Part shown: in pieces, positions 1 to 64,000 of the stretch | Position numbering within the stretch: position 1 is the first letter of the stretch | Layout: every line of letters begins with the position of its first letter | Assembly (NCBI GenBank): GCA_001443495.1 | Contig: LDXR01000005.1 | Span: 68,696-132,695 of the forward strand | DNA: 64,000 nt | Reading direction: 5' to 3' | Source: a candidate division NC10 bacterium CSP1-5 | GTDB lineage: Bacteria > Methylomirabilota > Methylomirabilia > Methylomirabilales > CSP1-5 | Notes under the pieces: model-generated | The model's input: only the letters and a program-made list of their open reading frames with translations | The model's database searches: none | What the model was told of the DNA's origin: nothing | Position numbers and translations under genes: made by a program

Positions 1-1033
1 GATGAAGCGGCAGGAGGTGATCGGGCGGAATCTTTTTGAGGTCCTCCCCTCGTTGCGGCGCGGGAGGATCGAGGAGGAGTTCCGGCAGGTCTTCGAAACC
101 GGGGCCACGCTTCAGATGGAGGAAGAATCGGTACTGGAGGGGGACCGCAGGACCTTCCGGATCAGCAAGGCCCCCCTCACCAGCGGCCCGGGAGAGGTCA
201 CCCACGTGATTACCCTCGTCGAGGACATCACTGAACGCCGACGGATACAGCGGCAACTCCTGGCCAGCGAGAAGCTGGCCGGCATCGGCCAGCTCGCCTC
301 CGGCATTGCCCACGAACTGAACAACCCGATGGCCGCCATTGCCTCCTGTGCCGAGGCCCTCCTGAAACACAGCGAGGGCTCTCCGCCCACCCGGAAGGAC
401 GCCGAGCAGCTAAGCCTCTATCTCCGGATCATCGAGGAAGAGGTGTATCGATGCAAGGGAATCCTGGCCGGGCTTTCCGACCTCAGTCGAGAGGGGACCG
501 GGGAGCAGCGGCCCACCGACCTGCGCCTCCTCCTCGAGGGGATCCTCCGTGTCGTCGGCTATCAGCTACGGAGCCAGGGGATCGCCGTCATCCGCGATTT
601 CGACGACGGGCTTCCCCCCCTTCTGGGCAACGAGGGAGAGCTTCGTCAGGCGTTCTTGGCCATCCTGATCAACGCCCTCGAGGCTACGGACCGAGGCGCA
701 AGCCTCACCATCCGGGCGAAGGCGGCCGGACTCGGGGCGTGGGCCCTTGGGGGTTCACCGCGAAGGACCCCGTTCTCGCCATCAGCTCGCGGCGTCCAGG
801 TGGAGATCGAGGACACCGGCCGGGGGATCCCTGCCGAGCTCCTGCCTCGGATCTTTGAACCCTTTTTCACCACCAAGCCCCCCGGAAAGGGTGCCGGGTT
901 GGGCCTCTATATCGCCGAGGGAATCGTGAGTGCCCACGGGGGGCGGATGGAGATCCATTCAGTCGAGGGGAAAGGGACGGTCGTGCGAATCCAGCTTCCC
1001 GCCGCGAAGGGCCAGATCAGAGAGAGGGGATGA
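1..1033 (+). CDS. PAS-containing sensor histidine kinase, 5' end cut by window
   Basis: Cytoplasmic sensor kinase half of a two-component system. The visible 343 residues hold the end of a PAS domain (about 1-78, GRNLFEVLP then VEDITERR), a HisKA dimerisation helix with the phospho-acceptor in GIAHELNNP (about H104), and a HATPase_c domain with an N box (ILINALEA), G1 box (DTGRGIP) and G2 box ([11 protein letters not shown]). The frame is open to the window edge and the PAS fold is incomplete, so the true start lies to the left. Its stop overlaps the start of the NtrC-type gene by 4 bp, so the two are translationally coupled and very likely partners. The ligand is unknown. This is the NtrB/AtoS-like kinase class. 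Confidence 0.93.
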
Positions 1034-2415
1034 TGCGCAACGAACAGGGCAAGATCCGGGTTCTGATTGCCGACGATGAGAAGAATTTTGCCAGGGTGCT
1101 CAAGGCCGAGCTCGGGCGGGAGGGACACAGCACCGACGTGGCCTCGCATGGGCGGGAGGCGCTTGACAAGCTCAAGGACCAGGAATTCGACGTCCTCATC
1201 CTGGATCTCAAGATGCCCAAGCTCGGAGGGATGGAGGTCCTCAAGGAGGTCAAGAAGATGGCCCTGCCGCCCGAGGTGATCCTCCTCACCGGACACGGCA
1301 CCATCCCGACCGCCGTGGAGGCCATGAAGCTCGGCGCCTACACCTATGTGACGAAGCCCTGCAAGACGGCCGAGCTGAATCTGCTGATCCGGAAGGCGTA
1401 TGAAAAGCAGCAGATCCTCCGCGAGAATTTGTACCTCAAGACCCGCCTGGGACACGAAGAGCCGTTTCCCGAGATCGTGACCGCGAGTCCGAAGATCCGG
1501 CAGATCCTCAAGATGCTGGTCCGGATTGCGCCCACCGATTCGACGGTCCTGATCACCGGCGAGAGCGGGACCGGCAAGGAACTGGTGGCGAAGGCCGTCC
1601 ACCAGAAGTCTAAGCGGAAGGACAAACCATTTCTCGTCATCAACTGCGGGGCGCTCCAGGAGAGCATCCTGGAGAGCGAGCTCTTCGGGCACGAGAAGGG
1701 GGCGTTCACCGGGGCCCACACGGCGAAGGCCGGCCTCTTTGAGGTCGCGGATAAAGGCACCCTGCTCCTGGACGAGATCGGTGAGATCTCCCAGACCATG
1801 CAGCTCAAGCTCCTGCGGGTGATCGAGACCGGCAAGTTCTTCCGAGTCGGAAGCACCAGGGAGCGACAGGTCGACGTCCGGGTCCTCACGGCGACGAACA
1901 GGGACCTCCAGGAACTGGTCAAGGCCGGAAGGTTCCGCGAGGACCTGTTCTATCGTATCAACGTTATCCCGATCCACCTGCCTCCGCTCCGGGAGCGGCC
2001 TGAGGACGTCCCGGTCCTGACCCGCTACTTCCTGCAGCTCTTCGCCCCCTTGGGCAAGAAGACCGTCAGCAACGAGGCGATGAACTTCCTCACCCGATAT
2101 TCCTGGCCGGGGAACGTCCGCGAGCTGCAGCACGTCATGCGACGGGCGCTGATCCTCTCTCCCAAAGACCAGGTCGAAGCGGAGGATCTCCCCCTGGATC
2201 TCCAGGTAGACCGGGCGTCCCGAGGGGCCCTCGCCTCGCGCGGTGCCCTCGCCACCCTCGGGGATGTCGAGCGGCAGCACATCCTCCGGGTCATGGAACA
2301 GGCCAAAGGGCACCGGGGACAGGCAGCGGAGATCCTGGGCATCGACCCCAAGACCCTCTACCGCAAACTCCTCACCTACCGTATCGATATCGCGGAACCC
2401 CGGGACCGCCGCTGA
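1030..2415 (+). CDS. NtrC-family sigma-54-dependent response regulator
   Basis: Transcriptional activator of sigma-54 RNA polymerase. It has a receiver domain (about 9-125; acidic pair in IADDE, phospho-Asp near D59 in LILDLKMP), an AAA+ central domain with Walker A GESGTGKE and the sigma-54 contact loop GAFTGA, and a C-terminal Fis-type helix-turn-helix (RGQAAEILGIDPKTLYRKL). At 461 residues it has the usual length. The ATG at 1030 sits inside the kinase stop (ATGA); an ATG at 1033 is not in frame. A matching -24/-12 promoter begins about 130 bp downstream, before the next gene, so that promoter is a plausible target (inference). Confidence 0.95.
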   Translation: MMRNEQGKIRVLIADDEKNFARVLKAELGREGHSTDVASHGREALDKLKDQEFDVLILDLKMPKLGGMEVLKEVKKMALPPEVILLTGHGTIPTAVEAMKLGAYTYVTKPCKTAELNLLIRKAYEKQQILRENLYLKTRLGHEEPFPEIVTASPKIRQILKMLVRIAPTDSTVLITGESGTGKELVAKAVHQKSKRKDKPFLVINCGALQESILESELFGHEKGAFTGAHTAKAGLFEVADKGTLLLDEIGEISQTMQLKLLRVIETGKFFRVGSTRERQVDVRVLTATNRDLQELVKAGRFREDLFYRINVIPIHLPPLRERPEDVPVLTRYFLQLFAPLGKKTVSNEAMNFLTRYSWPGNVRELQHVMRRALILSPKDQVEAEDLPLDLQVDRASRGALASRGALATLGDVERQHILRVMEQAKGHRGQAAEILGIDPKTLYRKLLTYRIDIAEPRDRR

Positions 2416-2548
2416 GACAGGCTGGCAGCACCCACCCTGCTCATAGTCAGTTTGTCAGTAACCCTCGGGCAGAATGCCACTCCTTCAGCCCGGCGCCCCT
2501 CCCGCCACCTGAGATAGCCCACCCGCCGAAGGACGAATCTTCCCATAT

Positions 2549-2565
2549 TTGGCACCGTCCTTGCT
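2549..2565 (+). promoter_or_regulatory. sigma-54 (-24/-12) promoter
   Basis: TTGGCAC-N5-TTGCT matches the sigma-54 consensus TGGCAC-N5-TTGC exactly, with GG at 2551-2552 and GC at 2563-2564. The predicted transcription start is near 2576, just upstream of the receiver gene at 2593. An NtrC-type activator is encoded immediately upstream on the same strand. Confidence 0.85.
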
Positions 2566-2592
2566 AGCAAGTGATCACGAGTGGAAGAGACC

Positions 2593-2973
2593 ATGCGAAT
2601 CATCATCATCGACGACGACTACTACACCACCGAGACCCTCTCGCGGTTTCTCACGGCGAAGGGGTTTTCTATGCAGATACATACCACCGTCGCCGACGCG
2701 GTGCGGACCCTCCTCGCCGACGAGTTCGATGTGATGCTGTTGGACTACCACCTCCCGGGGTTGAATGGCACCGATGCCCTCCCTATCATCCAGGAGGTCT
2801 CTCCCCGACTGCCGGTCATCCTGATGATGCACGAAACGAGTCTCGATGATCGGGAGAAGGCCCTGCGAGCTGGGGCCTTTCACGTCTTGCAAAAACCTGT
2901 CAGCCACCGAGCGTTGCTGCGAGCCATCCTATCGACCCGACCTGCATTCCAGCCGAAGGGACGCACGAAGTAG
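2593..2973 (+). CDS. single-domain response regulator (receiver)
   Basis: Stand-alone receiver domain of about 126 residues with no output domain. It shows the acidic cluster MRIIIIDDDY, the phospho-acceptor Asp in VMLLDYHLPG, and the conserved Lys in VLQKPVS. The ORF track starts at GTG 2581, but that codon would lie only about 5 nt from the predicted sigma-54 transcript start. ATG 2593 begins the receiver fold exactly, so I use it. A CheY/Spo0F-like relay role is possible. The partner kinase is not known; the kinase at the left edge is a candidate. Confidence 0.88.
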   Translation: MRIIIIDDDYYTTETLSRFLTAKGFSMQIHTTVADAVRTLLADEFDVMLLDYHLPGLNGTDALPIIQEVSPRLPVILMMHETSLDDREKALRAGAFHVLQKPVSHRALLRAILSTRPAFQPKGRTK

Positions 2974-3060
2974 GCCGGACTCCACCGCGCCGCAAGGGAA
3001 GAGGATCACAGGCGTATGACGCCTCGGCACGAGGGGTCTGCATTCAATTCACGGCCGGGC

Positions 3061-4359
3061 TCAGAAGATTGAAGTAAAGCCGAGGGCGCGCAAGGCGGCG
3101 GCGGCGGTGTAGAGAGAGCCCGTGACGAGGATCGTATCTTCCGGAGCGGCCAGGGTACGGGCCGTAGCCAGGGCCTCCGCCATGGTTTCGGCGATCCTGA
3201 CCTGGGCAAAGTACCGAGCGGCGACATCAGCTAAGGTTCCCGGTTCGGCCCCCCGGTCGCTTTCGGGGCGGGTGAGGATCACGGTCGAGGTCAGGGGGGC
3301 CAGGGTCTCGAGCATCTGCTCCCATGCCTTGTCTTTGAGGACACCGAAGACGAGGAGGCAACCCGGCAGCCTTTCCTCCTCAAGAAAGGACCGGAGGGCC
3401 TGGATGGCTGCTGGGTTGTGGGCCCCGTCCACGAGAATCCGGGGCCGGGCCGAGATCAGCTGAAGCCGGCCGGGCCAGTGGGCGGACGCCAGGCCTTGGC
3501 GTATCGGAAACTCCCCCACGGTGAATCCCTGTTCCTCGAGGAGCTCCGCCGCAGCGACGGCCGTGGTCGCGTTCACGATCTGGTGCCTGCCCAGCAAGGG
3601 GATCTGAAGGGAATCATACTCCCTGAGCCTCCCCGTCAGCCGAAAGGTCTCACCCCGCTCGGAGCGACCCAGGTACCTCACCCGGTACTCGTCTTGAACC
3701 CTGATCAGTCGCGCCCCCTTCTCACGGACAATGCGGGCGACCGTCTCGAGGGCGGCGCCCTCCGCAGCGCTCACCACCGATCCCCCCTCCCGGACGATCC
3801 CCGCCTTCTCCGCGGCGATGCTTTCCAGGGTGTCGCCGAGATGCTCCTGGTGCTCGAGCCCGATGTTGGTGATGACCGAGACCTCCGCCCGAAGGATGTT
3901 GGTCGCATCGGAGCGGCCGCCGAGACCAACCTCGATGACCCCCCAGTCCACACCGGCACGGGCGAAGTAAAGCAACGCCGACGCTGTGGCCGCCTCGAAG
4001 AAGGTGGGGGAGGAGAGCGGCGACGGCGCAAAGAGACGGTCGATGACACCGGCGACCTCGATGGTGAGGGCGGCCAATTCCCCTTCGGCAATAGGATGGC
4101 CATTCACCAGGATCCGCTCGCGAAAATCCAGCAGATGAGGCGAGGTGTAGAGGCCGATCCTGAAGCCTGCCGCCCGGAGGATTCCGTTCGTGAAGGCCGC
4201 CGTGGACCCCTTGCCGTTGGTCCCGGCCACGTGAATAGACCGGAAGGCCGCCTCAGGATGCCCAAAGGCCTCCACCAGGCGCAGGATGTTCTCGAGCCCG
4301 AGCCTGATGCCAAAACGCTGAAGCCCGTTGAGGTAAGCGAGGGCGTCAGAATAGGTCAT
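3061..4359 (-). CDS. folC: folylpolyglutamate synthase / dihydrofolate synthase
   Basis: Cytoplasmic Mur-ligase-family enzyme that adds glutamate to dihydropteroate and/or polyglutamylates folates using ATP. The P-loop AGTNGKGS near residue 45 is typical, followed by GLGGRSDATN and EHQEHLG metal/ATP-site segments and the C-terminal domain entered at LVDGAHNP. Its 432 residues match the family. It stands alone and converges on the receiver gene, with only an 87 bp gap between them. Whether it has both activities cannot be told from sequence alone. Confidence 0.95.
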   Translation of the reverse strand: MTYSDALAYLNGLQRFGIRLGLENILRLVEAFGHPEAAFRSIHVAGTNGKGSTAAFTNGILRAAGFRIGLYTSPHLLDFRERILVNGHPIAEGELAALTIEVAGVIDRLFAPSPLSSPTFFEAATASALLYFARAGVDWGVIEVGLGGRSDATNILRAEVSVITNIGLEHQEHLGDTLESIAAEKAGIVREGGSVVSAAEGAALETVARIVREKGARLIRVQDEYRVRYLGRSERGETFRLTGRLREYDSLQIPLLGRHQIVNATTAVAAAELLEEQGFTVGEFPIRQGLASAHWPGRLQLISARPRILVDGAHNPAAIQALRSFLEEERLPGCLLVFGVLKDKAWEQMLETLAPLTSTVILTRPESDRGAEPGTLADVAARYFAQVRIAETMAEALATARTLAAPEDTILVTGSLYTAAAALRALGFTSIF

Positions 4360-4432
4360 GGTTCAGGGCTTTCAGTCTTGGGTCCATGGTTCGTGCGCCA
4401 CGGTTCAGGGTTGATGGTTCAGGGTCAATACT
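4360..4432. repeat. intergenic GGTTCAGGG-type degenerate repeats
   Basis: Several spaced copies of a GGTTCAGGG or GGTTCGTG unit follow one another between the start of folC and the next gene. The same unit, in both orientations, forms the inverted repeat at 22775-22852. No coding potential is visible. Confidence 0.6.
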
Positions 4433-4492
4433 ATACCATCCGTCACCCGGCAGAGCGAACATCTTTGCCGGCATTGCGCCGGAGGCGGAGGC

Positions 4493-4798
4493 GTGATACA
4501 GACGGAGCGGAAGGCGGTGGCGAAGGTCATGGCGATTCCCGAACCGATTCAGGTGTCATGCTATGCAGGCTCGAGGGGAGTAGAGGCTCCCCGTGCGTTT
4601 CGGTCCCCCACCGCCGGCCGGCTCGTCGTGGTCCGCATCCTGAAGCGGTGGCTTCAGGAGGATCTCCGAAGGGTGCAAAAGGAGTATTTCCAAGTCCTCG
4701 CCTCGAACGCCGAGACGTACATCCTGTATCGGGACTGCTCCCTGGACCTATGGTTTCTGGAGGGAAAGGATCCTGAGTATCGTGGGGCTCAACCGTGA
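4493..4798 (+). CDS. small conserved hypothetical protein
   Basis: A 101-residue soluble protein with the pattern PIQVSCYAGSRG near the N terminus, then ILKRW, YFQVLASNAETYILYRD and a final W-x-L. This looks like a common uncharacterised small beta-rich family (a cytoplasmic hypothetical, often 80-100 residues). GTG 4493 has a GGAGG seven bases upstream, which I prefer over the internal ATG 4529, whose upstream GAAGG is badly spaced. It lies between folC and a DUF362 gene on the opposite strand. Function unknown. Confidence 0.65.
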   Translation: MIQTERKAVAKVMAIPEPIQVSCYAGSRGVEAPRAFRSPTAGRLVVVRILKRWLQEDLRRVQKEYFQVLASNAETYILYRDCSLDLWFLEGKDPEYRGAQP

Positions 4799-4824
4799 AG
4801 ACGGGATGTAAGCCCACGGGGCCG

Positions 4825-5886
4825 CTAGTGAAGACCAACCTGTCTCCGGATGTCGGCCACAAGCCTGCCGAAGTCCGGGTCTCGGCCCGTCAGGTCCTCG
4901 GCGACCAGCTCGATCTCCTCCGGGCCGGTTGCCCCGAGGCCGAGGGCGATCGCGCGACGGATCTGGACCTGGTCCCAGACCCCCTTTGACGTCACCATCT
5001 CCCACCGCCCAAAAGCCTTGATGATCCCAAGGGCTACGATATCGGTGGCGATCGGGTCACCGCTCGCCAGGATGACCCGGGTCGGGACGGCCTCACCGGA
5101 CCAGGGCCCGCCGTGAATCATGCTCTGGAGCCCGTCTACGACGAAGAGGTGAGGGCGGACGGCCATATTGAGCTCCGCCACCGCTGGCTCCCATCCGTCC
5201 TGCCCGTAGGCCCACGGCTTGTTCTTGCCGTGGACGCATCCGACGGTATTCTTCAGGGCACAACTGAAGCTGGCACTCCGGTGCGTCTTGATCACGGGGA
5301 CGCTGATGAGCCGCTCGGCTTCGTAGGCTGCCTTGGCCACGTAGACGGTCTTCGCATATCGCGCCTGGGGGGGATCTACGCTCACCCACTCCCCCTCATC
5401 GAAGGCTACCACTTCAGCGCCCGCCTCACGGGCCGCTTCTGCGATCCCCGTCTTTTCGAGATGGCGACGCGTGGGGAGCGAGATCACAGCCGACATGTCA
5501 CCCACGGCCAGCGAGGCTGGTCGCTCTGCCTTCGCCAAAAGCGCCACGGCCTTCACCACCCGCGGGTCCGTGGTGGCCGGCGGAGGCTCGCCCCAGACCA
5601 CATTGGGTTTGACCAGAGTGCGAGCACCAGTGATCCCCAGCCGTGACATGCCCCCGATGAGATAGACCGCCCGCTCCACCATTCTCGAGACATCTTCCCC
5701 ATGGACGACCGCCACGAGACTCTTCGATCCTGAGCGGAAGGGATTGTCGGGGAGGGACGCCGGCTTCCCCGGAGTGGCATCGGGCGAAAAGAGAATCTGC
5801 GAGAGCATCTCGCGGCAGGCGGGGACAAAGATCGCCATCGCCGCGAGCGCGGCCAGTTGGAGCACCGACCGCCTGGTCACCCTCAT
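4825..5886 (-). CDS. DUF362-domain protein with N-terminal export signal
   Basis: A 353-residue protein starting RVTRRSVLQLAALAAMAIF then VPAC, a Tat-like or lipoprotein-type leader, so probably exported. The rest is a DUF362 domain: VVHGEDVSRMVERAV, VKPNVVWGEPPP, the signature VIKTHRSASFSCALKN-VGCV, and VVDGLQSMIHGGP. DUF362 proteins are often found with iron-sulfur or molybdoenzyme systems, but the reaction is unknown. No ferredoxin domain is attached. The gene stands alone downstream of the LOG-family gene, about 97 bp away. Confidence 0.88.
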   Translation of the reverse strand: MRVTRRSVLQLAALAAMAIFVPACREMLSQILFSPDATPGKPASLPDNPFRSGSKSLVAVVHGEDVSRMVERAVYLIGGMSRLGITGARTLVKPNVVWGEPPPATTDPRVVKAVALLAKAERPASLAVGDMSAVISLPTRRHLEKTGIAEAAREAGAEVVAFDEGEWVSVDPPQARYAKTVYVAKAAYEAERLISVPVIKTHRSASFSCALKNTVGCVHGKNKPWAYGQDGWEPAVAELNMAVRPHLFVVDGLQSMIHGGPWSGEAVPTRVILASGDPIATDIVALGIIKAFGRWEMVTSKGVWDQVQIRRAIALGLGATGPEEIELVAEDLTGRDPDFGRLVADIRRQVGLH

Positions 5887-5983
5887 GAGGGCTCCGGTCC
5901 CGTTATGCGTCCGATCCCATCACCGCAGGAGTCCCGACGGCGCCGGGCGTAACAAGGGGCGGCCGGACGCCCGTGCCGTCCCC

Positions 5984-6904
5984 CTACGAGCGGTTGATGA
6001 AGTCGATCAGCTGGCGCAACCGGCCGTAGCTCGTCCGGTTGAAGGGAAGGACGAGCCGCGCGAGTTCCGGCCACTCGTCGTCTTCTGCCGGGAGCGGTCC
6101 CGAAACCGACACGACCGGGCTTTTGAGAATACCCCCAAACTCCCGCTGGAGCGCCCCGAGGGCCTCTGGCGAAAGCGGCCGCCGCAATCGCATCACCAGT
6201 TCTTCCTCCACAAACCGGTGGGAGTGAAACACCCGGTAAAAGTCGAGGATCTCCCTCCGAGCGTCCTCCACCGTCTCGGTGACGCGATACAGGTGGACAT
6301 CCTCGGGCACTATGAAGCCGCGCCCGACCATCTCCTCCCTGACGTATGCATCCCAGGCCTTCCAGTAGCCTCCCCCAGGGATGTCGAGCAGGAGCACCGG
6401 GATCATGGAGGTCTTGCCGGTCTGAATCAAGGTCAGTACCTCGAAGACTTCGTCGAACGTGCCGAAGCCGCCGGGCAAGAAACAGGCGGCGGCTGATTCC
6501 TTGAGCAGGAAGAGCTTGCGGGTGAAGAAGTATTTGAAGGTGATCAGCTTGGGGTCCTGGGCAATCCAGGGGTTGGCCTCCTGCTCGAACGGCAGCCGGA
6601 TATTCAGGCCGAAGCTCTGCTCTCCTCCCGCCCCTTCCTGCGCACCCCCCATGACGCCACTACCAGCGCCGGTGACCACCATCCATCCCGCCTTCACCAT
6701 CCGGCGGCCGAAGTCACTCGCCTGGAGCGTGATCGGGTGCTCCGGCGGGGTCCGCGCCGACCCAAAGACGGTGACTTTAGGCACCGTCCGGTACTGGGAG
6801 AAGACCTTGAAGGCGTAGCGGAGCTCCTTCAGGGCGGAGTTGGCAATCTTCAGGTCGCCGACCTCCGCGCCGTCCTCGAACAGCTTGAGGACAGTGGTCA
6901 GCAT
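5984..6904 (-). CDS. LOG-family (TIGR00730-type) nucleotide hydrolase
   Basis: Rossmann-fold protein of the LOG/lysine decarboxylase-like family, whose studied members are nucleoside 5'-monophosphate phosphoribohydrolases. The signature PGGFGTFDE is present (about 140-150), as is the nucleotide loop GAGSGVMGGAQEGA. At 306 residues it is longer than the roughly 190-residue cytokinin-activating enzymes and belongs to the larger subgroup with extra N- and C-terminal helices. Its ATG lies inside the end of a 38-codon upstream ORF (7 bp overlap), so its translation is probably coupled to that reading frame. Confidence 0.9.
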   Translation of the reverse strand: MLTTVLKLFEDGAEVGDLKIANSALKELRYAFKVFSQYRTVPKVTVFGSARTPPEHPITLQASDFGRRMVKAGWMVVTGAGSGVMGGAQEGAGGEQSFGLNIRLPFEQEANPWIAQDPKLITFKYFFTRKLFLLKESAAACFLPGGFGTFDEVFEVLTLIQTGKTSMIPVLLLDIPGGGYWKAWDAYVREEMVGRGFIVPEDVHLYRVTETVEDARREILDFYRVFHSHRFVEEELVMRLRRPLSPEALGALQREFGGILKSPVVSVSGPLPAEDDEWPELARLVLPFNRTSYGRLRQLIDFINRS

Positions 6905-7014
6905 CTGGGGTAGTACTGCGATGTTTCCCGGTGAACGCCGAGCCCGGCGAGGAGGGCATCGAGCTGCCGGTTCGCCTCTTCCGATTGGAGCTGGTAGCGC
7001 CGCTCGTTGGCCAT
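6898..7014 (-). CDS. 38-residue ORF overlapping the LOG-gene start
   Basis: Not in the ORF track. ATG 7014 opens a 38-residue frame beginning MANERRYQLQSEEANRQLDA and ending SQYYPRC, whose TGA overlaps the LOG ATG by 7 bp. The first 23 residues would form an amphipathic, charged helix. The Shine-Dalgarno is weak (GAG close to the start). It could be a real small protein, a partner of the LOG enzyme, or a leader peptide controlling its translation. No family recognised. Confidence 0.45.
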   Translation of the reverse strand: MANERRYQLQSEEANRQLDALLAGLGVHRETSQYYPRC

Positions 7015-7145
7015 GACTCTAGTATACATCGAGCCGGAACGCTTGCGAAGTCTGGACCGTCAGCCCGGACTGCGACAAGGGGATTGCTTCTGCGGAGGCC
7101 CGCTGCCTGGCGGCGGGGGCGACCCCGTCCAGAGTCGGGACGGAT

Positions 7146-7631
7146 TCATCTGCGAATAAGGGACCTGCGGAGGGCGCGGAGATAGCTCAGGTAGCTCACG
7201 GCGAGGATGATAGGAGAGGCTCCCTGCTCGAGGGCCCGGAGATTGGCCTTCCCCTCGAGGTAGAGATACAAGAGATTCAGAAGGACCCGAACCGAAGGGG
7301 CGCGAGGGGCCCCGATCCGAAGAAGGATAAGCGGTGCGAGCTGCCAGGGATGCGCCGCGAAATCCTTGAGGTGCCCCACCTCGTGCATGAGAATCGAGGT
7401 CGCCCAACGACGTCCCTTCAGATGTTGCCGCCAGACGAAGCTGTTGCACACTAGGAAGGACTCGACCCCGAGGCCGAGCGGTCCGAGGGGGACCGCCCCC
7501 ACGTTGGGATAGACGGGGGCAAAGAGGACCCGATAGCCTTGAAAGGTCCCGATCCCGAATCGGGCCAGCGTCTTGCCACAGATCGTCCCGATCCGCCTCG
7601 CCACCGGAAACCGCTCTTCGCTGACTCCCAT
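7146..7631 (-). CDS. putative zincin-like protein (HEVGH)
   Basis: A 161-residue protein with a zinc-protease-like HEVGH motif in ILMHEVGHLKD (about residue 90), preceded by LVCNSFVWRQH and followed by hydrophobic helices (QLAPLILLRIG, LLNLLYLYLEG). The arrangement suggests a small membrane-associated metallopeptidase or a catalytically idle zincin fold. I start at ATG 7631 because GGAGAGG is spaced about 9 bases upstream; the ORF track uses GTG 7640. No known family assigned. Confidence 0.7.
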   Translation of the reverse strand: MGVSEERFPVARRIGTICGKTLARFGIGTFQGYRVLFAPVYPNVGAVPLGPLGLGVESFLVCNSFVWRQHLKGRRWATSILMHEVGHLKDFAAHPWQLAPLILLRIGAPRAPSVRVLLNLLYLYLEGKANLRALEQGASPIILAVSYLSYLRALRRSLIRR

Positions 7632-7747
7632 GCTCGTCACCTCTCCTCGGGGTTAATGTAGCAGGTCCGACTCTTCAAGCCAACCCCCTGTCTCGTCCCC
7701 GCCCTCAACGATCATCGAGTGGGAGACAGGACCATCTGGTGCGCGCC

Positions 7748-7776
7748 TTGACGGTCCCGAGGTGATCTGATAGTGT
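7748..7776 (+). promoter_or_regulatory. sigma-70-type promoter for mutT-mutY
   Basis: TTGACG, 17 bp spacer, TAGTGT, ending 30 bp before the mutT start. The -35 box is strong and the -10 box weak (3/6). Confidence 0.4.
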
Positions 7777-7806
7777 CCACCTGCCCTTCGCTCCCGGAGG
7801 ATGCGG

Positions 7807-8211
7807 ATGCCGATGGTCGTGACAGCGGGGATCATCACCCGAGGGGGGCGCATCCTGATCTGCCAGCGGCAAAAGGGGAGCTGGGGGGAATACCGCTGGG
7901 AGTTCCCTGGCGGAAAGGTGGAGGACGGAGAGGCCCCGGCTGAGTCGCTTCGCCGTGAACTCAGGGAGGAGCTCTCCATCGAGCCGGAGATCGGTCCGCT
8001 CCTCTGTCGCCTTGCGCACCGCTATCCCGACCGGGAGGTTGAGCTGCACGTCTTTCACGTCCCGGACTACACCGGTGCGCTTCGCAACCGGCAATTTGCA
8101 AGCATCCGTTGGGTGAGGCGGGAGGAGCTTTTTCAATTTGACTTCCTCGAGGCAGACCGGCCCGTTATCGAGGCGTTAGTGAGAGAAGGCCTCGTACAGG
8201 AGGACGGGTGA
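7807..8211 (+). CDS. mutT: Nudix hydrolase, 8-oxo-dGTP diphosphatase-like (MutT)
   Basis: Sanitises the nucleotide pool by hydrolysing oxidised dGTP (family role). The 134 residues contain a full Nudix box, GGKVEDGEAPAESLRRELREEL (about 37-59), preceded by WEFPGGK as in true MutT proteins. ATG 7807 has GGAGG six bases upstream, while the track's ATG 7801 directly abuts that Shine-Dalgarno, so I take 7807. The stop overlaps the GTG start of mutY by 4 bp. This pairs two enzymes of the same oxidised-guanine repair pathway and may compensate for MutY lacking its own Nudix-like domain. Confidence 0.9.
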   Translation: MPMVVTAGIITRGGRILICQRQKGSWGEYRWEFPGGKVEDGEAPAESLRRELREELSIEPEIGPLLCRLAHRYPDREVELHVFHVPDYTGALRNRQFASIRWVRREELFQFDFLEADRPVIEALVREGLVQEDG

Positions 8212-8900
8212 GGCGAACGGGGATCGCCCCGGGCCTCAAGCGGACCTTTCAGCACCGACTCCTCAGGTGGTATCGGTCCCACGGTCGGAACTTACCCTGG
8301 CGGAAGACCCGGGACCCGTACCGTATCCTGGTGTCCGAGGTCATGCTTCAGCAGACCCAGGTGGAGCGGGTCCTCGGATTCTACGACATATTTCTCACGC
8401 GGTACCCGACCGTAGAGGAGCTGGCCTCTGCAAGACCTGGCGAGGTGCGCGAGGCCTGGGAGGGGCTCGGCTACTACGCCCGGGCCAGAAACCTGCACAG
8501 GACGGCCCGACAGCTGATCCGCCGCCACAGGGGCCACTTTCCGAAAACCTTCGGGGAGGTGTGCGCCCTCCCCGGAGTGGGTCGCTCCACGGCGGGGGCC
8601 CTGTTGAGTTTTGCCTTCCACATCGACAGCCCCATCTTGGACACGAACGTCAAGCGCCTCCTTTCCCGGGTCTTTATCCAGCGCCCCTCTCCTACACCGG
8701 CGCACAGCGAGCGGCGCCTCTGGCGGCTCAGTGCCAGTGTGATCCCGACGGGGAAGGCCTGGACCTTCAACCAGGCGCTCATGGATTTTGGAGCGTTGGT
8801 GTGCACCGCGAAGAATCCTCGGTGTGACGCGTGTTGTTTCACCGACATGTGTCACGCGTATGCCAAATGGACGCTCCGGGGAGTCGACCGGCAAGGGTGA
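8208..8900 (+). CDS. mutY: A/G-specific adenine glycosylase, short form
   Basis: Removes adenine mispaired with 8-oxoguanine. HhH-GPD fold with LPWR, SEVMLQQTQVERV, the helix-hairpin-helix LPGVGRSTAGALLSFAF with catalytic Asp in PILDTNVKR, and a C-terminal [4Fe-4S] motif C-x6-C-x2-C-x5-C (VCTAKNPRCDACCFTDMC). At 230 residues it stops soon after the cluster. The roughly 120-residue C-terminal Nudix-like domain that recognises 8-oxoG in standard MutY is absent. Start GTG 8208 overlaps the mutT stop. Confidence 0.93.
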   Translation: MRRTGIAPGLKRTFQHRLLRWYRSHGRNLPWRKTRDPYRILVSEVMLQQTQVERVLGFYDIFLTRYPTVEELASARPGEVREAWEGLGYYARARNLHRTARQLIRRHRGHFPKTFGEVCALPGVGRSTAGALLSFAFHIDSPILDTNVKRLLSRVFIQRPSPTPAHSERRLWRLSASVIPTGKAWTFNQALMDFGALVCTAKNPRCDACCFTDMCHAYAKWTLRGVDRQG

Positions 8901-8933
8901 GGACCGCAAGAGGCGAGGAGGCACGGGCTAGCC

Positions 8934-9620
8934 ATGCTCCGGGCGGTCATCTTCGACTTCGACGGCGTGATCGTCGATACCGAGCGATTGCATTTCCAGG
9001 CGCTCAAGCGCGTCCTCGCCGAGGAGGGAATCCCCCTCGCGTGGGAGGAGTACACCCAGGCCTATCTGGCGATGGATGACAAAAACTGCTTTCGCACCGT
9101 GCTCGCTCGTCACGGTCGGGCGATCGCGCCGGGCATTGTGGATGGGCTCAGCGAACGGAAGGCACACTATTTCTTTGACACGCTGTCCGATGCGGTTACC
9201 TTGTTCCCTGGGGTGGAAGGCCTCATCCGAGAGGCCGCGGGAAAGTACCCCCTGGCCATCGCCTCGGGGGCCCTGCGTGAGGAGATCGAGTTTCTCCTCG
9301 GGAAGGTCGGCCTCCGGGAGTTCTTCCCCGTGGTGGTCGCCGCGGAGGATGTCGTCCGGGGGAAGCCCGACCCCGAGGCCTATATCGCCGCCCTGGGCCG
9401 GCTGAATCGGCTGATATCTGGCAGGCCCGTGAGGCCCTCCGAGTGCCTGGTGGTCGAGGACTCTCGCCATGGGGTGGCCGCCGCCGCCGCCGCGGGGATG
9501 CGGTGTCTCGCCGTCACAAATTCTTACCCGCCAGAGGAGCTGACCGCCGCCCATTGCGTTTTGAAGAGCCTGGAGCAGGTCGACCTGCAACAGATTATTG
9601 AGGCCCTCTTTGTGCGATGA
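8934..9620 (+). CDS. HAD-superfamily hydrolase (subfamily IA)
   Basis: Haloacid-dehalogenase-fold phosphatase or phosphoglucomutase of 228 residues. Motif I is IFDFDGVIVDTE, motif II lies near AIASGALREE, motif III is RGKPDPEAY and motif IV VVEDSRHGVAAAAAAGM, so the active site is intact. The cap resembles beta-phosphoglucomutase or phosphoglycolate phosphatase, but substrate cannot be assigned. It lies 33 bp after mutY, and its stop overlaps the next gene by 4 bp (ATGA). Confidence 0.9.
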   Translation: MLRAVIFDFDGVIVDTERLHFQALKRVLAEEGIPLAWEEYTQAYLAMDDKNCFRTVLARHGRAIAPGIVDGLSERKAHYFFDTLSDAVTLFPGVEGLIREAAGKYPLAIASGALREEIEFLLGKVGLREFFPVVVAAEDVVRGKPDPEAYIAALGRLNRLISGRPVRPSECLVVEDSRHGVAAAAAAGMRCLAVTNSYPPEELTAAHCVLKSLEQVDLQQIIEALFVR

Positions 9621-10483
9621 CGGTTCGCATGCGGGAAGAGCGGGAAGTGGAGACCCAGCAGATCCGCAACCGGTTCGGCGCCATCGTTGCCCGGCCTGAC
9701 GAGCAGATCAACCTAGCGGAGGCAGCGCTGTTGATTGCCGCCGAGGAATACCCCCATCTCGACATCCGCGGCTATCTGGACCGCATTAGTCGCATTGCTG
9801 AACGGATCAAGGATCGGGTGGGTCCCGAGCTCGAGCCGGTTAGATTGATCCAAGAATTCAACCGCTCTCTCTTCGATGAGGAGGGGTTTCGGGGGAATGC
9901 CGAAGACTACTACGACCCCAAGAACAGCTTCCTCAACGAGGTGATCGATCGCCGGAAGGGGATCCCCATCACCCTCTCCATCTTGTACATGGAGATCGCC
10001 TGGCGCCTCGATCTGCCTCTGGTCGGAGTGGGGCTGCCGGGGCACTTTATCGTCAAGTACGAGGCCGCGGAGAGGGAGATTCTCGTCGACCCATTTCATC
10101 AGGGAGCGCTCCTCTCCGAAGAGGACTGCCAGCGCACCTTGGACCGGATCTACAGTGGCAAGGTGGCCTTCCATCGAGACCTACTCACGCGGACCCCCAA
10201 GAGACTGATCCTCGCCAGGATGTTGAACAACCTCAAGAGCATCTACCTGCAACTCGGGGATCTGCCCCGGGCACTTGGCGTCGCAGAGCGACTGGTGCTC
10301 ATCGACCCCGACTCCCCGAACCTCCTCAGGGATCGAGGCCTGATCTATGGCGAGATGAACAAGTTCGCTCAGGCCGTTGCCGACCTCCGACGCTACCTCG
10401 AGGCTGCCCCGCACGCAGAAGACCGAGAGGCCATCACCGAGCGTCTCCGGCACCTCCAGATCCGTCAGGCCTCGCACAACTGA
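9617..10483 (+). CDS. SirB1-like transglutaminase-fold protein with TPR tail
   Basis: A 288-residue cytoplasmic protein. Residues about 40-190 match the SirB1/YchA transglutaminase-like family (AALLIAAEEYPHLDI, YDPKNSFLNEVIDRRKGIPI, GVGLPGHFIVKY, LVDPFHQG). Residues about 195-280 form tetratricopeptide-like helices (NNLKSIYLQLGDLPRALGVAE). The Cys normally expected before the fold is absent, which is common in SirB1 proteins, and the enzymatic role is unproven. It is the last gene of the mutT-mutY-HAD run and is translationally coupled to the HAD gene. Confidence 0.85.
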   Translation: MTVRMREEREVETQQIRNRFGAIVARPDEQINLAEAALLIAAEEYPHLDIRGYLDRISRIAERIKDRVGPELEPVRLIQEFNRSLFDEEGFRGNAEDYYDPKNSFLNEVIDRRKGIPITLSILYMEIAWRLDLPLVGVGLPGHFIVKYEAAEREILVDPFHQGALLSEEDCQRTLDRIYSGKVAFHRDLLTRTPKRLILARMLNNLKSIYLQLGDLPRALGVAERLVLIDPDSPNLLRDRGLIYGEMNKFAQAVADLRRYLEAAPHAEDREAITERLRHLQIRQASHN

Positions 10484-10556
10484 CGATGACCGATCACCGT
10501 TAACCGATGACGTCCCACTCGGCCGCCGGTGGTCGGTCAACGGTTATCGACCAGCG
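10484..10556. repeat. intergenic inverted repeat, GACCGATnACCGTTAACCG family
   Basis: GATGACCGATCACCGTTAACCG on one arm and GGTCGGTCAACGGTTATCG on the other form a long imperfect inverted repeat directly after the SirB1-like gene. The same sequence family recurs at 54298-54404. It could act as a terminator-like or REP-type element. Confidence 0.6.
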
Positions 10557-10565
10557 GGAATTGTA

Positions 10566-10594
10566 TTGACCCTTGGGCAGATCTTCACTAGCAT
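10566..10594 (+). promoter_or_regulatory. sigma-70-type promoter for the CitE-MaoC fusion gene
   Basis: TTGACC, 17 bp spacer, TAGCAT (5/6 and 4/6 matches) about 90 bp upstream of the ATG at 10685. Confidence 0.5.
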
Positions 10595-10684
10595 ATGGGC
10601 CCGTCCATCAACGAAGCCGGATTGCGCGTCATAGAGAGGCAGATCACTCTCCCTGAAGAATCCTGAGTCTTGGGAGGCCGTGGT

Positions 10685-13600
10685 ATGGATGCACGAGCCT
10701 TGAGCGAGGTGGTGGCGGCGTTTGGGGGCGATAAGGACCAGGCTGAGGCCGAGGTCGAAGAGCGGTGGCAGGCCCTGAAGCGGGTCGATCCGGGTGCGAC
10801 CCGCGATAGAGCGATGGGGCAGCTCGCCTGGGAATTCGCCTCCCGAACGATTGAGCACGTCTTTCCGGGGGATAACTGGTACTTCATGGTGAAGGCGGCC
10901 CAGTCGGCCGCCCACATCCTCCTCCTGGACCTCGAAGATGCGGTCGCCACGACCCGCAAACACGTCGCCCGCACCGTTCTCATCCTCTTGATCCGAGCCC
11001 TGCGGGGCCAGGCCATAACGGCAGAGGAGCTGGAATTCCTCAAGACCCATGCCCTGCCGGCCGGCAAGGCGGAGCAGCTCGAGCAGCAGTTTGTCCGGGT
11101 GGGAGCCGGTTTTCAGATCAAGCCGGAATGCCGATTCCCCGAACGACAGATGATCCTGGTCCGGCCCAACAATCTCCGGACCAAGTGGGCAGCGGGGGAC
11201 TACTTTCAGGTGATCCGAGAAATCGGGGACCTCATTGCGGGGATTTACCTGCCCAAGGTCAAGGGGCCGGAGGATGTCCGGGTGGCCGTCCAGATCCTCC
11301 GGGCGCTCCAGCAGGAGCGAGGGTGGGTCACGGCGACACACAAGGTCTTTGTGTTGACCGAGCTGCCTGGAGCGATTCTTCAGGCGCAGGAGATCCTGGC
11401 GGTGGCCCCCGAGGTCGAGGAGGCCAACCTGGGCGTCGTGGACTACACGGCGGCCACGGGGGGCCGCAGCGTCGTCCAGCAAGAGCAGTACACCTACATG
11501 CGCTACCCGCTGCTCAAAATAGTGGAAGCCGCCCGGGCGGCCGGCAAAGCGGCCGGGACCGGCATCACGGTGAAGTTGAACGCGGATGACACCGAGGTAG
11601 ACACCGTCCGGGCCATCGCCCTCGGGATCCATCGCAAGTGGAGTGTGCACCCCGCGCATATCGAAGGGATCGCGCGGCATGCGGCGGAGTTTCCCCCTGT
11701 TCTTCGAAAGCGCATCCCCTTCGCCGACATCCCGCCCTTCGATCTCTCCAGGCTCGAGGGCTTGGCGCAGGAGGAAAGGCCAATCCTCCCTCCGCTCGTC
11801 TTCGTCCCTCGGCCTGTGACCCTGTGCCGGTCGGTGGTCCCGGTCGCCGGGAAGGACGTTCATGGTCTCAAGACCGCGCTCACCTCGCCGGCCGACATGG
11901 TTATCATCGATGTGCAAGACATCCTCGGACCGGAGAGCCGCGAGGCGCAGCGTACGCTCACCCAGCTTTGCACCCAGGCAAGGCGCCCCTCCCAGGTGCT
12001 GGCGCTCCAGCTCGACCTGGAGCAGCCCGAGGCGGCCCAGAAGCTCCAGGCCTTCTTGCCGCTCCTGAAGGAGCAGGTCCAGGCCCTGATCCTTCCTGCC
12101 GTCGATCAGGCCCGCGTTATCCGCCATGCCGCCGGTCTGCTCACTACAATTGAACGGGAGGTCGGCCTTCCCGTCGGCTCCCTTGCCCTGGGGGCGCGCA
12201 TTACAAAGCCCGAGGCCGTCGAGCGCGAGTCCTACGCCATCGCCACCGCCAGCCGGCGGATGATGTGGTTGTTCCTCGACCTCGAGTCTCCGCAGCCGAA
12301 AGAGGACTTCAGCGATCCCAAGACGAAGGGGTATCACTACTACCGCTCGGCGCTGGTGGCCGCCACGGCCGCAGCCGACATCGACGCCGTGGACGCAGCC
12401 AGCGATCTCGCTCGGTTGGACGAAGAGTCTCTCTTCACCGCCAACCTCGGTTTCCACGGCAAGGTCGTGGGGCCAGAGCAGGCCGAGCGCGTCAACGCCA
12501 TTATGAATCCTCCGCGCGCCGGGCAGCGACCGGCTGAGCCCAAAGGGCCGGCGGCTGACGTGTTCAACGCCCGCTGGATCAACGCGGTGGAGCGAGCATT
12601 GGAGATCCTGGAGCTCTACGCCACCGCCGATCAGGAGCGGAATCTGGGGGCGGTCGCATACAACGACCCGATCACGGGCCAGGCCGAGCTGGTTGATGCC
12701 GCCACGGCGCGGATCTACTACCGCCAGCTGGAGCGGGCGCTCAAGGCCAACCATCTCAGCGACGCCGAGGCGAAGAGGTATGTGACGGCCCGGGAACGCC
12801 TCGTCCTGGCGCTCCGACCGGGCGGGATGGACCAGGTAGGTGAAGCAGTCTTTGTCGGGGAGACGCTCCAGGGAGATGCTTCATCCGTAGCCCCCTGGAT
12901 GGTCCAGGCCTTCGCCAAGACCTCGGGGGATCGGAACCGCTATCACCTCGACCGGGCGTATGCAGAGCACTCCCGGTTCCAGGGATTGGTCGCCCACGGA
13001 CTGTTCACGGTCTGTCATCTCGTGGCGAGCCTGGGCCGCCTCCGGCCGGCCTATGCTGTCGAGGCTCTTGAAGCTCACTTCCGGGCGCCGGTCTACTTCG
13101 GAGACAGCCTCACGCCGCTCGCCGAGGTCCAGGAGCTCTTGCAGGGGGGGATGGCACGTCTCCATCTTACCGCGGTGAACCAGACCGGCAAGGTCGTCTG
13201 TGAGGGGACCGCCACATTGCGGCCGGAGAAGGCGGGCGAGATCCTCCCCACACCTCCCGCAGAGATCGCCTGGCTCCGCCAGTGGGCCCAGGATGTCACT
13301 CCCTCGGTGCCTCCGGGTGTACACGACTTCACCGACCCGGCAAGTCCCCGCCACCAGACCTTCACCAAGACAATCACCCCCGAGCTCGTGCGCGCCACCC
13401 GGGCCCTGTTCGGCCCCCTCTATCCACACCAGGTGAGTCCCCTGCTCGGCCTCGGGACGCTAGCAATGACCTCGGCCGAAAGCTCGCCAGGCCACCTTCT
13501 CCTTACGGCCCGGGTGTCGCAATTCGGAGCGCCCATCGAGCCAGGAGATCAGCTCAGCATGTCAGTCTCAGCCCCGCCACCCGACCAGATCCGCCGCTCG

Positions 13601-13711
13601 CAGAAGGGGAAAGGGCCTCCGATCGTCCCGCTCGATATTGTCATCAACAATCAGCGGGGCGCTACGGTCCTCGCAGGCCAGGTGGTCAAGCTCATGGAGG
13701 AGCGGAGCTGA
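10685..13711 (+). CDS. fusion protein: two CitE/HpcH-like lyase modules plus two MaoC-like hydratase modules
   Basis: A 1008-residue protein. Residues about 40-340 are a CitE/malyl-CoA lyase-like TIM barrel with conserved metal/substrate motifs (LLLDLEDAVA, ILVRPNNL, PKVKGPEDV). Residues about 370-680 are a second, degenerate barrel (MVIIDVQDILG, GYHYYRSALVAA). Residues about 715-850 are a MaoC hot-dog module (GEAVFVGETLQ, YAEHSRFQGLVAHGLF), and the last 120 form another hot-dog half. In established pathways a mesaconyl-CoA hydratase (MaoC fold) and a methylmalyl-CoA lyase (CitE fold) act one after the other, so this may channel acyl-CoA to glyoxylate (inference). The start is ATG 10685 with GGGAGG seven bases upstream, not the track's TTG. 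Confidence 0.85.
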   Translation: MDARALSEVVAAFGGDKDQAEAEVEERWQALKRVDPGATRDRAMGQLAWEFASRTIEHVFPGDNWYFMVKAAQSAAHILLLDLEDAVATTRKHVARTVLILLIRALRGQAITAEELEFLKTHALPAGKAEQLEQQFVRVGAGFQIKPECRFPERQMILVRPNNLRTKWAAGDYFQVIREIGDLIAGIYLPKVKGPEDVRVAVQILRALQQERGWVTATHKVFVLTELPGAILQAQEILAVAPEVEEANLGVVDYTAATGGRSVVQQEQYTYMRYPLLKIVEAARAAGKAAGTGITVKLNADDTEVDTVRAIALGIHRKWSVHPAHIEGIARHAAEFPPVLRKRIPFADIPPFDLSRLEGLAQEERPILPPLVFVPRPVTLCRSVVPVAGKDVHGLKTALTSPADMVIIDVQDILGPESREAQRTLTQLCTQARRPSQVLALQLDLEQPEAAQKLQAFLPLLKEQVQALILPAVDQARVIRHAAGLLTTIEREVGLPVGSLALGARITKPEAVERESYAIATASRRMMWLFLDLESPQPKEDFSDPKTKGYHYYRSALVAATAAADIDAVDAASDLARLDEESLFTANLGFHGKVVGPEQAERVNAIMNPPRAGQRPAEPKGPAADVFNARWINAVERALEILELYATADQERNLGAVAYNDPITGQAELVDAATARIYYRQLERALKANHLSDAEAKRYVTARERLVLALRPGGMDQVGEAVFVGETLQGDASSVAPWMVQAFAKTSGDRNRYHLDRAYAEHSRFQGLVAHGLFTVCHLVASLGRLRPAYAVEALEAHFRAPVYFGDSLTPLAEVQELLQGGMARLHLTAVNQTGKVVCEGTATLRPEKAGEILPTPPAEIAWLRQWAQDVTPSVPPGVHDFTDPASPRHQTFTKTITPELVRATRALFGPLYPHQVSPLLGLGTLAMTSAESSPGHLLLTARVSQFGAPIEPGDQLSMSVSAPPPDQIRRSQKGKGPPIVPLDIVINNQRGATVLAGQVVKLMEERS

Positions 13712-13712
13712 A

Positions 13713-13789
13713 TTAGTGAGTGGTGGGTAGTGGCTGGTGACCAGCGGTGAGGGGTGGACTGCTGACGGCTGATCGCCGACAGCTTCTCC
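13713..13789. repeat. intergenic GGTGGGTAGTGGCTGGTGA-type repeat tract
   Basis: A run of GGTGR-rich units (AGTGGTGGGTAGTGGCTGG, CAGCGGTGAGGGG) fills the gap between the fusion gene and the convergent isomerase gene. It contains no ORF. It resembles the other short intergenic repeat tracts in this window in style but not in exact sequence. Confidence 0.4.
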
Positions 13790-14698
13790 TCATAGCTGCG
13801 ACCAGGCCTCGAGCAGAGTCCGTTTAGACCCCGCAATGACCATTTCGGAAGACTCACCGGGTAAGGGTTTTACCTCAAAGCCGACGATGGGTCGCTTTCC
13901 CTCGCCGAGATAACCGATCCGGAACAGCTCTCGCAGGAACTCCGCCACCTGCGGAACATCATTCTCGCTCTCCTCAAGGCCGAACCGGGGGTGCTGATCG
14001 CCGTAGGCGGGGTGCCCCGCCTTCGTGACGCAGTTGCCGATGTGCACGTGCGCCAGGTAGTCCTTGGCTACCTCAAGCGCCTCCTTCGACGTCTCGCCTT
14101 GGAGCGGAAGGTGGCTCAGATCGAGCATCAGGCCAAAGGTGGGATCGACCTTGCGGACCTCGGTGGCGACCTTAACTGCGTCGGAGGTGGGGCCGATGAG
14201 GCGGCATTTATCGACCTTCTGATCGAAGGTTTCGAGAAGGACCCGGAGGTTCCCCTTGGACCGGACATAGGAGCAGATCTCCGTGAGCGACTGGATGAGG
14301 AGTTGCATGGCCTCATCCCGCCGGTCTCTTGGATCGGGCCCGCTCAAGAGCGCCAGAGCCCCGGCGCCCAGCGTGTACGCCTCGTCCGCGGCCTCCTTGA
14401 CGGCCTGGACGGCCTTGACGCGCTCGGGGGGTTCGAAGGAGTTCACATTCAATTTCCGGGTGAGGAGTATCGGCTGCGCCCCGTATCCCACCGTGAGCCG
14501 ATTCTTCTCGAGAATCCGCGCAACCGCCTCGCGGGCCTTCGGATCGTTGATCGTAGTGACCTCGACCGCGGAGAAGAACTCATCCTCGGCGATGCGGCGG
14601 ATGGTTTCCACGATCGGGCCCTCCCCCGTGAGGGTCTCTGGATACGCCATGAAATGGACAATACCCACCCTCATGTATTTCTGGAGGTTTTCACTCAC
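13790..14698 (-). CDS. sugar-phosphate isomerase/epimerase-like TIM-barrel protein
   Basis: A 302-residue AP-endonuclease-2/xylose-isomerase-like TIM barrel: MRVGIVHFMAYPE, FFSAVEVTTI, LGAGALALLSGPDPRD, RVLLETFD, FGLMLDLSHLPLQG, YLAHVHIGN and VGFEVKPLPGE carry the family's metal-binding Glu/Asp/His pattern. I moved the start from the track's position to GTG 14698, which overlaps the TGA of the IclR gene by 4 bp and matches the fold start. Being co-transcribed with an IclR regulator suggests an inducible sugar or polyol catabolic step. Substrate unknown. Confidence 0.85.
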   Translation of the reverse strand: MSENLQKYMRVGIVHFMAYPETLTGEGPIVETIRRIAEDEFFSAVEVTTINDPKAREAVARILEKNRLTVGYGAQPILLTRKLNVNSFEPPERVKAVQAVKEAADEAYTLGAGALALLSGPDPRDRRDEAMQLLIQSLTEICSYVRSKGNLRVLLETFDQKVDKCRLIGPTSDAVKVATEVRKVDPTFGLMLDLSHLPLQGETSKEALEVAKDYLAHVHIGNCVTKAGHPAYGDQHPRFGLEESENDVPQVAEFLRELFRIGYLGEGKRPIVGFEVKPLPGESSEMVIAGSKRTLLEAWSQL

Positions 14699-15549
14699 CG
14701 GCGACCCGCCTTCCTGGGGCTGAACGGATCGGATGACTCGATCCCCGCCTGATAGCCGAGCCCAGCCGATACCCGCCGTCCCTCCTCCAGCATGAAGGGG
14801 ACCAACTTCGAGATCCGCCGATCGGCCAGCCGGACCGTGGGTCCAGAGACCCCAAGGGCCGCCACCACCCGACCGGTATGATCTCGAATTGGGACGGCGA
14901 GACACGAGGCCCCTTTCTCGCATTCCTCGCGATCGACCGCAACGCCTTGCGCCACCACTTTCTTCAACTCCCGTCGGAGCCGCGGGAGGGACGTGATGGT
15001 GTTTCGGGTTTGCGGGACAAGGGTGACCCGACTCAGGAACTCTTCTGTTTCCTCCTCCGGCAGATGTGATAGCAGGACCTTCCCCACCGCGGTACAGTAC
15101 AGGGGGGCCCGATGCCCGATCTTGGTGAGAAACTTCAGGCTCTGGGGACTTTCGACCTTGTCCAGGTAGCAGGCCTCACCCTTCTCGAGCACAACCAGAT
15201 TCGCCGTTTCACCCGAGAGCTTGGCGATACGCTCGAGGTGGGGCCGGCTCACTCTGCGAAGGTCTCTCCAGCCGAGGGAGGCCTGAGCCAACTGGTAAAT
15301 CTTGCCGCTCAAGGCGTACCGCCCCGTCTCCGGATCCTGCTGAACATACCCGCCCGCGATCAGCGTCCCCAGGAGTCGGTGCACGGTACTCACGTGAAGC
15401 TGGACCCGCCGGCCGAGGTCGACGACCCCCATTTCTCGGCCCTCCCGCGCCAGGACATCCAAAAGGGTCAACGCCCTCAGGACCGAGTGGACCCCGGAGG
15501 CCCTTCCTCTTCGCCGCCGCCGCTCCACGCTCCCTCCGTCGAATGGCAT
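14695..15549 (-). CDS. IclR-family transcriptional regulator
   Basis: A 284-residue repressor or activator with an N-terminal winged helix (VLRALTLLDVLAREG, VQLHVSTVHRLLGTLIAGGYV; about 22-90) and a C-terminal IclR effector-binding domain (RAPLYCTAVGKVLLSHLP, CLAVPIRDHTGRVVAALGVSGP). It is followed by a sugar-isomerase gene sharing a GTGA junction, so the regulator probably controls its own operon. A palindromic ATTTC-N8-GGAAAT sequence overlaps its start codon region and may be the autoregulatory site. Confidence 0.92.
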   Translation of the reverse strand: MPFDGGSVERRRRRGRASGVHSVLRALTLLDVLAREGREMGVVDLGRRVQLHVSTVHRLLGTLIAGGYVQQDPETGRYALSGKIYQLAQASLGWRDLRRVSRPHLERIAKLSGETANLVVLEKGEACYLDKVESPQSLKFLTKIGHRAPLYCTAVGKVLLSHLPEEETEEFLSRVTLVPQTRNTITSLPRLRRELKKVVAQGVAVDREECEKGASCLAVPIRDHTGRVVAALGVSGPTVRLADRRISKLVPFMLEEGRRVSAGLGYQAGIESSDPFSPRKAGRR

Positions 15550-15565
15550 TTCGAATTGCGGAAAT
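15548..15565 (-). promoter_or_regulatory. possible IclR operator
   Basis: ATTTCGAATTGCGGAAAT is a near-palindrome (ATTTC...GGAAAT) resembling the TGGAAAT-ATTTCCA core of IclR sites. It overlaps the first codon of the iclR gene. Tentative. Confidence 0.3.
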
Positions 15566-15677
15566 CTGTTTCTTTCAGCAGTGGGGTCTCTACCCTAAGG
15601 AAGTCACCGGGAGACGCGCACTCCCATGCGGTTGCCGGCCTAGGGGGTATGGTGAAGGTGAGGATTGTCGAGCGAAC

Positions 15678-16565
15678 CTATTGGAGCCCCTGCAGGACGT
15701 CCTGGGCCCGCCGCGCATCACCGGAGTTGGGGAACTTGGCCTTAAGCTCTTGGAGCACGCGTTTCCCCTGAGCCTTCTCGTTTAGCTCCAAATAGGCATT
15801 GCCCTGCTTCAGCATCGCGGCGGGAACCTTGGCGCTGTCGGGATACTCCTTAATCAGCTTGTCAAACTCCCGGATCGCCTCCCGGTATTTCCGTTGGCCA
15901 TAGTAGGATTCGCCAAGCCAGTACTGGGAATTGGGGACCAGACTGGTCTTGGGATAGAAGGTCAGATAGCTCTTGAAGCCGCTGATGGCCAAATCATAGT
16001 TGCCCTTGTGGTAATCGTTCAACGCCTTCGTGTACACCTCCTCCGGTGAAGGGAGGGATCCCTGCATCACCGGCTTGTCCGGAACGGTCGCGGTCGGGGC
16101 CTGCGGCAGCGCAGAGGTTCCACCCCGAGGAGGCAAGGGCTGGCCAGTCGAGGGACCAGGCTGGCCCGCACCGGCTTGGGGCGCAACACCCGGGAGGGGA
16201 GCGGGGAGCTGACCTGTCCCAGAGGTCCCGCCGGGTCTCCCCGCCTCCCCCGAGAGGCGGGCCACTTTCACCTCCGTCGCATCCAGTCGCTTGCTGAGCT
16301 CCGACAGCCGATAGTTGGCCTCTTCCAACTGGCCCTGGACCATCCGGGTCTCGACCGCAAGCTCCTCCAGGCGAGCCACGAGATCGGTCGACCGGGAAAC
16401 CCCTCCATCACCACCCGCCCGTTTCGCCACGGCGTTGACGTCCCCCCGGAGGCTTCGGACGTCCTGCTGAAGGGCCTGAAACTCTTCCGTTTTCACCATG
16501 CAGGCATTGCTCAGCAGGGCAGTGCCGACGAAGAGGAGCCAGACGAAATACCTCACCATCATCAT
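15678..16565 (-). CDS. cpoB: Tol-Pal system protein YbgF/CpoB
   Basis: Periplasmic coordinator of outer-membrane constriction and peptidoglycan synthesis (family role). The signal MMMVRYFVWLLFVGTALL ends in a lipobox-like SNAC, so this homolog may be lipid-anchored. A coiled-coil trimerisation segment follows (about 25-100: VRSLRGDVNAVAKR, QLEEANYRLSELSKRLDATE), then a Pro/Gly-rich linker, then three TPR units (YNDYHKGNYDLAISGFKSYL, YWLGESYYGQRKYREAIREF, MLKQGNAYLELNEKAQGKR). It ends the tolQRAB-pal-cpoB operon. Confidence 0.92.
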   Translation of the reverse strand: MMMVRYFVWLLFVGTALLSNACMVKTEEFQALQQDVRSLRGDVNAVAKRAGGDGGVSRSTDLVARLEELAVETRMVQGQLEEANYRLSELSKRLDATEVKVARLSGEAGRPGGTSGTGQLPAPLPGVAPQAGAGQPGPSTGQPLPPRGGTSALPQAPTATVPDKPVMQGSLPSPEEVYTKALNDYHKGNYDLAISGFKSYLTFYPKTSLVPNSQYWLGESYYGQRKYREAIREFDKLIKEYPDSAKVPAAMLKQGNAYLELNEKAQGKRVLQELKAKFPNSGDARRAQDVLQGLQ

Positions 16566-16669
16566 CTCCTCATGAGATCACCCGGAATACGGGTGTGTTT
16601 CCCTTGTGCGAAGGAGGGAGCGGACGACGCTCCCTCCTTCCAATTGTCAATTGTCTTCCGCTGCCTCGG

Positions 16670-17227
16670 CTACTTCTGTATAACGAAGTGGCCCCGGCGG
16701 TTCCATTTCCAGGCGGATTCGTCGTGGCCAAGGACAAAGGGCCGCTCCTCGCCGTAGCTGATCATCGAGATCCGCTTGGCATCGACCCCCCCGGCCGCCA
16801 GGTAGTCGCGGACCGCCTTGGCCCGGCGGTCGCCTAGTCCCAGGTTATACTCGTTGGTCCCGCGCTCATCGCAGTGCCCCTCGACCATGGTGCGCGCGGC
16901 CGGGTTGGCCTTGAGCCACTGGATGTTCTCGTTCAGGGCCTGCTTGGTATCGTCTCTCAGAACGGCCTTGTCGAAATCGAAGAAGACGTCCTTCAGCGGG
17001 CCCTCCGCCGTTGGCTTCGCCCCGGGCTCTACAGGAGCCTCTGTAATCGGCTTCGCCGGGGTGACCTTCTCCGCGCCCGGACCCCCCGCGGCCCCTGGAC
17101 CACCCGCTCCCACCTCCGGCTTCTTGGGACAGCCGGTCAAGAGCAGGGCCGCGCCCACGATAAGAATCGGACCCCAAAACCTCCTCCCTGGCCACTGCTG
17201 TTCTCTCGCCTCTCTCCCTCTAACCAT
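16670..17227 (-). CDS. pal: peptidoglycan-associated lipoprotein
   Basis: Outer-membrane lipoprotein that binds peptidoglycan through an OmpA-like domain and interacts with TolB. The start ATG 17227 has an AGGAGG-like Shine-Dalgarno; the track's longer start is unsupported. The signal peptide ends in the lipobox LLTGC (about residue 30), then a Gly/Pro/Ala linker, then the OmpA domain (about 85-185) with VFFDFDKAVLRDDTK and VEGHCDERGTNEYNLGLGDRRA, including the diaminopimelate-contacting Asp/Arg. Located between tolB and cpoB. Confidence 0.95.
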   Translation of the reverse strand: MVRGREAREQQWPGRRFWGPILIVGAALLLTGCPKKPEVGAGGPGAAGGPGAEKVTPAKPITEAPVEPGAKPTAEGPLKDVFFDFDKAVLRDDTKQALNENIQWLKANPAARTMVEGHCDERGTNEYNLGLGDRRAKAVRDYLAAGGVDAKRISMISYGEERPFVLGHDESAWKWNRRGHFVIQK

Positions 17228-17277
17228 CCCCTCCTCCTTTCTGTGGTATGACACCCCCTCCCCGGCATCCGCGATCG

Positions 17278-18579
17278 TCAGGGCGACCAATCCGGGGCAA
17301 AGCTCTTCGAGCCGCTTCGTGTCAGGCGCTTCTGTCCCGACCCATCGGCGTGCATGACATAGATATCTTTTCTCCCGCTGCGGTTCGAGGTAAAGACCAG
17401 GTGCCGCCCGTCAGGCGACCAGGCGGGATCCTCGTTGACCCCGACGGTCGTGATCTGCTGCACGCCGGTTCCATTGGGATTCATGAGGTAGATCTGGAAG
17501 CCTCCACCTCCCCGGTTGGAGGCAAAGGCGATCTTGTCGCCCCGCGGCGACCAGCGGGCGGAGGCATTGTACTCCCCCTCAAAAGTCAGTCGCTCGAGAT
17601 TCGCCCCCTCGAGATCCATCATATAGATCTGCGGAGAGCCCCCCCGATCCGAGGTGAAGACGATCTGCCGCCCGTTGGGAGAGAAGGAGGGAGAGACCGA
17701 GATCGCGTGGCCGTTTGTGAGGCGACGGAGCGCCCCGCCCGTCGGCCGCATCAGGTACAGGTTCGTCCCCCCATCCTTACTCAGGGACAGGGCAAGCCAC
17801 TGGCCCGTTGGGGACCAGCCAGGGGCGATGTTGAGCCCGGGCGAGGCCGATACCTTGTCCCGCCGTCCCGTCTCGAGATTGAGGAGGTATAGATCCGGAT
17901 TCCCATCCCGGTAGGACGTATACGCGAGCAGCTTTGCGTCAGGCGAGAAGCGCGGTGAGAGGTTAATGGATCGGTTCCCCGTGGCGATCGTCGGGTTGTG
18001 GCCATCGTAGTCCATCAGGTAGAGCTCGGTCGCACCCTTCTCGGCGCTGGCGTAGGCGATCCGGGTCGAGGCAACCCCTCGCTCGCCGGTGAGCCGCAGC
18101 ACCACCTCGTCGGCCAGTCGGTGAACCATCGACCTGATGGCCGTGACCTCTCCCAAGTAACGCTTACCGCCGAGAAAGACCCCACGGCTCACGTTATAGA
18201 CACGGCCCTCAAGGGTCAGGTCCTTCCCCTGCTGTGTGAGCTCCGCCACCACCATGGCCTGGACTTTCAGGTGATTCAAGGACGGTAGCACCTTCTCCTC
18301 TTCGCCCAGGCGGACCTGCCTGGCGTCGAACGGCAGGAAGCTGGCCGGCAGCACCTCGAAAACCGTGGAGAACTCCAGATCATCCACCAGGACCGACAGG
18401 GCCTGCGCCACCAGATCCCCACCTCCCGACACGCCTGAGGGGCGCAACCCCACCACGGCGATGGGGATGCGCTGAATCACCGTCCGCGTGACTGTGATGT
18501 CCACCTGCGCTGATGCGCCGACGGCCAGCAACCCACTGGACAAGACCAAGAGCCAGATGATCCGCGCGAGCCTCGTCAT
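17278..18579 (-). CDS. tolB: Tol-Pal translocation protein TolB
   Basis: Periplasmic beta-propeller of the Tol-Pal envelope machine. Signal peptide MTRLARIIWLLVLSSGLL...ASAQ, an N-terminal alpha/beta domain (PIAVVGL, LVDDLEFSTVFEVL), then repeated WD40-like PD40 blades, each with SPDG or S-P-D-K followed by LLAYTSYRDGNPDLYLLN, IVFTSDRGGSPQIYMMD, HLVFTSNRSGRKDIYVM. The start ATG 18579 lies 4 bp after the tolA stop, with GTGGGGA upstream. The track's longer N terminus overlaps tolA and is not credible. Confidence 0.95.
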   Translation of the reverse strand: MTRLARIIWLLVLSSGLLAVGASAQVDITVTRTVIQRIPIAVVGLRPSGVSGGGDLVAQALSVLVDDLEFSTVFEVLPASFLPFDARQVRLGEEEKVLPSLNHLKVQAMVVAELTQQGKDLTLEGRVYNVSRGVFLGGKRYLGEVTAIRSMVHRLADEVVLRLTGERGVASTRIAYASAEKGATELYLMDYDGHNPTIATGNRSINLSPRFSPDAKLLAYTSYRDGNPDLYLLNLETGRRDKVSASPGLNIAPGWSPTGQWLALSLSKDGGTNLYLMRPTGGALRRLTNGHAISVSPSFSPNGRQIVFTSDRGGSPQIYMMDLEGANLERLTFEGEYNASARWSPRGDKIAFASNRGGGGFQIYLMNPNGTGVQQITTVGVNEDPAWSPDGRHLVFTSNRSGRKDIYVMHADGSGQKRLTRSGSKSFAPDWSP

Positions 18580-18583
18580 GCCG

Positions 18584-19363
18584 TTATTCCCCACGCATCT
18601 CAAAGTGAAACCGCACCAGCAGCGTCTCCTGCGCAAAGAGCGCAGGGAAAGGGGGAAGGGGAACCGCCTCCTGGACCGCCCGCAGGGCCGATTGATCCAA
18701 AAAGATACTCCCCGAAGGGGTCAGGACCTGGATATCGCGGACCAGGCCAGAGCGTACCACGGTGAAACCAAGCGTCACCCGCTGTACCTGACGGGGCGCG
18801 AGGCCCGAGGGCGGCTCAACCCAGCGACTGCTGACCTTCTCCTGGATCGCTACCAGATAGTAGCTGAGAGAAGGATCAGCGGTCCCGGCGGAGCCGCCGC
18901 TCTCTGCGACAACCCCCGCGAGTCCACCTCCGCCCGGGCCCGCCGGCAGGGCTGCCTGAGCCGGGGCCTGGTGCGAAGATGGCATCCCGGACGACTGGGG
19001 GGCTTTCGGGGGCGTCGGCGCCACCTTCTGCTTTTTGGGCAGGGCGAGTGTATCTGGCGAAGGCGCCGGGACCTCAGGTTTTGCCTCGGGAACCTTCGCC
19101 TTCGACGGTGGGGCCGCTGGCGTCGGAGCCTTCGGGGCCTCCACCTTCACAGCCGGCTTCCCCGCAGGTGACGACGGCACCCTTTGTGTCCCCGGAAGGT
19201 CCACCAACGTCACCTTGTACGCCACTGGGACGTGAAACCGGTACGCATAGAGCGAAGGAGTCAGAAAAACCCCGGCGAAAATCAGAAAGTGCAACACCAG
19301 GGAGAAGGCCAAATTGACCGTAAGCTCTCGGCGCCCCCCGTCCATCGTCCACGGGTGCTCCAC
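18584..19363 (-). CDS. tolA: TolA/TonB-type energy transducer
   Basis: Inner-membrane-anchored periplasm-spanning protein that passes proton-motive energy from TolQR to the outer membrane. One N-terminal membrane helix (LAFSLVLHFLIFAGVFL), a long Pro/Ala/Lys linker (about 60-150) and a C-terminal TonB/TolA-like domain (QEKVSSRWVEPP, RVTLGFTVVRSGLVRDIQVL, ALRAVQEAVPLPPFP). Its position between tolR and tolB supports tolA over tonB. Confidence 0.88.
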   Translation of the reverse strand: MEHPWTMDGGRRELTVNLAFSLVLHFLIFAGVFLTPSLYAYRFHVPVAYKVTLVDLPGTQRVPSSPAGKPAVKVEAPKAPTPAAPPSKAKVPEAKPEVPAPSPDTLALPKKQKVAPTPPKAPQSSGMPSSHQAPAQAALPAGPGGGGLAGVVAESGGSAGTADPSLSYYLVAIQEKVSSRWVEPPSGLAPRQVQRVTLGFTVVRSGLVRDIQVLTPSGSIFLDQSALRAVQEAVPLPPFPALFAQETLLVRFHFEMRGE

Positions 19364-19367
19364 TCCC

Positions 19368-19802
19368 CTACTGCCCTCGCTCTTGAGGATGCAGGGGCTC
19401 GGTCACCATGCCCAGCCGGTCGATCCCGGACTTCTTGATCGCGTCCATCACCTGAACCACCACCCCATAAGGAACCTTCTCGTCAGCCCGCAGAAAGACT
19501 GCCGCCCGCGGGTTCCGCTTCTGCAGACCGGTCAGTACCTTCTGGAGTCGGTCCAGGGTGATCTGCTGGTCATCCAGATAGATCATCTTGTCCTTGGTAA
19601 CGGTCAGGATCAAGCGCTCTTCGGGCTGGACGTTTCTGGTCTCGGTGCGCGGGACCTGAACGTCGATCCCTCGGATCATCATGGGCGCGGTGATCATGAA
19701 GATAATGAGGAGCACCAACACCACATCCACGAAGGGGGTGACGTTGATCTCGGACAGGGCACCGCCCAGCCGTTGCTCCGATCCGGGAAGGTGCGCGCTC
19801 AT
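19368..19802 (-). CDS. tolR: TolR/ExbD biopolymer transport protein
   Basis: Inner-membrane component of the TolQR proton channel. A single membrane helix with the catalytic Asp in INVTPFVDVVLVLLIIFM, followed by a periplasmic domain (VQVPRTETRNVQ, VFLRADEKVPYGVVVQVMDAIKKSG). At 144 residues it has the normal length. The ATG overlaps the tolQ stop by 4 bp. Confidence 0.93.
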   Translation of the reverse strand: MSAHLPGSEQRLGGALSEINVTPFVDVVLVLLIIFMITAPMMIRGIDVQVPRTETRNVQPEERLILTVTKDKMIYLDDQQITLDRLQKVLTGLQKRNPRAAVFLRADEKVPYGVVVQVMDAIKKSGIDRLGMVTEPLHPQERGQ

Positions 19803-20512
19803 CGTCCCCCCACGAGCCGCTCTGCCAGGCCCATAAACTCCAGGGTAAAGAGATCCAGACGAGTCCCGATACCGCGGATGCGATTCACGAAATAGTTATA
19901 GGCGATGACCGCCGGGATGGCCGCAGCCAAGCCCGCGGCGGTGGCGATCAGCGCCTCGGCGATGCCCGGAGCCACAGCCCCCAGATTGGCGGACCCCGCG
20001 GCCCCGATCCCGACGAAGGCGTCGATGATGCCCCAGACCGTGCCAAAGAGGCCGATAAAGGGGGTCACGCTGCCGGTCGTAGCCAGGAAGATGAGATGAC
20101 GCTCTATCTGCGACAGCTCCTTCAGACTGGCATGCCTGAGCGTTCGACCGATCCCCTCGAGGATCTCACCGCCCCGCTCCGCCGGCGGCGTCAAGGGCAT
20201 CCCTCCGGGATTGCCGCCGGGGTGCGGATTTCCCCTCCCATGCTGACTGAGTTCCCGAAATCCTTCGCGAAAGAGCCCCACCACCGGAGATGCGGGGTAC
20301 CGCTTGGCCTCCTCGTACGCCGCACTGAGATTCTTGGACGTGCGAAAGAGATGGAGAAAAGCGTCCGACTGCCGCTCTGCCTTTCGCAGGGTTCTCAGCT
20401 TTGCGATAATGATGGCCCAGGAGGCGATGGAGAAGAAGAGGAGGAGGAGGAGGACCCCCTTGGCCACCGGCCCCGCTTGCAGGACGAGATGCAACACACT
20501 GATCCCACTCAT
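19799..20512 (-). CDS. tolQ: TolQ/ExbB proton channel protein
   Basis: Three-helix inner-membrane proton channel subunit: helix 1 LLLLLLFFSIASWAIIIAKL, then a cytoplasmic domain with a short Gly/His/Pro-rich insertion (near 95-110), then FIGLFGTVWGIIDAFVGIG and APGIAEALIATAAGLAAAIPAVIAYN with the conserved Thr/Pro. The ATG at 20512 has no Shine-Dalgarno, and a strong promoter sits so close that the transcript would carry at most a few leader bases. GTG 20497 would be an alternative start. Confidence 0.92.
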   Translation of the reverse strand: MSGISVLHLVLQAGPVAKGVLLLLLFFSIASWAIIIAKLRTLRKAERQSDAFLHLFRTSKNLSAAYEEAKRYPASPVVGLFREGFRELSQHGRGNPHPGGNPGGMPLTPPAERGGEILEGIGRTLRHASLKELSQIERHLIFLATTGSVTPFIGLFGTVWGIIDAFVGIGAAGSANLGAVAPGIAEALIATAAGLAAAIPAVIAYNYFVNRIRGIGTRLDLFTLEFMGLAERLVGGR

Positions 20513-20521
20513 AACGTGTCA

Positions 20522-20550
20522 TCTATAGCACGGTCCCCCGGAGGCGTCAA
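20522..20550 (-). promoter_or_regulatory. sigma-70-type promoter of the tol-pal operon
   Basis: TTGACG, 17 bp, TATAGA on the minus strand (5/6 and 5/6 matches). The predicted start of transcription, about 20515, is only three bases from the tolQ ATG, implying a leaderless or near-leaderless mRNA. Confidence 0.6.
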
Positions 20551-20713
20551 GGGATAGTGCCCGCGTGTCCGTCGCTCCACCAGCACTTGAGAGACTGAGG
20601 GACCTCCTCCGGAAACAACGAAGATCCTCGGCCAGACAGAAATGTAAGCCGCCCTCTTCGCGAGGGTGCTCAAAGAGATGTGAAGGGGCCCGTACCAGCC
20701 CCTCTGGCATGCG

Positions 20714-20881
20714 TCAGGCTGCTTTGTCCCGCTTACGGCGGGGCACGGGGGCGCCACGAGCGAATTTCTTATTCGGCCCCGTAAGAGAAAGCTCCCAATG
20801 TGCCCGCTGCTTCAGGCCTGATCGGATAATCCGGAGCTCCCGGTCGCCGTACCCCCCTTCGTTTCCGAAAACCTTGTGCAT
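20714..20881 (-). CDS. 55-residue basic protein behind a sigma-54 promoter
   Basis: A short frame starting MHKVFGNEGGYGDRELRIIR and ending PVPRRKRDKAA, rich in Arg/Lys. The ATG at 20881 is preceded by GGGGGAGG with a 7 bp spacer, and a consensus sigma-54 promoter lies about 46 bp upstream. The track merges it into a 118-residue ORF whose upstream part covers the promoter, so the short version is preferred. No known family. The strong basic tail could suggest nucleic-acid or ribosome binding (inference). Confidence 0.6.
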   Translation of the reverse strand: MHKVFGNEGGYGDRELRIIRSGLKQRAHWELSLTGPNKKFARGAPVPRRKRDKAA

Positions 20882-20926
20882 GTATCCGCCTCCCCCGAAA
20901 GAAACCTCCTGACAGGGGGGCGAAAA

Positions 20927-20943
20927 AGCAACAATCGTGCCAG
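20927..20943 (-). promoter_or_regulatory. sigma-54 (-24/-12) promoter
   Basis: On the minus strand CTGGCAC-N5-TTGCTT: a full match to TGGCAC-N5-TTGC followed by T-rich sequence. The predicted start near 20917 leaves a 35-nt leader with a strong Shine-Dalgarno before the 55-residue gene. Confidence 0.82.
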
Positions 20944-21063
20944 GGCTAGCCCGAGAATCCCCCTCCACCACCACAATAATTGAACATCTTTTGTCACCAA
21001 GAGATCCCCGTGACCGCCCCGTCTCGGTAACCACGTGCCGGGAATGAGCCGCCCTTCCCTGCG

Positions 21064-21091
21064 TTGACAACGCACGACCCCTTTGTTAACG
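21064..21091 (+). promoter_or_regulatory. possible promoter of bshC
   Basis: TTGACA followed after 16 bp by TTAACG. The -35 box is perfect and the -10 box poor. It lies about 55 bp upstream of the bshC start. Confidence 0.35.
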
Positions 21092-21145
21092 TCAGATATT
21101 GTTTCGGAGAGAGCAAGACTCTATACTGCGCCCGTGTTCGCCGGG

Positions 21146-22762
21146 ATGCATATGCTGCGCCTCGACGCGATAGATGTCGCCCTTCTCCCACGGGTCAATC
21201 CCATCTTTCGGGATTACCTTCAGGGAAGGTCTCCGCTCCGCGATTTCTATCGCTGGGACCCGCGGGAGCCGCAGGAGCAACTCGTAGAGTCTCTCACGCG
21301 CCGAAGCTACCGGCGGGACGAGCTGGCCGCCATTCTCACCGACCAGAACCGGGCCTGGGGGGCAGACAACGCGCTCGTCGAAGGGATCGCACGCCTGCGC
21401 GATCCTCAGGCGATCATGGTAGTGACCGGTCAGCAGGTGGGACTCTTCGGTGGCCCCCTCTACACCTTGTACAAGGCTCTCACGGTGGTGGCGGTAGCCC
21501 GCCAGCTCGAGTCGCAATGGCAGATTCCCTGCCTCCCCCTCTTTTGGATGGCCTCGGAGGACACGGACTTTGCCGAGATTGACCACGTCGCCATGCCGGA
21601 CGAGCAGGACCGGGTCACACTTCTCCGCTACGTCCCGCATGAAGGATTTGGGACCGATCTCCCAGCGAATCATACGTTCACTCCGGAGATCGGCGGGGTC
21701 TTCGACGCGTTCAGGCAGGCGGCGGGGGCGAGTCGACTTCAGGAGAAAGTTTTTGCGCTGCTCCAGGACTGTTATCGTCCAGGGGCAAATCCGGTTGTGG
21801 CCTTCGGCCGGTTGTTGAGCTCCCTCCTTGGAAAGCAGGGCCTGATTCTGGTGGACCCTTCCGACGGACGCCTCAAGGCGTTAGCGCGCTCCCTGTTCCT
21901 CCACGAGATCGTCACCGCGCCCACCTCGGCACGGCTGGTCCAGACAGCCTGGGAGAAGCTTCGCGCTCTCGGCTACCCTCCGCAGGTCCGTCTCAGGGGA
22001 GAAGGCCCCAACCTCTTTTATCTGCACGAGGGGCGCCAGTCCCTCAAACAGATCGGGGACCGGCAAGCGCTCGTTGAGATTGTGGAGAAGACCCCGGAGC
22101 GCTTCAGCCCCAACGTGATTCTCCGGCCCATCATGGAGAGTTTCCTCTTCCCGACGCTCGCCCACGTGGGGGGGCCGCACGAGATTGCCTACTACGCCCA
22201 GCTGCGCGGGGTCTTTGACCACTTCGACATCCCGATGCCGTTTCTCCTCCCTCGGGCATCGCTCACCCTCGTGGAAGGCCGAATCGAGCGACTCGTCAAG
22301 AAACATGACCTGACGTTCCCCCGCCTCCACGAAGACCCCGAGCGGGTTCTCCGCCAGGTTCTTCGCCGCTCACTCCCCAGGAGTTTTGTGGCGAAGCAGC
22401 AGAGGGTCGTGCGGACGGTACTCAAGAGCTTCGAAGAGCTCAAGGTGCTGGTCTCGACCCTCGATCCCACCCTCACCCCCCGGGTGGGTCGGGGGGAGGG
22501 GTTGGTGAAGAAGCAGATGGAAGATATGGAGCGGCTCCTCCTCCGCTCCCTCAAGCGCCGTAACCAGGAGATCCGGACCCAGGTCCTTCGGGTCCTGACT
22601 CACTTACTCCCCCACAGAGAGTTGCAGGAGCGGGTGTACGGCTTCATGCCGTATCTCGGCCGTCACGGGCTCCCCCTCCTCGATGTGATCGCGGGTGCCA
22701 TCGACGGGCCGGGATGGGACCACCGGCTCCTCTATCTGGGCGCCTCACGCCCCGCTCGATGA
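21146..22762 (+). CDS. bshC: bacillithiol biosynthesis cysteine-adding enzyme BshC
   Basis: Last step of bacillithiol synthesis, joining cysteine to glucosaminyl-malate (family role). The 538 residues contain the BshC signatures TGQQVGLFGGPLYTLYKALT, CLPLFWMASEDTDFAEIDHV, ILRPIMESFLFPTLAHVGGPHEIAYYAQL and VYGFMPYLGRHG, giving full-length coverage. I place the start at ATG 21146 (or 21152), after the non-conserved leader in the track. bshA follows on the same strand after a repeat-filled gap. BshB, the deacetylase, is not in this window. Confidence 0.93.
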   Translation: MHMLRLDAIDVALLPRVNPIFRDYLQGRSPLRDFYRWDPREPQEQLVESLTRRSYRRDELAAILTDQNRAWGADNALVEGIARLRDPQAIMVVTGQQVGLFGGPLYTLYKALTVVAVARQLESQWQIPCLPLFWMASEDTDFAEIDHVAMPDEQDRVTLLRYVPHEGFGTDLPANHTFTPEIGGVFDAFRQAAGASRLQEKVFALLQDCYRPGANPVVAFGRLLSSLLGKQGLILVDPSDGRLKALARSLFLHEIVTAPTSARLVQTAWEKLRALGYPPQVRLRGEGPNLFYLHEGRQSLKQIGDRQALVEIVEKTPERFSPNVILRPIMESFLFPTLAHVGGPHEIAYYAQLRGVFDHFDIPMPFLLPRASLTLVEGRIERLVKKHDLTFPRLHEDPERVLRQVLRRSLPRSFVAKQQRVVRTVLKSFEELKVLVSTLDPTLTPRVGRGEGLVKKQMEDMERLLLRSLKRRNQEIRTQVLRVLTHLLPHRELQERVYGFMPYLGRHGLPLLDVIAGAIDGPGWDHRLLYLGASRPAR

Positions 22763-22774
22763 CCATCCAAATCT

Positions 22775-22852
22775 GTTCAGGGTTCATAGTTCATGGTTCG
22801 TGGAAAAGCGAACATCAGGAACTCTGAACGATGAACCCTGAACCATGAACCC
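22775..22852. repeat. intergenic inverted repeat of GGTTCAGGGTTCAT units
   Basis: GTTCAGGGTTCATAGTTCATGG on the left and GATGAACCCTGAACCATGAACC on the right form a long inverted repeat between bshC and bshA. The unit matches the tract at 4360-4432. In RNA it would form a stable hairpin between the two genes. Confidence 0.7.
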
Positions 22853-22882
22853 GGCCGAACGGCCTGAAAGGCCGGAGGTCCG

Positions 22883-24001
22883 ATGAAGATCGGGATCACC
22901 TGCTATCCCACCTATGGCGGAAGCGGCGCCGTCGCGGCGGAACTGGGCATCCAGCTCAGCCAGCGGGGCCATCACGTCCACTTTGTCAGCTACGCCCTCC
23001 CATTCCGCCTCCCCACGTTTCAGCAGAATCTCTTCTTTCATCAGGTAGAGATGATGTCCTATCCCCTCTTCGAACACACCCCCTACACGATCACCCTGGC
23101 GGCCAAGATGGCCGATGTCGCCGCGGCAGAAGGTCTCGATCTGCTGCATGTTCACTATGCCATTCCGCACGCCGTCTCCGCCGTCCTGGCCCGAGAGGCG
23201 GTGGGCGGCCGGTTGAAGGTCCTGACCACGCTGCACGGGACGGACATCACCCTGGTGGGAACTGATCCATCACTCCGCTCGATCACACGACTGGCCATCA
23301 ATATGAGCGACAGGGTGACCGCTGTTTCATCCTATCTGGAACAGAGAACGCGCGAAACCTTCCTTCCGGACCGCCCCATCCGGGTGATCCCGAACTTTGT
23401 CGACAGCTCTCGATTCCGCCCGGGGCGGGATGAGGAGGCCCGGAGTCGTTTTGCTCTCCCTGGAGAGCGCATCCTCCTCCACATCAGTAATTTCCGCCCC
23501 GTCAAGCGGGTCACCGACGTGATCCGGATCTTCGCCGTCGTCCAGCGCGAGATGCCGGCGAAGCTCCTCATGGTGGGGGACGGGGTCGAGCGGTTCACGG
23601 CCCAGCACCTGGCGCGAGAGATGGACATCGAAAAGAAGGTCTTCTTCCTGAGCCGCCAGGAGGACATCCCGGGCCTCATGAAGGTCGCCGACCTGTTCCT
23701 GCTCCCGAGTGAACTGGAGTCTTTCGGGCTGGCGGCGCTTGAGGCCATGAGCTGCGAGGTCCCGGTGATCGCCAGCCGGGTGGGCGGCCTGCCCGAGGTG
23801 ATCGAGGACGGCGTGAGCGGACTCTTGCGTCCTGTGGGGGACGTCGAGGGAATGGCCCGGGAGGCACTCCGGGTTCTCGCGGACGGCGCGCTGCACCTCC
23901 GTTTGGCGCAGGCGGGGCGCCGGCGAGTCCTCGAACACTTCGACGCCCCCCGGATCATCCCCCACTACGAGGCGTTGTACCGGGAGCTGCTCGGGGAATA
24001 G
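22883..24001 (+). CDS. bshA: N-acetyl-alpha-D-glucosaminyl L-malate synthase BshA
   Basis: First step of bacillithiol synthesis: transfers GlcNAc from UDP-GlcNAc to L-malate. GT4 glycosyltransferase of 372 residues with the BshA-type N terminus KIGITCYPTYGGSGAVAAELG, the HVHYAIPHA and TLHGTDITLVGTDPSL segments, and the GT-B nucleotide-sugar site FLLPSELESFGLAALEAMSCEVPVIAS with the E-x7-E pattern. Co-localisation with bshC makes the BshA assignment firm. Confidence 0.95.
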   Translation: MKIGITCYPTYGGSGAVAAELGIQLSQRGHHVHFVSYALPFRLPTFQQNLFFHQVEMMSYPLFEHTPYTITLAAKMADVAAAEGLDLLHVHYAIPHAVSAVLAREAVGGRLKVLTTLHGTDITLVGTDPSLRSITRLAINMSDRVTAVSSYLEQRTRETFLPDRPIRVIPNFVDSSRFRPGRDEEARSRFALPGERILLHISNFRPVKRVTDVIRIFAVVQREMPAKLLMVGDGVERFTAQHLAREMDIEKKVFFLSRQEDIPGLMKVADLFLLPSELESFGLAALEAMSCEVPVIASRVGGLPEVIEDGVSGLLRPVGDVEGMAREALRVLADGALHLRLAQAGRRRVLEHFDAPRIIPHYEALYRELLGE

Positions 24002-24063
24002 GTCCACCGATTCAAGGCGACCTTCATGACACCTCGAAAGCGAACCCACGAGAGGAGGTCCCG

Positions 24064-24477
24064 ATGATCACGCGGACCCTGAGCAAGTTCCAGACTCCTG
24101 CCCTGAACCTCCTGCGGATCATGACCGGCTTTCTCTTCTTCCCGCATGGGGCGCAGAAGCTCTTCGGCCTGTTTGGCGGATTCGGGGGGCAACCCGGCGC
24201 GACGGCGCCACTCTTGTCTTTGATAGGCGTCGCGGGCGTCCTGGAGTTTTTCGGCGGGCTCCTCGTCATGTGTGGGCTGCTCACGCGGCCGGTCGCATTC
24301 ATCCTGTCGGGGCAGATGGCAGCCGCCTACTTCATGGCGCACTTTCCCCAGGGAGTCTGGCCGCTCCTGAACGGGGGCGAGCTGGCGGCGCTGTACTCTT
24401 TTGTCTTCCTGTTCCTGGCGGCGGGCGGCGGCGGGGACTTCAGTATCGACGGCGTGCTCGTCAAGCGCAGGAGGTGA
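24064..24477 (+). CDS. DoxX-family membrane protein
   Basis: A 137-residue four-helix inner-membrane protein: LLRIMTGFLFFPHGAQKLFG, LLSLIGVAGVLEFFGGLLVMCG, MAAAYFMAHFP and LYSFVFLFLAAGGGG are hallmarks of DoxX/DoxD-like proteins. The start has AGGAGG about 7 bases upstream. DoxX homologs have been linked to thiosulfate oxidation in archaea and, in actinobacteria, to thiol redox homeostasis at the membrane, so its place after bshA may be functional (inference). Confidence 0.9.
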   Translation: MITRTLSKFQTPALNLLRIMTGFLFFPHGAQKLFGLFGGFGGQPGATAPLLSLIGVAGVLEFFGGLLVMCGLLTRPVAFILSGQMAAAYFMAHFPQGVWPLLNGGELAALYSFVFLFLAAGGGGDFSIDGVLVKRRR

Positions 24478-24507
24478 GGGAGAAGACGGAGTCGGGGGGC
24501 GAGGTGC

Positions 24508-25650
24508 TCACGAACGGCGGAGGCGCTCGGCCGCCTCGGAAAGCGCGCAGAGCTTCCGGAACGCGATGTCGACCGTCCCCACCGGCCGATCGGCGAAGGT
24601 GCCGAAGCCGCAGTCGGGGTTGAGGAAGATGCGCTCGGGACCCACCACCTGCGCCACCCGCCGGACTCGCGCAACGATCTCCTCCGGCGCTTCCACCTCG
24701 GATGTCCTGGGGTTCACAGCCCCGAACCCGACCTGGGCCCCCGGAGGCAGGCCCCGGAGCGCCTCGGGTGAGCCGGCCCGTGGCGTGGCGTACTCCAGGA
24801 CGAACTGGTGGATCTTCATCCGGCCGAAGTAAGAGATCAGCGGATCATACGGGCCCTCCAGGAGGATGTCCTCCTTCTGGCTCCAGTTGCCCCGGCAGAC
24901 GTGGACCGCCAGGACGGGGCCTTCGATGCCCTCCACGACCCGATTGATGAGGTCCACGGCGAAATCGAGCTCCTTTTCGGGGCTCGCGCTGGCCGCTAGA
25001 GCCGCGCACATGAAGGTCCGCGTCGCAGATTTGCCGGCGAAGACCAGCTCCGTCAGCACTGGCTCATCGAACTGGACGATGTCGGCTCCCGCCGCCGCCA
25101 GGCCGCGAAGCTCTGATCGGAGGATCGCCACGATGTCATCCGCCAGGGCCTCCCGCGTCGGATAGGCGTCTTCCGAAAGGCCCTTGACCCAGGTCGAGCG
25201 GCTCAAGAGGTACGGACCGGGCAGGGTCACCTTCACCGGCTTGCGCGTGTGCGCGCGGAGGAACTTGAGGTCATTGGCCACCAGAGGCTCGCGCGGCCGG
25301 AGCTTCCCGACGACGGTCGGGTTCTTGATGGCGAAGGCCGGCACATCCAGGGCGTTGAGCAGCGCTTCGAAGCCCGCCTTGTCCTCGACGTACTCGAGGA
25401 GTTCCGCCATCGACATCAGCCGGATCCCCTCCAGGCGGTCGCAGATGAACGAGTAGAAGTTGTCGCGGCGTTGCTCGCCGTCCGACACGATGTCGACGCC
25501 GGCGTCCTCCTGGTACTTGATCGCCAGGAGCGTGGCCTCGTCCTGGAGCGCCGGGAGGTCGGCCCGCTTCTTCTTCATCGCCTCGAGGAGCCACGACGGG
25601 CGGGGCCAGCTCCCGACGACCGTGACCGGGTAGAGGGGCCAGCGACTCAT
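24508..25650 (-). CDS. MetE-C-like cobalamin-independent methyltransferase
   Basis: A 380-residue TIM barrel matching the catalytic C-terminal half of cobalamin-independent methionine synthase. It shows TVVGSWPRPSWL, EQRRDNFYSF, the zinc ligands in VHVCRGNW and NPDCGFG, and the FDEPVLTEL substrate segment. The N-terminal MetE half is missing, as in archaeal MetE-core and many uncharacterised homologs, so the methyl donor may be a protein or a B12 compound rather than a folate (inference). It begins 4 bp after the TusA-OsmC gene and ends the sulfur-carrier operon. Confidence 0.87.
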   Translation of the reverse strand: MSRWPLYPVTVVGSWPRPSWLLEAMKKKRADLPALQDEATLLAIKYQEDAGVDIVSDGEQRRDNFYSFICDRLEGIRLMSMAELLEYVEDKAGFEALLNALDVPAFAIKNPTVVGKLRPREPLVANDLKFLRAHTRKPVKVTLPGPYLLSRSTWVKGLSEDAYPTREALADDIVAILRSELRGLAAAGADIVQFDEPVLTELVFAGKSATRTFMCAALAASASPEKELDFAVDLINRVVEGIEGPVLAVHVCRGNWSQKEDILLEGPYDPLISYFGRMKIHQFVLEYATPRAGSPEALRGLPPGAQVGFGAVNPRTSEVEAPEEIVARVRRVAQVVGPERIFLNPDCGFGTFADRPVGTVDIAFRKLCALSEAAERLRRS

Positions 25651-25654
25651 GGCA

Positions 25655-26386
25655 TCACACTCTCTTCAGCGGGACGTGAATCGGAACCTGCCGGACGAGG
25701 GACTGGGTAACGGGGGAGCGGACCAGCGTCTCTTCCCACAGGGCCTCGAGCACTTCGTCGTCCGCCTCGGCCTCGACGTACAGCGACCCTTCGACAGCCC
25801 GCAGGCCGGGATGTCCCTTCTGCTCGATGCCCAGGAAGACCAGGATGTTGTCGGCCTGGGCTTTCAGGGAGATCTCGAGGTTCCGGATGTCGATCCCTCG
25901 CTGTGACGCCCGCCACTGGAATCCCACGACGAGGCAGCCGCCGAGGGCCGCCAGCAGGTACTCTACGGCACTCGGGGCCGGATCCTGGGTCTCGAAGCTC
26001 GCGGGCTGCCCCACGGCGAAAGAGTGATTCCGGATGAACGCCCTCGCCTGCATCTCCCCCGTCCATCGGACGCGGGTTATCCAGGCGAAAGACCGTGCCC
26101 GCTCGAGATCGGCGCGGAGCGCGTCGTCCGCGCCCTTCTTCTGAACGAAGTACCGGATGACTCTCCCTTCGGCCGGCGCCGTCGCGAGGAGCGTGTGCCC
26201 CACCAGGCGGCACCAGGCCGGGAGATCTTCCTTGACGCTGACCTCCCGGCTCCGCAACTCAAGCACTCCTCCCGCCGGAAGGGGCTGCATCGCGTTCCGG
26301 ATGATCAGGAGCAGGCCACTCCCGCAGTCGAGATCGCCGCCGTCGCACACCGTATCGGCGACAGGCAATGGAGCTTCGCCACCCAT
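25655..26386 (-). CDS. TusA-like / OsmC-like fusion protein
   Basis: A 243-residue cytoplasmic protein. Residues about 10-85 are a TusA-type sulfur carrier fold with the Cys in LDCGSGLLLIIRNAM (CG in place of the usual CP-x-P) and DLPAWCRLVGHTLL. Residues about 100-240 are an OsmC/YhfA-like fold with QDPAPSAVEYLLAALGGCL and RGIDIRNLEISLKA. Only one of the two redox Cys of classic OsmC is seen (the second position reads SPVTQSLVR), so peroxidase activity is unlikely. A persulfide- or acyl-binding role is possible. It sits 21 bp after dsrE. Confidence 0.85.
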   Translation of the reverse strand: MGGEAPLPVADTVCDGGDLDCGSGLLLIIRNAMQPLPAGGVLELRSREVSVKEDLPAWCRLVGHTLLATAPAEGRVIRYFVQKKGADDALRADLERARSFAWITRVRWTGEMQARAFIRNHSFAVGQPASFETQDPAPSAVEYLLAALGGCLVVGFQWRASQRGIDIRNLEISLKAQADNILVFLGIEQKGHPGLRAVEGSLYVEAEADDEVLEALWEETLVRSPVTQSLVRQVPIHVPLKRV

Positions 26387-26407
26387 GCCTCAGCCCTACA
26401 AACCCCC

Positions 26408-26770
26408 TCAGTAGGTGACGGCGGGACTGTGCTCTCCCAGGAACTCGACCAGCTTCGCCCCTCCGACGATCACCGCGCCGTCGATGAGCCTTCCCTCGTC
26501 AAGCTTCCGCCGCTTGAAGCAGGGGGAGCAGACGTACACCTGGCCCCCAGCCTTGACGAAGTTCGACATCAGCTCCCTGAGCGGGGCGAACCCCTCCTCG
26601 TGAATATCGTCGGCATAGCCCTTCTGGCAGAGGCGCACGCCCTCGGTGCTCAGGAATACCATCGTCTGTTTCTCGGACGCCACCGCGGCATTGGCCACGA
26701 CGAAGGCGACGGTCGCCTTGTCAGGATTGTCTTTGGCAGAGGTGAGACTGACACAGAACTTGCCCCCCAC
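26408..26770 (-). CDS. DsrE-family sulfur-relay protein
   Basis: A 120-residue DsrE/F-like fold: TVAFVVANAAVASEKQTMVFLSTEGVRL, then GGQVYVCSPCFKRRKL with the candidate active Cys pair and KLVEFLGEHSPAVTY. Family members accept persulfide sulfur and pass it between TusA-type partners, and both neighbours are TusA fusions. Start is GTG 26770 with AAGGAGGG seven bases upstream, 3 bp after the previous stop. Readthrough of the final TGA gives only GGGL before another stop, so it is a true stop. Confidence 0.9.
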   Translation of the reverse strand: MGGKFCVSLTSAKDNPDKATVAFVVANAAVASEKQTMVFLSTEGVRLCQKGYADDIHEEGFAPLRELMSNFVKAGGQVYVCSPCFKRRKLDEGRLIDGAVIVGGAKLVEFLGEHSPAVTY

Positions 26771-26773
26771 GTT

Positions 26774-27382
26774 CTATCCCTCCTTTCGTCGAATCCAGTA
26801 CTCGGGATGCTCCCACAGAAGAAGCGTGTGCCCCGTCAGGCGGCACCACGCCGGCAGATCCTCGGGAGCGCCCGGATCGTGCGCCGTAACCCGCAACACT
26901 TCCCCCGGCCCCATGGAGTGCAGGCGAATCCGCAGTTCGAGCACTAGGTCGCCGCACGCCATCTGTCCGGCGTCCCACTTCGCGTCTGTGCGGGGTGCGC
27001 CAGCCGTGCCGGAAGCGGGGTGGCGGGCCGCATCCAAGGCCCCCTTCCTCTCCTCCCCCGACGCCCACAGGCACCCAGGGGAGGAAACAGTGCCGAAGCC
27101 CTCCTGGCGACCGGCCCAGTCCCATCCCGCCCGAAAGCACTCGTGGTGATCGATATACGCGAACACATGGTCCCTGAGTTCCCCTCGATCCTGTGCCAGA
27201 GCGCCGGCCAGGCATGACAGACATCGCGGGGCATCCTTGAAGCCCATCGCAAGGCTCATCACGGCCTCGTGGCCGCACACGCCTCGCGCGCACGAGGGGC
27301 ACCCGGCTCCCTGCGTCTCTTCCAGAAAGCGCAGGACCGTCTCCGTGCGGACTGACTCGTCGGGTGCCGGCGCACCAGTCAT
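26774..27382 (-). CDS. Cys-rich domain fused to TusA-like sulfur carrier
   Basis: A 202-residue protein. The N-terminal 80 residues are Cys/His-rich (CPSCARGVCGHE, APRCLSCLAGAL, HHECFRAGWDWAG) and may bind a metal. The C-terminal 75 residues are TusA-like, with the Cys in AGQMACGDLVLELRIRL and the line DLPAWCRLTGHTLLLWE shared with the TusA-OsmC protein. I start at ATG 27382, since the track's 27439 start runs into the upstream gene. A sulfur or selenium carrier role is inferred. Confidence 0.82.
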   Translation of the reverse strand: MTGAPAPDESVRTETVLRFLEETQGAGCPSCARGVCGHEAVMSLAMGFKDAPRCLSCLAGALAQDRGELRDHVFAYIDHHECFRAGWDWAGRQEGFGTVSSPGCLWASGEERKGALDAARHPASGTAGAPRTDAKWDAGQMACGDLVLELRIRLHSMGPGEVLRVTAHDPGAPEDLPAWCRLTGHTLLLWEHPEYWIRRKEG

Positions 27383-27405
27383 GATCGAAGGGCCTCTGGA
27401 CCCTC

Positions 27406-28533
27406 TTACAGCTCCCGGTAGGTGAGCTTCCGGACCCATCCGGTCTTTTCGGGATGCTCCTTCCCGTCAACCTCCACGTAGGCCTTGGGGAGGGCGTTGA
27501 CGGGCTCGCCGTCCTGCTTGGGGCTCATGATGAGGTCCCGATTCCTGGACCAGACCACCCGGCGTTCATCGAGATTCCCAAAGTAGTAGTTGACCCGGGC
27601 CGGATCGGGGCCGAAGGTGCCGTCGGCCGTCGTCAGGCGGACGAGCCTTTCGTTGTCTGCATTCACCGGGTAGTCGCCCGCGTACAAATCGGCCACGGAC
27701 ACGTCGTGGGGAATCCAGCCGATGCCGGGGGCATAGAACTCCGCCCAGCAATGGTAGCTCTGATCCTGGTCCTGGCCCCGGAGCTCGGGCTTGAGGAAGG
27801 AGCCGTACACGATCTGGGTCGGGATCCCCTTGGCCCGGGCCAGAGAGGTCCAGAGGGATTCGAAGTCGGTGCAGTTGCCGGTGCGGAAGGTCAGGCAATA
27901 GCTCGTGCTGCCGACCGGCGACGCCTTTTTGTTCTTGGGGTCCTTCACCCAGTACTCCACGTATTCCAGGGTCCAGTCGTAGAGCTTGCGGGCCGCCCGG
28001 ACCGGATTGGTCTCGTTCCCCACGATCTGGTCTGCAAGCTTGCGGATCTGGTCGTCGATCTCGACGTGCTTGTTCGGTTGCAGATACTTGGCGAAGCGCG
28101 CGCGGTCGGCGTCCGTGATCGCCTTTGCCTTGGCCGGGTCCACACTCACCCGGACCTCCGAGCGCTTCACGACGAAGCTGGTCAGCACCTTGAATTCCTT
28201 CTGCTTTGGGTTCTGGGCTTCGAGGTACAGGACCCTGCTCCCTTCGGAATCGCGCTCGATGCGATGGGCATACGGCGCCTCCACGCGGAAGCTACTCACG
28301 TGCTGCGCGGGATCGTTTTCCTGGGGAAGGGCAAACCAGACGCGCACCCTCTTGGCCCCTTCTGGAACATTGACTGTGAGTTCATTCCGCAACTCAAAGG
28401 TCGCCTGTTTGATGCCCGGCGATCCTTCCTTCGCGGCAAAGGCGCCGGGGAAGAGCGAGGCGATTCCAAGGGCGAGAACCGTCATGATGCTGAAGATCAA
28501 GAGGACTCGAGACTGGAAGTTCCGCGCATCCAT
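27406..28533 (-). CDS. exported transglutaminase-like protein
   Basis: A 375-residue protein with an N-terminal signal/anchor (VLLIFSIMTVLALGIASLFPGAFA). After a beta-rich domain (about 35-165) comes a transglutaminase-like core with the triad Cys in TGNCTDFESLWTSLARAKGIP, His in QSYHCWAEFY and Asp in WIPHDVSVADLYAG. Such proteins are mostly periplasmic peptidases or amidases. ATG 28533 has AAGGAGG seven bases upstream, better than ATG 28539, which abuts it. It heads the TusA/DsrE run, with a 23 bp gap. Confidence 0.9.
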   Translation of the reverse strand: MDARNFQSRVLLIFSIMTVLALGIASLFPGAFAAKEGSPGIKQATFELRNELTVNVPEGAKRVRVWFALPQENDPAQHVSSFRVEAPYAHRIERDSEGSRVLYLEAQNPKQKEFKVLTSFVVKRSEVRVSVDPAKAKAITDADRARFAKYLQPNKHVEIDDQIRKLADQIVGNETNPVRAARKLYDWTLEYVEYWVKDPKNKKASPVGSTSYCLTFRTGNCTDFESLWTSLARAKGIPTQIVYGSFLKPELRGQDQDQSYHCWAEFYAPGIGWIPHDVSVADLYAGDYPVNADNERLVRLTTADGTFGPDPARVNYYFGNLDERRVVWSRNRDLIMSPKQDGEPVNALPKAYVEVDGKEHPEKTGWVRKLTYREL

Positions 28534-28788
28534 CGTCATGCCTCCTTGAAATGCAGTGGAACTGGGATGGGGCTGACTGAGGCGTCCGAACGGATCGTGG
28601 GGAAACGTGGCAATCAGGCTAGATCGGGATGGACTATCAGTCAAATAGGTAATACTGATCTGAAATAGGTTTCGGATTCGTGGGACCGATAGATAGCATT
28701 AGGCTGCCGACCAGGAAAATTCCCAGGCTTTGGTGGGGGATAGATATAGGAAGGCTGTGCGAAGAGTCCGAGGGAAGGGAAGTGATCG

Positions 28789-30198
28789 TCAGAAAGGAGC
28801 CACCTGCTCCTCGGTGGGCTCTGCTCAGCAGTACCATGGTTCGGTGAGGTAGGGAATCGTGGCCCGCGCCCGTGCCTCGACGGGCGGCGGGAGGGGACGT
28901 GGGGAGCCCGCGGCGGCCTGCTCGGCCAGTAACCACACCTGCGCAAAGATCTCGCGCCGACTTTCGCCGCGCGCCGTCGCCGCCCGGACGAGCGCCTGAA
29001 TCTCCCCCTGCAACTGGTCCACGCGGGGATCCGAGTGCCGCCACGGATAGACCAGGGCGGTCTCGTCAAACGGCCCCACGATCTCTTGAACTTCGGCGAG
29101 CTCCAGGAGCTTCGAGCCGGCCGGGATCAACAGGCGAATTGCGAGCTGAATAGGGGCAACGTGGTCGATGAGGTCAAGCTCTGCCAACAGCGAGAGCAGT
29201 TCCTGGTAGCCCTCGATCGAGATCCAGTGGGTAAACGCGACGAAGGTCGGATGGAGGGTAAGCCCCGCCTCACGGCAGAGACGGACGACCCGGAGAAAAT
29301 CATCGCGGGTATGGCCTTTGTTCAACCGCTCAAGGACGCGGTCATCGATCGACTCCACCGCACTGGTGACAAAGAGACACCCGGTCTCTTTCAGGGTGGT
29401 GAGATGCTCCGCATGTTTCAGGAGATGCTCGATCTTGATGGTCACATCATACGTCAGGTGTGGGTGTTCCGTACGAAGGGTCCGGACGAGGGCCAGGGCG
29501 TGACCGATCCCATTGAAGAAGTCGGGGTCGCCAAAGGTGATATGCTCCGCGCCCGCCGCCACCTGCCGCTTGATGTCTTCCAGGACCACATCCCGCTGGA
29601 CGATGCGGAATTGCCCCTGATAGACCGGGACCACCGGGCAGTGGCGGCATAGATGTTTGCAGCCGCGACTGGCCTCGGTATATCCCACGGTTCGACTCCG
29701 CCCATCGCCGACTTCGAGCTGCGCATACTTCGATAGCGCCGCGAGGCCGTTTCGGTCCGGGACCAAGAATCGCTGCTTGGCCAGCGAGACGACCGGCTCT
29801 CTTTGGAAGACCTTCTTTGCACCCGCCGGCGCAGCGCGAAGTCGCTCAATGACGCTCCCGAGCCCCGCTTCGAACTCCCCCCCCAGGACCGTGTTCGCCC
29901 CGAGCCTGCGTAACAGGGGCTCATTCATCGAGGCATAGAGCCCGTAAAAACAGAGATGCGCATCCGGATTCAGCACCTTGACCCGCTCGGCGACCCGCGT
30001 GGCGATCCTCGTCGCCGTGTGCATCGGTAGATAGAACGCCACGACCTGGGCGGCGCGAACTGCCTCCTCGTCGAGAGGCTCCACGGCGAGGTCGAGACAG
30101 GTGACGCGGGCACCCGCCTTGCGAAGCCAGGCTGCCGGGGAGGCCAGCCCGAAGGGCTGCCGGCCCAATTCATACGTGGAGATCAGTACGACCTGCAC
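28789..30198 (-). CDS. B12-binding radical SAM selenoprotein, CUAEP tail (TGA = Sec)
   Basis: A 469-residue protein with selenocysteine at codon 458 (TGA 28827-28825). The track stops at this TGA, but the frame continues WYC-U-AEPTEEQVAPF to a second TGA at 28789. This is the C-terminal CUAEP tail I know from CUAEP/CCAEP-tail radical SAM (seleno)proteins. Residues about 1-150 are a B12-binding-like domain (VVLISTYELGRQPFGLASPAAWL). The radical SAM core has SRGCKHLCRHC (C-x3-C-x2-C) and FGDPDFFNGIGHAL. Start is GTG 30198, since the track's 89 extra residues are low-complexity. A hairpin directly after the TGA fits a bacterial SECIS. Function unknown; NfuA is adjacent. Confidence 0.9.
28797..28821 (-). 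promoter_or_regulatory. putative bacterial SECIS hairpin
   Basis: Immediately after the UGA, GAGCC-C-ACC pairs with GGUGGCUC (one bulged C) around the loop GAGGAGCA. The apical loop begins about 12 nt after the UGA, close to the spacing of known bSECIS elements. Coding continues through the element. Confidence 0.65.
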
Positions 30199-30299
30199 CA
30201 GAGACCCCTTCTGGCCGCCAGCGTCATCGAACGAAAGGAAACCTCTACCCTCGCTCCCCGCCGGGGCGGCGAGCCGTGTTTCAGGAGTTTTCCTCGACG

Positions 30300-30893
30300 T
30301 TACGCGAAGGGAGAGGTGCCGCCCTTGGAGGGCTGGTAAAAGGGATTCTTCCCCGCAGCGTGATCGGTTGTATCGATGACCTGGCGGATCTCGGGGACCG
30401 CCTCCTTGAGCAAGACCTCGATCCCCTGTTTGAGGGTCACATCGGCCATCCCGCACCCCTGGCAACCCCCGCCGAGGGCGATGTAGGCGATGTTATCTTT
30501 GACATCGAGGAGGGCGACGTGCCCGCCGTGGCTAGCCACCCCTGGATTGATCTGGGTGTCGATCGCATCCTGAACAGCCTGCGCCCTGGGGTCCGTCCAG
30601 AGGGGGTTCGGATTGTCGACCTTGAACCCGCTTTCGGTGACTCCATCCAAAAAATCGACCGTCGCGCCCTTCAGGTTGGGGGCGCTCTCGGGATCGACGA
30701 GCACATCGAAGCCCCCGGCATTGACCACGGTGTCCTCGGCAGCCCTCTCCCCTGCGCCCACGAACTGCAGTTCGTACCGGAAACCGCCGGGGCCGCGCCC
30801 CCTGATCGCCACGCGTAGCGCCAGATCCTTCTGCTCCTCACCTTCGAGGAGCGCCAGGACCTTCTTCTTGGCCGCATCGGTAATCGTCAGCAT
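30300..30893 (-). CDS. nfuA: NfuA-type iron-sulfur cluster carrier
   Basis: A 197-residue Fe-S carrier that delivers [4Fe-4S] clusters to target enzymes. It has an N-terminal degenerate A-type (HesB/IscA-like) domain (LTITDAAKKKVLALLEGEE, about 1-100) and a C-terminal NifU domain with cluster-binding CQGCGMADVTLKQGIEVLL. The start has AGGAGG-like sequence upstream, and a sigma-70-type promoter lies 90 bp away. The radical SAM gene starts 101 bp downstream in the same direction. Confidence 0.93.
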   Translation of the reverse strand: MLTITDAAKKKVLALLEGEEQKDLALRVAIRGRGPGGFRYELQFVGAGERAAEDTVVNAGGFDVLVDPESAPNLKGATVDFLDGVTESGFKVDNPNPLWTDPRAQAVQDAIDTQINPGVASHGGHVALLDVKDNIAYIALGGGCQGCGMADVTLKQGIEVLLKEAVPEIRQVIDTTDHAAGKNPFYQPSKGGTSPFA

Positions 30894-30982
30894 TGCCTCC
30901 TCCTTACAGGGTCGAGCCCCCTGCCCGATTGCTCACAGTACGGAATATTATTATATGGAACACGCCTTGAACCAGCTAATTC

Positions 30983-31012
30983 ATCCTACCCGTAGTTGCC
31001 CGCGCTTGTCAA
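30983..31012 (-). promoter_or_regulatory. sigma-70-type promoter for nfuA
   Basis: Minus-strand TTGACA, 18 bp, TAGGAT (6/6 and 4/6). It overlaps the last codon of the ATP-grasp gene and may also drive the downstream selenoprotein gene. Confidence 0.55.
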
Positions 31013-32274
31013 CTCGAAGCTTCCCCGCGGGTCTTGCAGGGCGGGGTGATAATGAATTCCAGCCGCCGATGCGCTTCACGGAGTGCGGCCTCGACGCGGT
31101 CGGGGGTTTCGCCCCGGGCGAAGATGAATCCCAGGTAGCGCGATCCCTCTGGCAGAGGGATGACCTCGGTGCCCACCGGGATCGTCAGTCGAATCTCTTC
31201 AATCCCTTCAACCCTTTGAGCCTCTGGGTGGCCCCGCACCTCTTTCAGGATCCCGGCCTGCGGGATCGGGATCATCATCACCCCGGCAGCCTGCCTCTCG
31301 CGGATGATGGAGTCCACCTCGAGCCCCATCGCGTGCCGAAGGATCAGCTCCTCAAGAGATATGCCATCGCCAAAGCGCAGCGCGCGCGAGCACAGCCCCC
31401 CGATGGAGCGGGGGGCGATCTCGAGGATCCACGGCCCCTGATCGTTGACCCGAAGCTCCGCATGGATGGGCCCATGCTCAAGACCCAGGGCGGCCACGGC
31501 CTGCGCCGTGCAGGTGACGATCGATTGCTGCACCGAATCCGGCAGCCGCGATGGGGTGACGTAGATCGTCTCCTCGAAAAACGGGCCCTCCAGGGGATCC
31601 GGCTTGTCGAAGATGGCCAGTACCCTGAGCTTGCCCTTTGAGAGGAGTCCCTCGACGGCGACCTCCACACCCGGGATGTAGGTCTCGACCAAGACCTGCC
31701 GCGCGAGGGGGCCGCCCTGGGCCGCGACCTCCGGCCGACGCAGGATGGCGTCCAGTCGGTGAAAGGCCGCAGCAAACTCAACCGGATCGTTGGCGCGGAT
31801 GACGCCACGGCTCGCCGCGAGGAACAGGGGCTTGACGACGCAGGGAAAGCTCACCCGGCGGGCCACGTCCCGTGGATCGTCATCGATGGAAAAGACCGCG
31901 AAGCGCGGCGAGGGGGCGCCGGCCGCCGCCAGGACATCGCGCATACGGTGCTTACTGCGGGCGGCGGCGACCGCATCGACAGAGTTGTGCGGCAATTCCA
32001 ATGCCGCGGCCGCCATGGCCCCCAGGATTGCGCCGTCGTCATCGGCCGAAACGACGGCCCGGATCGGATATCGCCTGGAGAATTCGACGATGGCGCGCGA
32101 GGCCTCCTCCGGTGCCAGAAAATCGAGGGTCAGGTGGCCACCCGGATTCGCGACCGCCAGCACCTGGTCGCGGTCGGATCCCACCACGACTGGGACGGCA
32201 AGCCGCCGGGCTGCCTCCAGAAAGGCGCTCGCCCGGTACGTCGTGGTGGTCATCAGTAGCAGCAGACGATCCAT
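31009..32274 (-). CDS. ATP-grasp-domain protein of unknown substrate
   Basis: A 421-residue cytoplasmic ATP-dependent ligase-like protein. An N-terminal Rossmann domain (LLLLMTTTTYRASAFLEAARRL) precedes an ATP-grasp fold: FPCVVKPLFLAASRGVIRA, LVETYIPGVEVAVEGLL, HAELRVNDQGPWILEIAPRSIGGL with the metal-binding Glu/Asn pattern (ILEIAPR). The biotin-carboxylase-like or L-amino-acid-ligase class is likely, but neither product nor substrate is visible. I start at M 32274; the leader in the track has no conserved character. It lies between pntB and nfuA on the same strand. Confidence 0.85.
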   Translation of the reverse strand: MDRLLLLMTTTTYRASAFLEAARRLAVPVVVGSDRDQVLAVANPGGHLTLDFLAPEEASRAIVEFSRRYPIRAVVSADDDGAILGAMAAAALELPHNSVDAVAAARSKHRMRDVLAAAGAPSPRFAVFSIDDDPRDVARRVSFPCVVKPLFLAASRGVIRANDPVEFAAAFHRLDAILRRPEVAAQGGPLARQVLVETYIPGVEVAVEGLLSKGKLRVLAIFDKPDPLEGPFFEETIYVTPSRLPDSVQQSIVTCTAQAVAALGLEHGPIHAELRVNDQGPWILEIAPRSIGGLCSRALRFGDGISLEELILRHAMGLEVDSIIRERQAAGVMMIPIPQAGILKEVRGHPEAQRVEGIEEIRLTIPVGTEVIPLPEGSRYLGFIFARGETPDRVEAALREAHRRLEFIITPPCKTRGEASS

Positions 32275-32364
32275 CTGTCTCACAACGGGTGGAACCAACC
32301 GGAGGAAGCCTCGGGTGGGTGACTGCCCTGGGGAAAGCACATCCGGCTGACCGATGCCTGCGGA

Positions 32365-34161
32365 TCAGATATTCTTCAACTCATTGAGCAGTTTCACCAC
32401 AGAGTCCCGGGCGTCCCCGAAAAGCATCATGCATTTCGGGTTGTAATAGAGTTCATTATCCACCCCGGCAAAGCCTGGACGCATGCTGCGCTTCAACACG
32501 ATAATCGCCTTGGCGCGCTCGACCTCCAGGATCGGCATCCCGTAAAGCGGGCTCGACTTGTTGTTCTTGGCCGCCGGGTTCGTCACGTCGTTTGCCCCGA
32601 CGACCAGGGCGATGTCCGCCTCGGCGAAGTAGGGATTGATCTCGTCCATCTCGAACAACTGGTCGTAGGGAACGTTGGCTTCGGCGAGGAGGACGTTCAT
32701 GTGCCCGGGCATGCGGCCGGCCACCGGGTGAATGGCATATCTGACATTGACGCCGCGCTTCCCCAGCGCGTTCGCCAGCTCACTGACCCCGTGCTGGGCC
32801 TGGGCGACCGCCATGCCGTAGCCCGGGACGATGACAACCGAACGGGCACCATCGAACAGAAGGGCCGCCTCGTTAGGCACGATGCTCCGGACCGTTCCCC
32901 TGTCGTCCGCCCCCGACCTAGCCGCCTCTGGCTCGATCTTGCCGAACGCGCCGAACAGGACATTCATCGCCGAGCGGTTCATCGCCCTGCACATGAGGAT
33001 GGAAAGAAGGAAGCCAGAGGTCCCGTCGAGCGACCCGGTGATGATCTGGATCTTGTTCATGAGCACAAAGCCCATCGCCGCATCGGCGAGGCCGGCGTAG
33101 GAGTTCAACAGGGATATGACCACCGGCATGTCCGCTGCCCCGATGGGAATCACCAGGAGGAAGCCGAACAAGAGCGCCAGGCCGGTCATGAGGTAGAAGA
33201 GCGAGCTGGCCGTCGGCACGGCGATCAAGTAGACGAAGCTCCCCACGATAACCGCCAGCAGGGTGATATTGGACGTGTTCTGCCCCTTGTAGGTGATGGG
33301 GGCTCCCCGGAGGAGTTCCTGGAGCTTGGCGGCCGCCATGAGGCTTCCCGTAAACGTCAGGCCGCCAATAACCACCTCGAAGCCGATGGCCGTCATCAGC
33401 ACCCGGTCATGGACCAGTTCGGCGCCATGCCGGACGTATTCGGAAATCCCTATCAGGGTTGCCGCTAACGCCCCGAGAGAGTGGGAAAGGGCCGTCCGCT
33501 GTGGCACGGCCGTCATAGGGATCCACCACCCCATACTCCCCCCGGCGATGGTGCCAATGATGAGACCCGCGACGATCCACCGGTAGTCGACGATGTCGTG
33601 GTGAAAGAGGGTTCCGATGACGGCCATGAGCATCCCGAATTCGGCGAGGAACATCCCCTTCCGGGCATACTTGGGCGCGCTGAGCCCTTTCAGGCCCAGG
33701 ATGAACAGAACGGCCGACACAATGTAGAAAAAGCCGAGCGCATTCGTGGGATCGACGCCACGCAAGAATCCCTGTAGCTCCTCAAGCCAAACAATGCTCG
33801 CCAGGAGGCCGGCCACAAGGATGACGAGAACCACGCGCCTTCTCAGCCGGGTCCGGACCTCCCGCTCCCCCCTGCCGTCCTCTCCCTTCTTGAACATCTT
33901 CAGCATGCGGTCGGTAATGAGAAACCCGCCGACCACGTTCGTCGACGAACATGCGACCGCGATGAATCCGAGAAACGTGCTCAACATCCCGAAATCCGCG
34001 CCCGCGACCACTAACGAACCGACCAGCGAGATCCCCGACATCGCGTTGGTGGCGGACATGAGGGGGGTGTGAAGGAGAGGGGGCACGCGGGAGATCACGT
34101 GATAGCCGAGAAAGCCCGCGAGAATGAATATGTAGAGCCCAATCTCGAGCTCTGTCGTCAT
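32365..34161 (-). CDS. pntB: NAD(P) transhydrogenase, fused PntAB-PntB subunit
   Basis: Proton-translocating transhydrogenase membrane part and NADP(H) domain. The first 100 residues match the separate PntAB subunit (HVISRVPPLLHTPLMSATNAMSG). After a charged linker comes a PntB membrane domain with ten or more helices (FYIVSAVLFILGLKGLS, RTALSHSLGALAATLIG, GAADMPVVISLLNSYAGLADA), then the NADP-binding dIII domain (VPGYGMAVAQAQH, GANDVTNPAA, RSMRPGFAGVDNELYY). Fusion of PntAB to PntB explains the 598-residue length. pntAA lies 19 bp upstream. Confidence 0.94.
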   Translation of the reverse strand: MTTELEIGLYIFILAGFLGYHVISRVPPLLHTPLMSATNAMSGISLVGSLVVAGADFGMLSTFLGFIAVACSSTNVVGGFLITDRMLKMFKKGEDGRGEREVRTRLRRRVVLVILVAGLLASIVWLEELQGFLRGVDPTNALGFFYIVSAVLFILGLKGLSAPKYARKGMFLAEFGMLMAVIGTLFHHDIVDYRWIVAGLIIGTIAGGSMGWWIPMTAVPQRTALSHSLGALAATLIGISEYVRHGAELVHDRVLMTAIGFEVVIGGLTFTGSLMAAAKLQELLRGAPITYKGQNTSNITLLAVIVGSFVYLIAVPTASSLFYLMTGLALLFGFLLVIPIGAADMPVVISLLNSYAGLADAAMGFVLMNKIQIITGSLDGTSGFLLSILMCRAMNRSAMNVLFGAFGKIEPEAARSGADDRGTVRSIVPNEAALLFDGARSVVIVPGYGMAVAQAQHGVSELANALGKRGVNVRYAIHPVAGRMPGHMNVLLAEANVPYDQLFEMDEINPYFAEADIALVVGANDVTNPAAKNNKSSPLYGMPILEVERAKAIIVLKRSMRPGFAGVDNELYYNPKCMMLFGDARDSVVKLLNELKNI

Positions 34162-34180
34162 GGTCCTCGTTGAGGAGCGG

Positions 34181-35320
34181 TCAGGAGACCTTGGCTCCCA
34201 CCGAGAGCCTGGCCTTCACCGCCGCATGGAGGATCTCTCCCTGATGCACGACCAAGGGGCCACGCGTCAGCTCGTCGTTCAGGTCCAGATGCACTCTCCC
34301 GTCCTGGAGCAGATGCATGAGGAAATTCGTGACGGTCCTGGCGTACATCTGACTGGCGTGGAGCGGCACCGTGCTAGGGAGGTTCGTGGGGCCGATGACA
34401 ACGACGCCGTGCCTGATGACCTCCTGGCCCGGCTCGGTGAGAGCGCAGTTTCCCCCCTGCTCGGCGGCGAGATCCACAATGACGGACCCCGCTCGCATGC
34501 CCTGGACCATCTCCTCGGTGATCAGGACCGGGGCCCGCCGGCCCGGGACCAGGGCCGTCGTGATGACGACGTCCGCACCCGTCACGTATCGAGACATCAT
34601 CTGCCGTTGCTGCGTGTAGAACTCCTCTGACTGGGCCCTGGCGTACCCGGTCTTGTCCTCCGCATCCTTCGTTTCAAGGTCAACCTCGACGAACCTCGCA
34701 CCGAGACTCTCCACCTGTTCCCTCACGGTGGGTCGCGTGTCGTATGCCTCCACGACCGCGCCGAGCCGCTTCGCGGTGCCGATGGCCTGCAGCCCCGCCA
34801 CGCCGGCGCCGATGATGAGGACGCGCGCCGGGGTTATCGTGCCCGCGGCGGTCATGAGGAGAGGGAAGAGCTTCGGCAGGCGGCTCGCGGCAAGCAGAAC
34901 CGCCTTGTAGCCCGAGATGGTGCTCATGGCGCTCAAGGCATCCATCGGCTGGGCGCGCGTGATGCGCGGCATGAGCTCCATCGAGAAGGCCGTCACCCTT
35001 CGCGCGGCGAGGGTCCTGATCTCGGCGGTGCTGGTGTACGGTTGGAGGAAGCCGATCAGGGTCGAGCCTTCCTTCATTCTTCCGATTTCATCGGCTGTTG
35101 GCGGCTGTACCTTGAGGAGGATGTCGGCCCTCTGGAATATCTCTGGCTCGAGGCGCGCGCCCCTTTCGAGGTAGGAGCGGTCCGAAAAGCCGGCCGCCGC
35201 GCCCGCGCCCGACTGCACGAGAACCTCCAGACCCGCCTTCGTGAGCTTCGGAACAAGCTCGGGGACCAGCGCGACGCGCCGCTCGCCGGGGAACTTCTCT
35301 GTCGGAACACCGACGATCAT
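34181..35320 (-). CDS. pntA: NAD(P) transhydrogenase subunit alpha (NAD-binding part)
   Basis: PntAA-type NAD(H)-binding dI subunit of about 379 residues, homologous to alanine dehydrogenase: VGVPTEKFPGERRVALVPELVPKL, VLIIGAGVAGLQAIGTAKRLGAVVEAYDTR (Rossmann site) and PTNLPSTVPLHASQMYARTV. No C-terminal membrane helices are present, as expected for a split alpha subunit whose partner helices are fused to PntB here. Start ATG 35320 begins the conserved fold, with AAGGATC upstream. Together these genes couple proton-motive force to NADPH supply. Confidence 0.93.
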   Translation of the reverse strand: MIVGVPTEKFPGERRVALVPELVPKLTKAGLEVLVQSGAGAAAGFSDRSYLERGARLEPEIFQRADILLKVQPPTADEIGRMKEGSTLIGFLQPYTSTAEIRTLAARRVTAFSMELMPRITRAQPMDALSAMSTISGYKAVLLAASRLPKLFPLLMTAAGTITPARVLIIGAGVAGLQAIGTAKRLGAVVEAYDTRPTVREQVESLGARFVEVDLETKDAEDKTGYARAQSEEFYTQQRQMMSRYVTGADVVITTALVPGRRAPVLITEEMVQGMRAGSVIVDLAAEQGGNCALTEPGQEVIRHGVVVIGPTNLPSTVPLHASQMYARTVTNFLMHLLQDGRVHLDLNDELTRGPLVVHQGEILHAAVKARLSVGAKVS

Positions 35321-35456
35321 GAGATCCTTGTGGGTGTGTGGTTGGCGCCACCGGGACGCCGGCATCCCGGAGCGGTCGTGTGCACCCTAACATTTCACAT
35401 CGGTCGGAGCAAGAACGGCCCGTCCGGAGCACTCGCTGCTCACACCGGCGGTCAGG

Positions 35457-36653
35457 CTACGCGATAGCGCCAGCGGCGCGCAGCTTGCCGATTTGGGCCT
35501 GATCGATGCCGAGCCAGTGCAGGATCTCCTCGGTGTGTTGCCCCAGCAGAGGAGCCGGGCGGCGGATCCGACCCGGCGAGCGAGAGAGCTTCACGGGGAT
35601 GCCGATATTCTTGATTGTGCCGGCTACGGGATGGTCCAGCTCCACGAGCATCTCACGAGCCCGCACGTGGGGGTCCTCGTACACCTGGGCCATATTATAG
35701 ATCGGGCCGGCAGGCACGCCGGCCTCCTTCAAGAGGGCGAGCCATGCTGCCGTCGTCCGCTGTCGAAAGACCGGCTGCAGGGTCGCGGCGAGTTGCCGAC
35801 AGTGGCGGACACGGTCGGCACTGCTCACAAAGCGAGGGTCCTCGGCGAGATCCTGCCGCCCGAGGACTTTGCACAGCCTTTCCCAGGTGGACTGATTCGC
35901 CGCGCCGACACTGAGCGCCCCGTCCTGGGTGTCGAAAACCTGATAGGGTGCGTTCAGTCTGTGGGCGGATCCCATAGGAAGCGGAATCTCGCCGGTGGCG
36001 AAGTAGATGGACGACTCCCAAAAGGTGTAGGCCACGGCCCCCTCTAGGAGGGAGGTATCGACGTACTGTCCCTCCCCCGTCTTCAAGCGGTGGATATAGG
36101 CCGACAGGATCCCATAGGCGGCATACATCCCCGCATTGAGATCGGAGATGGGTACCCCCACCTTCGTGGGCAGATCTCCGGGGTGTCCGGTCACGCTGAT
36201 CAGCCCGCTCATCCCCTGGGCGACGAGATCGAAGCCCCCCAGGCTCCGGTACGGGCCGGTCTGGCCGAAGCCGGAGATGGAACAATAGATGATGGTGGGA
36301 TTGATCCCCTGGATCGCCTCGTAGTGGAGCCCGAGGCTTTCCATCGTGCCCGGGCGGAAGTTTTCCACCAGGATCTCACTCCGCCTGGCGAGGCGGCGAA
36401 AGACGTCGCGCCCCTCTTCCGATTTGAGATTGAGGGTGACGCTCCGCTTGTTCCGATTGATGGCCAGGAAGGCGGCGGACTCTTCGGCAATGAAGGGGGG
36501 GCCGAAGGACCGGGAATCGTCCCCTCCCTGGAGTTTCTCGACCTTGATGACATCCGCCCCCATGTCGGCGAGGAGGAGCGTGCAGAAGGGCCCCGCCATC
36601 ACCTGGGTCGCATCGAGAACCACGACGCCTTCCAGCGGCATGCGTGCCGTCAT
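35457..36653 (-). CDS. CaiB/BaiF type III CoA-transferase
   Basis: A 398-residue CoA-transferase: LEGVVVLDATQVMAGPFCTLLLADMGADVIKVE, INRNKRSVTLNLKSEEG, the catalytic Asp region FGQTGPYRSLGGFDLVAQGMSG, and a C-terminal fold ending RAREMLVELDHPVAGTI. It moves CoA between carboxylates. The true start is ATG 36653 with GGGAGGGAAGG upstream. The 639-residue track ORF is this gene plus an out-of-frame reading of the upstream enoyl-CoA hydratase gene. It is the last gene of the large gntR operon. Confidence 0.94.
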   Translation of the reverse strand: MTARMPLEGVVVLDATQVMAGPFCTLLLADMGADVIKVEKLQGGDDSRSFGPPFIAEESAAFLAINRNKRSVTLNLKSEEGRDVFRRLARRSEILVENFRPGTMESLGLHYEAIQGINPTIIYCSISGFGQTGPYRSLGGFDLVAQGMSGLISVTGHPGDLPTKVGVPISDLNAGMYAAYGILSAYIHRLKTGEGQYVDTSLLEGAVAYTFWESSIYFATGEIPLPMGSAHRLNAPYQVFDTQDGALSVGAANQSTWERLCKVLGRQDLAEDPRFVSSADRVRHCRQLAATLQPVFRQRTTAAWLALLKEAGVPAGPIYNMAQVYEDPHVRAREMLVELDHPVAGTIKNIGIPVKLSRSPGRIRRPAPLLGQHTEEILHWLGIDQAQIGKLRAAGAIA

Positions 36654-36679
36654 CGGCCTTCCCTCCCGCTCCGGGCAGC

Positions 36680-37468
36680 TCAGCGTCCGCGGAAGACCGG
36701 CTTCCTTTTCTCCAGAAACGCGCGCCGCCCTTCCTGGAAGTCCTCGGTATCGAAGCAGGCAAAGATGAGCTTTTTCTCCTCGGGCGTGAGCCCCTCGAGG
36801 CCGGGATCGCGGAGCACCGTCTCGAGCATCTGCTTGTGCCAGCGATGGCTCAATGGCGCGGTGCCGGCGATCTCCGCGGCCACCTTTTCGGTGTAGGACT
36901 CGAGTTCGTCGAGGGGGACCAGGCGCGAGATGAGGCCGATCCGGAGTGCCTCCTCGGCTTCGACCAGCCGGGCCGTGAGCAGGATGTCCATGGTCATTCC
37001 GGAACCTATCAGCTGGACCAGTCGAGACATCTCCCGGTACCCCACTACGATCCCGAGCTTGGCGGTGGGAATCCCGAACCGGGCATTGTCGGCGGCGATC
37101 CGGAGATCGGCGGCCGTGGCCAGCTCGAGCCCACCCCCCACACAATAGCCGGCCACCATGGCGATCGTCGGCCTGGGGAGATGAGCGATCGCCTCCAGGC
37201 CCTCTTCGACCGCCGCGTGATACTTGCTGGCCAACGCGGAGTTCTTGCGTTGCTCCTCGAACTCCGCGATGTCGGCCCCGGCCGAGAAAGCCTGCGTCCC
37301 GGTCCCACGGAAAACCACCACCCTCACGTCGGCGTCGGCCTCGAGTTCGGCCATCAGGGCGGCGAGCCGGTGCCACATCGCGTAGGTGACGGCATTGCGT
37401 TGCGCCGGTCGGTTGATGGTGATGATGGCAATCCCGTTGGCTCTAGCGAGCAGAATCTCTTGGCCCAT
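36680..37468 (-). CDS. enoyl-CoA hydratase/isomerase (crotonase family)
   Basis: A 262-residue crotonase fold: INRPAQRNAVTYAMWHRL, the oxyanion-hole segment AFSAGADIAEFEEQ, PTIAMVAGYCVGGGLELATAADLRIA and the downstream Glu region (PTAKLGIVVGYREMSRLVQLIG). The second catalytic Glu is not obvious by eye, so hydratase versus isomerase or hydrolase is unresolved. Start ATG 37468 is preferred, and the gene's 5' end overlaps the zincin gene by 26 bp. It lies between a zincin and a CoA-transferase in an acyl-CoA operon. Confidence 0.92.
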   Translation of the reverse strand: MGQEILLARANGIAIITINRPAQRNAVTYAMWHRLAALMAELEADADVRVVVFRGTGTQAFSAGADIAEFEEQRKNSALASKYHAAVEEGLEAIAHLPRPTIAMVAGYCVGGGLELATAADLRIAADNARFGIPTAKLGIVVGYREMSRLVQLIGSGMTMDILLTARLVEAEEALRIGLISRLVPLDELESYTEKVAAEIAGTAPLSHRWHKQMLETVLRDPGLEGLTPEEKKLIFACFDTEDFQEGRRAFLEKRKPVFRGR

Positions 37469-37910
37469 CGCGCATCCTTTCCTCATCTCGAAAATGCTGT
37501 TCCACCGCCGTCGCCTGCCGCTCGAGTGTATCGCGCGAGTCGTTCTCTGTCATCCCCCAATAGACGAACTGAAAGTAGTGCGCCAATTCGTGGGCCAGCA
37601 GGTCCGGGCGGCTCGGCTCGACGACGATCAAGTTGGCCGAGGGGATGTAGGCAGAAAAGACCCGGCCCCCCGTGTCGAGACCGATGAGCGCCGCAAAGCG
37701 CTCCGGATCCATCTCATACCGCAGGACGATCTGCGGGCAGGGTCGGTCCTCCTCTACCCGGATATACATCAGTTCGGCCACCCGATCGAAGACCCGGCGC
37801 ACCTCGCCGTCACCGCAGGCCCCCGCCGGCCTCGGGGTTGTTGCCAGGACGACCACGAGACCCGCGATCACTAGAGCTTGACGATGTCGAGAATAAACAG
37901 GCTGAGCCAT
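37443..37910 (-). CDS. exported small zincin-like protein (HELAH)
   Basis: A 155-residue protein with a signal peptide (LVIAGLVVVLATTPRPAGA) followed by a Cys in the mature start (CGDGEV), then a metal motif HELAHYFQFVY (about 106-116). The gene overlaps dctM upstream (40 bp) and the hydratase gene downstream (26 bp), so it is firmly in the operon, though its sequence gives no metabolic role. A periplasmic metallopeptidase-like protein is the best guess. Confidence 0.78.
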   Translation of the reverse strand: MAQPVYSRHRQALVIAGLVVVLATTPRPAGACGDGEVRRVFDRVAELMYIRVEEDRPCPQIVLRYEMDPERFAALIGLDTGGRVFSAYIPSANLIVVEPSRPDLLAHELAHYFQFVYWGMTENDSRDTLERQATAVEQHFRDEERMRDGPRDSAR

Positions 37911-39148
37911 GGCACGTAGGTCACCAAGAGCGTCACGAAGACCAGCACCAGCGTGTAGACGTACCCTGCCTTGAAGACCTCCCAGAAGGGGATGTCGGCA
38001 ATGGCCGCCGTCGTGAGGAGGACGGAGGCGACAGGCGGGGTCTGCTGCCCCACGCCCAGGTTGATGGTCACGATGATGCCGAAGTGAATCGGATCGATCC
38101 CGAGCTTTCGGATCAGGGGCATCACGATCGGCACGATGAGGATGATCGCCGCAGCGCTGTGCAGGAACATCCCGGCGAGGAAGAAGAAGAGGTTCAGGAA
38201 GAGGAGGATCAGGTACTTGTTATTGGTCGTCTCGAGTATGGCCCGGGCGAACTTCTGGGGGACCTGCTCGGTGGTCAGATACCACCCGAGGACTGCCGAG
38301 GCGGCCACGATCACCATGACCGCAGCGGTCTGGAGCGACGAGTCCCTGAGGACGCGGACGAGAAAGTGCCACGAGACCTCGCGGTATATAAACGCGCCGA
38401 TGACAAGGGCCGCCACCGCCGCGAGCGCGGCGACCTCGGTGGCCGTCGCAATCCCCAAAAGGAAGCCGCCCCAGATCACGACCGGGATCAAGAGGGCCCA
38501 GGTAGATTCCAGGGTGGCCGCGCCGACTCTGCGAAGGGAGAAGGCGTCTTCCACGGGGAAGTTGTACTTGCGCGCATAGTAGTAGGACAGGAGCATCATG
38601 CACCCCCCGGCCAGGAAGCCGGGGACGAAGCCGGCGATAAAAAGCCTGGCCACCGATTCCTCCGCCATCCAGGCGTAGATGATCATGGGGATGCTGGGTG
38701 GGATCAGGATGGCGGCGCTGGCCGCGTTCGAGACCACGGCGGCGCTGAAGGCGCGGGGGTATCCCCGCTTCTCCATGGCGGGGATGACCACCTTGCCGAT
38801 GGCGGCCGCGTCGGCGACGGAGGAGCCCGAGATCTCGCTTTGGATCATCGTCGCCAGGATCGTGACCATCGAGAGTCCTCCGCGGATGTGTCCCACTACG
38901 GAGCTGGCGAGATTGACCAGGCGGAGTGAGATCCCGCCTGTCTCCATTAGGCCCCCGGCCAGGATGAAGAGCGGGATGGCGAGAAGCGGAAAGCTTGAGG
39001 AACCCGCAAAGAGGTTCAGGGGGATGACCGTCAGCGGCGCCACCCCCTTTCCGACGAGGAAGATAGCGGTGCTGAGGACCAGAGCGTAACCGATCGGGAC
39101 ACCGATCGCCGTCAGGCCGAGGACGAAGGCAAGGATCAGCCATTCCAT
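37871..39148 (-). CDS. dctM: TRAP transporter large permease (DctM)
   Basis: A 425-residue inner-membrane protein with about 12 helices: GVPIGYALVLSTAIFLVGKG, IPLFILAGGLMETGG, the DctM signature SGSSVADAAAIGKVVIPAMEKRGYP, and NLGVGQQTPPVASVLL. It carries Na+-coupled substrate passage with DctQ and DctP (family role). It ends inside the next gene (40 bp overlap). Confidence 0.94.
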   Translation of the reverse strand: MEWLILAFVLGLTAIGVPIGYALVLSTAIFLVGKGVAPLTVIPLNLFAGSSSFPLLAIPLFILAGGLMETGGISLRLVNLASSVVGHIRGGLSMVTILATMIQSEISGSSVADAAAIGKVVIPAMEKRGYPRAFSAAVVSNAASAAILIPPSIPMIIYAWMAEESVARLFIAGFVPGFLAGGCMMLLSYYYARKYNFPVEDAFSLRRVGAATLESTWALLIPVVIWGGFLLGIATATEVAALAAVAALVIGAFIYREVSWHFLVRVLRDSSLQTAAVMVIVAASAVLGWYLTTEQVPQKFARAILETTNNKYLILLFLNLFFFLAGMFLHSAAAIILIVPIVMPLIRKLGIDPIHFGIIVTINLGVGQQTPPVASVLLTTAAIADIPFWEVFKAGYVYTLVLVFVTLLVTYVPWLSLFILDIVKL

Positions 39149-39193
39149 CGGAAATCATCCTCTGACGATCGAGGGTCGCCGAAGGCAGCGCCG

Positions 39194-39703
39194 TCACTCG
39201 GTTGCGTCACGTTGGGATCCCTCCTTCCCGAGCACCGCCCCCTGGAGGAGCCTGGCCAGGTCCGCCAGACTGACCAATACCATCAGCCCCCCGCTGATCG
39301 GGAGGACGCTGTACACCCAGCTCATCCGCACCCACTCCAGGGAAACCGCCGTCTCCACCCTGACCGCGACCATCAGAACCCAACCGTAATAGCAAAGGAT
39401 GCCCTGGAAGATCAGGACGCACACCTCCGCACCCATGGCCACCCACCGGCGGGCCTCGGGCCGGAACCCCTCGACGATGGTCTCGAAGGCGATGTGCTTG
39501 CGGTGGTACGCCGCCACGACCGCCCCGTAGAACGTCAGCCAGACGAGCAGGTACGAGGCGAATTCGTCGTACCAGATGAGCGACGCATTCAGGACATAGC
39601 GGTAGAAGACCCCGAGCGTCACGACGACGACCATGGCGATGAGCAACAACATCGCCCACACGTCCGCCAGCGCCATGAGCCACCGGTAGAGGCGCGACAA
39701 CAT
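39194..39703 (-). CDS. dctQ: TRAP transporter small permease (DctQ)
   Basis: A 169-residue four-helix membrane protein: ALADVWAMLLLIAMVVVVTLGVFYRYVLN, IWYDEFASYLLVWLTFYGAVVAAYHRKHIAFE (the E-F-A-Y pattern of DctQ) and YSVLPISGGLMVLVSLADL. I start at ATG 39703 after GGGAGG; the track's nine extra residues lack a Shine-Dalgarno. It lies between dctP and dctM. Confidence 0.93.
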   Translation of the reverse strand: MLSRLYRWLMALADVWAMLLLIAMVVVVTLGVFYRYVLNASLIWYDEFASYLLVWLTFYGAVVAAYHRKHIAFETIVEGFRPEARRWVAMGAEVCVLIFQGILCYYGWVLMVAVRVETAVSLEWVRMSWVYSVLPISGGLMVLVSLADLARLLQGAVLGKEGSQRDATE

Positions 39704-39791
39704 GGACGGACCTCCCGACGCCTGTATCATGCGCCCATTGCAAAGAAGGGCGCCGCCCCGGCCTCACGGCAGAGGCGGCGCCGCGCGCGAC

Positions 39792-40799
39792 TTACCTCAA
39801 GGACTGGATGAGCTTGACCAGGTCGCCGCCTCCCTTCACCTCTACGTCGAACTCGTGGTAGATGGGCGCGGAGGCCCTGATGAAACCGCTCCTGTCCACC
39901 TCGTTCATCTTCATCTGGCCGGTCGTCAGTTTGGCAGCCAATTCCTTGTCCAGCCGCTCGCCTTCGCTTCTGGCAAAGTCCCCGACTTCGACGGCGATCT
40001 TCTCGAGGGTCTGCTGGATGTCCTTGGGGAGCTTCTGCCAGAAGGCCTCACTAATGGCAGGGTAGGCCGGGGTGTAGACGTGGCCGGTCAGGGAGAGGTA
40101 TTTCTGCACTTCGTTGAACTTCGCCGAGGCGATCTGGGGGAACGGGTTCTCTTGCCCGTCCATGACCCCGGACTGAAGCGCCGAGTAGACCTCGGCGAAC
40201 GGCATGGGGGACGGATTCGCCCCGTAGGCCTTGAACATCTTGGCCCGCCAGACGCCGCCCGGAATGCGGAGCTTGATTCCCTTCAGGTCGTCCGGCGCGT
40301 TGATGGGCCGGACGTTGTTGGTCACGTGCCGGAACCCGTTCTCCCAGTATCCGAGGAGGCGCATACCCTTGCCGGGAATCGGGGTGAACAGGGCGTCGCG
40401 GACACGCGGGTCCCCGGCGACCTTCTTCATGTGGGCCCGGTCCACAATGATATACGGCATCTCGAAGACGCCGAACTTCGTCTCAACAGTGCTCATGATC
40501 GTGGAGGGGAGGAACATCTCGAGCGCCCCGATCTTGATCCCCTTGACCATGGCTTCGTCGGTTCCGAGCTGGCTGGAGTGGAAGGTTTTCACCTCCACTT
40601 TGCCCTTCAGCGCCGCATTCACGCGCTTTGCGTACTCGTTGGCCGTTATGTCAAACAGGGAGTTCGGAAATCCCACGTGCCCGAACCGAATCTCGATGAG
40701 CGCGGCTCCCGTCGTCGGCGTCACGAACAGATGACTACCGCTGGCGATGGCGAAGATAATCAGGAGAACGGCTATGAGGACCTTGCCCCATGTCTTCAT
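39792..40799 (-). CDS. dctP: TRAP transporter substrate-binding protein (DctP)
   Basis: A 335-residue periplasmic binding protein with signal VLIAVLLIIFAIASGSHLF, then the DctP fold: FHSSQLGTDEAMVKGIKIGALEMF, LKGIKLRIPGGVWRAKMFKAYGANPSPMPFAEVYSALQSGVMDGQENPF (the conserved ligand-binding Arg in KLRIP). Such proteins bind dicarboxylates, keto acids or aromatic acids. The exact ligand is not readable. It overlaps the upstream oxidoreductase gene by 4 bp. Confidence 0.95.
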   Translation of the reverse strand: MKTWGKVLIAVLLIIFAIASGSHLFVTPTTGAALIEIRFGHVGFPNSLFDITANEYAKRVNAALKGKVEVKTFHSSQLGTDEAMVKGIKIGALEMFLPSTIMSTVETKFGVFEMPYIIVDRAHMKKVAGDPRVRDALFTPIPGKGMRLLGYWENGFRHVTNNVRPINAPDDLKGIKLRIPGGVWRAKMFKAYGANPSPMPFAEVYSALQSGVMDGQENPFPQIASAKFNEVQKYLSLTGHVYTPAYPAISEAFWQKLPKDIQQTLEKIAVEVGDFARSEGERLDKELAAKLTTGQMKMNEVDRSGFIRASAPIYHEFDVEVKGGGDLVKLIQSLR

Positions 40800-43714
40800 G
40801 GCATCTCCCTCCCTTTCCCTTGCTGTAGATGCGTGATGACTGCCTCCGAGAGAATCTCGGCAGGATGCCGGGCCCGGCGGCCGGTCCCGTGCAGGATTTG
40901 CTGTCGGCAGGAGACCCCCGAGGCAACGACCTCTGCGCCCTCGCCAGCGTTCTCGATCGCCGGAAACAGTCGCTGCCGCCCGATGGCAACCGAGAGGTCG
41001 TAGTGCTCTCGCTCAAAGCCGAAGGAGCCCGCCATCCCGCAGCAGCCGGCATCGATCTCCTTCACGCTGAGGCCCGGAATCAGGCGCAGGGCCTCGAGGG
41101 TCGGACGAGTTCCCACCAATGCCTTCTGGTGGCAGTGGCCGTGGACGAGGACGCGCCGCTCGGTCGGCCGAAAGGCGCCTGCACAATCCCCCCGCCGGCC
41201 GACGAGAAATTCCTCCAGCAGCAAGCTCTGCCGCGCCACCGCCTCGGCCTCCGGCCCCTCGGCGAGCTCCGGGACCTCATCCCGCAGGGTCAACAGGCAG
41301 CTCGGCTCGCACCCCACGATGGGGATCCCTGACCTCACATACCGAGACAACCGCTCGACCGTCGCGCGAGCGCACTGCGCCGCCTCGCGCAGGAGGCCCT
41401 TGGAGATCAAGGTCCGGCCACAGCAGCCGGCCTCCGCCAGGATCACCTGATACCCCAACCCCTCCAGGAGCCGCGTGGCCGCCATCCCCACCTCGGGATA
41501 GTGATAATTCATAAAGGTATCGGGGAAAAGGGCAACCGACCCCTTGGTCGACAGCGGCGAGGCACCCCGCCTGAGGAACCATTGCGTGAAGGTCACAGGG
41601 GTAAAAGGGGGCAACGGACGCCGCCGCTCGATGCCCACCAGATGATGGAGGACCCACCGGGTTGCGGGGATCGCCGTCGCCCAATTCGACAGCGGGGCCA
41701 ACCGGCTCCCCCACTGCCCCAGCTTCGCGGCATGGGCAAAGAGCCGCGCGCGGAGGGGGATGCCGTTCTTCTCGTAGTAGCGCGCGAGGAACTCTGCCTT
41801 GAGCTTGGCCATATCGACGCTTGTAGGGCACTCGGCTTTGCAGGCCTTGCACTCGAGGCAGAGATCGAGCGCCCCGTAGAGTTCCGGCCCGCTCAGGGTC
41901 TCGGGCGGGAGCTCCCCCGAGAGGGCGGCCCGGAGGAGGTTGGCGCGACCGCGGGTCGTGTGTTCCTCCTCGCGCGTGACCATGTAGGAGGGACACATGC
42001 TCCCGTGCATCTTACGACAGTTCCCTACCCCCGAGCACCGTTCGACCGCGGCCGCGAAGCCCCCCTCATCGCGGAAGCGGTGGTGGGTCGTGACAGCGGC
42101 CGCCCGATACCCCGGGCCGTAGCGCAGGCGCCCGTTGACCGGTGGCGGATCGTCGCTGACGATCTTGCCCGGATTGAGGATACCGCGCGGGTCGAGGAGC
42201 GTCTTCACCTCCCGGAAGGCCTGTTCCAAGCCCCCGTACTGTCCCGTGATGTAAGGAGTCCGCGCCAGCCCGTCCCCGTGCTCGGCGCTGATGGTCCCCT
42301 TGAGATCCCATACGACCGCGTACGCTTCCTCGGCGATGGTCCGGATCAGGCCCACGTCCCGCGGTTCCTTCGGGTCGAGGAAGGGCAGGATGTGGAGGTT
42401 GCCGTCCCCGGCATGGCCGTAGATGCCGGCCATCACGCCGTGCTTCTCCAGGAGCGTGCGCATCCGACTGATGAAGTCGGGCAACCGGGTCGGATGCACG
42501 GCGGCGTCTTCAATGAAGGCCAGCGGCTTGCGGGGGCCTTTCACCTTGTTGGCGACCGCGCCGGCGACCTTCCGGATGGCGACGATCCTCGCCTGGTCGG
42601 CTCGATCCGTCGCGAGGAGCATGCCGGTGGCCAGCCGGCTCTCCTCGAGCAGCCGTCGATGCGTCGCCGCCATGCGCTCCTCTACCTCCTCCGGACGCTC
42701 CCCCTCGTGCTCGAGGATCAGGATCGCCTCGATCCCCTCCGGGAGGAAGGGGCGGAGTTCGGGGTTCGCCTCGCGGCTGAAATCGAGGAGCTGCCGCTCG
42801 ATGGCTTCGATCATGCTCGGCTGGAGCTCCCGGAGGAGGACCACGGCCTCTCCCATCTTCTCGAGGGCGTCGAAGGTGAGGAGCGCGATCGTCCGGTGCC
42901 TGGGATGATCCAGGATCCGGAAGCTCGCCTCGGTGAAGATCCCCAACGTCCCCTCCGATCCGGTCAAGAGCTGGCCGAGGTCGATCATCCCGTCTTGAAC
43001 GACCCGCCAGAGGTTGTACCCGCAGTTGTTGTTGGTCACCTCCGGGGCCTTCGCTTTCAATTGATCGCCATAGCGGTTCAGGATGTCGAGGAGGCCTCTG
43101 TAGATCGGGCCCTGAACCGGGTCCGTGAGCAGCGCCGCGAGGCGGGGGCCGTTCCGGTCCACGGGCTCGGTCCGGATCACCTCCCCGCTCGCCAGGACGA
43201 CGTCGAGGGACTCCAGGTAATCACGCGTCGTGCCGTACTTGACCGAGTGAGCTCCTTTGCTGTTGGTGGCCAGCATCCCGCCCAGGGCGCAGACGTCGCC
43301 GCTTGACGGGTCGGGAGGGAAATACTTGTTGTGCGCCTTGAGCGCCGTCGTAAGCGCCGTGAGCGTGCAGCCGGGCTCGACCCGCACCCGACCGTCGGCC
43401 GGCTCGAGCGCCGAAATCCGGTGCATGTACCGCGTGAAATCCAGGACGATCCCGGCGCCGAGCTCCTGCCCGCACCGGCTGGATCCGCCTCCGCGGGGAA
43501 TCACGGGGATGCCGCGGTCGGCGGCGTAGCGCACGGTCGCGATCACATCCTCGCAGCTCTTGGGGAAGACGACGCCGAGCGGCGTGATCCGATACATGCA
43601 GGCCCCGGTGCTGTAGAGCACCCGCGTCACCTCATCGAAGCGCACGTCTCCCCGGATGAGGGATTGCAGATCGGCGGCCACGGCCTGGAGTTTCGCGGCA
43701 AAGGCGTCGCTCAT
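40796..43714 (-). CDS. FAD-linked oxidase fused to CCG/Fe-S domain (GlcD-GlcF type)
   Basis: A 972-residue 2-hydroxyacid dehydrogenase-like protein. Residues about 40-480 are a vanillyl-alcohol-oxidase-type FAD domain (GIPVIPRGGGSSRCGQELGAG, LGGMLATNSKGAHSVKYGTTRDY, YGHAGDGNLHILPFLD). About 545-690 is an iron-sulfur segment (GVGNCRKMHGSMCPSYMVTREEEHTTRGRAN, CLECKACKAECPTSVDMAKLKAE). The C terminus has two CCG domains (GCCGRTLISKG, GCCGMAGSFG). This is the layout of D-lactate or glycolate dehydrogenase fusions, oxidising a 2-hydroxy acid to a 2-oxo acid. Confidence 0.92.
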   Translation of the reverse strand: MSDAFAAKLQAVAADLQSLIRGDVRFDEVTRVLYSTGACMYRITPLGVVFPKSCEDVIATVRYAADRGIPVIPRGGGSSRCGQELGAGIVLDFTRYMHRISALEPADGRVRVEPGCTLTALTTALKAHNKYFPPDPSSGDVCALGGMLATNSKGAHSVKYGTTRDYLESLDVVLASGEVIRTEPVDRNGPRLAALLTDPVQGPIYRGLLDILNRYGDQLKAKAPEVTNNNCGYNLWRVVQDGMIDLGQLLTGSEGTLGIFTEASFRILDHPRHRTIALLTFDALEKMGEAVVLLRELQPSMIEAIERQLLDFSREANPELRPFLPEGIEAILILEHEGERPEEVEERMAATHRRLLEESRLATGMLLATDRADQARIVAIRKVAGAVANKVKGPRKPLAFIEDAAVHPTRLPDFISRMRTLLEKHGVMAGIYGHAGDGNLHILPFLDPKEPRDVGLIRTIAEEAYAVVWDLKGTISAEHGDGLARTPYITGQYGGLEQAFREVKTLLDPRGILNPGKIVSDDPPPVNGRLRYGPGYRAAAVTTHHRFRDEGGFAAAVERCSGVGNCRKMHGSMCPSYMVTREEEHTTRGRANLLRAALSGELPPETLSGPELYGALDLCLECKACKAECPTSVDMAKLKAEFLARYYEKNGIPLRARLFAHAAKLGQWGSRLAPLSNWATAIPATRWVLHHLVGIERRRPLPPFTPVTFTQWFLRRGASPLSTKGSVALFPDTFMNYHYPEVGMAATRLLEGLGYQVILAEAGCCGRTLISKGLLREAAQCARATVERLSRYVRSGIPIVGCEPSCLLTLRDEVPELAEGPEAEAVARQSLLLEEFLVGRRGDCAGAFRPTERRVLVHGHCHQKALVGTRPTLEALRLIPGLSVKEIDAGCCGMAGSFGFEREHYDLSVAIGRQRLFPAIENAGEGAEVVASGVSCRQQILHGTGRRARHPAEILSEAVITHLQQGKGREMP

Positions 43715-43718
43715 GACT

Positions 43719-44270
43719 TCACCGTCTGGATTCCGCGACCGCCTGGGCGGCCGCCTCGAGAGCCCGGAGGGCCTGCTGTCGTGCGCGACCCGACGTCTCT
43801 GCCCGGACCACCGCCGCGAGTGCCTTCTGGGTCATGACGCCTAAGAGAGCCGCTGTCGCAGCGGCCATCGGTAGCGCCAGGTCCGTGGCGAATCGCCGGG
43901 CGATCGCGTCGAGATCGGCGACCGCGGTCCGGGCCCGGCCTTTCAGGGAGACCGGCGACCTGCCGTTGACCAGCACGACTCCGGTCTCTTTGAGCCCGGC
44001 GGTGACATCGACCGCCGTCAGGATGCTCGCATCCGTCACCGCTACCAGATCCAGGACGTACTCCTGGGAGGTGCTTTCGATCGGCTCGGTGGCCACCCGC
44101 AGGTGCGCCGCCTCGGGCACGTAGCCCCGGAGGAAGAGCCAGGGCGGCCGGAACTGGACCTGCTTCCCCTCATGGAGCGCCGCCGTCGCCAGCAGGCGTG
44201 CGGCGTCGACGAAGGGGGCCGTGTGATCGTAACGGGGAAGGCGGCGGCCGTGGAAGCGGAGCTCCTTCAC
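43719..44270 (-). CDS. 2-oxoacid:acceptor oxidoreductase gamma subunit
   Basis: A 183-residue catalytic gamma domain of the pyruvate/2-oxoacid:ferredoxin oxidoreductase family: KELRFHGRRLPRYDHTAPFVDAARLLATAALHEGKQVQF, EYVLDLVAVTDASIL, GVVLVNG, ATDLALPMAAATAALLGV. Start is GTG 44270, overlapping the beta-subunit stop by 4 bp. The track's 80 additional residues are out-of-frame coding of the beta gene. The downstream FAD-oxidase gene starts 4 bp later. Confidence 0.9.
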   Translation of the reverse strand: MKELRFHGRRLPRYDHTAPFVDAARLLATAALHEGKQVQFRPPWLFLRGYVPEAAHLRVATEPIESTSQEYVLDLVAVTDASILTAVDVTAGLKETGVVLVNGRSPVSLKGRARTAVADLDAIARRFATDLALPMAAATAALLGVMTQKALAAVVRAETSGRARQQALRALEAAAQAVAESRR

Positions 44271-45148
44271 GGGGTGGCCCTCCAGCTTTCGTCGACACGC
44301 TTCTGGAGACGTTGCGCCTCGCGACGGCCGAGATGCGCGAACCGCCGCTGGAGCGCGAGATATTCGCGCACCGGCCGACGCCGTTTCGGGCGGTAGCTGA
44401 TCTTCATCCGCCCGTCCGTGATCTCGTAGAGCATCCACATCCCTGTCTCGACGGCCGCCCGTGTGACCTCGATGGTCTGGTCGTGGGGATAGCCCCAAGC
44501 GATGGGACACGGGCTGAGCACGTGCAGATACCGAAACCCCCGGACGCGGGCGGCGCGCTTGAGCTTCGCCCGGTAGTCCGCAAGATGCGAGACCGCGGCC
44601 GTCGCGACGTAGGGGACGCCGTGCGCGGCCATGATGCGGGGTGCATCCTTCTTCAGTGTGGGGACGCCTCCCGGCGTGGTCGGCGTGCGGGCCCTGACCG
44701 GCGAGCTGGAGGTGGCCTGCCCCTGCGTGTTCATCGCGACTTCGTTGTCGTAGCAGATGTAGAGGATGTTTTCGTTGCGACTCGCGGCCCCCGACAGGGC
44801 CTGGAAGCCGATGTCGAGCGTCCCGGAGTCCCCGGCAAAGCAGACGACCTGCACGTCCCGCATGCCGCGCGCATCATAGGCATGCCGCAGCCCGGTCGCC
44901 GCGGCCGGCGCGCTTTCGAAAATCCAGTGGACGAAGGGGACTGCCCACGAGGCGTTGGTATAGGAGAGGCTGAAGGTGGCCGCGCAACTCGCCGGGCATA
45001 TCACGGCCATCTTCGGCCCGAGCAGCTCGGCCAACAGATCGGCCGCGGGGAGGGCTCCGCAGCCCTCGCACGCGGTCCCCTTCATCACCGGCGGCAGGCT
45101 GAAGCGCCGCGAGCGGGGGATCGTCGGCAGTGGTGCGGGTCGGCCCAT
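44267..45148 (-). CDS. 2-oxoacid:acceptor oxidoreductase beta subunit (TPP)
   Basis: A 293-residue thiamine-diphosphate-binding subunit. The N-terminal Cys motif CEGCGALPAADLL and CPASCAATFS, the TPP/Mg motif GDSGTLDIGFQALSGA...CYDNEVAMNTQGQ (GDSGT rather than the commoner GDGGT), and YLHVLSPCPIAWGY are pyruvate-oxidoreductase hallmarks. It oxidatively decarboxylates a 2-oxoacid to acyl-CoA. Its gamma partner overlaps by 4 bp. No ferredoxin-like delta gene is found in the operon. Confidence 0.93.
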   Translation of the reverse strand: MGRPAPLPTIPRSRRFSLPPVMKGTACEGCGALPAADLLAELLGPKMAVICPASCAATFSLSYTNASWAVPFVHWIFESAPAAATGLRHAYDARGMRDVQVVCFAGDSGTLDIGFQALSGAASRNENILYICYDNEVAMNTQGQATSSSPVRARTPTTPGGVPTLKKDAPRIMAAHGVPYVATAAVSHLADYRAKLKRAARVRGFRYLHVLSPCPIAWGYPHDQTIEVTRAAVETGMWMLYEITDGRMKISYRPKRRRPVREYLALQRRFAHLGRREAQRLQKRVDESWRATP

Positions 45149-45160
45149 GGCGGTTTCTCC

Positions 45161-46390
45161 CTAGCCGGCCCGCGCCAGGGGGCGGGCTTGCGGTGACTCG
45201 TCGCGCACGCGCGCCCGGTCGAGGCCGAGCCACTCGATGGCGTCGTCCCTCTTATCAAACGGCGGCTCCCCCTTGAGTGCCCTCCGCGCGACCTCCTTGA
45301 TCTGTCGGACGGTCACGTCGCGGCCGCCGAGGCCGGCGATAACGCCCACGACTCGGGGCGGGCCGGCAGTGCCGTAGAGCGCCGACCGAACCTCGTCGTA
45401 CAGGACCCCGTGACTCCCGGCGGCGCAGTTTCGGTCGATGGCGATGACCAGCTCGGCTTCTCCGAGCGCCTTCCGAATGGCCTCGGCCGGAAAAGGCCGG
45501 TAGGCGCGGACCCTGAGGAGGCCGACGGAGAGCCCCTCGGCCTTGAGCTCGCGCACCGCCCGGCGCGCCGTCTTGGCGATCGAGCCCATGGACACGATCA
45601 CAGAGCGGCCCACGGGTTCCGTCGTCTCGATCAGTCCCCGGGGGCGGCCTCCGAACGCCTCGGCGTACGCCCTACCCACTTCGGGGATGACGGCAAGTGC
45701 CGCTTCCATTGCCTGATGCTCGACGAATTTAAACTCCGTATACCACTCGGGGGGCGTAGGTGGGTTCAGCGAGCGCGGCACTGCCGGATCGAGCAATGCC
45801 TCAACGTGGACTCCGCTGAGAAATCGGTCCACCGCCTTGGCCTCCGGAACCACAACCCCCTCGGCGGTGTTCGAGTGGATGAAGGACTCGTAGCAGAGCA
45901 TCCCGGGCAGGCGGACCCGCGGGTCCGCGCAGATCCTGAAGAGCTGGATGGTCGTCTCGAGAATCTCCTGCGCGTCCTCGCAGAAGAGCTGGAGCCAGCC
46001 GGCGCGGTTCACGGCCAGGGCATCATTGTGGTCCGCGTACCGGCTATGGGGGACCGAAATGGCGCGATTGACCACCGCCATCACGATAGGGCAGCGGCTG
46101 CCCGAGGCGGTGTAGAGGTGCTCGGCCATGAAGAGGAGCCCCTGGGAATTGGTCGCCGTGAAGACCCGCGCCCCGCCGAGGGAGGCCCCCACGGCCGCGG
46201 CCATGGCGGCGTAGTCCGACTCCATGTTGAGAAATTCGGCCCTCAGCAGGCCCTTCTCGACATCCCGGGCGATAATCTCGAGCATGGGAGACTGGGGGGT
46301 AATGGGATAGGTGGGAATCACCTGAGGCTTCGACACGCGGACCGCCCGGGCCGCCGCCTCGTTGCCGGTGAGGAGCTCTGTGCGGCTCAT
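45161..46390 (-). CDS. 2-oxoacid:acceptor oxidoreductase alpha subunit
   Basis: A 409-residue alpha subunit of the pyruvate:ferredoxin oxidoreductase family: LTGNEAAARAVRVSKPQVIPTYPITPQSPMLE, EFLNMESDYAAMAAAVGASLGGARVFTATNSQGLLFMAEHL, the catalytic Arg/His region RAISVPHSRYADHNDALA, and a C-terminal domain (VSMGSIAKTARRAVRELKAEG). With beta and gamma it forms an ABG enzyme. Substrate range (pyruvate, branched or aryl 2-oxoacids) cannot be read. It overlaps gntR by 4 bp. Confidence 0.94.
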   Translation of the reverse strand: MSRTELLTGNEAAARAVRVSKPQVIPTYPITPQSPMLEIIARDVEKGLLRAEFLNMESDYAAMAAAVGASLGGARVFTATNSQGLLFMAEHLYTASGSRCPIVMAVVNRAISVPHSRYADHNDALAVNRAGWLQLFCEDAQEILETTIQLFRICADPRVRLPGMLCYESFIHSNTAEGVVVPEAKAVDRFLSGVHVEALLDPAVPRSLNPPTPPEWYTEFKFVEHQAMEAALAVIPEVGRAYAEAFGGRPRGLIETTEPVGRSVIVSMGSIAKTARRAVRELKAEGLSVGLLRVRAYRPFPAEAIRKALGEAELVIAIDRNCAAGSHGVLYDEVRSALYGTAGPPRVVGVIAGLGGRDVTVRQIKEVARRALKGEPPFDKRDDAIEWLGLDRARVRDESPQARPLARAG

Positions 46391-47067
46391 GGCGTCTCGT
46401 TCCTCCTCGTCTCCCCTCGACTCTTGAGATGCGCGAGCACGGTCTCCTTCTTCCGGAGGACGTGCTCGACGATCAGCCGTTCGGCCCGCGCCGGATCCCG
46501 GTCCTTGATCGCCTGGAGAATCGCCCGATGCTCCTGTAACCAGGCCTTTCGGGCCCGGCCCACCTCAAGCGTGATCCGGCGGTAGCGCAGGATCTTGTCG
46601 TGAATCGCCTGGAGGAGCTGCTGGAGCTGCGCGCTTCCGCTCAAGACGTTGAGCCCGTCGTGAAACCGCGTGTTCCACTCCAGGAGTCGCTCGGGCGCCT
46701 CCCCGTCCAACGTAGTTTCCGACCGGTTCAAGATCCCTTCGAGCAGTGCGATCCCCTCAGGCGCTGCCCGCTCGGCCGCCAGGCGCGCCGCCAAGCCCTC
46801 CAGCACCGCCCGGATCCGAAAGGTCTCTTCCACCTCCTCGGGCGACATCGCGCTCACGAGCAGGCTGCTCCCGGGGCCTTTGGAGAGAAACCCCTCGGCC
46901 TCGAGCTTTCTAAGTGCCTCCCGGACCGGGGTCCGGCTGATTCCCAGCCGGCCCGCCAACTCGGTCTCCACAACCCGATTCCCGGGCGAAAGCTCTCCCT
47001 GGACGATAGCCCGACGGAGGGCGTCGTAGACCTCTTCGCGGAGCGGTCGGTGAACCCGGATCTTCAT
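46387..47067 (-). CDS. GntR/FCD-family transcriptional regulator
   Basis: A 226-residue repressor: N-terminal winged helix (VYDALRRAIVQGELSPGNRVVETELAGRLGISRTPVREALRKLEAEGFL) and a C-terminal FCD ligand-binding domain (ETFRIRAVLEGLAARLAAERA, EWNTRFHDGLNVLSGSAQL) with metal-binding His/Asp candidates. Start ATG 47067 has GAAAGG upstream and begins the fold; the track's 45 added residues would span the promoter. It is the first gene of the operon, overlaps the alpha subunit by 4 bp, and has a good operator over its -10 box, so autoregulation is expected. Confidence 0.93.
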   Translation of the reverse strand: MKIRVHRPLREEVYDALRRAIVQGELSPGNRVVETELAGRLGISRTPVREALRKLEAEGFLSKGPGSSLLVSAMSPEEVEETFRIRAVLEGLAARLAAERAAPEGIALLEGILNRSETTLDGEAPERLLEWNTRFHDGLNVLSGSAQLQQLLQAIHDKILRYRRITLEVGRARKAWLQEHRAILQAIKDRDPARAERLIVEHVLRKKETVLAHLKSRGETRRNETP

Positions 47068-47089
47068 GGAGGGCCTTTCATAGAGACGG

Positions 47090-47113
47090 TTGTACACTGT
47101 ATACGGTATACAA
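47090..47113 (-). promoter_or_regulatory. palindromic GntR-type operator
   Basis: TTGTACACTGTATACGGTATACAA: the outer arms TTGTACAC and GTATACAA match at 7 of 8 paired positions, with a GTATAC core between them. It covers the -10 box of the gntR promoter, the expected place for autorepression by an FCD regulator. Confidence 0.65.
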
Positions 47114-47126
47114 ATTTGCTTGTCAA
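47098..47126 (-). promoter_or_regulatory. sigma-70-type promoter for the gntR-por-TRAP operon
   Basis: Minus-strand TTGACA, 17 bp, TATACA (6/6 and 5/6 matches), about 30 bp upstream of the gntR start and overlapped by the operator. Confidence 0.8.
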
Positions 47127-47283
47127 TCCAGATACTCGGCTGGCCTCTGGAGCCCTGAGGGGGGTGTGGAAGGCGCACGATTGCCGGACACTTGACGGGC
47201 ATTTTTCGATACCCCGAACGCCATAGTAGGTTACGGATCGAGAAGGATCAATTGAAAATCAGGACTTTAAGCTTGGCAGAGAT

Positions 47284-47300
47284 TTGGCACAAAGCTTGCT
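47284..47300 (+). promoter_or_regulatory. sigma-54 (-24/-12) promoter
   Basis: TTGGCAC-N5-TTGCT, a full consensus match, pointing away from the gntR operon into a gene-poor stretch. Predicted start near 47312. Confidence 0.8.
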
Positions 47301-47311
47301 AGTCTAACAGT

Positions 47312-47402
47312 GTCAAGAAGGGGAAACCAAAGCCTCTCTCCTTCTGCTAGGGCCTCGGGGGCGGGCCTTTGACCCATAAGGGAGCCCTCATTATTTATTT
47401 CA
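47312..47402 (+). ncRNA. candidate sigma-54-dependent small RNA
   Basis: From the predicted start near 47312 no ribosome-binding site or long ORF is seen. About 40 nt downstream AGGGC-C-UC pairs with GAGCCCU (47349-47388), and CATTATTTATTT follows, an intrinsic-terminator-like end. That would give a roughly 90-nt transcript. A GC-rich internal stretch (CTCGGGGGCGGGCC) could pair as well. Only suggestive. Confidence 0.35.
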
Positions 47403-47508
47403 ATCATCTCTATGATCTGTTCTCCACCTGATCCTGCCCTCCTTTCCGCCTGAACTCACCACTTTAGTTTGCACTGAGCTCCTCCAAGAACCGGTTCGCG
47501 TCTCACCG
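47403..47508. other. intergenic, no gene seen
   Basis: No credible ORF, ribosome-binding site or promoter is visible. One 13-codon ATG frame (MICSPPDPALLSA) lacks a Shine-Dalgarno and looks accidental. Confidence 0.5.
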
Positions 47509-47587
47509 AAAAGAAAAAGCCCCGATGGAGCCTGCGGTCGGTTCAAAAGCAGCCGGGCCGCCCCGCCGGTGAAAGCGGGACCATCGG
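47509..47587 (-). terminator. structured intrinsic-terminator-like element
   Basis: On the minus strand CCGATGG (47587-47581) pairs with CCATCGG (47528-47522). Inner hairpins include CCCGC-TTTCACCGGC-GGGG and a CGG/CCG arm, and GGCTTTTTCTTTT follows. The multi-branched stem plus U-rich tail could terminate the run of minus-strand genes starting at 48483. A smaller GCCTGG/CCAGGC hairpin lies just upstream at 47598-47614. It could also be part of a regulatory RNA. Confidence 0.45.
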
Positions 47588-47675
47588 AGCCGGTGGTGCC
47601 TGGGCCTTCCAGGCAGCCAACCTAGTCTTACGGGTGCGCTGGCCTAGGAGGCCACCACCTCACAGATCACCATCA

Positions 47676-47939
47676 TTATCTCCACGACTGGACCACCTCC
47701 TCTCTCGGCGCATCCACCATCACGGGCCCAGTACCCGCCAGCCCGAAGCCGACCGCCGAAATCGACCCCGAACCTGGTCCGCCCTTGGCCTGCCCCATTA
47801 CAGGCGAGGACGCGAGGGGGCCTGTGTCGACCCCGACCAAGGTGTTATGGTAGCCGCCTTCCTCCAGTCTGTCTAGCAATTCTTGCTTTGTCCCGCCAGC
47901 CGTAGCCCCACCCCGCCGTCCCCGCGTATAGCTGGGCAC
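47676..47939 (-). CDS. possible 87-residue Gly-rich ORF
   Basis: GTG 47939 opens an 87-residue frame with a helix (KQELLDRLEEGGYHNT) followed by a Gly/Ser/Pro-rich part (GPGSGSISAVGFGLAGTGP) ending REEVVQSWR. It follows the gene at 47980-48483 by 40 bp in the same direction and is followed by hairpins and a terminator-like element. The Shine-Dalgarno is poor and codon use is not diagnostic. A second ATGATG frame of 10 codons starts at its stop. No family recognised. Confidence 0.35.
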   Translation of the reverse strand: MPSYTRGRRGGATAGGTKQELLDRLEEGGYHNTLVGVDTGPLASSPVMGQAKGGPGSGSISAVGFGLAGTGPVMVDAPREEVVQSWR

Positions 47940-47979
47940 TCTCTCTTGAGGTTTGCCTCAGCGTCCCTCTCATCGGGCG

Positions 47980-48483
47980 TTAGTCGGAGAGTTCGCGATC
48001 GAGGATCTCGTGCAGGAAGCGATCGATCGAGACGGGATAGAACTTGACGTCTGGTGAGAGGATCAGGCCGGTGTCCCAGATCTCGCGCCGCGCCAGTTCG
48101 TCGAGGATCCGCTCGATGCGCGCTTCCGGGTCCCCCTCGGCGGGACGGATGGTGAGTTCCTCGCTCTCGATGACCGCGTGCCGGCGAGCGGGGTAGCGGA
48201 AGGCAAACACCCGCCCCACCAGCGTCCGGTCCATCAGCTCGGAGTCCCCGAACACCTCCCCGTAGGTCTGCCCCTCGCCTCCCGGCCGGACCACCAGACG
48301 CGGCGAGACGCGGATCGTGCCCCGCACCTCGACGGCGCCCCGTTCCATCTCTACGTCTGGCCCCACCAGGATGTAGGGCAGCACGTGGTACCCGACCACG
48401 ATGCCGGTGATGGGCCTCCGCAAGACTCGCGTCCGCTCAAAGATTCCACGGAGGAACATTGGATCATACGGACGGTCAAACAT
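47980..48483 (-). CDS. conserved hypothetical protein
   Basis: A 167-residue soluble protein: MFDRPYDPMFLRGIFERTRVLRRP, GYHVLPYILVGPDVEMERGAVEVRG, VRVSPRLVVRPGGEGQTY then ILDELARREIWDTGLILSPDVKFYPVSIDRFLHEILDREL. The even spread of charged and aromatic residues and the strong codon bias suggest a real gene. I cannot name a family. The track's 25 extra N-terminal residues overlap the divergent gene and are dropped. Confidence 0.7.
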   Translation of the reverse strand: MFDRPYDPMFLRGIFERTRVLRRPITGIVVGYHVLPYILVGPDVEMERGAVEVRGTIRVSPRLVVRPGGEGQTYGEVFGDSELMDRTLVGRVFAFRYPARRHAVIESEELTIRPAEGDPEARIERILDELARREIWDTGLILSPDVKFYPVSIDRFLHEILDRELSD

Positions 48484-48557
48484 ACGATTCCGCGATCCCC
48501 AGCGAGAAGACCAGGATGCCAACCGGGATGGTCCTGGGCGAGAACAAGGAGACGTCA

Positions 48558-49076
48558 ATGGGCATTATGCATAGCTTTCCGAAACGCGTCAAGGTATCGC
48601 CACGAGAGATTGCGGAATGTCTGCGGGTGCATTATGCTATCGTCAGTCGGAAGGGACCTGGATCCGCGGAGAGGGGCGCGTACGCCGGAGATACCTTGCT
48701 GGCGATGCCTAGAGAAAGGCGTGTGGGTTTCCGAGACTTAGCCGCCCTCGTGTTGTTGCTCGCCTTCGTGTTCGTTTTTGGGATGACCGTTATGTTGCTC
48801 TTCGGCTTCACGATCGCGCCACTGCTGCTCGGTGCACCTGGCCGGCCGGTTTCCCACGGCATCGAGATCTCATTATTCCTTATGATGGTAGTGACTAGCT
48901 TCCCTGTCGGAGGACTCATCGGCGGCCTGATTTGGGTTGCCATCATGGGACTCCTGCTACCGCGTGACAGAGTCCTCAGGTTGCTTTACCTCGGTCCCCA
49001 GCTACCCGTGTTGACGGAATTGTGCGTCGACGTTCTCGATGCGGTGAGCGGACATAGGAGGAGGTCCGCCACGTGA
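48558..49076 (+). CDS. hypothetical inner-membrane protein
   Basis: A 172-residue protein with a soluble N terminus (about 1-65: MGIMHSFPKRVKVSPREIAE) and two or three membrane helices (FRDLAALVLLLAFVFVFGMTVMLLFGF, GIEISLFLMMVVTSFPVGGLIGGLIWVAIMGLLL). ATG 48558 has AAGGAG six bases upstream. Its stop overlaps the next gene's GTG by 4 bp. No family recognised. Confidence 0.7.
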   Translation: MGIMHSFPKRVKVSPREIAECLRVHYAIVSRKGPGSAERGAYAGDTLLAMPRERRVGFRDLAALVLLLAFVFVFGMTVMLLFGFTIAPLLLGAPGRPVSHGIEISLFLMMVVTSFPVGGLIGGLIWVAIMGLLLPRDRVLRLLYLGPQLPVLTELCVDVLDAVSGHRRRSAT

Positions 49077-49768
49077 TCGAACGCGCCGCATCGATGAGCC
49101 GGCACACGGAGGTGTTGGAATCGCAGTGGCAGAGGACCCGGGCTATGGGACGAAGATGGGGAATTGTCCTCGTCACCGGTGTGAGCGCGGTCCTGGCTGC
49201 CTGCGCGACTGCCCATAAGCCTCCAGAGGCCTATCTCTCTCAGTACGATGTGATGAACCCGCAGCCGGCCCAATTCCCCGTCTGCTATGGTTTCGGATGC
49301 CAACAATCAAAGACCGTTCGCCTTACCGATCAGCAATGGGGGGACGTAGGGGCGTTTTTCAACCCGCGCCCGACCGATGCCGAAAGCGAGCGTGCCCAGG
49401 TGGCCAAGGCGGTTGCGTTGCTAGAGAGCATCGTCGGCCCTCAGGCGAATACGTCCGGCGATCGGGGCCGCAACACCATCCCACCAGACGAATCGCCTCA
49501 GCTCGACTGCATCGACGAAACGGTTAACACCACCACCTTCCTCCTCATGATGCAAGAGGCCGGTCTCATCACCTGGCACCGGGTCCGCTTTCCGGAGCAT
49601 CGGGGATTCGCCGACCTCCTGTGGCCTCACAACACGGCAGTCTTGGCAGAAAGTGCCACGGAGAGCGCCTTCGCCGTTGATTCCTGGTTCTTCGACAACG
49701 GACACCCGCCCGAAATCGTTCCCCTGGCAGTATGGAAAGAGGGATACGAGCCCGGAGAGATGAAATGA
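49073..49768 (+). CDS. hypothetical lipoprotein
   Basis: A 231-residue protein with an N-terminal extension, then a signal peptide (WGIVLVTGVSAVLAAC) whose lipobox suggests lipid anchoring. The mature part has FPVCYGFGCQQSKTVRLTDQQW, DETVNTTTFLLMMQEAGLI, HNTAVLAESATESAFAVDSWFFDNGHPPEIVPLAVWKEGY. The C-terminal DSWFFDNGHP and W-K-E-GY pattern hint at a periplasmic enzyme-like fold, but no family is assigned. GTG 49073 with GGAGG upstream is coupled to the preceding gene. Confidence 0.72.
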   Translation: MIERAASMSRHTEVLESQWQRTRAMGRRWGIVLVTGVSAVLAACATAHKPPEAYLSQYDVMNPQPAQFPVCYGFGCQQSKTVRLTDQQWGDVGAFFNPRPTDAESERAQVAKAVALLESIVGPQANTSGDRGRNTIPPDESPQLDCIDETVNTTTFLLMMQEAGLITWHRVRFPEHRGFADLLWPHNTAVLAESATESAFAVDSWFFDNGHPPEIVPLAVWKEGYEPGEMK

Positions 49769-49916
49769 AGAGAGGGGGATTCGGGTGTCCGCGATGACGA
49801 GCCACCCCATTTAGGCCCGGGAATTGCACTGCCCCTGATCCGTGGGGAGGTGCCCAGGTCCCGTTGGACCGTCAGGCGTACAATGCCGGTCCTCGGAGCA
49901 GACGGAAGTCATCACG

Positions 49917-50396
49917 ATGAGTGAAGAGATAGTTCGGGCAGACAGATCGTATCGCAGGCAGTTTTTCACTTGGCACGCTATCTTTATCGCGCTCGGTGCC
50001 GCGGTCATCGTATGGGGTCTCCCGTGGTTCGAGGAGTACCTCAGGCACGCAAATCCAAAGGTCGCAGCGGGGATTCTCAAGGGGTGGTTCATTTTTGCCT
50101 TTCTCAGTATGATTCCAATCGCCCTCTATATGCTGTTGCTCGGGCGGAAGGTGATCAAACACGAACGGATTCCGCTGCCAGGCGCAAAGGTCATCATCGA
50201 CACCAGGCCGGTCGTGGGTCAAAAGGCGAGACTGCGAGGTCGAGTGCTGGTCGGTGTCTCGCTGCTTCTCATTGCCCTCGGTCTGTCCGGCGCTCTGTAT
50301 ACTCCCTTCATGCTGGACAAGATAACCAGTGAACAGGCGAGGATCAAGGGCCCTGCCCATTTGCTGCAGGAGACCGCTCTCCCGCGTCGCCCCTGA
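49917..50396 (+). CDS. hypothetical inner-membrane protein
   Basis: A 159-residue protein with three predicted membrane helices: FTWHAIFIALGAAVIVWGLPWF, GWFIFAFLSMIPIALYMLLLG and RVLVGVSLLLIALGLSGALYT. Short charged loops lie between. ATG 49917 is used because the track's leader has no signal or Shine-Dalgarno. It is not adjacent to any known partner. Function unknown. Confidence 0.7.
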   Translation: MSEEIVRADRSYRRQFFTWHAIFIALGAAVIVWGLPWFEEYLRHANPKVAAGILKGWFIFAFLSMIPIALYMLLLGRKVIKHERIPLPGAKVIIDTRPVVGQKARLRGRVLVGVSLLLIALGLSGALYTPFMLDKITSEQARIKGPAHLLQETALPRRP

Positions 50397-50459
50397 ACCT
50401 GGCGTTCAGCCGGGGCCAGTGCTAAGGTGCGAAATGCTCCCTGGGCAAACGGGGCTGTC

Positions 50460-51311
50460 ATGAAACTCAAGACGAGCCACAACGCTGCGAGAGAAAGACT
50501 GAATGAAATGATCGTCTCGGGGAACACCCTCCTCGACAAGGTCACCGGTGAGTATTATGCCGCAAAGACCGCCGAGGCTTTTTCTGAAGAGCACCACATA
50601 CCGCAATGGAAGGAGCAGTATGTTGATTGGCTCCACAAGTGTCTCGGCTCTCTGCAGGACATATTCCCGACCCCCCAGCAAGCGATAACACTGCAGAACG
50701 CACAGGGGTCGGGATCTCTAAAGATGCATGTCAAATGGGCCAGTTTGACGGCAGACATCAAAGCAAAGCTGTCGACCTTGGAAAGCACCATCAAATCGGT
50801 CGATGACTATTCGATAGAGATGACGGATGAACTGTTCATCGAGGACATTGATTCCTTCGCCAAGGCCCGGGACATCAACCCGCGACAGGTAAAGCGGCTT
50901 TTGCCACTGAACCTGTCAGCAGATCAAGTCCGGACCTTCTTGGGGGAAATTCTCGGGGAACCCCTGCGGAGGTCCGACGATGGGGACGCCGCAACCGACA
51001 TCTTTACGTCCACGGTAAGAACCGGCGGCGATCGCGCACGAACCGCCCTCCTACTCAAAGGGGCCACCACGAGGGGGAAGCTGACGCTCAAGAAATGCGG
51101 GAAGCGCGGCGAGCAGATCGCACGGCTCGTTGCCGTTCCCGCAGAACTTTACATGCTCCAGCACCTCGATCAGATTGAGACCCCAGTTATCCGGGAATTG
51201 AAAACCAAGATCCAATCGCTGAATGGCGAAGGGAAGCAGTGCCGGATCTGCCTCGTGGACGGCATGGACACCGCTCGAATTCTCGTGGCGTACGGCAAGA
51301 TCTCGCTGTAA
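50460..51311 (+). CDS. hypothetical protein, lower GC than neighbours
   Basis: A 283-residue protein without membrane segments: helical N terminus (MKLKTSHNAARERLNEMIVSG), WKEQYVDWLHKCLGSLQDIF, then a C-terminal part with QIARLVAVPAELYMLQHLDQIETPVIRELKTKIQSLN and CRICLVDGMDTARILVAYGK. The last segment recalls nuclease- or helicase-associated accessory proteins, but no catalytic motif is clear. The GC content looks visibly lower than in surrounding genes, which may mean recent transfer. Confidence 0.65.
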   Translation: MKLKTSHNAARERLNEMIVSGNTLLDKVTGEYYAAKTAEAFSEEHHIPQWKEQYVDWLHKCLGSLQDIFPTPQQAITLQNAQGSGSLKMHVKWASLTADIKAKLSTLESTIKSVDDYSIEMTDELFIEDIDSFAKARDINPRQVKRLLPLNLSADQVRTFLGEILGEPLRRSDDGDAATDIFTSTVRTGGDRARTALLLKGATTRGKLTLKKCGKRGEQIARLVAVPAELYMLQHLDQIETPVIRELKTKIQSLNGEGKQCRICLVDGMDTARILVAYGKISL

Positions 51312-51415
51312 CGAGGAAAATCCTAAAATCCGCCTTGCAATTCTTGCTGCGGACGGCCCCCGGGTAGGACCGTGAACGGCCGGCATACGAATGCGCCGCA
51401 TATGTCGTGAGCCGA

Positions 51416-52354
51416 ATGGCGGAACCGCACGTCCCCAAGAGCTGCGAGTCTCCCCGACTGAGCAACCTCCACGGGATGTTTTTGCTCATTCTCCTCCTGC
51501 TGTATGGAGAGGCGGAGGCCGCCCACAAGGTTGCCCACTGCCGGCCCCTCCCCGCGGATGCGGCCTTCCCCTCAGATTTTCCGGCCCTGCAGGATCAGGA
51601 ATGGGGCTACCGTCTCGGCGGATGGGGCGGCCTTCCCAAGGGGCGCCCGGTGCGCCGGCGTCCTGTCATCTTCATCCACGGCAATACCCGTGATGCCACT
51701 GACTGGGATGAACCGGGGCGCAGTGTGAAGAAACGCTTCCTGGATGCCGGCTATTCCCCGCAAGAGCTCTGGGCCATCTCGTACAGCGGGAAGAGCACCA
51801 AGGACCGCCCGCCGGGCTCACAGTGCGTGACTGACAACCGGACCAACATTCCGGACCTGGCCGCGTTCGTGAAGGGGGTTCTGGCCTATACGGGGGCCGC
51901 AAAGGTGGACCTCATCGCCCATTCCCTGGGGGTGACGATTGCCCGGGGCATGCTGGCACAGCACCCGGAGCTGGCCCGGATCGTCGAGCATTTTGTGGCC
52001 ATCGCCGGCCCGAACCACGGGACGACGGTCTGCCGGCGGCTGTGGTTGGTCTGGATCATCGGGTGGAGGGACCATATGGGATGCGACGAGTTGGTACCGG
52101 GGTCGGCCTGGTTACACAGCCTGAATGGTCCGAACGCTGAGAAAGAGGCGCCCGGCCCGACGCGGGTTCTGACCATTTATGATGGGACAGGGGCCGACAT
52201 CCTCTACCTCCCCTGGCTGTTGGGGTGGCCGGTGCGGGACCAGGACAGTCCGGCACTCAAAGGGGCACAGAACGTGAAGATGCCGGGGCTGACCCACGAT
52301 GAACTCAGGACAAGTGATGATGCCGTCTCCGCCTACCTCCGCTTTGTCAATTAG
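51416..52354 (+). CDS. secreted alpha/beta-hydrolase, class 2 lipase-like
   Basis: A 312-residue esterase or lipase: signal-like segment MFLLILLLLYGEAEAAH, then PVIFIHGNTRDATDWDEPG (oxyanion-hole region), ISYSGKST, the nucleophile elbow LIAHSLGVTIARG, VLTIYDGTGADIL (candidate Asp) and GLTHDELRTS (candidate His). The pattern fits the EstA/LipB class. The exact start is uncertain: ATG 51416 is used, while ATG 51476 would start at the signal peptide and GTG 51407 precedes it. Confidence 0.85.
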   Translation: MAEPHVPKSCESPRLSNLHGMFLLILLLLYGEAEAAHKVAHCRPLPADAAFPSDFPALQDQEWGYRLGGWGGLPKGRPVRRRPVIFIHGNTRDATDWDEPGRSVKKRFLDAGYSPQELWAISYSGKSTKDRPPGSQCVTDNRTNIPDLAAFVKGVLAYTGAAKVDLIAHSLGVTIARGMLAQHPELARIVEHFVAIAGPNHGTTVCRRLWLVWIIGWRDHMGCDELVPGSAWLHSLNGPNAEKEAPGPTRVLTIYDGTGADILYLPWLLGWPVRDQDSPALKGAQNVKMPGLTHDELRTSDDAVSAYLRFVN

Positions 52355-52410
52355 CTCCTCACCTCCTGGCATACCATTTGCAAACCCCCACAGCGAGCCA
52401 GGGGGACTCT

Positions 52411-53151
52411 ATGCGGAACCGGCCAATCTTGCTGATTGACGACGATCCTCAGTCATGCGAACTGGTCACCGCTATTCTCAGCATCGCCGATTTCGAGGTC
52501 CTCTCGGCTCCCGATGGCCTCTCAGGAATCGAACTGGCGCGCACGGCCCAACCCATCGCAATCATCTTGGATATGATGATGCCCGGTATGGACGGTATCA
52601 GCACATTGCAGCGCCTGAGACGGGACCCCGTTCTTAAGGGTATCCCTGTGGTCGGCATCACAGCCTCAACGGACCTCACGTATACCGAGAAGGCCTTTCG
52701 CGCTGGCGCCCAGTTCTTCTTGCCAAAGCCTTTTCGTGCGGCAAGCCTGCTCCGTGTGGTGGAGCTGGCAGAAGACTTGGCTCTACGCGATACCCCGATG
52801 CACCGTCGTCGCCGCCACCCCCGTCACCTGGCAGAGGTCCCCGTGTCCTGCTTTATCAGCGGGCATCTAAGCAAGGCCTCGGAACTCAAGGGGAAAACGG
52901 GCAACGTCAGCCTTGGCGGACTCCTGGTCTTGTTACCAGAAACGCTGGCGCCTGGGACCCCCCTTCAGCTCGGGCTGGGACTCCCCGACGGCCCAATCAC
53001 CGCCCGAGGCAGAGTGATGTGGCGGGATCCGAAACCAATCGGCGAGGGGAGATTTCACCACGGGGTTCGACTTTTGGGCTTCAAAGACGATGGTGGCCTC
53101 GGTCAATATACGGGCTACCTCGACCAGTTAGAAGTAGGGCGCACTGCGTAA
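52411..53151 (+). CDS. response regulator with PilZ output domain
   Basis: A 246-residue protein: receiver domain (about 1-125: PILLIDDDPQSCELV, phospho-Asp in IILDMMMPGMDG, Lys in FLPKPFRAAS) followed by a PilZ domain with the c-di-GMP motif RRRRHPRH and GNVSLGGLLVL. It links phosphorylation input to cyclic-di-GMP binding, as in several surface-behaviour regulators. ATG 52411 has GGGGGA upstream. No kinase is adjacent. Confidence 0.9.
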   Translation: MRNRPILLIDDDPQSCELVTAILSIADFEVLSAPDGLSGIELARTAQPIAIILDMMMPGMDGISTLQRLRRDPVLKGIPVVGITASTDLTYTEKAFRAGAQFFLPKPFRAASLLRVVELAEDLALRDTPMHRRRRHPRHLAEVPVSCFISGHLSKASELKGKTGNVSLGGLLVLLPETLAPGTPLQLGLGLPDGPITARGRVMWRDPKPIGEGRFHHGVRLLGFKDDGGLGQYTGYLDQLEVGRTA

Positions 53152-53154
53152 CCT

Positions 53155-53325
53155 TCAGGCCCTCGCCACTCTGTCTCTCGGCATGAGCAAAAAACCCGCC
53201 CATTGATCGAGTGTCACCGATGACACGACCTTCAGTGATGCCTTTTCCAGCAGGCTCAAGAATTCGGATTGGGCAACTGCGGGCACCCCTGATATGACGA
53301 TGTGACCATCCGGCTGAGCGCGTGC
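53155..53325 (-). pseudogene. C-terminal remnant of a class I methyltransferase (PrmA-like)
   Basis: Not in the ORF track. Reading the minus strand from the end of the transketolase gene gives DGHIVISGVPAVAQSEFLSLLEKASLKVVSSVTLDQWAGFLLMPRDRVARA and a stop at 53157-53155. The HIVISGV... W-x-LLMPR layout is the tail of PrmA-type SAM methyltransferases. No start codon or SAM-binding part is present, so it reads as a truncated leftover. Confidence 0.5.
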
Positions 53326-53339
53326 CCTCAATGCGGACC

Positions 53340-54281
53340 TTACTTCGTCTTCAGCAGCTTTTTGGCCTCGGCGACGATATTGTCGATTGACAGGCCGAAC
53401 TTCTTGTACAGAGCCACCGGGTCTCCCGATTCCCCGAAATCGCGCACCGCGATCCGCCGGACCACTCCCTCGCCCCGTTCGGCCACCACCTCGCAGACGG
53501 CGCCTCCGAGCCCACCGTGAAGGCCGTGATCCTCGACCGTCAGGATCCGTCCCGAGCGCTGGACGCTGTCGAGAACCAGCTCTTCGTCGATGGGTTTGAG
53601 GGTGTGGATGTTGACCGCCCGCACATCGAGACCCTGGCTTCTCAACTCGCGCGCGGCCTCTCGCGCGTTATGAACGGTGCCGCCGGTGGCCATGATCGTC
53701 AGGTCCCGCCCCTCGCCCCGAGCGGCATCTACGATCACCCCTTTTCCGAACTCAAAGCGGTAGTCAGGTGGATTGACGTCCTCCACCTTCTGGCGGGTCA
53801 AGCGCAGGAACACCGGGCCCTCGTGCTCCACGATGTATTCCACGGCCCTTTCGGTCTCGATCGCATCACCGGGCTGGATCACGCTCATATTGGGAAGTGA
53901 CCGCATGAGGGCGATGTCCTCGAGGCCCATCTGGCTGTACCCGTCCTCGCCGATGCCTATCCCGGCATGGGTCCCCACGATCTTCACGTTGGCGTGGTTG
54001 TATGCCACCGAAACGCGAATCGTCTCGAAACGCCCCGCCACAAAGATCGCGAAGGTGCAGATAAACGGGATCCAGCCCTCGAGCGCCAGGCCGGCCCCGA
54101 TCCCGATCATATTGGCCTCGGCGACCCCCACGTTGAATGATCGGTCAGGGTACTTCTCGACGAACTTCACCGTGTTGGTGGACTTGCCCAGGTCGGCATT
54201 GATGACGACGACCCGATCGTTCTTGGCGGCGACCTTGAGCAGGGCCTCGCCGAAGGCTACGCGGGTTGCCTTCCCACCCAT
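53340..54281 (-). CDS. transketolase, C-terminal subunit (split form)
   Basis: A 313-residue protein covering the pyrimidine-binding and C-terminal domains of transketolase/DXS-like enzymes: VVVINADLGKSTNT, RSFNVGVAEANMIGIGAGLALEGWIPFICTFAIFVAG, HAGIGIGEDGYSQMGLEDIALMRSLPNMSVIQPGDAIE, ILTVEDHGLHGGLGGAVCE. The TPP-binding N-terminal half is the separate gene at 54405-55253. Split transketolases are common in non-model bacteria, and a DXS-like or other 2-keto transfer cannot be excluded. Confidence 0.92.
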   Translation of the reverse strand: MGGKATRVAFGEALLKVAAKNDRVVVINADLGKSTNTVKFVEKYPDRSFNVGVAEANMIGIGAGLALEGWIPFICTFAIFVAGRFETIRVSVAYNHANVKIVGTHAGIGIGEDGYSQMGLEDIALMRSLPNMSVIQPGDAIETERAVEYIVEHEGPVFLRLTRQKVEDVNPPDYRFEFGKGVIVDAARGEGRDLTIMATGGTVHNAREAARELRSQGLDVRAVNIHTLKPIDEELVLDSVQRSGRILTVEDHGLHGGLGGAVCEVVAERGEGVVRRIAVRDFGESGDPVALYKKFGLSIDNIVAEAKKLLKTK

Positions 54282-54297
54282 GGTTCACTCCTCTAAG

Positions 54298-54404
54298 ATT
54301 CGATAACCGATGTCCGATGACCGACGACGAGGTCATGCGTGTCCAGTCACCACTCACGACTCCCTGGTGGTCGGTTAACGGTCATCGGTGAACGGTCGGC
54401 GCCG
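54298..54404. repeat. intergenic repeat of the GACCGATnACCGTTAACCG family
   Basis: CCGATGTCCGATGACCGACG and GGTCGGTTAACGGTCATCGGTGAACGGTCGG form an imperfect inverted repeat between the two transketolase subunits. It matches the element at 10484-10556. Confidence 0.6.
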
Positions 54405-55253
54405 CTATAGCGGCGCGGCCAGGATTTCCTGGACGGCGCGCTCAGCCTCTTCCCGAGTGGGCGCCTTGCCATGCCACTCGGGATTGTTCTCCATAAAGGA
54501 GACGCCCTTCCCCTTCACGGTCCCAGCGATGATGACAGACGGCTTTCCCTTGACCCCCTCGACATCCTCCAGCGCCTGCACCACCTCTGAGATCTCGTGC
54601 CCATTCACCTGGATCACGTGCCAGCCAAACGCCTCCCACTTGGCGCGGAAAGGTTCAAGGCTCAGGGTCCGCTCCACAAAGTCGTCGTTCTGGATCCTGT
54701 TTTGATCGACGATCGCGCAGAGGTTGTCCAGCCTGTATTTCGGGGCGAGCATCGCCGCCTCCCAGACCTGGCCCGCCTGACACTCTCCATCCCCAAGCAA
54801 CGGGTAGACCCGGTGCGCCTTCCTGGCCAACCGTCCCGCCAGCGCCATGCCGATGGCGATAGAAAGGCCCTGCCCAAGAGAGCCGGTGGCCGCCTCGATG
54901 CCGGGCACCCGCCGATCCGGTGGGCCAGGATACGGGTGGCCTTGGAGGCGGCTCCCCAGCTTTCTGAAGGTGAAAAGCTCCTCCTGTGGGATATAGCCGG
55001 CCTTGGCCAAAGTGGCATAGTAGATAGCAGTGCAATGCCCCTTGGAAAGGATAAAACGGTCCCGGTCAGACCAGAAGGGGTCATCGGGGCGGTGGCGCAT
55101 CTTGTGGAAAAACAGCGCGGTAATGATCTCGACGGCAGAGAGGGAGCCGCCGGGATGGCCCGATCCGGCCTCGGTGAGTATCCGGATCACATCCACTCGG
55201 AGCTCTTGGGCAATCTTTTTCAGGCGCTGGATATCCGCGGCCACCTGGGGCAT
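54405..55253 (-). CDS. transketolase, N-terminal subunit (split form)
   Basis: A 282-residue TPP-binding half: LRVDVIRILTEAGSGHPGGSLSAVEIITALFFHKMRH, RFILSKGHCTAIYYATLAKAGYI, GSLGQGLSIAIGMALAGRLARK, PLLGDGECQAGQVWEAAM (Mg/TPP GDGE). ATG 55253 begins the fold behind GGAGGG. The TTG-started leader in the track is dropped. It precedes the C-terminal subunit by about 123 bp, a gap filled by a repeat. Confidence 0.92.
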   Translation of the reverse strand: MPQVAADIQRLKKIAQELRVDVIRILTEAGSGHPGGSLSAVEIITALFFHKMRHRPDDPFWSDRDRFILSKGHCTAIYYATLAKAGYIPQEELFTFRKLGSRLQGHPYPGPPDRRVPGIEAATGSLGQGLSIAIGMALAGRLARKAHRVYPLLGDGECQAGQVWEAAMLAPKYRLDNLCAIVDQNRIQNDDFVERTLSLEPFRAKWEAFGWHVIQVNGHEISEVVQALEDVEGVKGKPSVIIAGTVKGKGVSFMENNPEWHGKAPTREEAERAVQEILAAPL

Positions 55254-55480
55254 GCACCCTCCGAAAAATCCGTCCAATTGTCTCCACGAGGCTCTGCGAT
55301 GTCAACCAAAAATGAGTAGAAGGTTGCGGGGCCTGCCCCAATTTGTTACGCTAGTGCCGTTCCAACTCGCTGAGCCGCATGTGACCCGGCTGCCTTACTG
55401 CAACGGGTGTCGGCGTGTGCGGCGCAAAGGTGGGCACGCAGAGTTGGCACGGACCGAGCTTCAAGAACCGACGGGGAGAG

Positions 55481-56017
55481 ATGATGGCCATCCTGAAGAT
55501 CGCCCAGATGGGGAATCCGGTGCTCCGCCGCAAGGCCGACCCCGTGCCGGTCAAATCGATCAAGTCGCCGATGGTGCAGAGATTCATCGACGACCTGGTC
55601 GAGACCATGCGAGAGTACCACGGGGTTGGGCTGGCCGCGCCGCAGGTCCATGAATCCCTCCAGGTCCTGGTCATCGAGGCTCAGGAAAACCCTCGCTATC
55701 CTCAGGTTCCCAATATCCCCCTCACCGTCCTCATCAATCCCACGGTAGAGCTGGTGAGCCAGGACATGGAACAGGACTGGGAGGGGTGTCTCAGCATCCC
55801 CGACATCCGCGGAAAGGTCCCCCGGCATCGCGAGGTGCGGGTGCGGGCCTACGACCGGGAGGGGAAACCGCTTGATTTTTCCGCCAAGGACTTCTTCGCC
55901 CGCGTGATCCAGCATGAATCCGATCACCTGCAGGGCATCCTCTTTTTGGACCGCATGCCGAGACTCGACACGCTGACCTATCTGGCGGAGTATCAGCGGT
56001 ACTGGGTCAAGGAATAG
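55481..56017 (+). CDS. def: peptide deformylase
   Basis: Removes the formyl group from nascent N-formyl-Met chains. The three metal motifs are all present: GVGLAAPQVHE, EGCLSIP and IQHESDHLQG (metal ligands Cys, His, His). About 178 residues, normal length. ATG 55481 with GGGGAG close upstream is used; ATG 55484 is equally possible. A degenerate receiver gene follows, where fmt is often found. Confidence 0.95.
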   Translation: MMAILKIAQMGNPVLRRKADPVPVKSIKSPMVQRFIDDLVETMREYHGVGLAAPQVHESLQVLVIEAQENPRYPQVPNIPLTVLINPTVELVSQDMEQDWEGCLSIPDIRGKVPRHREVRVRAYDREGKPLDFSAKDFFARVIQHESDHLQGILFLDRMPRLDTLTYLAEYQRYWVKE

Positions 56018-56031
56018 GGTGGGAGCCCCCC

Positions 56032-56457
56032 ATGGGACAGGACGGCAAGACGATCCTCGCCTTTGTTCCGGATCTCTTCTTTTCCACCAAGATCCAGGAT
56101 ACGGCGAAACATCTGGGCCATACCGCAACGATCTCTCGCACACCCGATGATTTCGTCCGAAAGGCCCAGGAGCTCTCCCCGGCCCTGCTGATCGTGGACC
56201 TGACCGCAGAGGGCACGAGCCTCGAAGAGCTCCTGATGCAGGTTCGGCGGGAGATCCAGGCTTCCCCCATTCCACTCCTGGCCTTTACCACCCATGCCGC
56301 CTGGAAGCAGACGGCACCGCTCCATCGCCTCTGCGATCAGGTCGTGACCAAAGAGGCCCTCGCCCGCGACCTTGCCGCCCTCCTGGGGAAACACCTGGGC
56401 GGAGAGACAAAGGAATCGGGGACGGCACACCATGGCACACCGAAGTCCCCTCGATAA
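56032..56457 (+). CDS. degenerate receiver-like protein
   Basis: A 141-residue protein with a receiver-domain outline: ILAFVPDLFFSTKIQDTAKHLGH, ALLIVDLTAEGTSLEELL, IPLLAFTTHAAWKQTAPLH, DQVVTKEALARDLAALL. The acidic metal pocket expected after beta-1 is missing (FVPDL instead of a DD pair), although the central Asp position is kept. Phosphorylation is therefore doubtful, and it may be a protein-protein adaptor. It lies 14 bp after def and overlaps ygfZ by 26 bp. Confidence 0.75.
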   Translation: MGQDGKTILAFVPDLFFSTKIQDTAKHLGHTATISRTPDDFVRKAQELSPALLIVDLTAEGTSLEELLMQVRREIQASPIPLLAFTTHAAWKQTAPLHRLCDQVVTKEALARDLAALLGKHLGGETKESGTAHHGTPKSPR

Positions 56458-57514
56458 TCTCCACCGCTCTCTCGGAGCAATCCTCCAGGAGGAGGGAGGA
56501 TGGGAGCTGCCGGTGCGATACCGGGACCCGATCGAAGAACATCGGGCCGTCCGGGAAAGGGTCGGCCTCATCGACCTTGCCTTCCGGACCTTGATACGCG
56601 TGACCGGCACGGAGCGGATCCGGTTCCTGAACGGCATGCTCAGCAACGACATCGCTCAGCTCGAGGAGGGGAAAGGGTGCTACGCGTGTCTCCTCAATCC
56701 GCAGGGAAAGATTCTGGCCGACGTGAATGTCATCGCCCTGTCCGACTGCCACCTTCTCGAGATTGACGCTCGTTGGAAAGAGGGGGCCCTGGACCACCTG
56801 AATAAATATGTCATCGCGGATGACGTCGCCTTCCAGGAACTGACGGACGACGTCCTGCTGGCCCTGCAGGGACCCGGCTCACCGACTCTTCTGGAGCGCC
56901 TCGCACCCGGCATCATCCCGCCGGCAGCGGAGCACCAGTCAACCCAAGTCACCATCGACGGCCACCCATGTCGGCTCACCCGGGCTTCGATGACAGGCGA
57001 GGAGGGATACACGCTCGCCACCTCCGTGAAGGGGGCCGGCTCCCTGTGGCAGGCCCTTCACGCGGCGGGTGCGACCCCGGTCGGCATGGCCGCCTTGAAT
57101 ACCCTGCGCCTGGAGGCCGGGATCCCCTGGTTCGGCGTGGACTTTGACGAGGGAAACTTCCCGCAAGAGGCGGGGATCGAGGATAAAGCGGTCAGCTTCA
57201 CCAAGGGGTGTTACATCGGGCAGGAGTTTGTCATCCGGATCGCCCATCGGGGGCACGTCAACCGGCGCATCGCCGGTTTCGCCGTAGAGCGCGAACCGAT
57301 TCCCCGCCCGCGGGACCGGATCCTGCATGACGACAAAGAGGTCGGGCGCATCACGAGCGCCGCCTCGTCCCCCACTCTGGGAAAGATCATTGCCCTGGGG
57401 ATGCTCCGGCGTGAATGGCAGGCGCCTGGAACGGTTCTTCAGATTAACAGCCAGGACGGGTCAGTTCCGGCCCGGGTGACCCCCCTCCCCTTCTACCGGC
57501 GCCCCAGTGGTTGA
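56432..57514 (+). CDS. ygfZ: tRNA-modifying / Fe-S-cluster assembly protein YgfZ
   Basis: A 360-residue GcvT-fold folate-binding protein: YRDPIEEHRAVRERVGLIDLAF, GTERIRFLNGMLSNDIAQLEEGKGCYACLLNPQGKILADV, and the diagnostic KGCYIGQE near residue 250. YgfZ helps maintain Fe-S enzymes such as MiaB and other radical SAM proteins. ATG 56432 begins the conserved part; the track's extra leader lies in the receiver-like gene's coding region. Confidence 0.93.
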   Translation: MAHRSPLDNLHRSLGAILQEEGGWELPVRYRDPIEEHRAVRERVGLIDLAFRTLIRVTGTERIRFLNGMLSNDIAQLEEGKGCYACLLNPQGKILADVNVIALSDCHLLEIDARWKEGALDHLNKYVIADDVAFQELTDDVLLALQGPGSPTLLERLAPGIIPPAAEHQSTQVTIDGHPCRLTRASMTGEEGYTLATSVKGAGSLWQALHAAGATPVGMAALNTLRLEAGIPWFGVDFDEGNFPQEAGIEDKAVSFTKGCYIGQEFVIRIAHRGHVNRRIAGFAVEREPIPRPRDRILHDDKEVGRITSAASSPTLGKIIALGMLRREWQAPGTVLQINSQDGSVPARVTPLPFYRRPSG

Positions 57515-57630
57515 CCTGTGTTGGGGTGGAGGGACCAGAGGTATCCAACTAGCTGCCACGTGCGTCTAAGGAGTGCAGGCCAAGAGCTGACTGCCGGAGG
57601 CTGACCGCCTCCGTTCGCGAGGAGTAAGCC

Positions 57631-58611
57631 ATGCACTACCTGCGTAGGCCCGGTTGGGCGATTCCGGAGCACGAAGCGACGCCCGAGGCGGTGTTCATGG
57701 ACCGCCGCCGGTTCCTAAAGGGTGCTCTAGGGGTGCTCGCCGGGGGCATTGCCGGGGGCATCCCCCTGGCTGGCGCCGCCGAGAAGACGGCCGAGGAGCC
57801 AGCGGATAGGACCCTGAATCTCTACCCCGCCAAACGGAATCCGAAGTTTACCCTTGACCGGCCGCTGACGCAGGAGTCGGTGGCCGCCACCTTCAACAAT
57901 TTCTACGAGTTTGGCGGGACGAAGACGATCCACTTCCTCGCCCAGCGGCTCAAGACGCGACCCTGGCAGGTGCGGGTGGGGGGTCTCGTCCGCAAGCCTA
58001 AGGTATACGACATCGACGACCTGATCCGTGCTATGCCCCTTGAAGAGCGTCTCTACCGCTTCCGCTGCGTCGAGGCGTGGGCGATGGCGGTGCCCTGGAC
58101 CGGCTTTTCCCTGTCCGCGCTGATCAAGGCCGTCGAGCCTACCAGCGAGGCCCGGTTCGTCAAGATGACCACATTTCTCGACCGAACGGTGGCGTTCGGG
58201 CAACTGCAGTTCTGGCACCCGTGGCCCTACGTTGAAGCGCTCACGTTGGACGAGGCGACGAACGAACTGGCGATCCTGGTGACCGGCGTGTACGGCAAGC
58301 CCCTGCCCAAGCAGCACGGCGCGCCCCTCCGCCTGATCACGCCGTGGAAGTATGGCTTTAAGAGCATCAAGTCCATCGTCGCCATCGAGTTCGTCAAAGA
58401 ACGGCCGAAGACCTTTTGGGAGACCGTGGGCCCCAGTGAGTACGGCTTTTGGGCGAACGTGAACCCCACCTTTCCCCACCCGCGCTGGTCCCAGGCGACC
58501 GAGCGACTGATCGACACCAACGAGGTCCGCCCCACCCAGATCTTCAACGGCTACGGCGAGTGGGTCGCCAAGCTCTACCCCGACCTCACCTCCCGCACCT
58601 ACTTCACGTAA
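57631..58611 (+). CDS. msrP: protein-methionine-sulfoxide reductase catalytic subunit MsrP
   Basis: Periplasmic molybdoenzyme repairing oxidised methionines. Tat signal DRRRFLKGALGVLAGGIAGG (about 23-45; YedY-type leaders have a similar N-terminal extension), the molybdenum-coordinating Cys in YRFRCVEAWAMAVPWTGF, and YGFKSIKSIVAIEFV at the cofactor site. Start ATG 57631 has AGGAG upstream. No msrQ heme partner is visible in the window. Confidence 0.93.
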   Translation: MHYLRRPGWAIPEHEATPEAVFMDRRRFLKGALGVLAGGIAGGIPLAGAAEKTAEEPADRTLNLYPAKRNPKFTLDRPLTQESVAATFNNFYEFGGTKTIHFLAQRLKTRPWQVRVGGLVRKPKVYDIDDLIRAMPLEERLYRFRCVEAWAMAVPWTGFSLSALIKAVEPTSEARFVKMTTFLDRTVAFGQLQFWHPWPYVEALTLDEATNELAILVTGVYGKPLPKQHGAPLRLITPWKYGFKSIKSIVAIEFVKERPKTFWETVGPSEYGFWANVNPTFPHPRWSQATERLIDTNEVRPTQIFNGYGEWVAKLYPDLTSRTYFT

Positions 58612-58643
58612 GCTCGCCTCAGTCAGCAGTCAGCGTCACGTCC

Positions 58644-58743
58644 AGGTTCCGGGGACCTTGACAAGGCCTCGGAAACGGCCGAGAATCCCCGCATTCCGTA
58701 CGAAGTCTCAGGCATATGCCGACCAGCCTCCTCAATAGTTGGG
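58644..58743 (+). repeat. direct repeat copy 1 (attC-like end)
   Basis: Shares about 80% identity by eye with 59903-60008, including GGGGACCTTGACAAGGCCT, GGAAAC, AGAATC, CCGCATTCCGT and CTCAGG. It ends in GTTGGGT (GTTRRRY). It holds CCTTGACAAGG and GGCATATGCC palindromes and TTGACA-N17-GAGAAT. Unlike a typical attC, no matching RYYYAAC was found at the left end. Confidence 0.6.
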
Positions 58744-58762
58744 TGCCAGTGCATTAGAGGCA

Positions 58763-59359
58763 ATGATGACGCGCCGAAACATTTACATCTTGTGCGGAAT
58801 AGTTGCCCTTCTCCTTATTATTATGGCTGCTGGTTTGATAGGCGGATGTACGAGCATGATTTTGCCTCGCTCGCCTTCACATGCAGAACTGGCTCGAGTT
58901 AGCAAGACTCGCTTTCATGTCTCCATCGGTGTAGAGAAAGACGAAAATCCATTGTATTCAGATAGGCTCGTCCAGGCCCTCCGACGTACTGGGTTGTTTA
59001 GTAGAGTTGAAAAGCTTGAGGACTTGCCACATGCCGATTTAGTTGCGCGGGTGAATCGACACATTTATGGTACAGCAACTCTCCCCATTCTCACAGGCTT
59101 GTCGCTTGGCTTCATCCCGACAGTGGTGAGTGAAGAATGGGGAGAGGTCTTCACTCTTCATGCCAATAATAAAGGCGGCTCCTCCGTTACAATCGATTTC
59201 ACTTACAGAGGCGCTACAGTTCTCGGGTGGGTTGCAGGCTTCTTGAACATCTCCTCCGACCGCACATCAACCGATCCGAGGAAGACGCAGCGATTTTATC
59301 AAGCGTTCGCATCTGTTATTTGTACCCAGGAAAGTGACATAAGACGCCTGATAGAATAG
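58763..59359 (+). CDS. hypothetical lipoprotein with low-GC codon use
   Basis: A 198-residue protein with signal YILCGIVALLLIIMAAGLIGG ending in a Cys (lipobox LIGGC), then HVSIGVEKDENPLYSDRLVQALRRTGLFSRVEKLEDLPHADLVARV. The pattern of two-strand repeats with a Ser/Thr-rich C terminus is not a family I can name. Codon use (many A/T-ending codons) differs from flanking genes. ATG 58763 lies 19 bp after a repeat ending in GTTGGGT. Confidence 0.7.
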   Translation: MMTRRNIYILCGIVALLLIIMAAGLIGGCTSMILPRSPSHAELARVSKTRFHVSIGVEKDENPLYSDRLVQALRRTGLFSRVEKLEDLPHADLVARVNRHIYGTATLPILTGLSLGFIPTVVSEEWGEVFTLHANNKGGSSVTIDFTYRGATVLGWVAGFLNISSDRTSTDPRKTQRFYQAFASVICTQESDIRRLIE

Positions 59360-59391
59360 CGGCGACACCGCCAGAAGGGAGGGCTCTGGTC

Positions 59392-59883
59392 ATGAGAGTC
59401 AGGTTTCCGGTTGTGGCTCTTGCCCTCCTGCTGATGCCGGTTTCAACGTGTTCGGACGGGCCGAAGCCCACCACCAGGAATCCGCCGGCGAGGCACGTCA
59501 TAGTCGCGCCGGAGCAACTGGTCTGGAAGTTGATCATACCCGGCACCGAGATGGCCGTCGTCTCTGGCAACCCAGACAAGAAGGGCGGCATGTATGTGAT
59601 CCGCATCCGTACCAAAGGCGAGGTCACGGTGCCACCGCATTGGCACCCGAGCGAGGAACACATTACGGTGCTGGAGGGCTCGTTCCTGATGGCTCACGGA
59701 GACAAATACGATGCCTCCAAGCTGGTCGAGCTGAAGCCCGGCGCGCACTCCATCGTGCCGGCGACGATGCGCCACTTTGGCTTTCACAAAGCCGGGAATG
59801 TGATCGAGGTCTTTGGAGAAGCACCGTTTGTCATCAACTGGGTGAATCCGGAGGACGACCCGAATAGACCCAAGGCCAAATGA
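59392..59883 (+). CDS. cupin-fold exported protein
   Basis: A 163-residue protein with signal RFPVVALALLLMPVSTC (possible lipoprotein Cys). The cupin motif is TVPPHWHPSEEHITVLEGSFLM and LVELKPGAHSIVPATMRHFGFHK, so two of the usual metal-binding His are in PHWH and a third in RHFGFHK. Secreted quercetinase- or pirin-like cupins are possible. Higher GC than the gene before it. Confidence 0.85.
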   Translation: MRVRFPVVALALLLMPVSTCSDGPKPTTRNPPARHVIVAPEQLVWKLIIPGTEMAVVSGNPDKKGGMYVIRIRTKGEVTVPPHWHPSEEHITVLEGSFLMAHGDKYDASKLVELKPGAHSIVPATMRHFGFHKAGNVIEVFGEAPFVINWVNPEDDPNRPKAK

Positions 59884-59902
59884 GAATCGGCCCGCAATGG
59901 CG

Positions 59903-60008
59903 GCTTCCGCGGGACCTTGACAAGTCCTTGGAAACCGCCCAGAATCGCCGCATCCGTTCGAAGCCTCAGGACCGGGATAAGCTGACCAGCATCCTCATAT
60001 AGTTAGGC
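59903..60008 (+). repeat. direct repeat copy 2 (attC-like end)
   Basis: Copy of 58644-58743, ending in GTTAGGC (GTTRRRY). The next gene starts 31 bp later. It also contains TTGACA-N17-CAGAAT. The stem-loop bases partly differ from copy 1. Confidence 0.6.
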
Positions 60009-60039
60009 CACGCCTTTCTGCCTTCGTGAGGATCTCGGT

Positions 60040-60579
60040 ATGACTTGGGAAGAGCTAGCTCGTACACTCGCCCTGCTTGGCTTCTCAAGCACGGTTGTGG
60101 GAGGAGCTATCGGCTTTGTGCTCAAGGGAGTCGTAGAGAACCAGTTCAAACAGAACCTCGAGCGCTTCAAGATCCAGTTCTCCAAGCTGCATGAAATGCG
60201 AGCGAGTGTCATAGCGGAGCTATACGGATCGATCGTGGACGTGGAGCAAGCCCTTCACGACTGGATCTACAAGGATATGCCAGTCGGTGTGGCGCCACCC
60301 GCGGTCGATGTCCTAAAGGCGGTCGCACAAGTCCGTGCGCTTCGCTTACTCGCGCTTCGCTCTCGCATTCTACTGCAGCAAAGGACTTGCGAAGCAGTTG
60401 ACGCTGTTGTGCGCGACCTTGAGAACGTGAGCATCCGGCTTGAGAACCGAGAGATCATGTCTGACGACGACGCTCGGTGGGCTGCTCATAAGGAGGTTCT
60501 TGACCGGCTTCAGATTGTATTGCCCACAGTGAAGAACGCCCTTGAGGAGGAATTTCGGTCGATTCTTGGTGCGGTCTAA
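60040..60579 (+). CDS. hypothetical protein with one membrane helix and long helices
   Basis: A 179-residue protein: one hydrophobic helix (LALLGFSSTVVGGAIGFVLKGVV), then a charged coiled-coil-like stretch (ENQFKQNLERFKIQFSKLHEMRASVIAELYGSIVDVEQALHDW). Similar KLHEKR-AEVIAELY proteins are common as orphan genes on mobile DNA. ATG 60040 is preceded by GGATCT. It sits right after repeat copy 2 and looks like the second cargo gene of the island. Confidence 0.7.
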   Translation: MTWEELARTLALLGFSSTVVGGAIGFVLKGVVENQFKQNLERFKIQFSKLHEMRASVIAELYGSIVDVEQALHDWIYKDMPVGVAPPAVDVLKAVAQVRALRLLALRSRILLQQRTCEAVDAVVRDLENVSIRLENREIMSDDDARWAAHKEVLDRLQIVLPTVKNALEEEFRSILGAV

Positions 60580-60638
60580 CCCGGGAATCCAGGCGGACGG
60601 TCGCAGAACAATTTTGTGCGAAAGCCTATAATGCGGGG

Positions 60639-61268
60639 CTAATATGCTATTCTTGCCACGAGGAACTCGTATCCAGTGCCTCGCGGCATTCCCATCTCCC
60701 TGCCCAAGCCTTCTGAGCTATTGACCAGACGGCCCAGCATTCGGATCTTGGCGTGCTGTTTCATAGCCACCAAGAGTCGTCGGGACTCGGGATCCAAATC
60801 TCTCGGTCTGAAATAACAGTGGATATTGGCAAATGCACTGCTGTTCAGGTCTCTGACTATGAGATGCCCGACAGTATCACGAAACTCTGGCCCATAGTAT
60901 AAGCTACCCTCAACGATTATTTCTTTGTCGAGATAATTCTCCGGAATGGCCACCAGTTCACTGACAGGCAGCACCTGTCCTTCGATGGGAGGCTGAATGG
61001 TCCTTATTTTGCCTATCAACTCACCTACTTTCTTTCTCTCCACCTCGAGTTCTCTTTCAAGTCTAGCTGCGTGGTCTTGGTGCCACGCCTTTACTTCCTC
61101 AAGTTCCGTCTGGAGGGAATCTACTTGGGACCTCAAGGCTTGGATCTCTGACTCTTTGTCTTGAACCCGCGGACCGGCACAGGAGGACAAAACGAGTCCC
61201 GAAAGGGCCAACAGCGACAGCGTGATCATGAAGGTCTTTTGGGGGAATCTTAACCACCGCATCGCCAA
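60639..61268 (-). CDS. hypothetical lipoprotein with coiled coil and OB-like domain
   Basis: A 209-residue protein. Signal with lipobox (LSLLALSGLVLSSC), then a coiled coil (ESEIQALRSQVDSLQTELEEVKAWHQDHAARLEREL), then a small beta domain (EIIVEGSLYYGPEFRDTVGHLIVRDL). The layout resembles envelope lipoproteins that sit at the cell wall. Function unknown. Lower GC than the permease region. Convergent with the hypothetical at 60040. Confidence 0.75.
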   Translation of the reverse strand: MAMRWLRFPQKTFMITLSLLALSGLVLSSCAGPRVQDKESEIQALRSQVDSLQTELEEVKAWHQDHAARLERELEVERKKVGELIGKIRTIQPPIEGQVLPVSELVAIPENYLDKEIIVEGSLYYGPEFRDTVGHLIVRDLNSSAFANIHCYFRPRDLDPESRRLLVAMKQHAKIRMLGRLVNSSEGLGREMGMPRGTGYEFLVARIAY

Positions 61269-61370
61269 AACCTCCGTCCTGCTCTTTCCTCACCGCTTCC
61301 GAACGGGAGGTTTTGCAAGAGATATGCCAGGCAATCGGTTAAGGAAACCTAAGACCCAAGAGCCAAATTA

Positions 61371-62693
61371 TTAGAGGTGGGCGATGGTGTAGCGGAGGAG
61401 GAAGAGGGCGGCGAAAAGATAAAGGGGCCAGGGGATCCGGTGAAACTGGCGGGTGGCAAGCTTCAGGAAGACGAACGAGATAAAGCCGAAGGCGATCCCG
61501 TCGCTGATGCTGAAGCTAAGTGGCATCATGATCATTGTCAGAAACGCCGGGATCGCCTCGCTCGGATCATCCCACGGAATCTCCCGCACGTTCTTGACCA
61601 TCAGGCTCCCCACGACGATCAGGGCTGGCGCGGTGACGGGATACAAAAGTGCGCCGCCTGTCTGATACCCTCCCCCGACCATCAGGACGAGCGGAAAAAA
61701 GAAGAGGGAGGCCAGGAAGAGCGCGGCGGTGACCAGATTGGCCAGGCCCGAGCGTCCCCCCGCGGCCACGCCGGCCGCGCTTTCGATGTAGCACGTGACG
61801 GTCGAGGTCCCCAGGAGCGCCCCACCCGTGGTCCCCAAGGCGTCGGCGAGGAGCGCCTGCCTCGCCCGTGGCAGCTTGCCGCCCTTGAGAAAGCCGGCCT
61901 GCTGGCTCACCCCGATCAGCGTCCCCGCCGTATCGAAGAGGGCCAAGATCAGGAACACGAAGATGACCGTCGCCAGCCCCGGATCCAGCGCGCCGGCGAT
62001 ATCGAGGCGAAGAAAGACCGGGGCAAGCGAAGGAGGCGGGCTCACCAGTCCCTGGTACTGGAGCAATCCCGAGACGAGCCCGACCAGCGTGGAGGCCCCC
62101 ATCCCCCACAGGATAGCCCCCTTCACCTTCAGGACCATCAGGAGCGAGACCGTCCCCACACCGAATATGGCGAGCAGCACGGGAGGGCCCCTCAAGTCTC
62201 CCAACCCGACGAGGGTCCCGGGAGAATCCATGACGATCCCGGACCACTGCAGTCCCACCATCGCGATCAGCAACCCGATGCCGACCGCGATCGCATGCTG
62301 GAGCGATTCGGGGACGGCGTGGATGATCGCCTCCCGTAGCCCAAAGAGAGAGAGGACGATGAAGAGGCTCCCGGCGATGAAGACGGCCCCCAGGGCGATC
62401 TCCCACGAAACCTTCATCCCGAGGATAACCGTGTACGCGAAGAAAAAGTTATGGCCCATAGCGGGGGCCACCGCGATGGGATAGTTGGCGAGAAAGGCCA
62501 TGAGGACCGTGGCCAGGGCGCTCGAGAGGCAGGTCGCGACGACCACCGCGCCGAAATCCATCCCCGCGGCCTGCAGCACGGTCGGCTGGACCACGATGAT
62601 GTAGGCCATCGTCATGAATGTGGTGGCGCCGGCGAGGATCTCGGTCCGGACATCGGTGCGAAGTTCGGCGAGCTTGAACCAACGCTCAAGCAT
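61371..62693 (-). CDS. NCS2-family purine permease (AzgA/PbuG-like)
   Basis: A 440-residue membrane protein with about 12-14 helices: TDVRTEILAGATTFMTMAYIIVVQPTVLQAAGMD, YPIAVAPAMGHNFFFAYTV, TVSLLMVLKVKGAILWGMGASTLVG, ILALFDTAGTLIGVSQQAGFL, LGTSTVTCYIESAAGVAAGGRSGLANL. These are AzgA-type adenine/guanine/hypoxanthine importer motifs (family role). An octanucleotide repeat lies directly in front of its ATG. Confidence 0.93.
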   Translation of the reverse strand: MLERWFKLAELRTDVRTEILAGATTFMTMAYIIVVQPTVLQAAGMDFGAVVVATCLSSALATVLMAFLANYPIAVAPAMGHNFFFAYTVILGMKVSWEIALGAVFIAGSLFIVLSLFGLREAIIHAVPESLQHAIAVGIGLLIAMVGLQWSGIVMDSPGTLVGLGDLRGPPVLLAIFGVGTVSLLMVLKVKGAILWGMGASTLVGLVSGLLQYQGLVSPPPSLAPVFLRLDIAGALDPGLATVIFVFLILALFDTAGTLIGVSQQAGFLKGGKLPRARQALLADALGTTGGALLGTSTVTCYIESAAGVAAGGRSGLANLVTAALFLASLFFFPLVLMVGGGYQTGGALLYPVTAPALIVVGSLMVKNVREIPWDDPSEAIPAFLTMIMMPLSFSISDGIAFGFISFVFLKLATRQFHRIPWPLYLFAALFLLRYTIAHL

Positions 62694-62695
62694 CC

Positions 62696-62742
62696 CTTAT
62701 CCCTTCATCCCTTCATCCCTTCATCCCTTCATCCCTTCATCC
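62696..62742. repeat. octanucleotide tandem repeat
   Basis: Five perfect copies of CTTCATCC (8 bp) preceded by a 7-bp variant CTTATCC, 62696-62742. On the minus strand it encodes the last residues of the kinase gene (EGMKG) and then runs to 3 bp before the permease ATG. The unit is not a multiple of three, so copy-number change shifts the kinase stop and the spacing to the permease. Confidence 0.8.
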
Positions 62743-63317
62743 CCGCCCTTCTCCCCACGGAGGATGTACGAGACCGCTCGAGCGACGTTTGTCTTCAGGG
62801 GTTGCTCCGTATCAAGGTCCAGGTGGGGAAAGGGGATGGGGGTGCGGGGCGGCTGCTCTGTGAGGAACGCGTGCCAGTTTTCAAGCTTCCACCGATCGCG
62901 CTCCTCTCCCCGAGCCTCGAGCCGCTGGCGCAAGAGCTCCTCACGACAGTAACAACGAATCGCCCGTAACCAAGCCCCTGCCTCTGCCGCAAGATCCTGG
63001 ATCAATCGGCACCACTCCGGATCCTGGGCCTGCCTGATATGGGGGGCATCGAGCAGGACGGAATTGCCGATCCGAAGATTTTCCCCGGAAATGCGATAGA
63101 GGGCGGCGTAGAGATTGTCTCGAAGGGCAAGATAGCTCTCGTCGGTCCGCGATCCGGGCGAAAAGGCATCGGCGAGAAAATTGTTATCGAGATAGACAGC
63201 GGGGATCTGCTCGAGAATGGCTCTAGCCAGCGCACTCTTGCCGCTGCCGGCCACCCCCATCACCAGGATGAGCCTTGGTGGTGAAAGCAGAGTGGCCGCT
63301 TTGGGACGCTTCTTCAC
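62721..63317 (-). CDS. P-loop kinase/zeta-toxin-like ATPase
   Basis: A 198-residue P-loop kinase: RLILVMGVAGSGKSALARAILEQ (Walker A), YLDNNFLADAFSPGSRTDESYLALRDNLYAALYRI, SVLLDAPHIRQAQDP (Walker B-like), RCYCREELLRQRLEARGEERDRWK. Similar to small-molecule or zeta-toxin-type kinases, substrate unknown. Start is GTG 63317, overlapping the stop of a minigene by 4 bp. Its end runs through the octanucleotide repeat. Confidence 0.82.
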   Translation of the reverse strand: MKKRPKAATLLSPPRLILVMGVAGSGKSALARAILEQIPAVYLDNNFLADAFSPGSRTDESYLALRDNLYAALYRISGENLRIGNSVLLDAPHIRQAQDPEWCRLIQDLAAEAGAWLRAIRCYCREELLRQRLEARGEERDRWKLENWHAFLTEQPPRTPIPFPHLDLDTEQPLKTNVARAVSYILRGEKGGDEGMKG

Positions 63318-63424
63318 CAGTCGCCACCCACCTCCTTGGGTTCATCCGCGACCAGCCTGTGCCCCCCGATGAGGATCTCGTGCTGCAGATTTTGCAGGAA
63401 CCGAACGGTCACATCGCCGCCCAT
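63314..63424 (-). CDS. 36-residue OsmC N-terminus-like minigene
   Basis: Not in the ORF track. ATG 63424 with GGGAGGGGGC upstream opens MGGDVTVRFLQNLQHEIL then IGGHRLVADEPKEVGGDW and a TGA. This is the layout of the first strands of an OsmC-family protein (VTVRFL...G-H-x2-VADEPxxxGG), but the rest is missing. Readthrough of the TGA as Sec does not restore OsmC sequence. It may be a remnant kept as a translational leader for the P-loop kinase. Confidence 0.45.
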   Translation of the reverse strand: MGGDVTVRFLQNLQHEILIGGHRLVADEPKEVGGDW

Positions 63425-63449
63425 CGCCCCCTCCCGCGTCCGAAAGCCT

Positions 63450-63478
63450 TTGACAAGGGTATCCCCTGAGACTAGACT
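63450..63478 (+). promoter_or_regulatory. sigma-70-type promoter for the magnesium-chelatase-like gene
   Basis: TTGACA, 17 bp, TAGACT (6/6 and 4/6), about 45 bp upstream of the start at 63523. Confidence 0.55.
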
Positions 63479-63522
63479 GCACCATACCACTGCCGCCCTG
63501 CGTCTGCAAATAAGGGGAGATC

Positions 63523-64000
63523 ATGGCGAAAGAGAAGCGTCTGAAAAGACCGACGACCCTCGGCGCCCTCATGCGGAGCCATTTCACCGAGGCGCGCACC
63601 GCGCGGAGAACCGTCCGTGAGGAGATGCGCGAGAACCTGCTTCGGATGTTGAAAGGAAAAGAGCCGCTCTTTCCCGGCATCGTCGGATACGACGAGACGG
63701 TGATCCCCCAGATCGTCAATGCCATCCTCTCGAAGCACCACATGATCCTTCTCGGGCTGCGAGGCCAGGCCAAGAGCCGGATCCTGAGGGGTCTCACGGC
63801 CTTCCTGGACGACGAGGTCCCGAGCATCGAGGGATGTGAGATTCATGACAACCCCTACACCCCCATCTGCGCTGCCTGCCAGCAGAAGCGCGCCACGATG
63901 GGCGAGGACACACCCATCACCTTTATCCCTCGCGAGAATCGCTACGTCGAAAAGCTGGCCACCCCGGACGTCACGGTGGCCGATCTCATCGGGGACATCG
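63523..64000 (+). CDS. magnesium-chelatase-subunit-I-like AAA+ ATPase, 3' end cut
   Basis: Partial at the right edge, hence absent from the ORF track. The visible 159 residues read MAKEKRLKRPTTLGALMRSHF, then GIVGYDETVIPQIVNAILSKHHMILLGLRGQAKSRILRGL (Walker A-like), EIHDNPYTPICAACQQKR (CxxC), and EKLATPDVTVADLIGDI. This is an AAA+ ATPase of the ChlI/BchI or MoxR-like class that often works with a VWA-domain partner (family role). ATG 63523 has AAGGGGAGA upstream. Confidence 0.85.
   Translation, partial: MAKEKRLKRPTTLGALMRSHFTEARTARRTVREEMRENLLRMLKGKEPLFPGIVGYDETVIPQIVNAILSKHHMILLGLRGQAKSRILRGLTAFLDDEVPSIEGCEIHDNPYTPICAACQQKRATMGEDTPITFIPRENRYVEKLATPDVTVADLIGDI

Follow-up and report, generated by a model that had tools for sequence, protein, structure and literature searches.

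A widely shared set of TusA, DsrE and OsmC modules with a MetE-like enzyme, linked to selenium metabolism

The question raised by positions 24508-28533 of the window (the 64,000-nucleotide stretch of DNA from the candidate division NC10 bacterium CSP1-5 that was analysed) is why a methyltransferase resembling methionine synthase is encoded together with several carrier-like proteins, and which element these carriers handle.

The gene set and its modules

ORF inspection of the window revealed five co-directional ORFs in this region, all on the minus strand. Starting from the upstream end they encode a putatively exported transglutaminase-like protein (27406..28533; PF01841 (Transglut_core), 79.9 bits), TusA1, composed of a Cys-rich N-domain and a TusA module (26774..27382; PF01206, 41.3 bits, cut-off 28.6), a DsrE-family carrier with a GTG start (26408..26770; PF02635, 53.0 bits), a TusA2 module fused to an OsmC domain (25655..26386; PF02566, 48.0 bits; PF01206, 25.1 bits and hence under the same cut-off) and a MetE-like core methyltransferase (24508..25650; PF01717 (Meth_synt_2), 89.3 bits). 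The intergenic gaps, whose lengths depend on the start codons that we picked, are 23 bp (27406/27382), 3 bp (26774/26770), 21 bp (26408/26386) and 4 bp (25655/25650), in agreement with a preliminary description of five minus-strand genes lying 3-23 bp apart. That description also counted four sulfur-carrier-like proteins. This is loose, for the two TusA modules, the DsrE and the OsmC domain are distributed over only three proteins.

The transglutaminase-like protein has a hydrophobic N-terminal segment, judged by eye to be a signal peptide, and its ATG at 28533 is preceded by AGGAGG with a spacing of 7 bp. Relatives lie directly upstream of TusA1 in 12/80 loci and occur also in Paracoccus and further loci; the gene is a frequent, yet lineage-limited, partner of the operon.

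The N-domain of TusA1 contains Cys28, Cys31, Cys54, Cys57 and Cys82, displays a CxxC...H...CxxC pattern and is a separate module, seen in 12 other loci. In the TusA module of this protein Cys143 forms part of CGDL and Cys180 of PAWC, and both were kept in 57/57 relatives. The TusA2 module has Cys14, Cys21 (in CGSG) and Cys59 (in PAWC), and equivalents of the latter two are present in all 60 relatives. The CPxP active-site motif is absent from both modules, CG taking its place as had been noticed before, and the first Cys is kept (57/57 and 60/60 relatives). We regard TusA2 as a TusA module despite its weak Pfam score because of its predicted fold and its Foldseek matches. Structure models predict a beta-alpha-beta-alpha-beta-beta topology for both modules, both matched E. 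coli TusA (3lvj/3lvk; best E 5.2e-5 and 2.2e-5), and the TusA2-OsmC model (pLDDT 89.9) matched TusA as well as OsmC structures. Both modules are thus predicted TusA folds, and not the unrelated domains that the preliminary description had reckoned with as a possible outcome. The DsrE protein carries Cys81-Ser-Pro-Cys84, of which both Cys are kept in 58/58 relatives. The OsmC fold is matched by 2opl and other structures. In the window this domain has a single Cys (Cys151) and a Ser at the second peroxidase position; among 60 relatives the first position is Cys in 47 and the second is Ser in 56. A function as OsmC/Ohr peroxidase, which requires two catalytic Cys, was rejected on account of this Cys loss.

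TusA/DsrE sulfur relays are known, namely TusABCDE and the DsrE-TusA proteins of sulfur oxidisers. The present set resembles them in its TusA and DsrE folds and in the invariance of their Cys, but differs in having CG for CPxP and in having a methyltransferase as partner instead of MnmA, DsrC or sHdr.

The MetE-like protein lacks the folate domain. Its zinc ligands are H250, C252, E286 and C347, its homocysteine residues S14, E59 and D195, and a family-specific C215 sits in an insertion; all of these are invariant in 78/78 relatives. These equivalences come from our own comparison together with the available portions of PMC7857596. The protein scored below every NCBIfam methionine-synthase cut-off, the best curated model being NF003317 (162.3 bits versus a cut-off of 406), and at least 522 relatives were found. 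Like the core methionine synthases MesA-MesD, as far as these are covered by the same portions, it consists of a MetE catalytic domain without folate domain and has the same zinc and homocysteine residues; it differs from them by the insertion with its invariant Cys, by its TusA/DsrE/OsmC partners and by the lack of MesX (PMC7857596).

Recurrence of the operon

Among the 80 best genomic matches, 57 keep the order TusA1-DsrE-(TusA2+OsmC)-MetE-like, and they span several phyla. Such recurrence, for which the preliminary description had proposed to search, far exceeds chance; a gene order conserved in no relative, the outcome that would have spoken against an operon, was not what we found. The operon is conserved and has spread horizontally. 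A literature search for the gene set, mostly among papers outside subscription, returned no description of it.

In one clade, found in Methylomirabilota, Planctomycetota and Paracoccus, TusA2 is fused to MetE and not to OsmC. TusA2 and MetE therefore very likely act together, and these fusions point to TusA2 as the carrier that meets the MetE-like enzyme. An archaeal branch has OsmC+MetE with no TusA, DsrE or SelD nearby, and the MetE-like family is therefore not strictly selenium-bound. An OsmC-SBP-MetE group received a support of 9 in the MetE tree, which was a quick build with SH-aLRT support only. This tree left out sequences shorter than 250 aa as well as L070 and L088, which duplicate L036 and L037, and its architecture labels were assigned by hand with 'A' as default, a label that the distant row L165 carries wrongly. 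A search for solved structural relatives of a 522-aa neighbour protein in Paracoccus found none.

Linkage to selenium metabolism

The preliminary description had suspected a tie to selenium and had suggested co-occurrence with selD as a check. In a survey that took in 50 of the 80 loci, SelD above cut-off was found in 44/50 carrier genomes versus 2/14 controls; the six carriers lacking it are three MAGs and three archaea. SelD was present in 9/9 Bacillales carriers versus 131/240 others (p=0.005) and in 33/37 Planctomycetota carriers versus 131/209 others (p=0.0008). Both cohorts are samples, some genomes of which were reached via the operon itself; upon removal of these genomes the values became p=0.016 and p=0.006, respectively, all four p values ignoring kinship. 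The MetE scans used strict limits (1e-60 for Methylomirabilota, 1e-100 for Bacillales and 1e-90 for Planctomycetota), so that remote copies are uncounted. Methylomirabilota were uninformative as a co-occurrence test, since 92/95 genomes have selD. In the genus to which the window belongs, six other genomes possess selD and lack such a MetE at the 1e-60 limit; the MetE-like enzyme is therefore dispensable for selenium use.

Physical linkage points in the same direction. The operon is clustered with selD-selA-tRNASec-selB-yedE-LysR_Sec in locus L127, with selD and an ABC binding protein of the selenate type (TIGR04553, 326 bits, cut-off 250) in L036, with selA in L034 and with SenA (523 bits, cut-off 420) in L117. 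A selenium-family LysR (LysR_Sec_metab) adjoins the operon in all ten Bacillaceae loci scanned, while known selenium genes other than LysR occur in only 3/80 loci within the fetched flanks. The suspected selenium tie is thus borne out by SelD enrichment, gene clusters and regulator alike, and the operon with its TusA genes probably serves selenium metabolism. According to the accessible parts of PMC11097638, selenium depletion in Methanococcus raises the transcripts of TusA/D and SdmABC. YedF/YedE, with SirA/TusA and DsrE modules, are associated with SelD genomes in the available text of PMC5322559, and YedE and LysR_Se lie near the operon in L127. YedF as presented there is, however, a single CPxP TusA-DsrE fusion (PMC5322559), whereas here TusA and DsrE are encoded by separate genes, occur in duplicate without CPxP and are accompanied by OsmC and MetE.

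About 250 bp upstream of the operon, on the same strand, lies a gene for a CUAEP-tail radical SAM selenoprotein (28789..30192, minus strand, the upstream limit being provisional; NF040546, 632.5 bits, cut-off 500), in which the TGA at 28825-28827 is read as Sec. A hairpin following this TGA folded no better than shuffled sequences (z 0.10). The preliminary description had considered this enzyme as a recipient of the relay and its co-occurrence as a check, but none of the 80 loci has a CUAEP-rSAM relative beside the operon. It is thus not a conserved neighbour but a local one, its membership of the operon is doubtful, and we rejected it as a general recipient. The earlier view is supported in part, namely as to a conserved multi-carrier set tied to a MetE-like enzyme and to selenium; delivery to the radical SAM enzyme is unsupported.

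Possible reactions and their meaning

While the tie to selenium has good support, the reaction and the direction in which it runs are inferred. Our preferred reading, held tentatively, is a selenium-scavenging operon in which methylated selenium is demethylated by the MetE-like enzyme and the selenium is relayed to SelD. Methylselenol and its relatives would be caught on TusA2 as a methylselenenyl sulfide, and homocysteine would be held on the zinc of the MetE-like enzyme, as its zinc and homocysteine sites suggest. The methyl group would pass from the TusA2-bound selenium to homocysteine, so that methionine is formed and TusA2 is left carrying a perselenide. Thiol exchange would move the selenium from TusA2 via DsrE to TusA1, whose Cys are invariant like those of the other carriers, and it would reach SelD as selenide for selenocysteine synthesis. 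OsmC, having lost its peroxidase Cys pair, may be a binding or scaffold domain, and the exported transglutaminase may be accessory. The gene order in 57/80 loci, the TusA2-MetE fusion, the invariant zinc, homocysteine and carrier residues, the selenium linkage and the precedents of Methanococcus and type I MGC support this reading. Against it speak the six carriers without SelD, the archaeal branch, the genomes of the genus that have selD but no such MetE, the small number of loci with known selenium genes other than LysR and the four carrier genomes in which the enzyme may make bulk methionine; moreover, a thiolate may attack the selenium of a methylselenenyl sulfide and not the methyl carbon. 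That the methyl donor is itself protein-bound, the zinc enzyme stripping TusA2-S-Se-CH3 before the perselenide travels through DsrE and TusA1 to SelD, is rather doubtful.

Such an operon would be a corrinoid-free, single-step counterpart of what the corrinoid methyltransferases of Sdm (Methanococcus) and type I MGC are thought to do. Its lineages include aerobic members, unlike Sdm/type I MGC. Its five genes include no corrinoid protein, activase or UroD-family methyltransferase, and a dedicated TusA1/DsrE/TusA2 set is fused or clustered with the enzyme. In the parts of PMC11097638 and PMC10418091 at hand, zinc-type methyltransferase genes are linked to SelABCD, as this operon is to selenium-utilisation genes, although theirs are UroD-family Mlp and ours is of the MetE family; type I MGC is there assigned to methyl-selenide salvage, with the methyl group proposed to be recycled to methionine (PMC10418091).

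Selenium could also flow from a desulfurase or rhodanese towards SelD, with the MetE-like enzyme methylating any surplus, in the form of selenide or selenohomocysteine, so as to detoxify or store it. This shares the selenium linkage of the scavenging reading, and a SufS-like desulfurase adjoins the Paracoccus operon and a 3-mercaptopyruvate sulfurtransferase-like rhodanese adjoins L120. We nevertheless think it unlikely: the operon has no methyl donor gene (corrinoid, SAM), and both the selenium-utilisation regulator of Bacillaceae and the importer-type binding protein in the G018 cluster better match acquisition. Salvage of methyl-sulfur, in which methanethiol or another methylthio donor gives methionine and persulfide sulfur, with selenium a secondary matter of shared carriers, would suit the sulfur-type carriers and MetE chemistry, the archaeal and OsmC-SBP-MetE branches, the three archaeal carriers without SelD and the pairing of the L135 MetE with an acyl-CoA-dehydrogenase-like protein of the Rv1679 type, whose match to SfnB (108.9 bits) falls below the cut-off; the clusters with selD/selA/selB/yedE/senA, the selenium-family LysR and the SelD enrichment make it improbable. 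Finally, the enzyme might be one more core methionine synthase that makes bulk methionine, its carriers giving sulfur for homocysteine without any special selenium role. All catalytic and homocysteine residues are retained, and the enzyme may supply bulk methionine in 4/42 carrier genomes (three Brocadia, Ammoniphilus) where the three models used, for the MetH reactivation domain, PF02574 and the MetE N-domain, gave no match. This reading is nevertheless quite improbable, since the MetH reactivation domain occurs in 27/42 carriers, so that a sole synthase is not general, the gene is missing from most relatives and hence accessory, the five genes include no homoserine-activating or sulfhydrylase gene, and the selenium linkage is left unexplained.

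How bacteria capture trace selenium and pass it by excess sulfur to SelD is an open question, and a review (PMC9312934, in its available part) notes that no high-affinity system for selenium transport has been identified. The gene set described here is unnamed though widely shared among bacteria, several of which, unrelated to one another, have selenium genes next to it; it may serve to reclaim selenium from its methylated compounds. It brings carriers together with a zinc methyltransferase, and in some genomes also with SelD and a transporter of the selenate type, and thereby opens the question to tests in culturable Bacillaceae and Paracoccus. If the methyl donor is indeed protein-bound, the operon would encode a dedicated relay for selenium that includes a demethylase, and its enzyme would be a methionine synthase that draws its methyl groups from a methylchalcogenide on a carrier protein. 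The operon also offers a candidate function for hundreds of genes now labelled merely methionine synthase, TusA or OsmC.

Gene content, conservation and spread of the operon

The operon at 24508-28533 consists of five minus-strand genes separated by gaps of 23, 3, 21 and 4 bp, to which Pfam assigns, in gene order, Transglut_core, TusA, DsrE, TusA plus OsmC, and Meth_synt_2, the MetE catalytic domain. The first TusA module (TusA1) scored 41.3 bits, above the cut-off, and the second (TusA2) 25.1 bits, under the cut-off of 28.6. The two proteins with TusA modules were modelled with AlphaFold (mean pLDDT 88.6 and 89.9), and both modules are predicted to have the beta-alpha-beta-alpha-beta-beta order of TusA. 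In Foldseek searches both matched E. coli TusA, and the OsmC half of TusA2-OsmC matched Geobacter GSU2788 (2opl). The preliminary description was thus correct on the genes, their domains and both TusA folds; its four carriers are indeed four carrier modules, but these are housed in only three proteins. The Cys-rich N-terminal domain of TusA1 is a CxxC-H-CxxC module common to 12 other loci.

A first search gave TusA2-OsmC matches in 35 of 95 Methylomirabilota genomes, many of them weak or single-domain. In the fetched loci of five genomes (G040, G041, G053, G067 and G043, of which G043 is truncated where its contig ends) the order is TusA1-DsrE-TusA2, and TusA2 forms a direct fusion with MetE. 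Several Methylomirabilota genomes (loci L047-L049, L051-L053) hold a TusA1-DsrE pair without adjoining TusA2 and MetE. Three Paracoccus records matched in tblastn of plasmid records; P. ferrooxidans pFER4 carries, in order, transglutaminase, a SufS-like desulfurase, TusA, DsrE, two unknown proteins, the TusA2-MetE fusion, SelA and TrxB.

Scanning the MetE alignment against genome contigs yielded at least 522 relatives, of which the best 80 were kept. Among these 80, 57 carry all of TusA1-DsrE-(TusA2+OsmC)-MetE in this order on a single strand, so that the gene order proposed earlier as a test is conserved, and a transglutaminase gene lies directly upstream in 12. The remaining 23 loci include cut contigs, OsmC-MetE sets from archaea, Myxococcota, and Thermoflexus and other Chloroflexota with no TusA or DsrE close by, and OsmC-SBP-MetE sets (L117, L135). 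This OsmC-SBP-MetE arrangement is a second MetE architecture; it was observed in L117, L135, L154, L158-L160 and L162, and comprises OsmC, a signal-less Rv1680-type binding-protein homologue and MetE, joined in L135 by an Rv1679-type acyl-CoA-dehydrogenase-like protein and in L117 by SenA; the family names come from the M. tuberculosis genes Rv1679 and Rv1680.

A quick tree built from 101 MetE rows places the TusA2-MetE fusions of Methylomirabilota, Planctomycetota and Paracoccus in one group (support 93). The window MetE, whose nearest row is an Acidobacteria MAG, belongs to a 20-member group (support 99) that also holds Planctomycetota and Acidobacteriota. At E 1e-60, this MetE was not found in any of the other six genomes that belong to the window's genus. 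The tree grouping and this absence indicate that the operon most likely moves horizontally.

Catalytic and carrier residues

The MetE-like protein has no folate-binding N-terminal half. The alignment places H250, C252, E286 and C347 at the zinc ligands of MetE and 3RPD, and S14, E59 and D195 at their homocysteine contacts (described in passages of PMC7857596). Every one of these residues is kept in 78/78 relatives, and so is C215, located in the DEP-to-HxC insertion, a stretch about 20 residues longer than in 3RPD.

Both Cys are kept in the carriers (TusA1, 57/57 relatives; TusA2, 60/60), and the CxxC pair of DsrE in 58/58. In the OsmC domain the second peroxidase position is Ser in 56/60, and the first peroxidase Cys is missing in 13/60; on these counts OsmC is unlikely to be a peroxidase. 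One form of the operon has TusA2 joined to OsmC next to MetE, and in another form MetE is itself the fusion partner; this argues that TusA2 is the direct partner of the MetE-like enzyme.

Linkage to selenium genes

Neighbourhoods are more telling pointers to selenium than co-occurrence counts. In Siminovitchia fortis the operon lies beside selD, selA, tRNA-Sec, selB, YedE/FdhT (553.3 bits) and a LysR_Sec_metab regulator. In the Methylomirabilota genome G018 TusA-OsmC adjoins MetE; SelD lies with them, as does a binding protein that scores 326.1 bits (cut-off 250) against TIGR04553, "putative selenate ABC transporter", and transporter-like ORFs come after it. In Paracoccus SelA (564.8 bits) directly follows the TusA2-MetE fusion gene; in L117 MetE is followed by SenA (523 bits, cut-off 420) and a partial SenB. 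The divergent LysR beside the operon is LysR_Sec_metab in 10/10 Bacillaceae loci scanned. Speaking against the link, LysR genes aside, a known selenium gene is present in the fetched flanks of only 3 of the best 80 loci. The CUAEP selenoprotein gene, presented earlier as an operon neighbour, lies upstream of the operon in the window and was not seen beside it in those 80 loci, the best of at least 522 relatives. A hairpin directly after its Sec TGA (28789-28827) is a possible SECIS, with a stability no better than that of shuffles.

The suggested co-occurrence with selD was borne out: SelD scored above cut-off in 44 of 50 carrier genomes versus 2 of 14 controls, the six carriers without it being three MAGs and three archaea. 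The same holds for Bacillales (9/9 carriers versus 131/240 others) and Planctomycetota (33/37 versus 131/209) in Fisher tests that ignore phylogeny; in Methylomirabilota selD is near-universal (92/95 genomes) and does not tell carriers apart. Five Bacillales genomes have two SelD genes, and three of them (G247, G302, G346) carry this MetE, versus 6/244 others; by coordinates, their second SelD does not adjoin it.

In Paracoccus, Nitrospinota and Gallionella the operon is accompanied by two proteins, one of 168 aa and membrane-type, the other of 522 aa and apparently exported (L034:5787-7871; L085:11220, 11755; L094:11047, 13713; L099:3081, 6629). They matched no Pfam, NCBIfam or PDB family and are possibly the uptake side. 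Rhodanese-type genes adjoining OsmC-MetE or TusA-DsrE-OsmC-MetE sets (L109, L123, L120) are a possible entry point for sulfur or selenium.

Proposed selenium recovery and its alternatives

Within the literature searched, no publication was found that describes this TusA/OsmC/DsrE/MetE set; those sections of the selenium literature that take up YedE, YedF, DUF3343 and LysR_Se, or that name DsrE-like and OsmC-like selenoproteins, leave the operon unmentioned. According to passages of PMC11097638, selenium depletion in Methanococcus lifts transcripts of TusA/TusD and of SdmABC (methyl-selenide methyltransfer). Parts of a preprint on the type I MGC (PMC10418091) attribute methylcobalamin:selenide methyl transfer to Mlp2, state that 87% of MGC species have Sec machinery, versus 21.5% of bacteria, and propose that the methyl group is recycled into methionine. 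Like these systems, the operon combines a methyltransferase, TusA/DsrE carriers and selenium genes; unlike them, its methyltransferase has a homocysteine site, it contains no corrinoid gene, and it occurs in lineages with aerobic members. Neobacillus and Paracoccus are examples of such members.

Based on this likeness, the absence of a corrinoid gene and the lineages with aerobic members, we propose that selenium would be recovered from methylated selenium without a corrinoid, with homocysteine as the putative methyl acceptor and TusA2 as the carrier of the methylselenyl group. Around the observed gene order, TusA2-MetE fusion, invariant catalytic and carrier residues and selenium linkage, we infer the methyl donor, the direction of transfer, the sequence of the relay steps and delivery to SelD. 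Two rivals, selenium delivery with methylation serving detoxification and methyl-sulfur salvage, differ from selenium scavenging only in direction or element. The branches without TusA2 (archaea; OsmC-SBP-MetE) may represent a sulfur version, and part of PMC10418091 proposes a sulfur role for a non-selenium MGC clade.

A plain core methionine synthase, the third rival, would suit the homocysteine site. The protein scores under every NCBIfam methionine-synthase cut-off and, judged by MetH reactivation domain, PF02574 and MetE N-domain, is usually not the sole candidate for methionine synthesis. The MetH reactivation domain is present in 27 of 42 genomes with this MetE; among the other 15, PF02574 occurs in 7 and the MetE N-domain in 9. 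Neither occurs in 4 of these 15 (three Brocadia and Ammoniphilus), where by these models the MetE-like protein may be the sole candidate.

If selenium scavenging from methylated selenium is the true reading, the operon would work like Sdm and the MGC yet not be a member of either, because it holds neither the corrinoid protein nor the Mlp that those systems contain.
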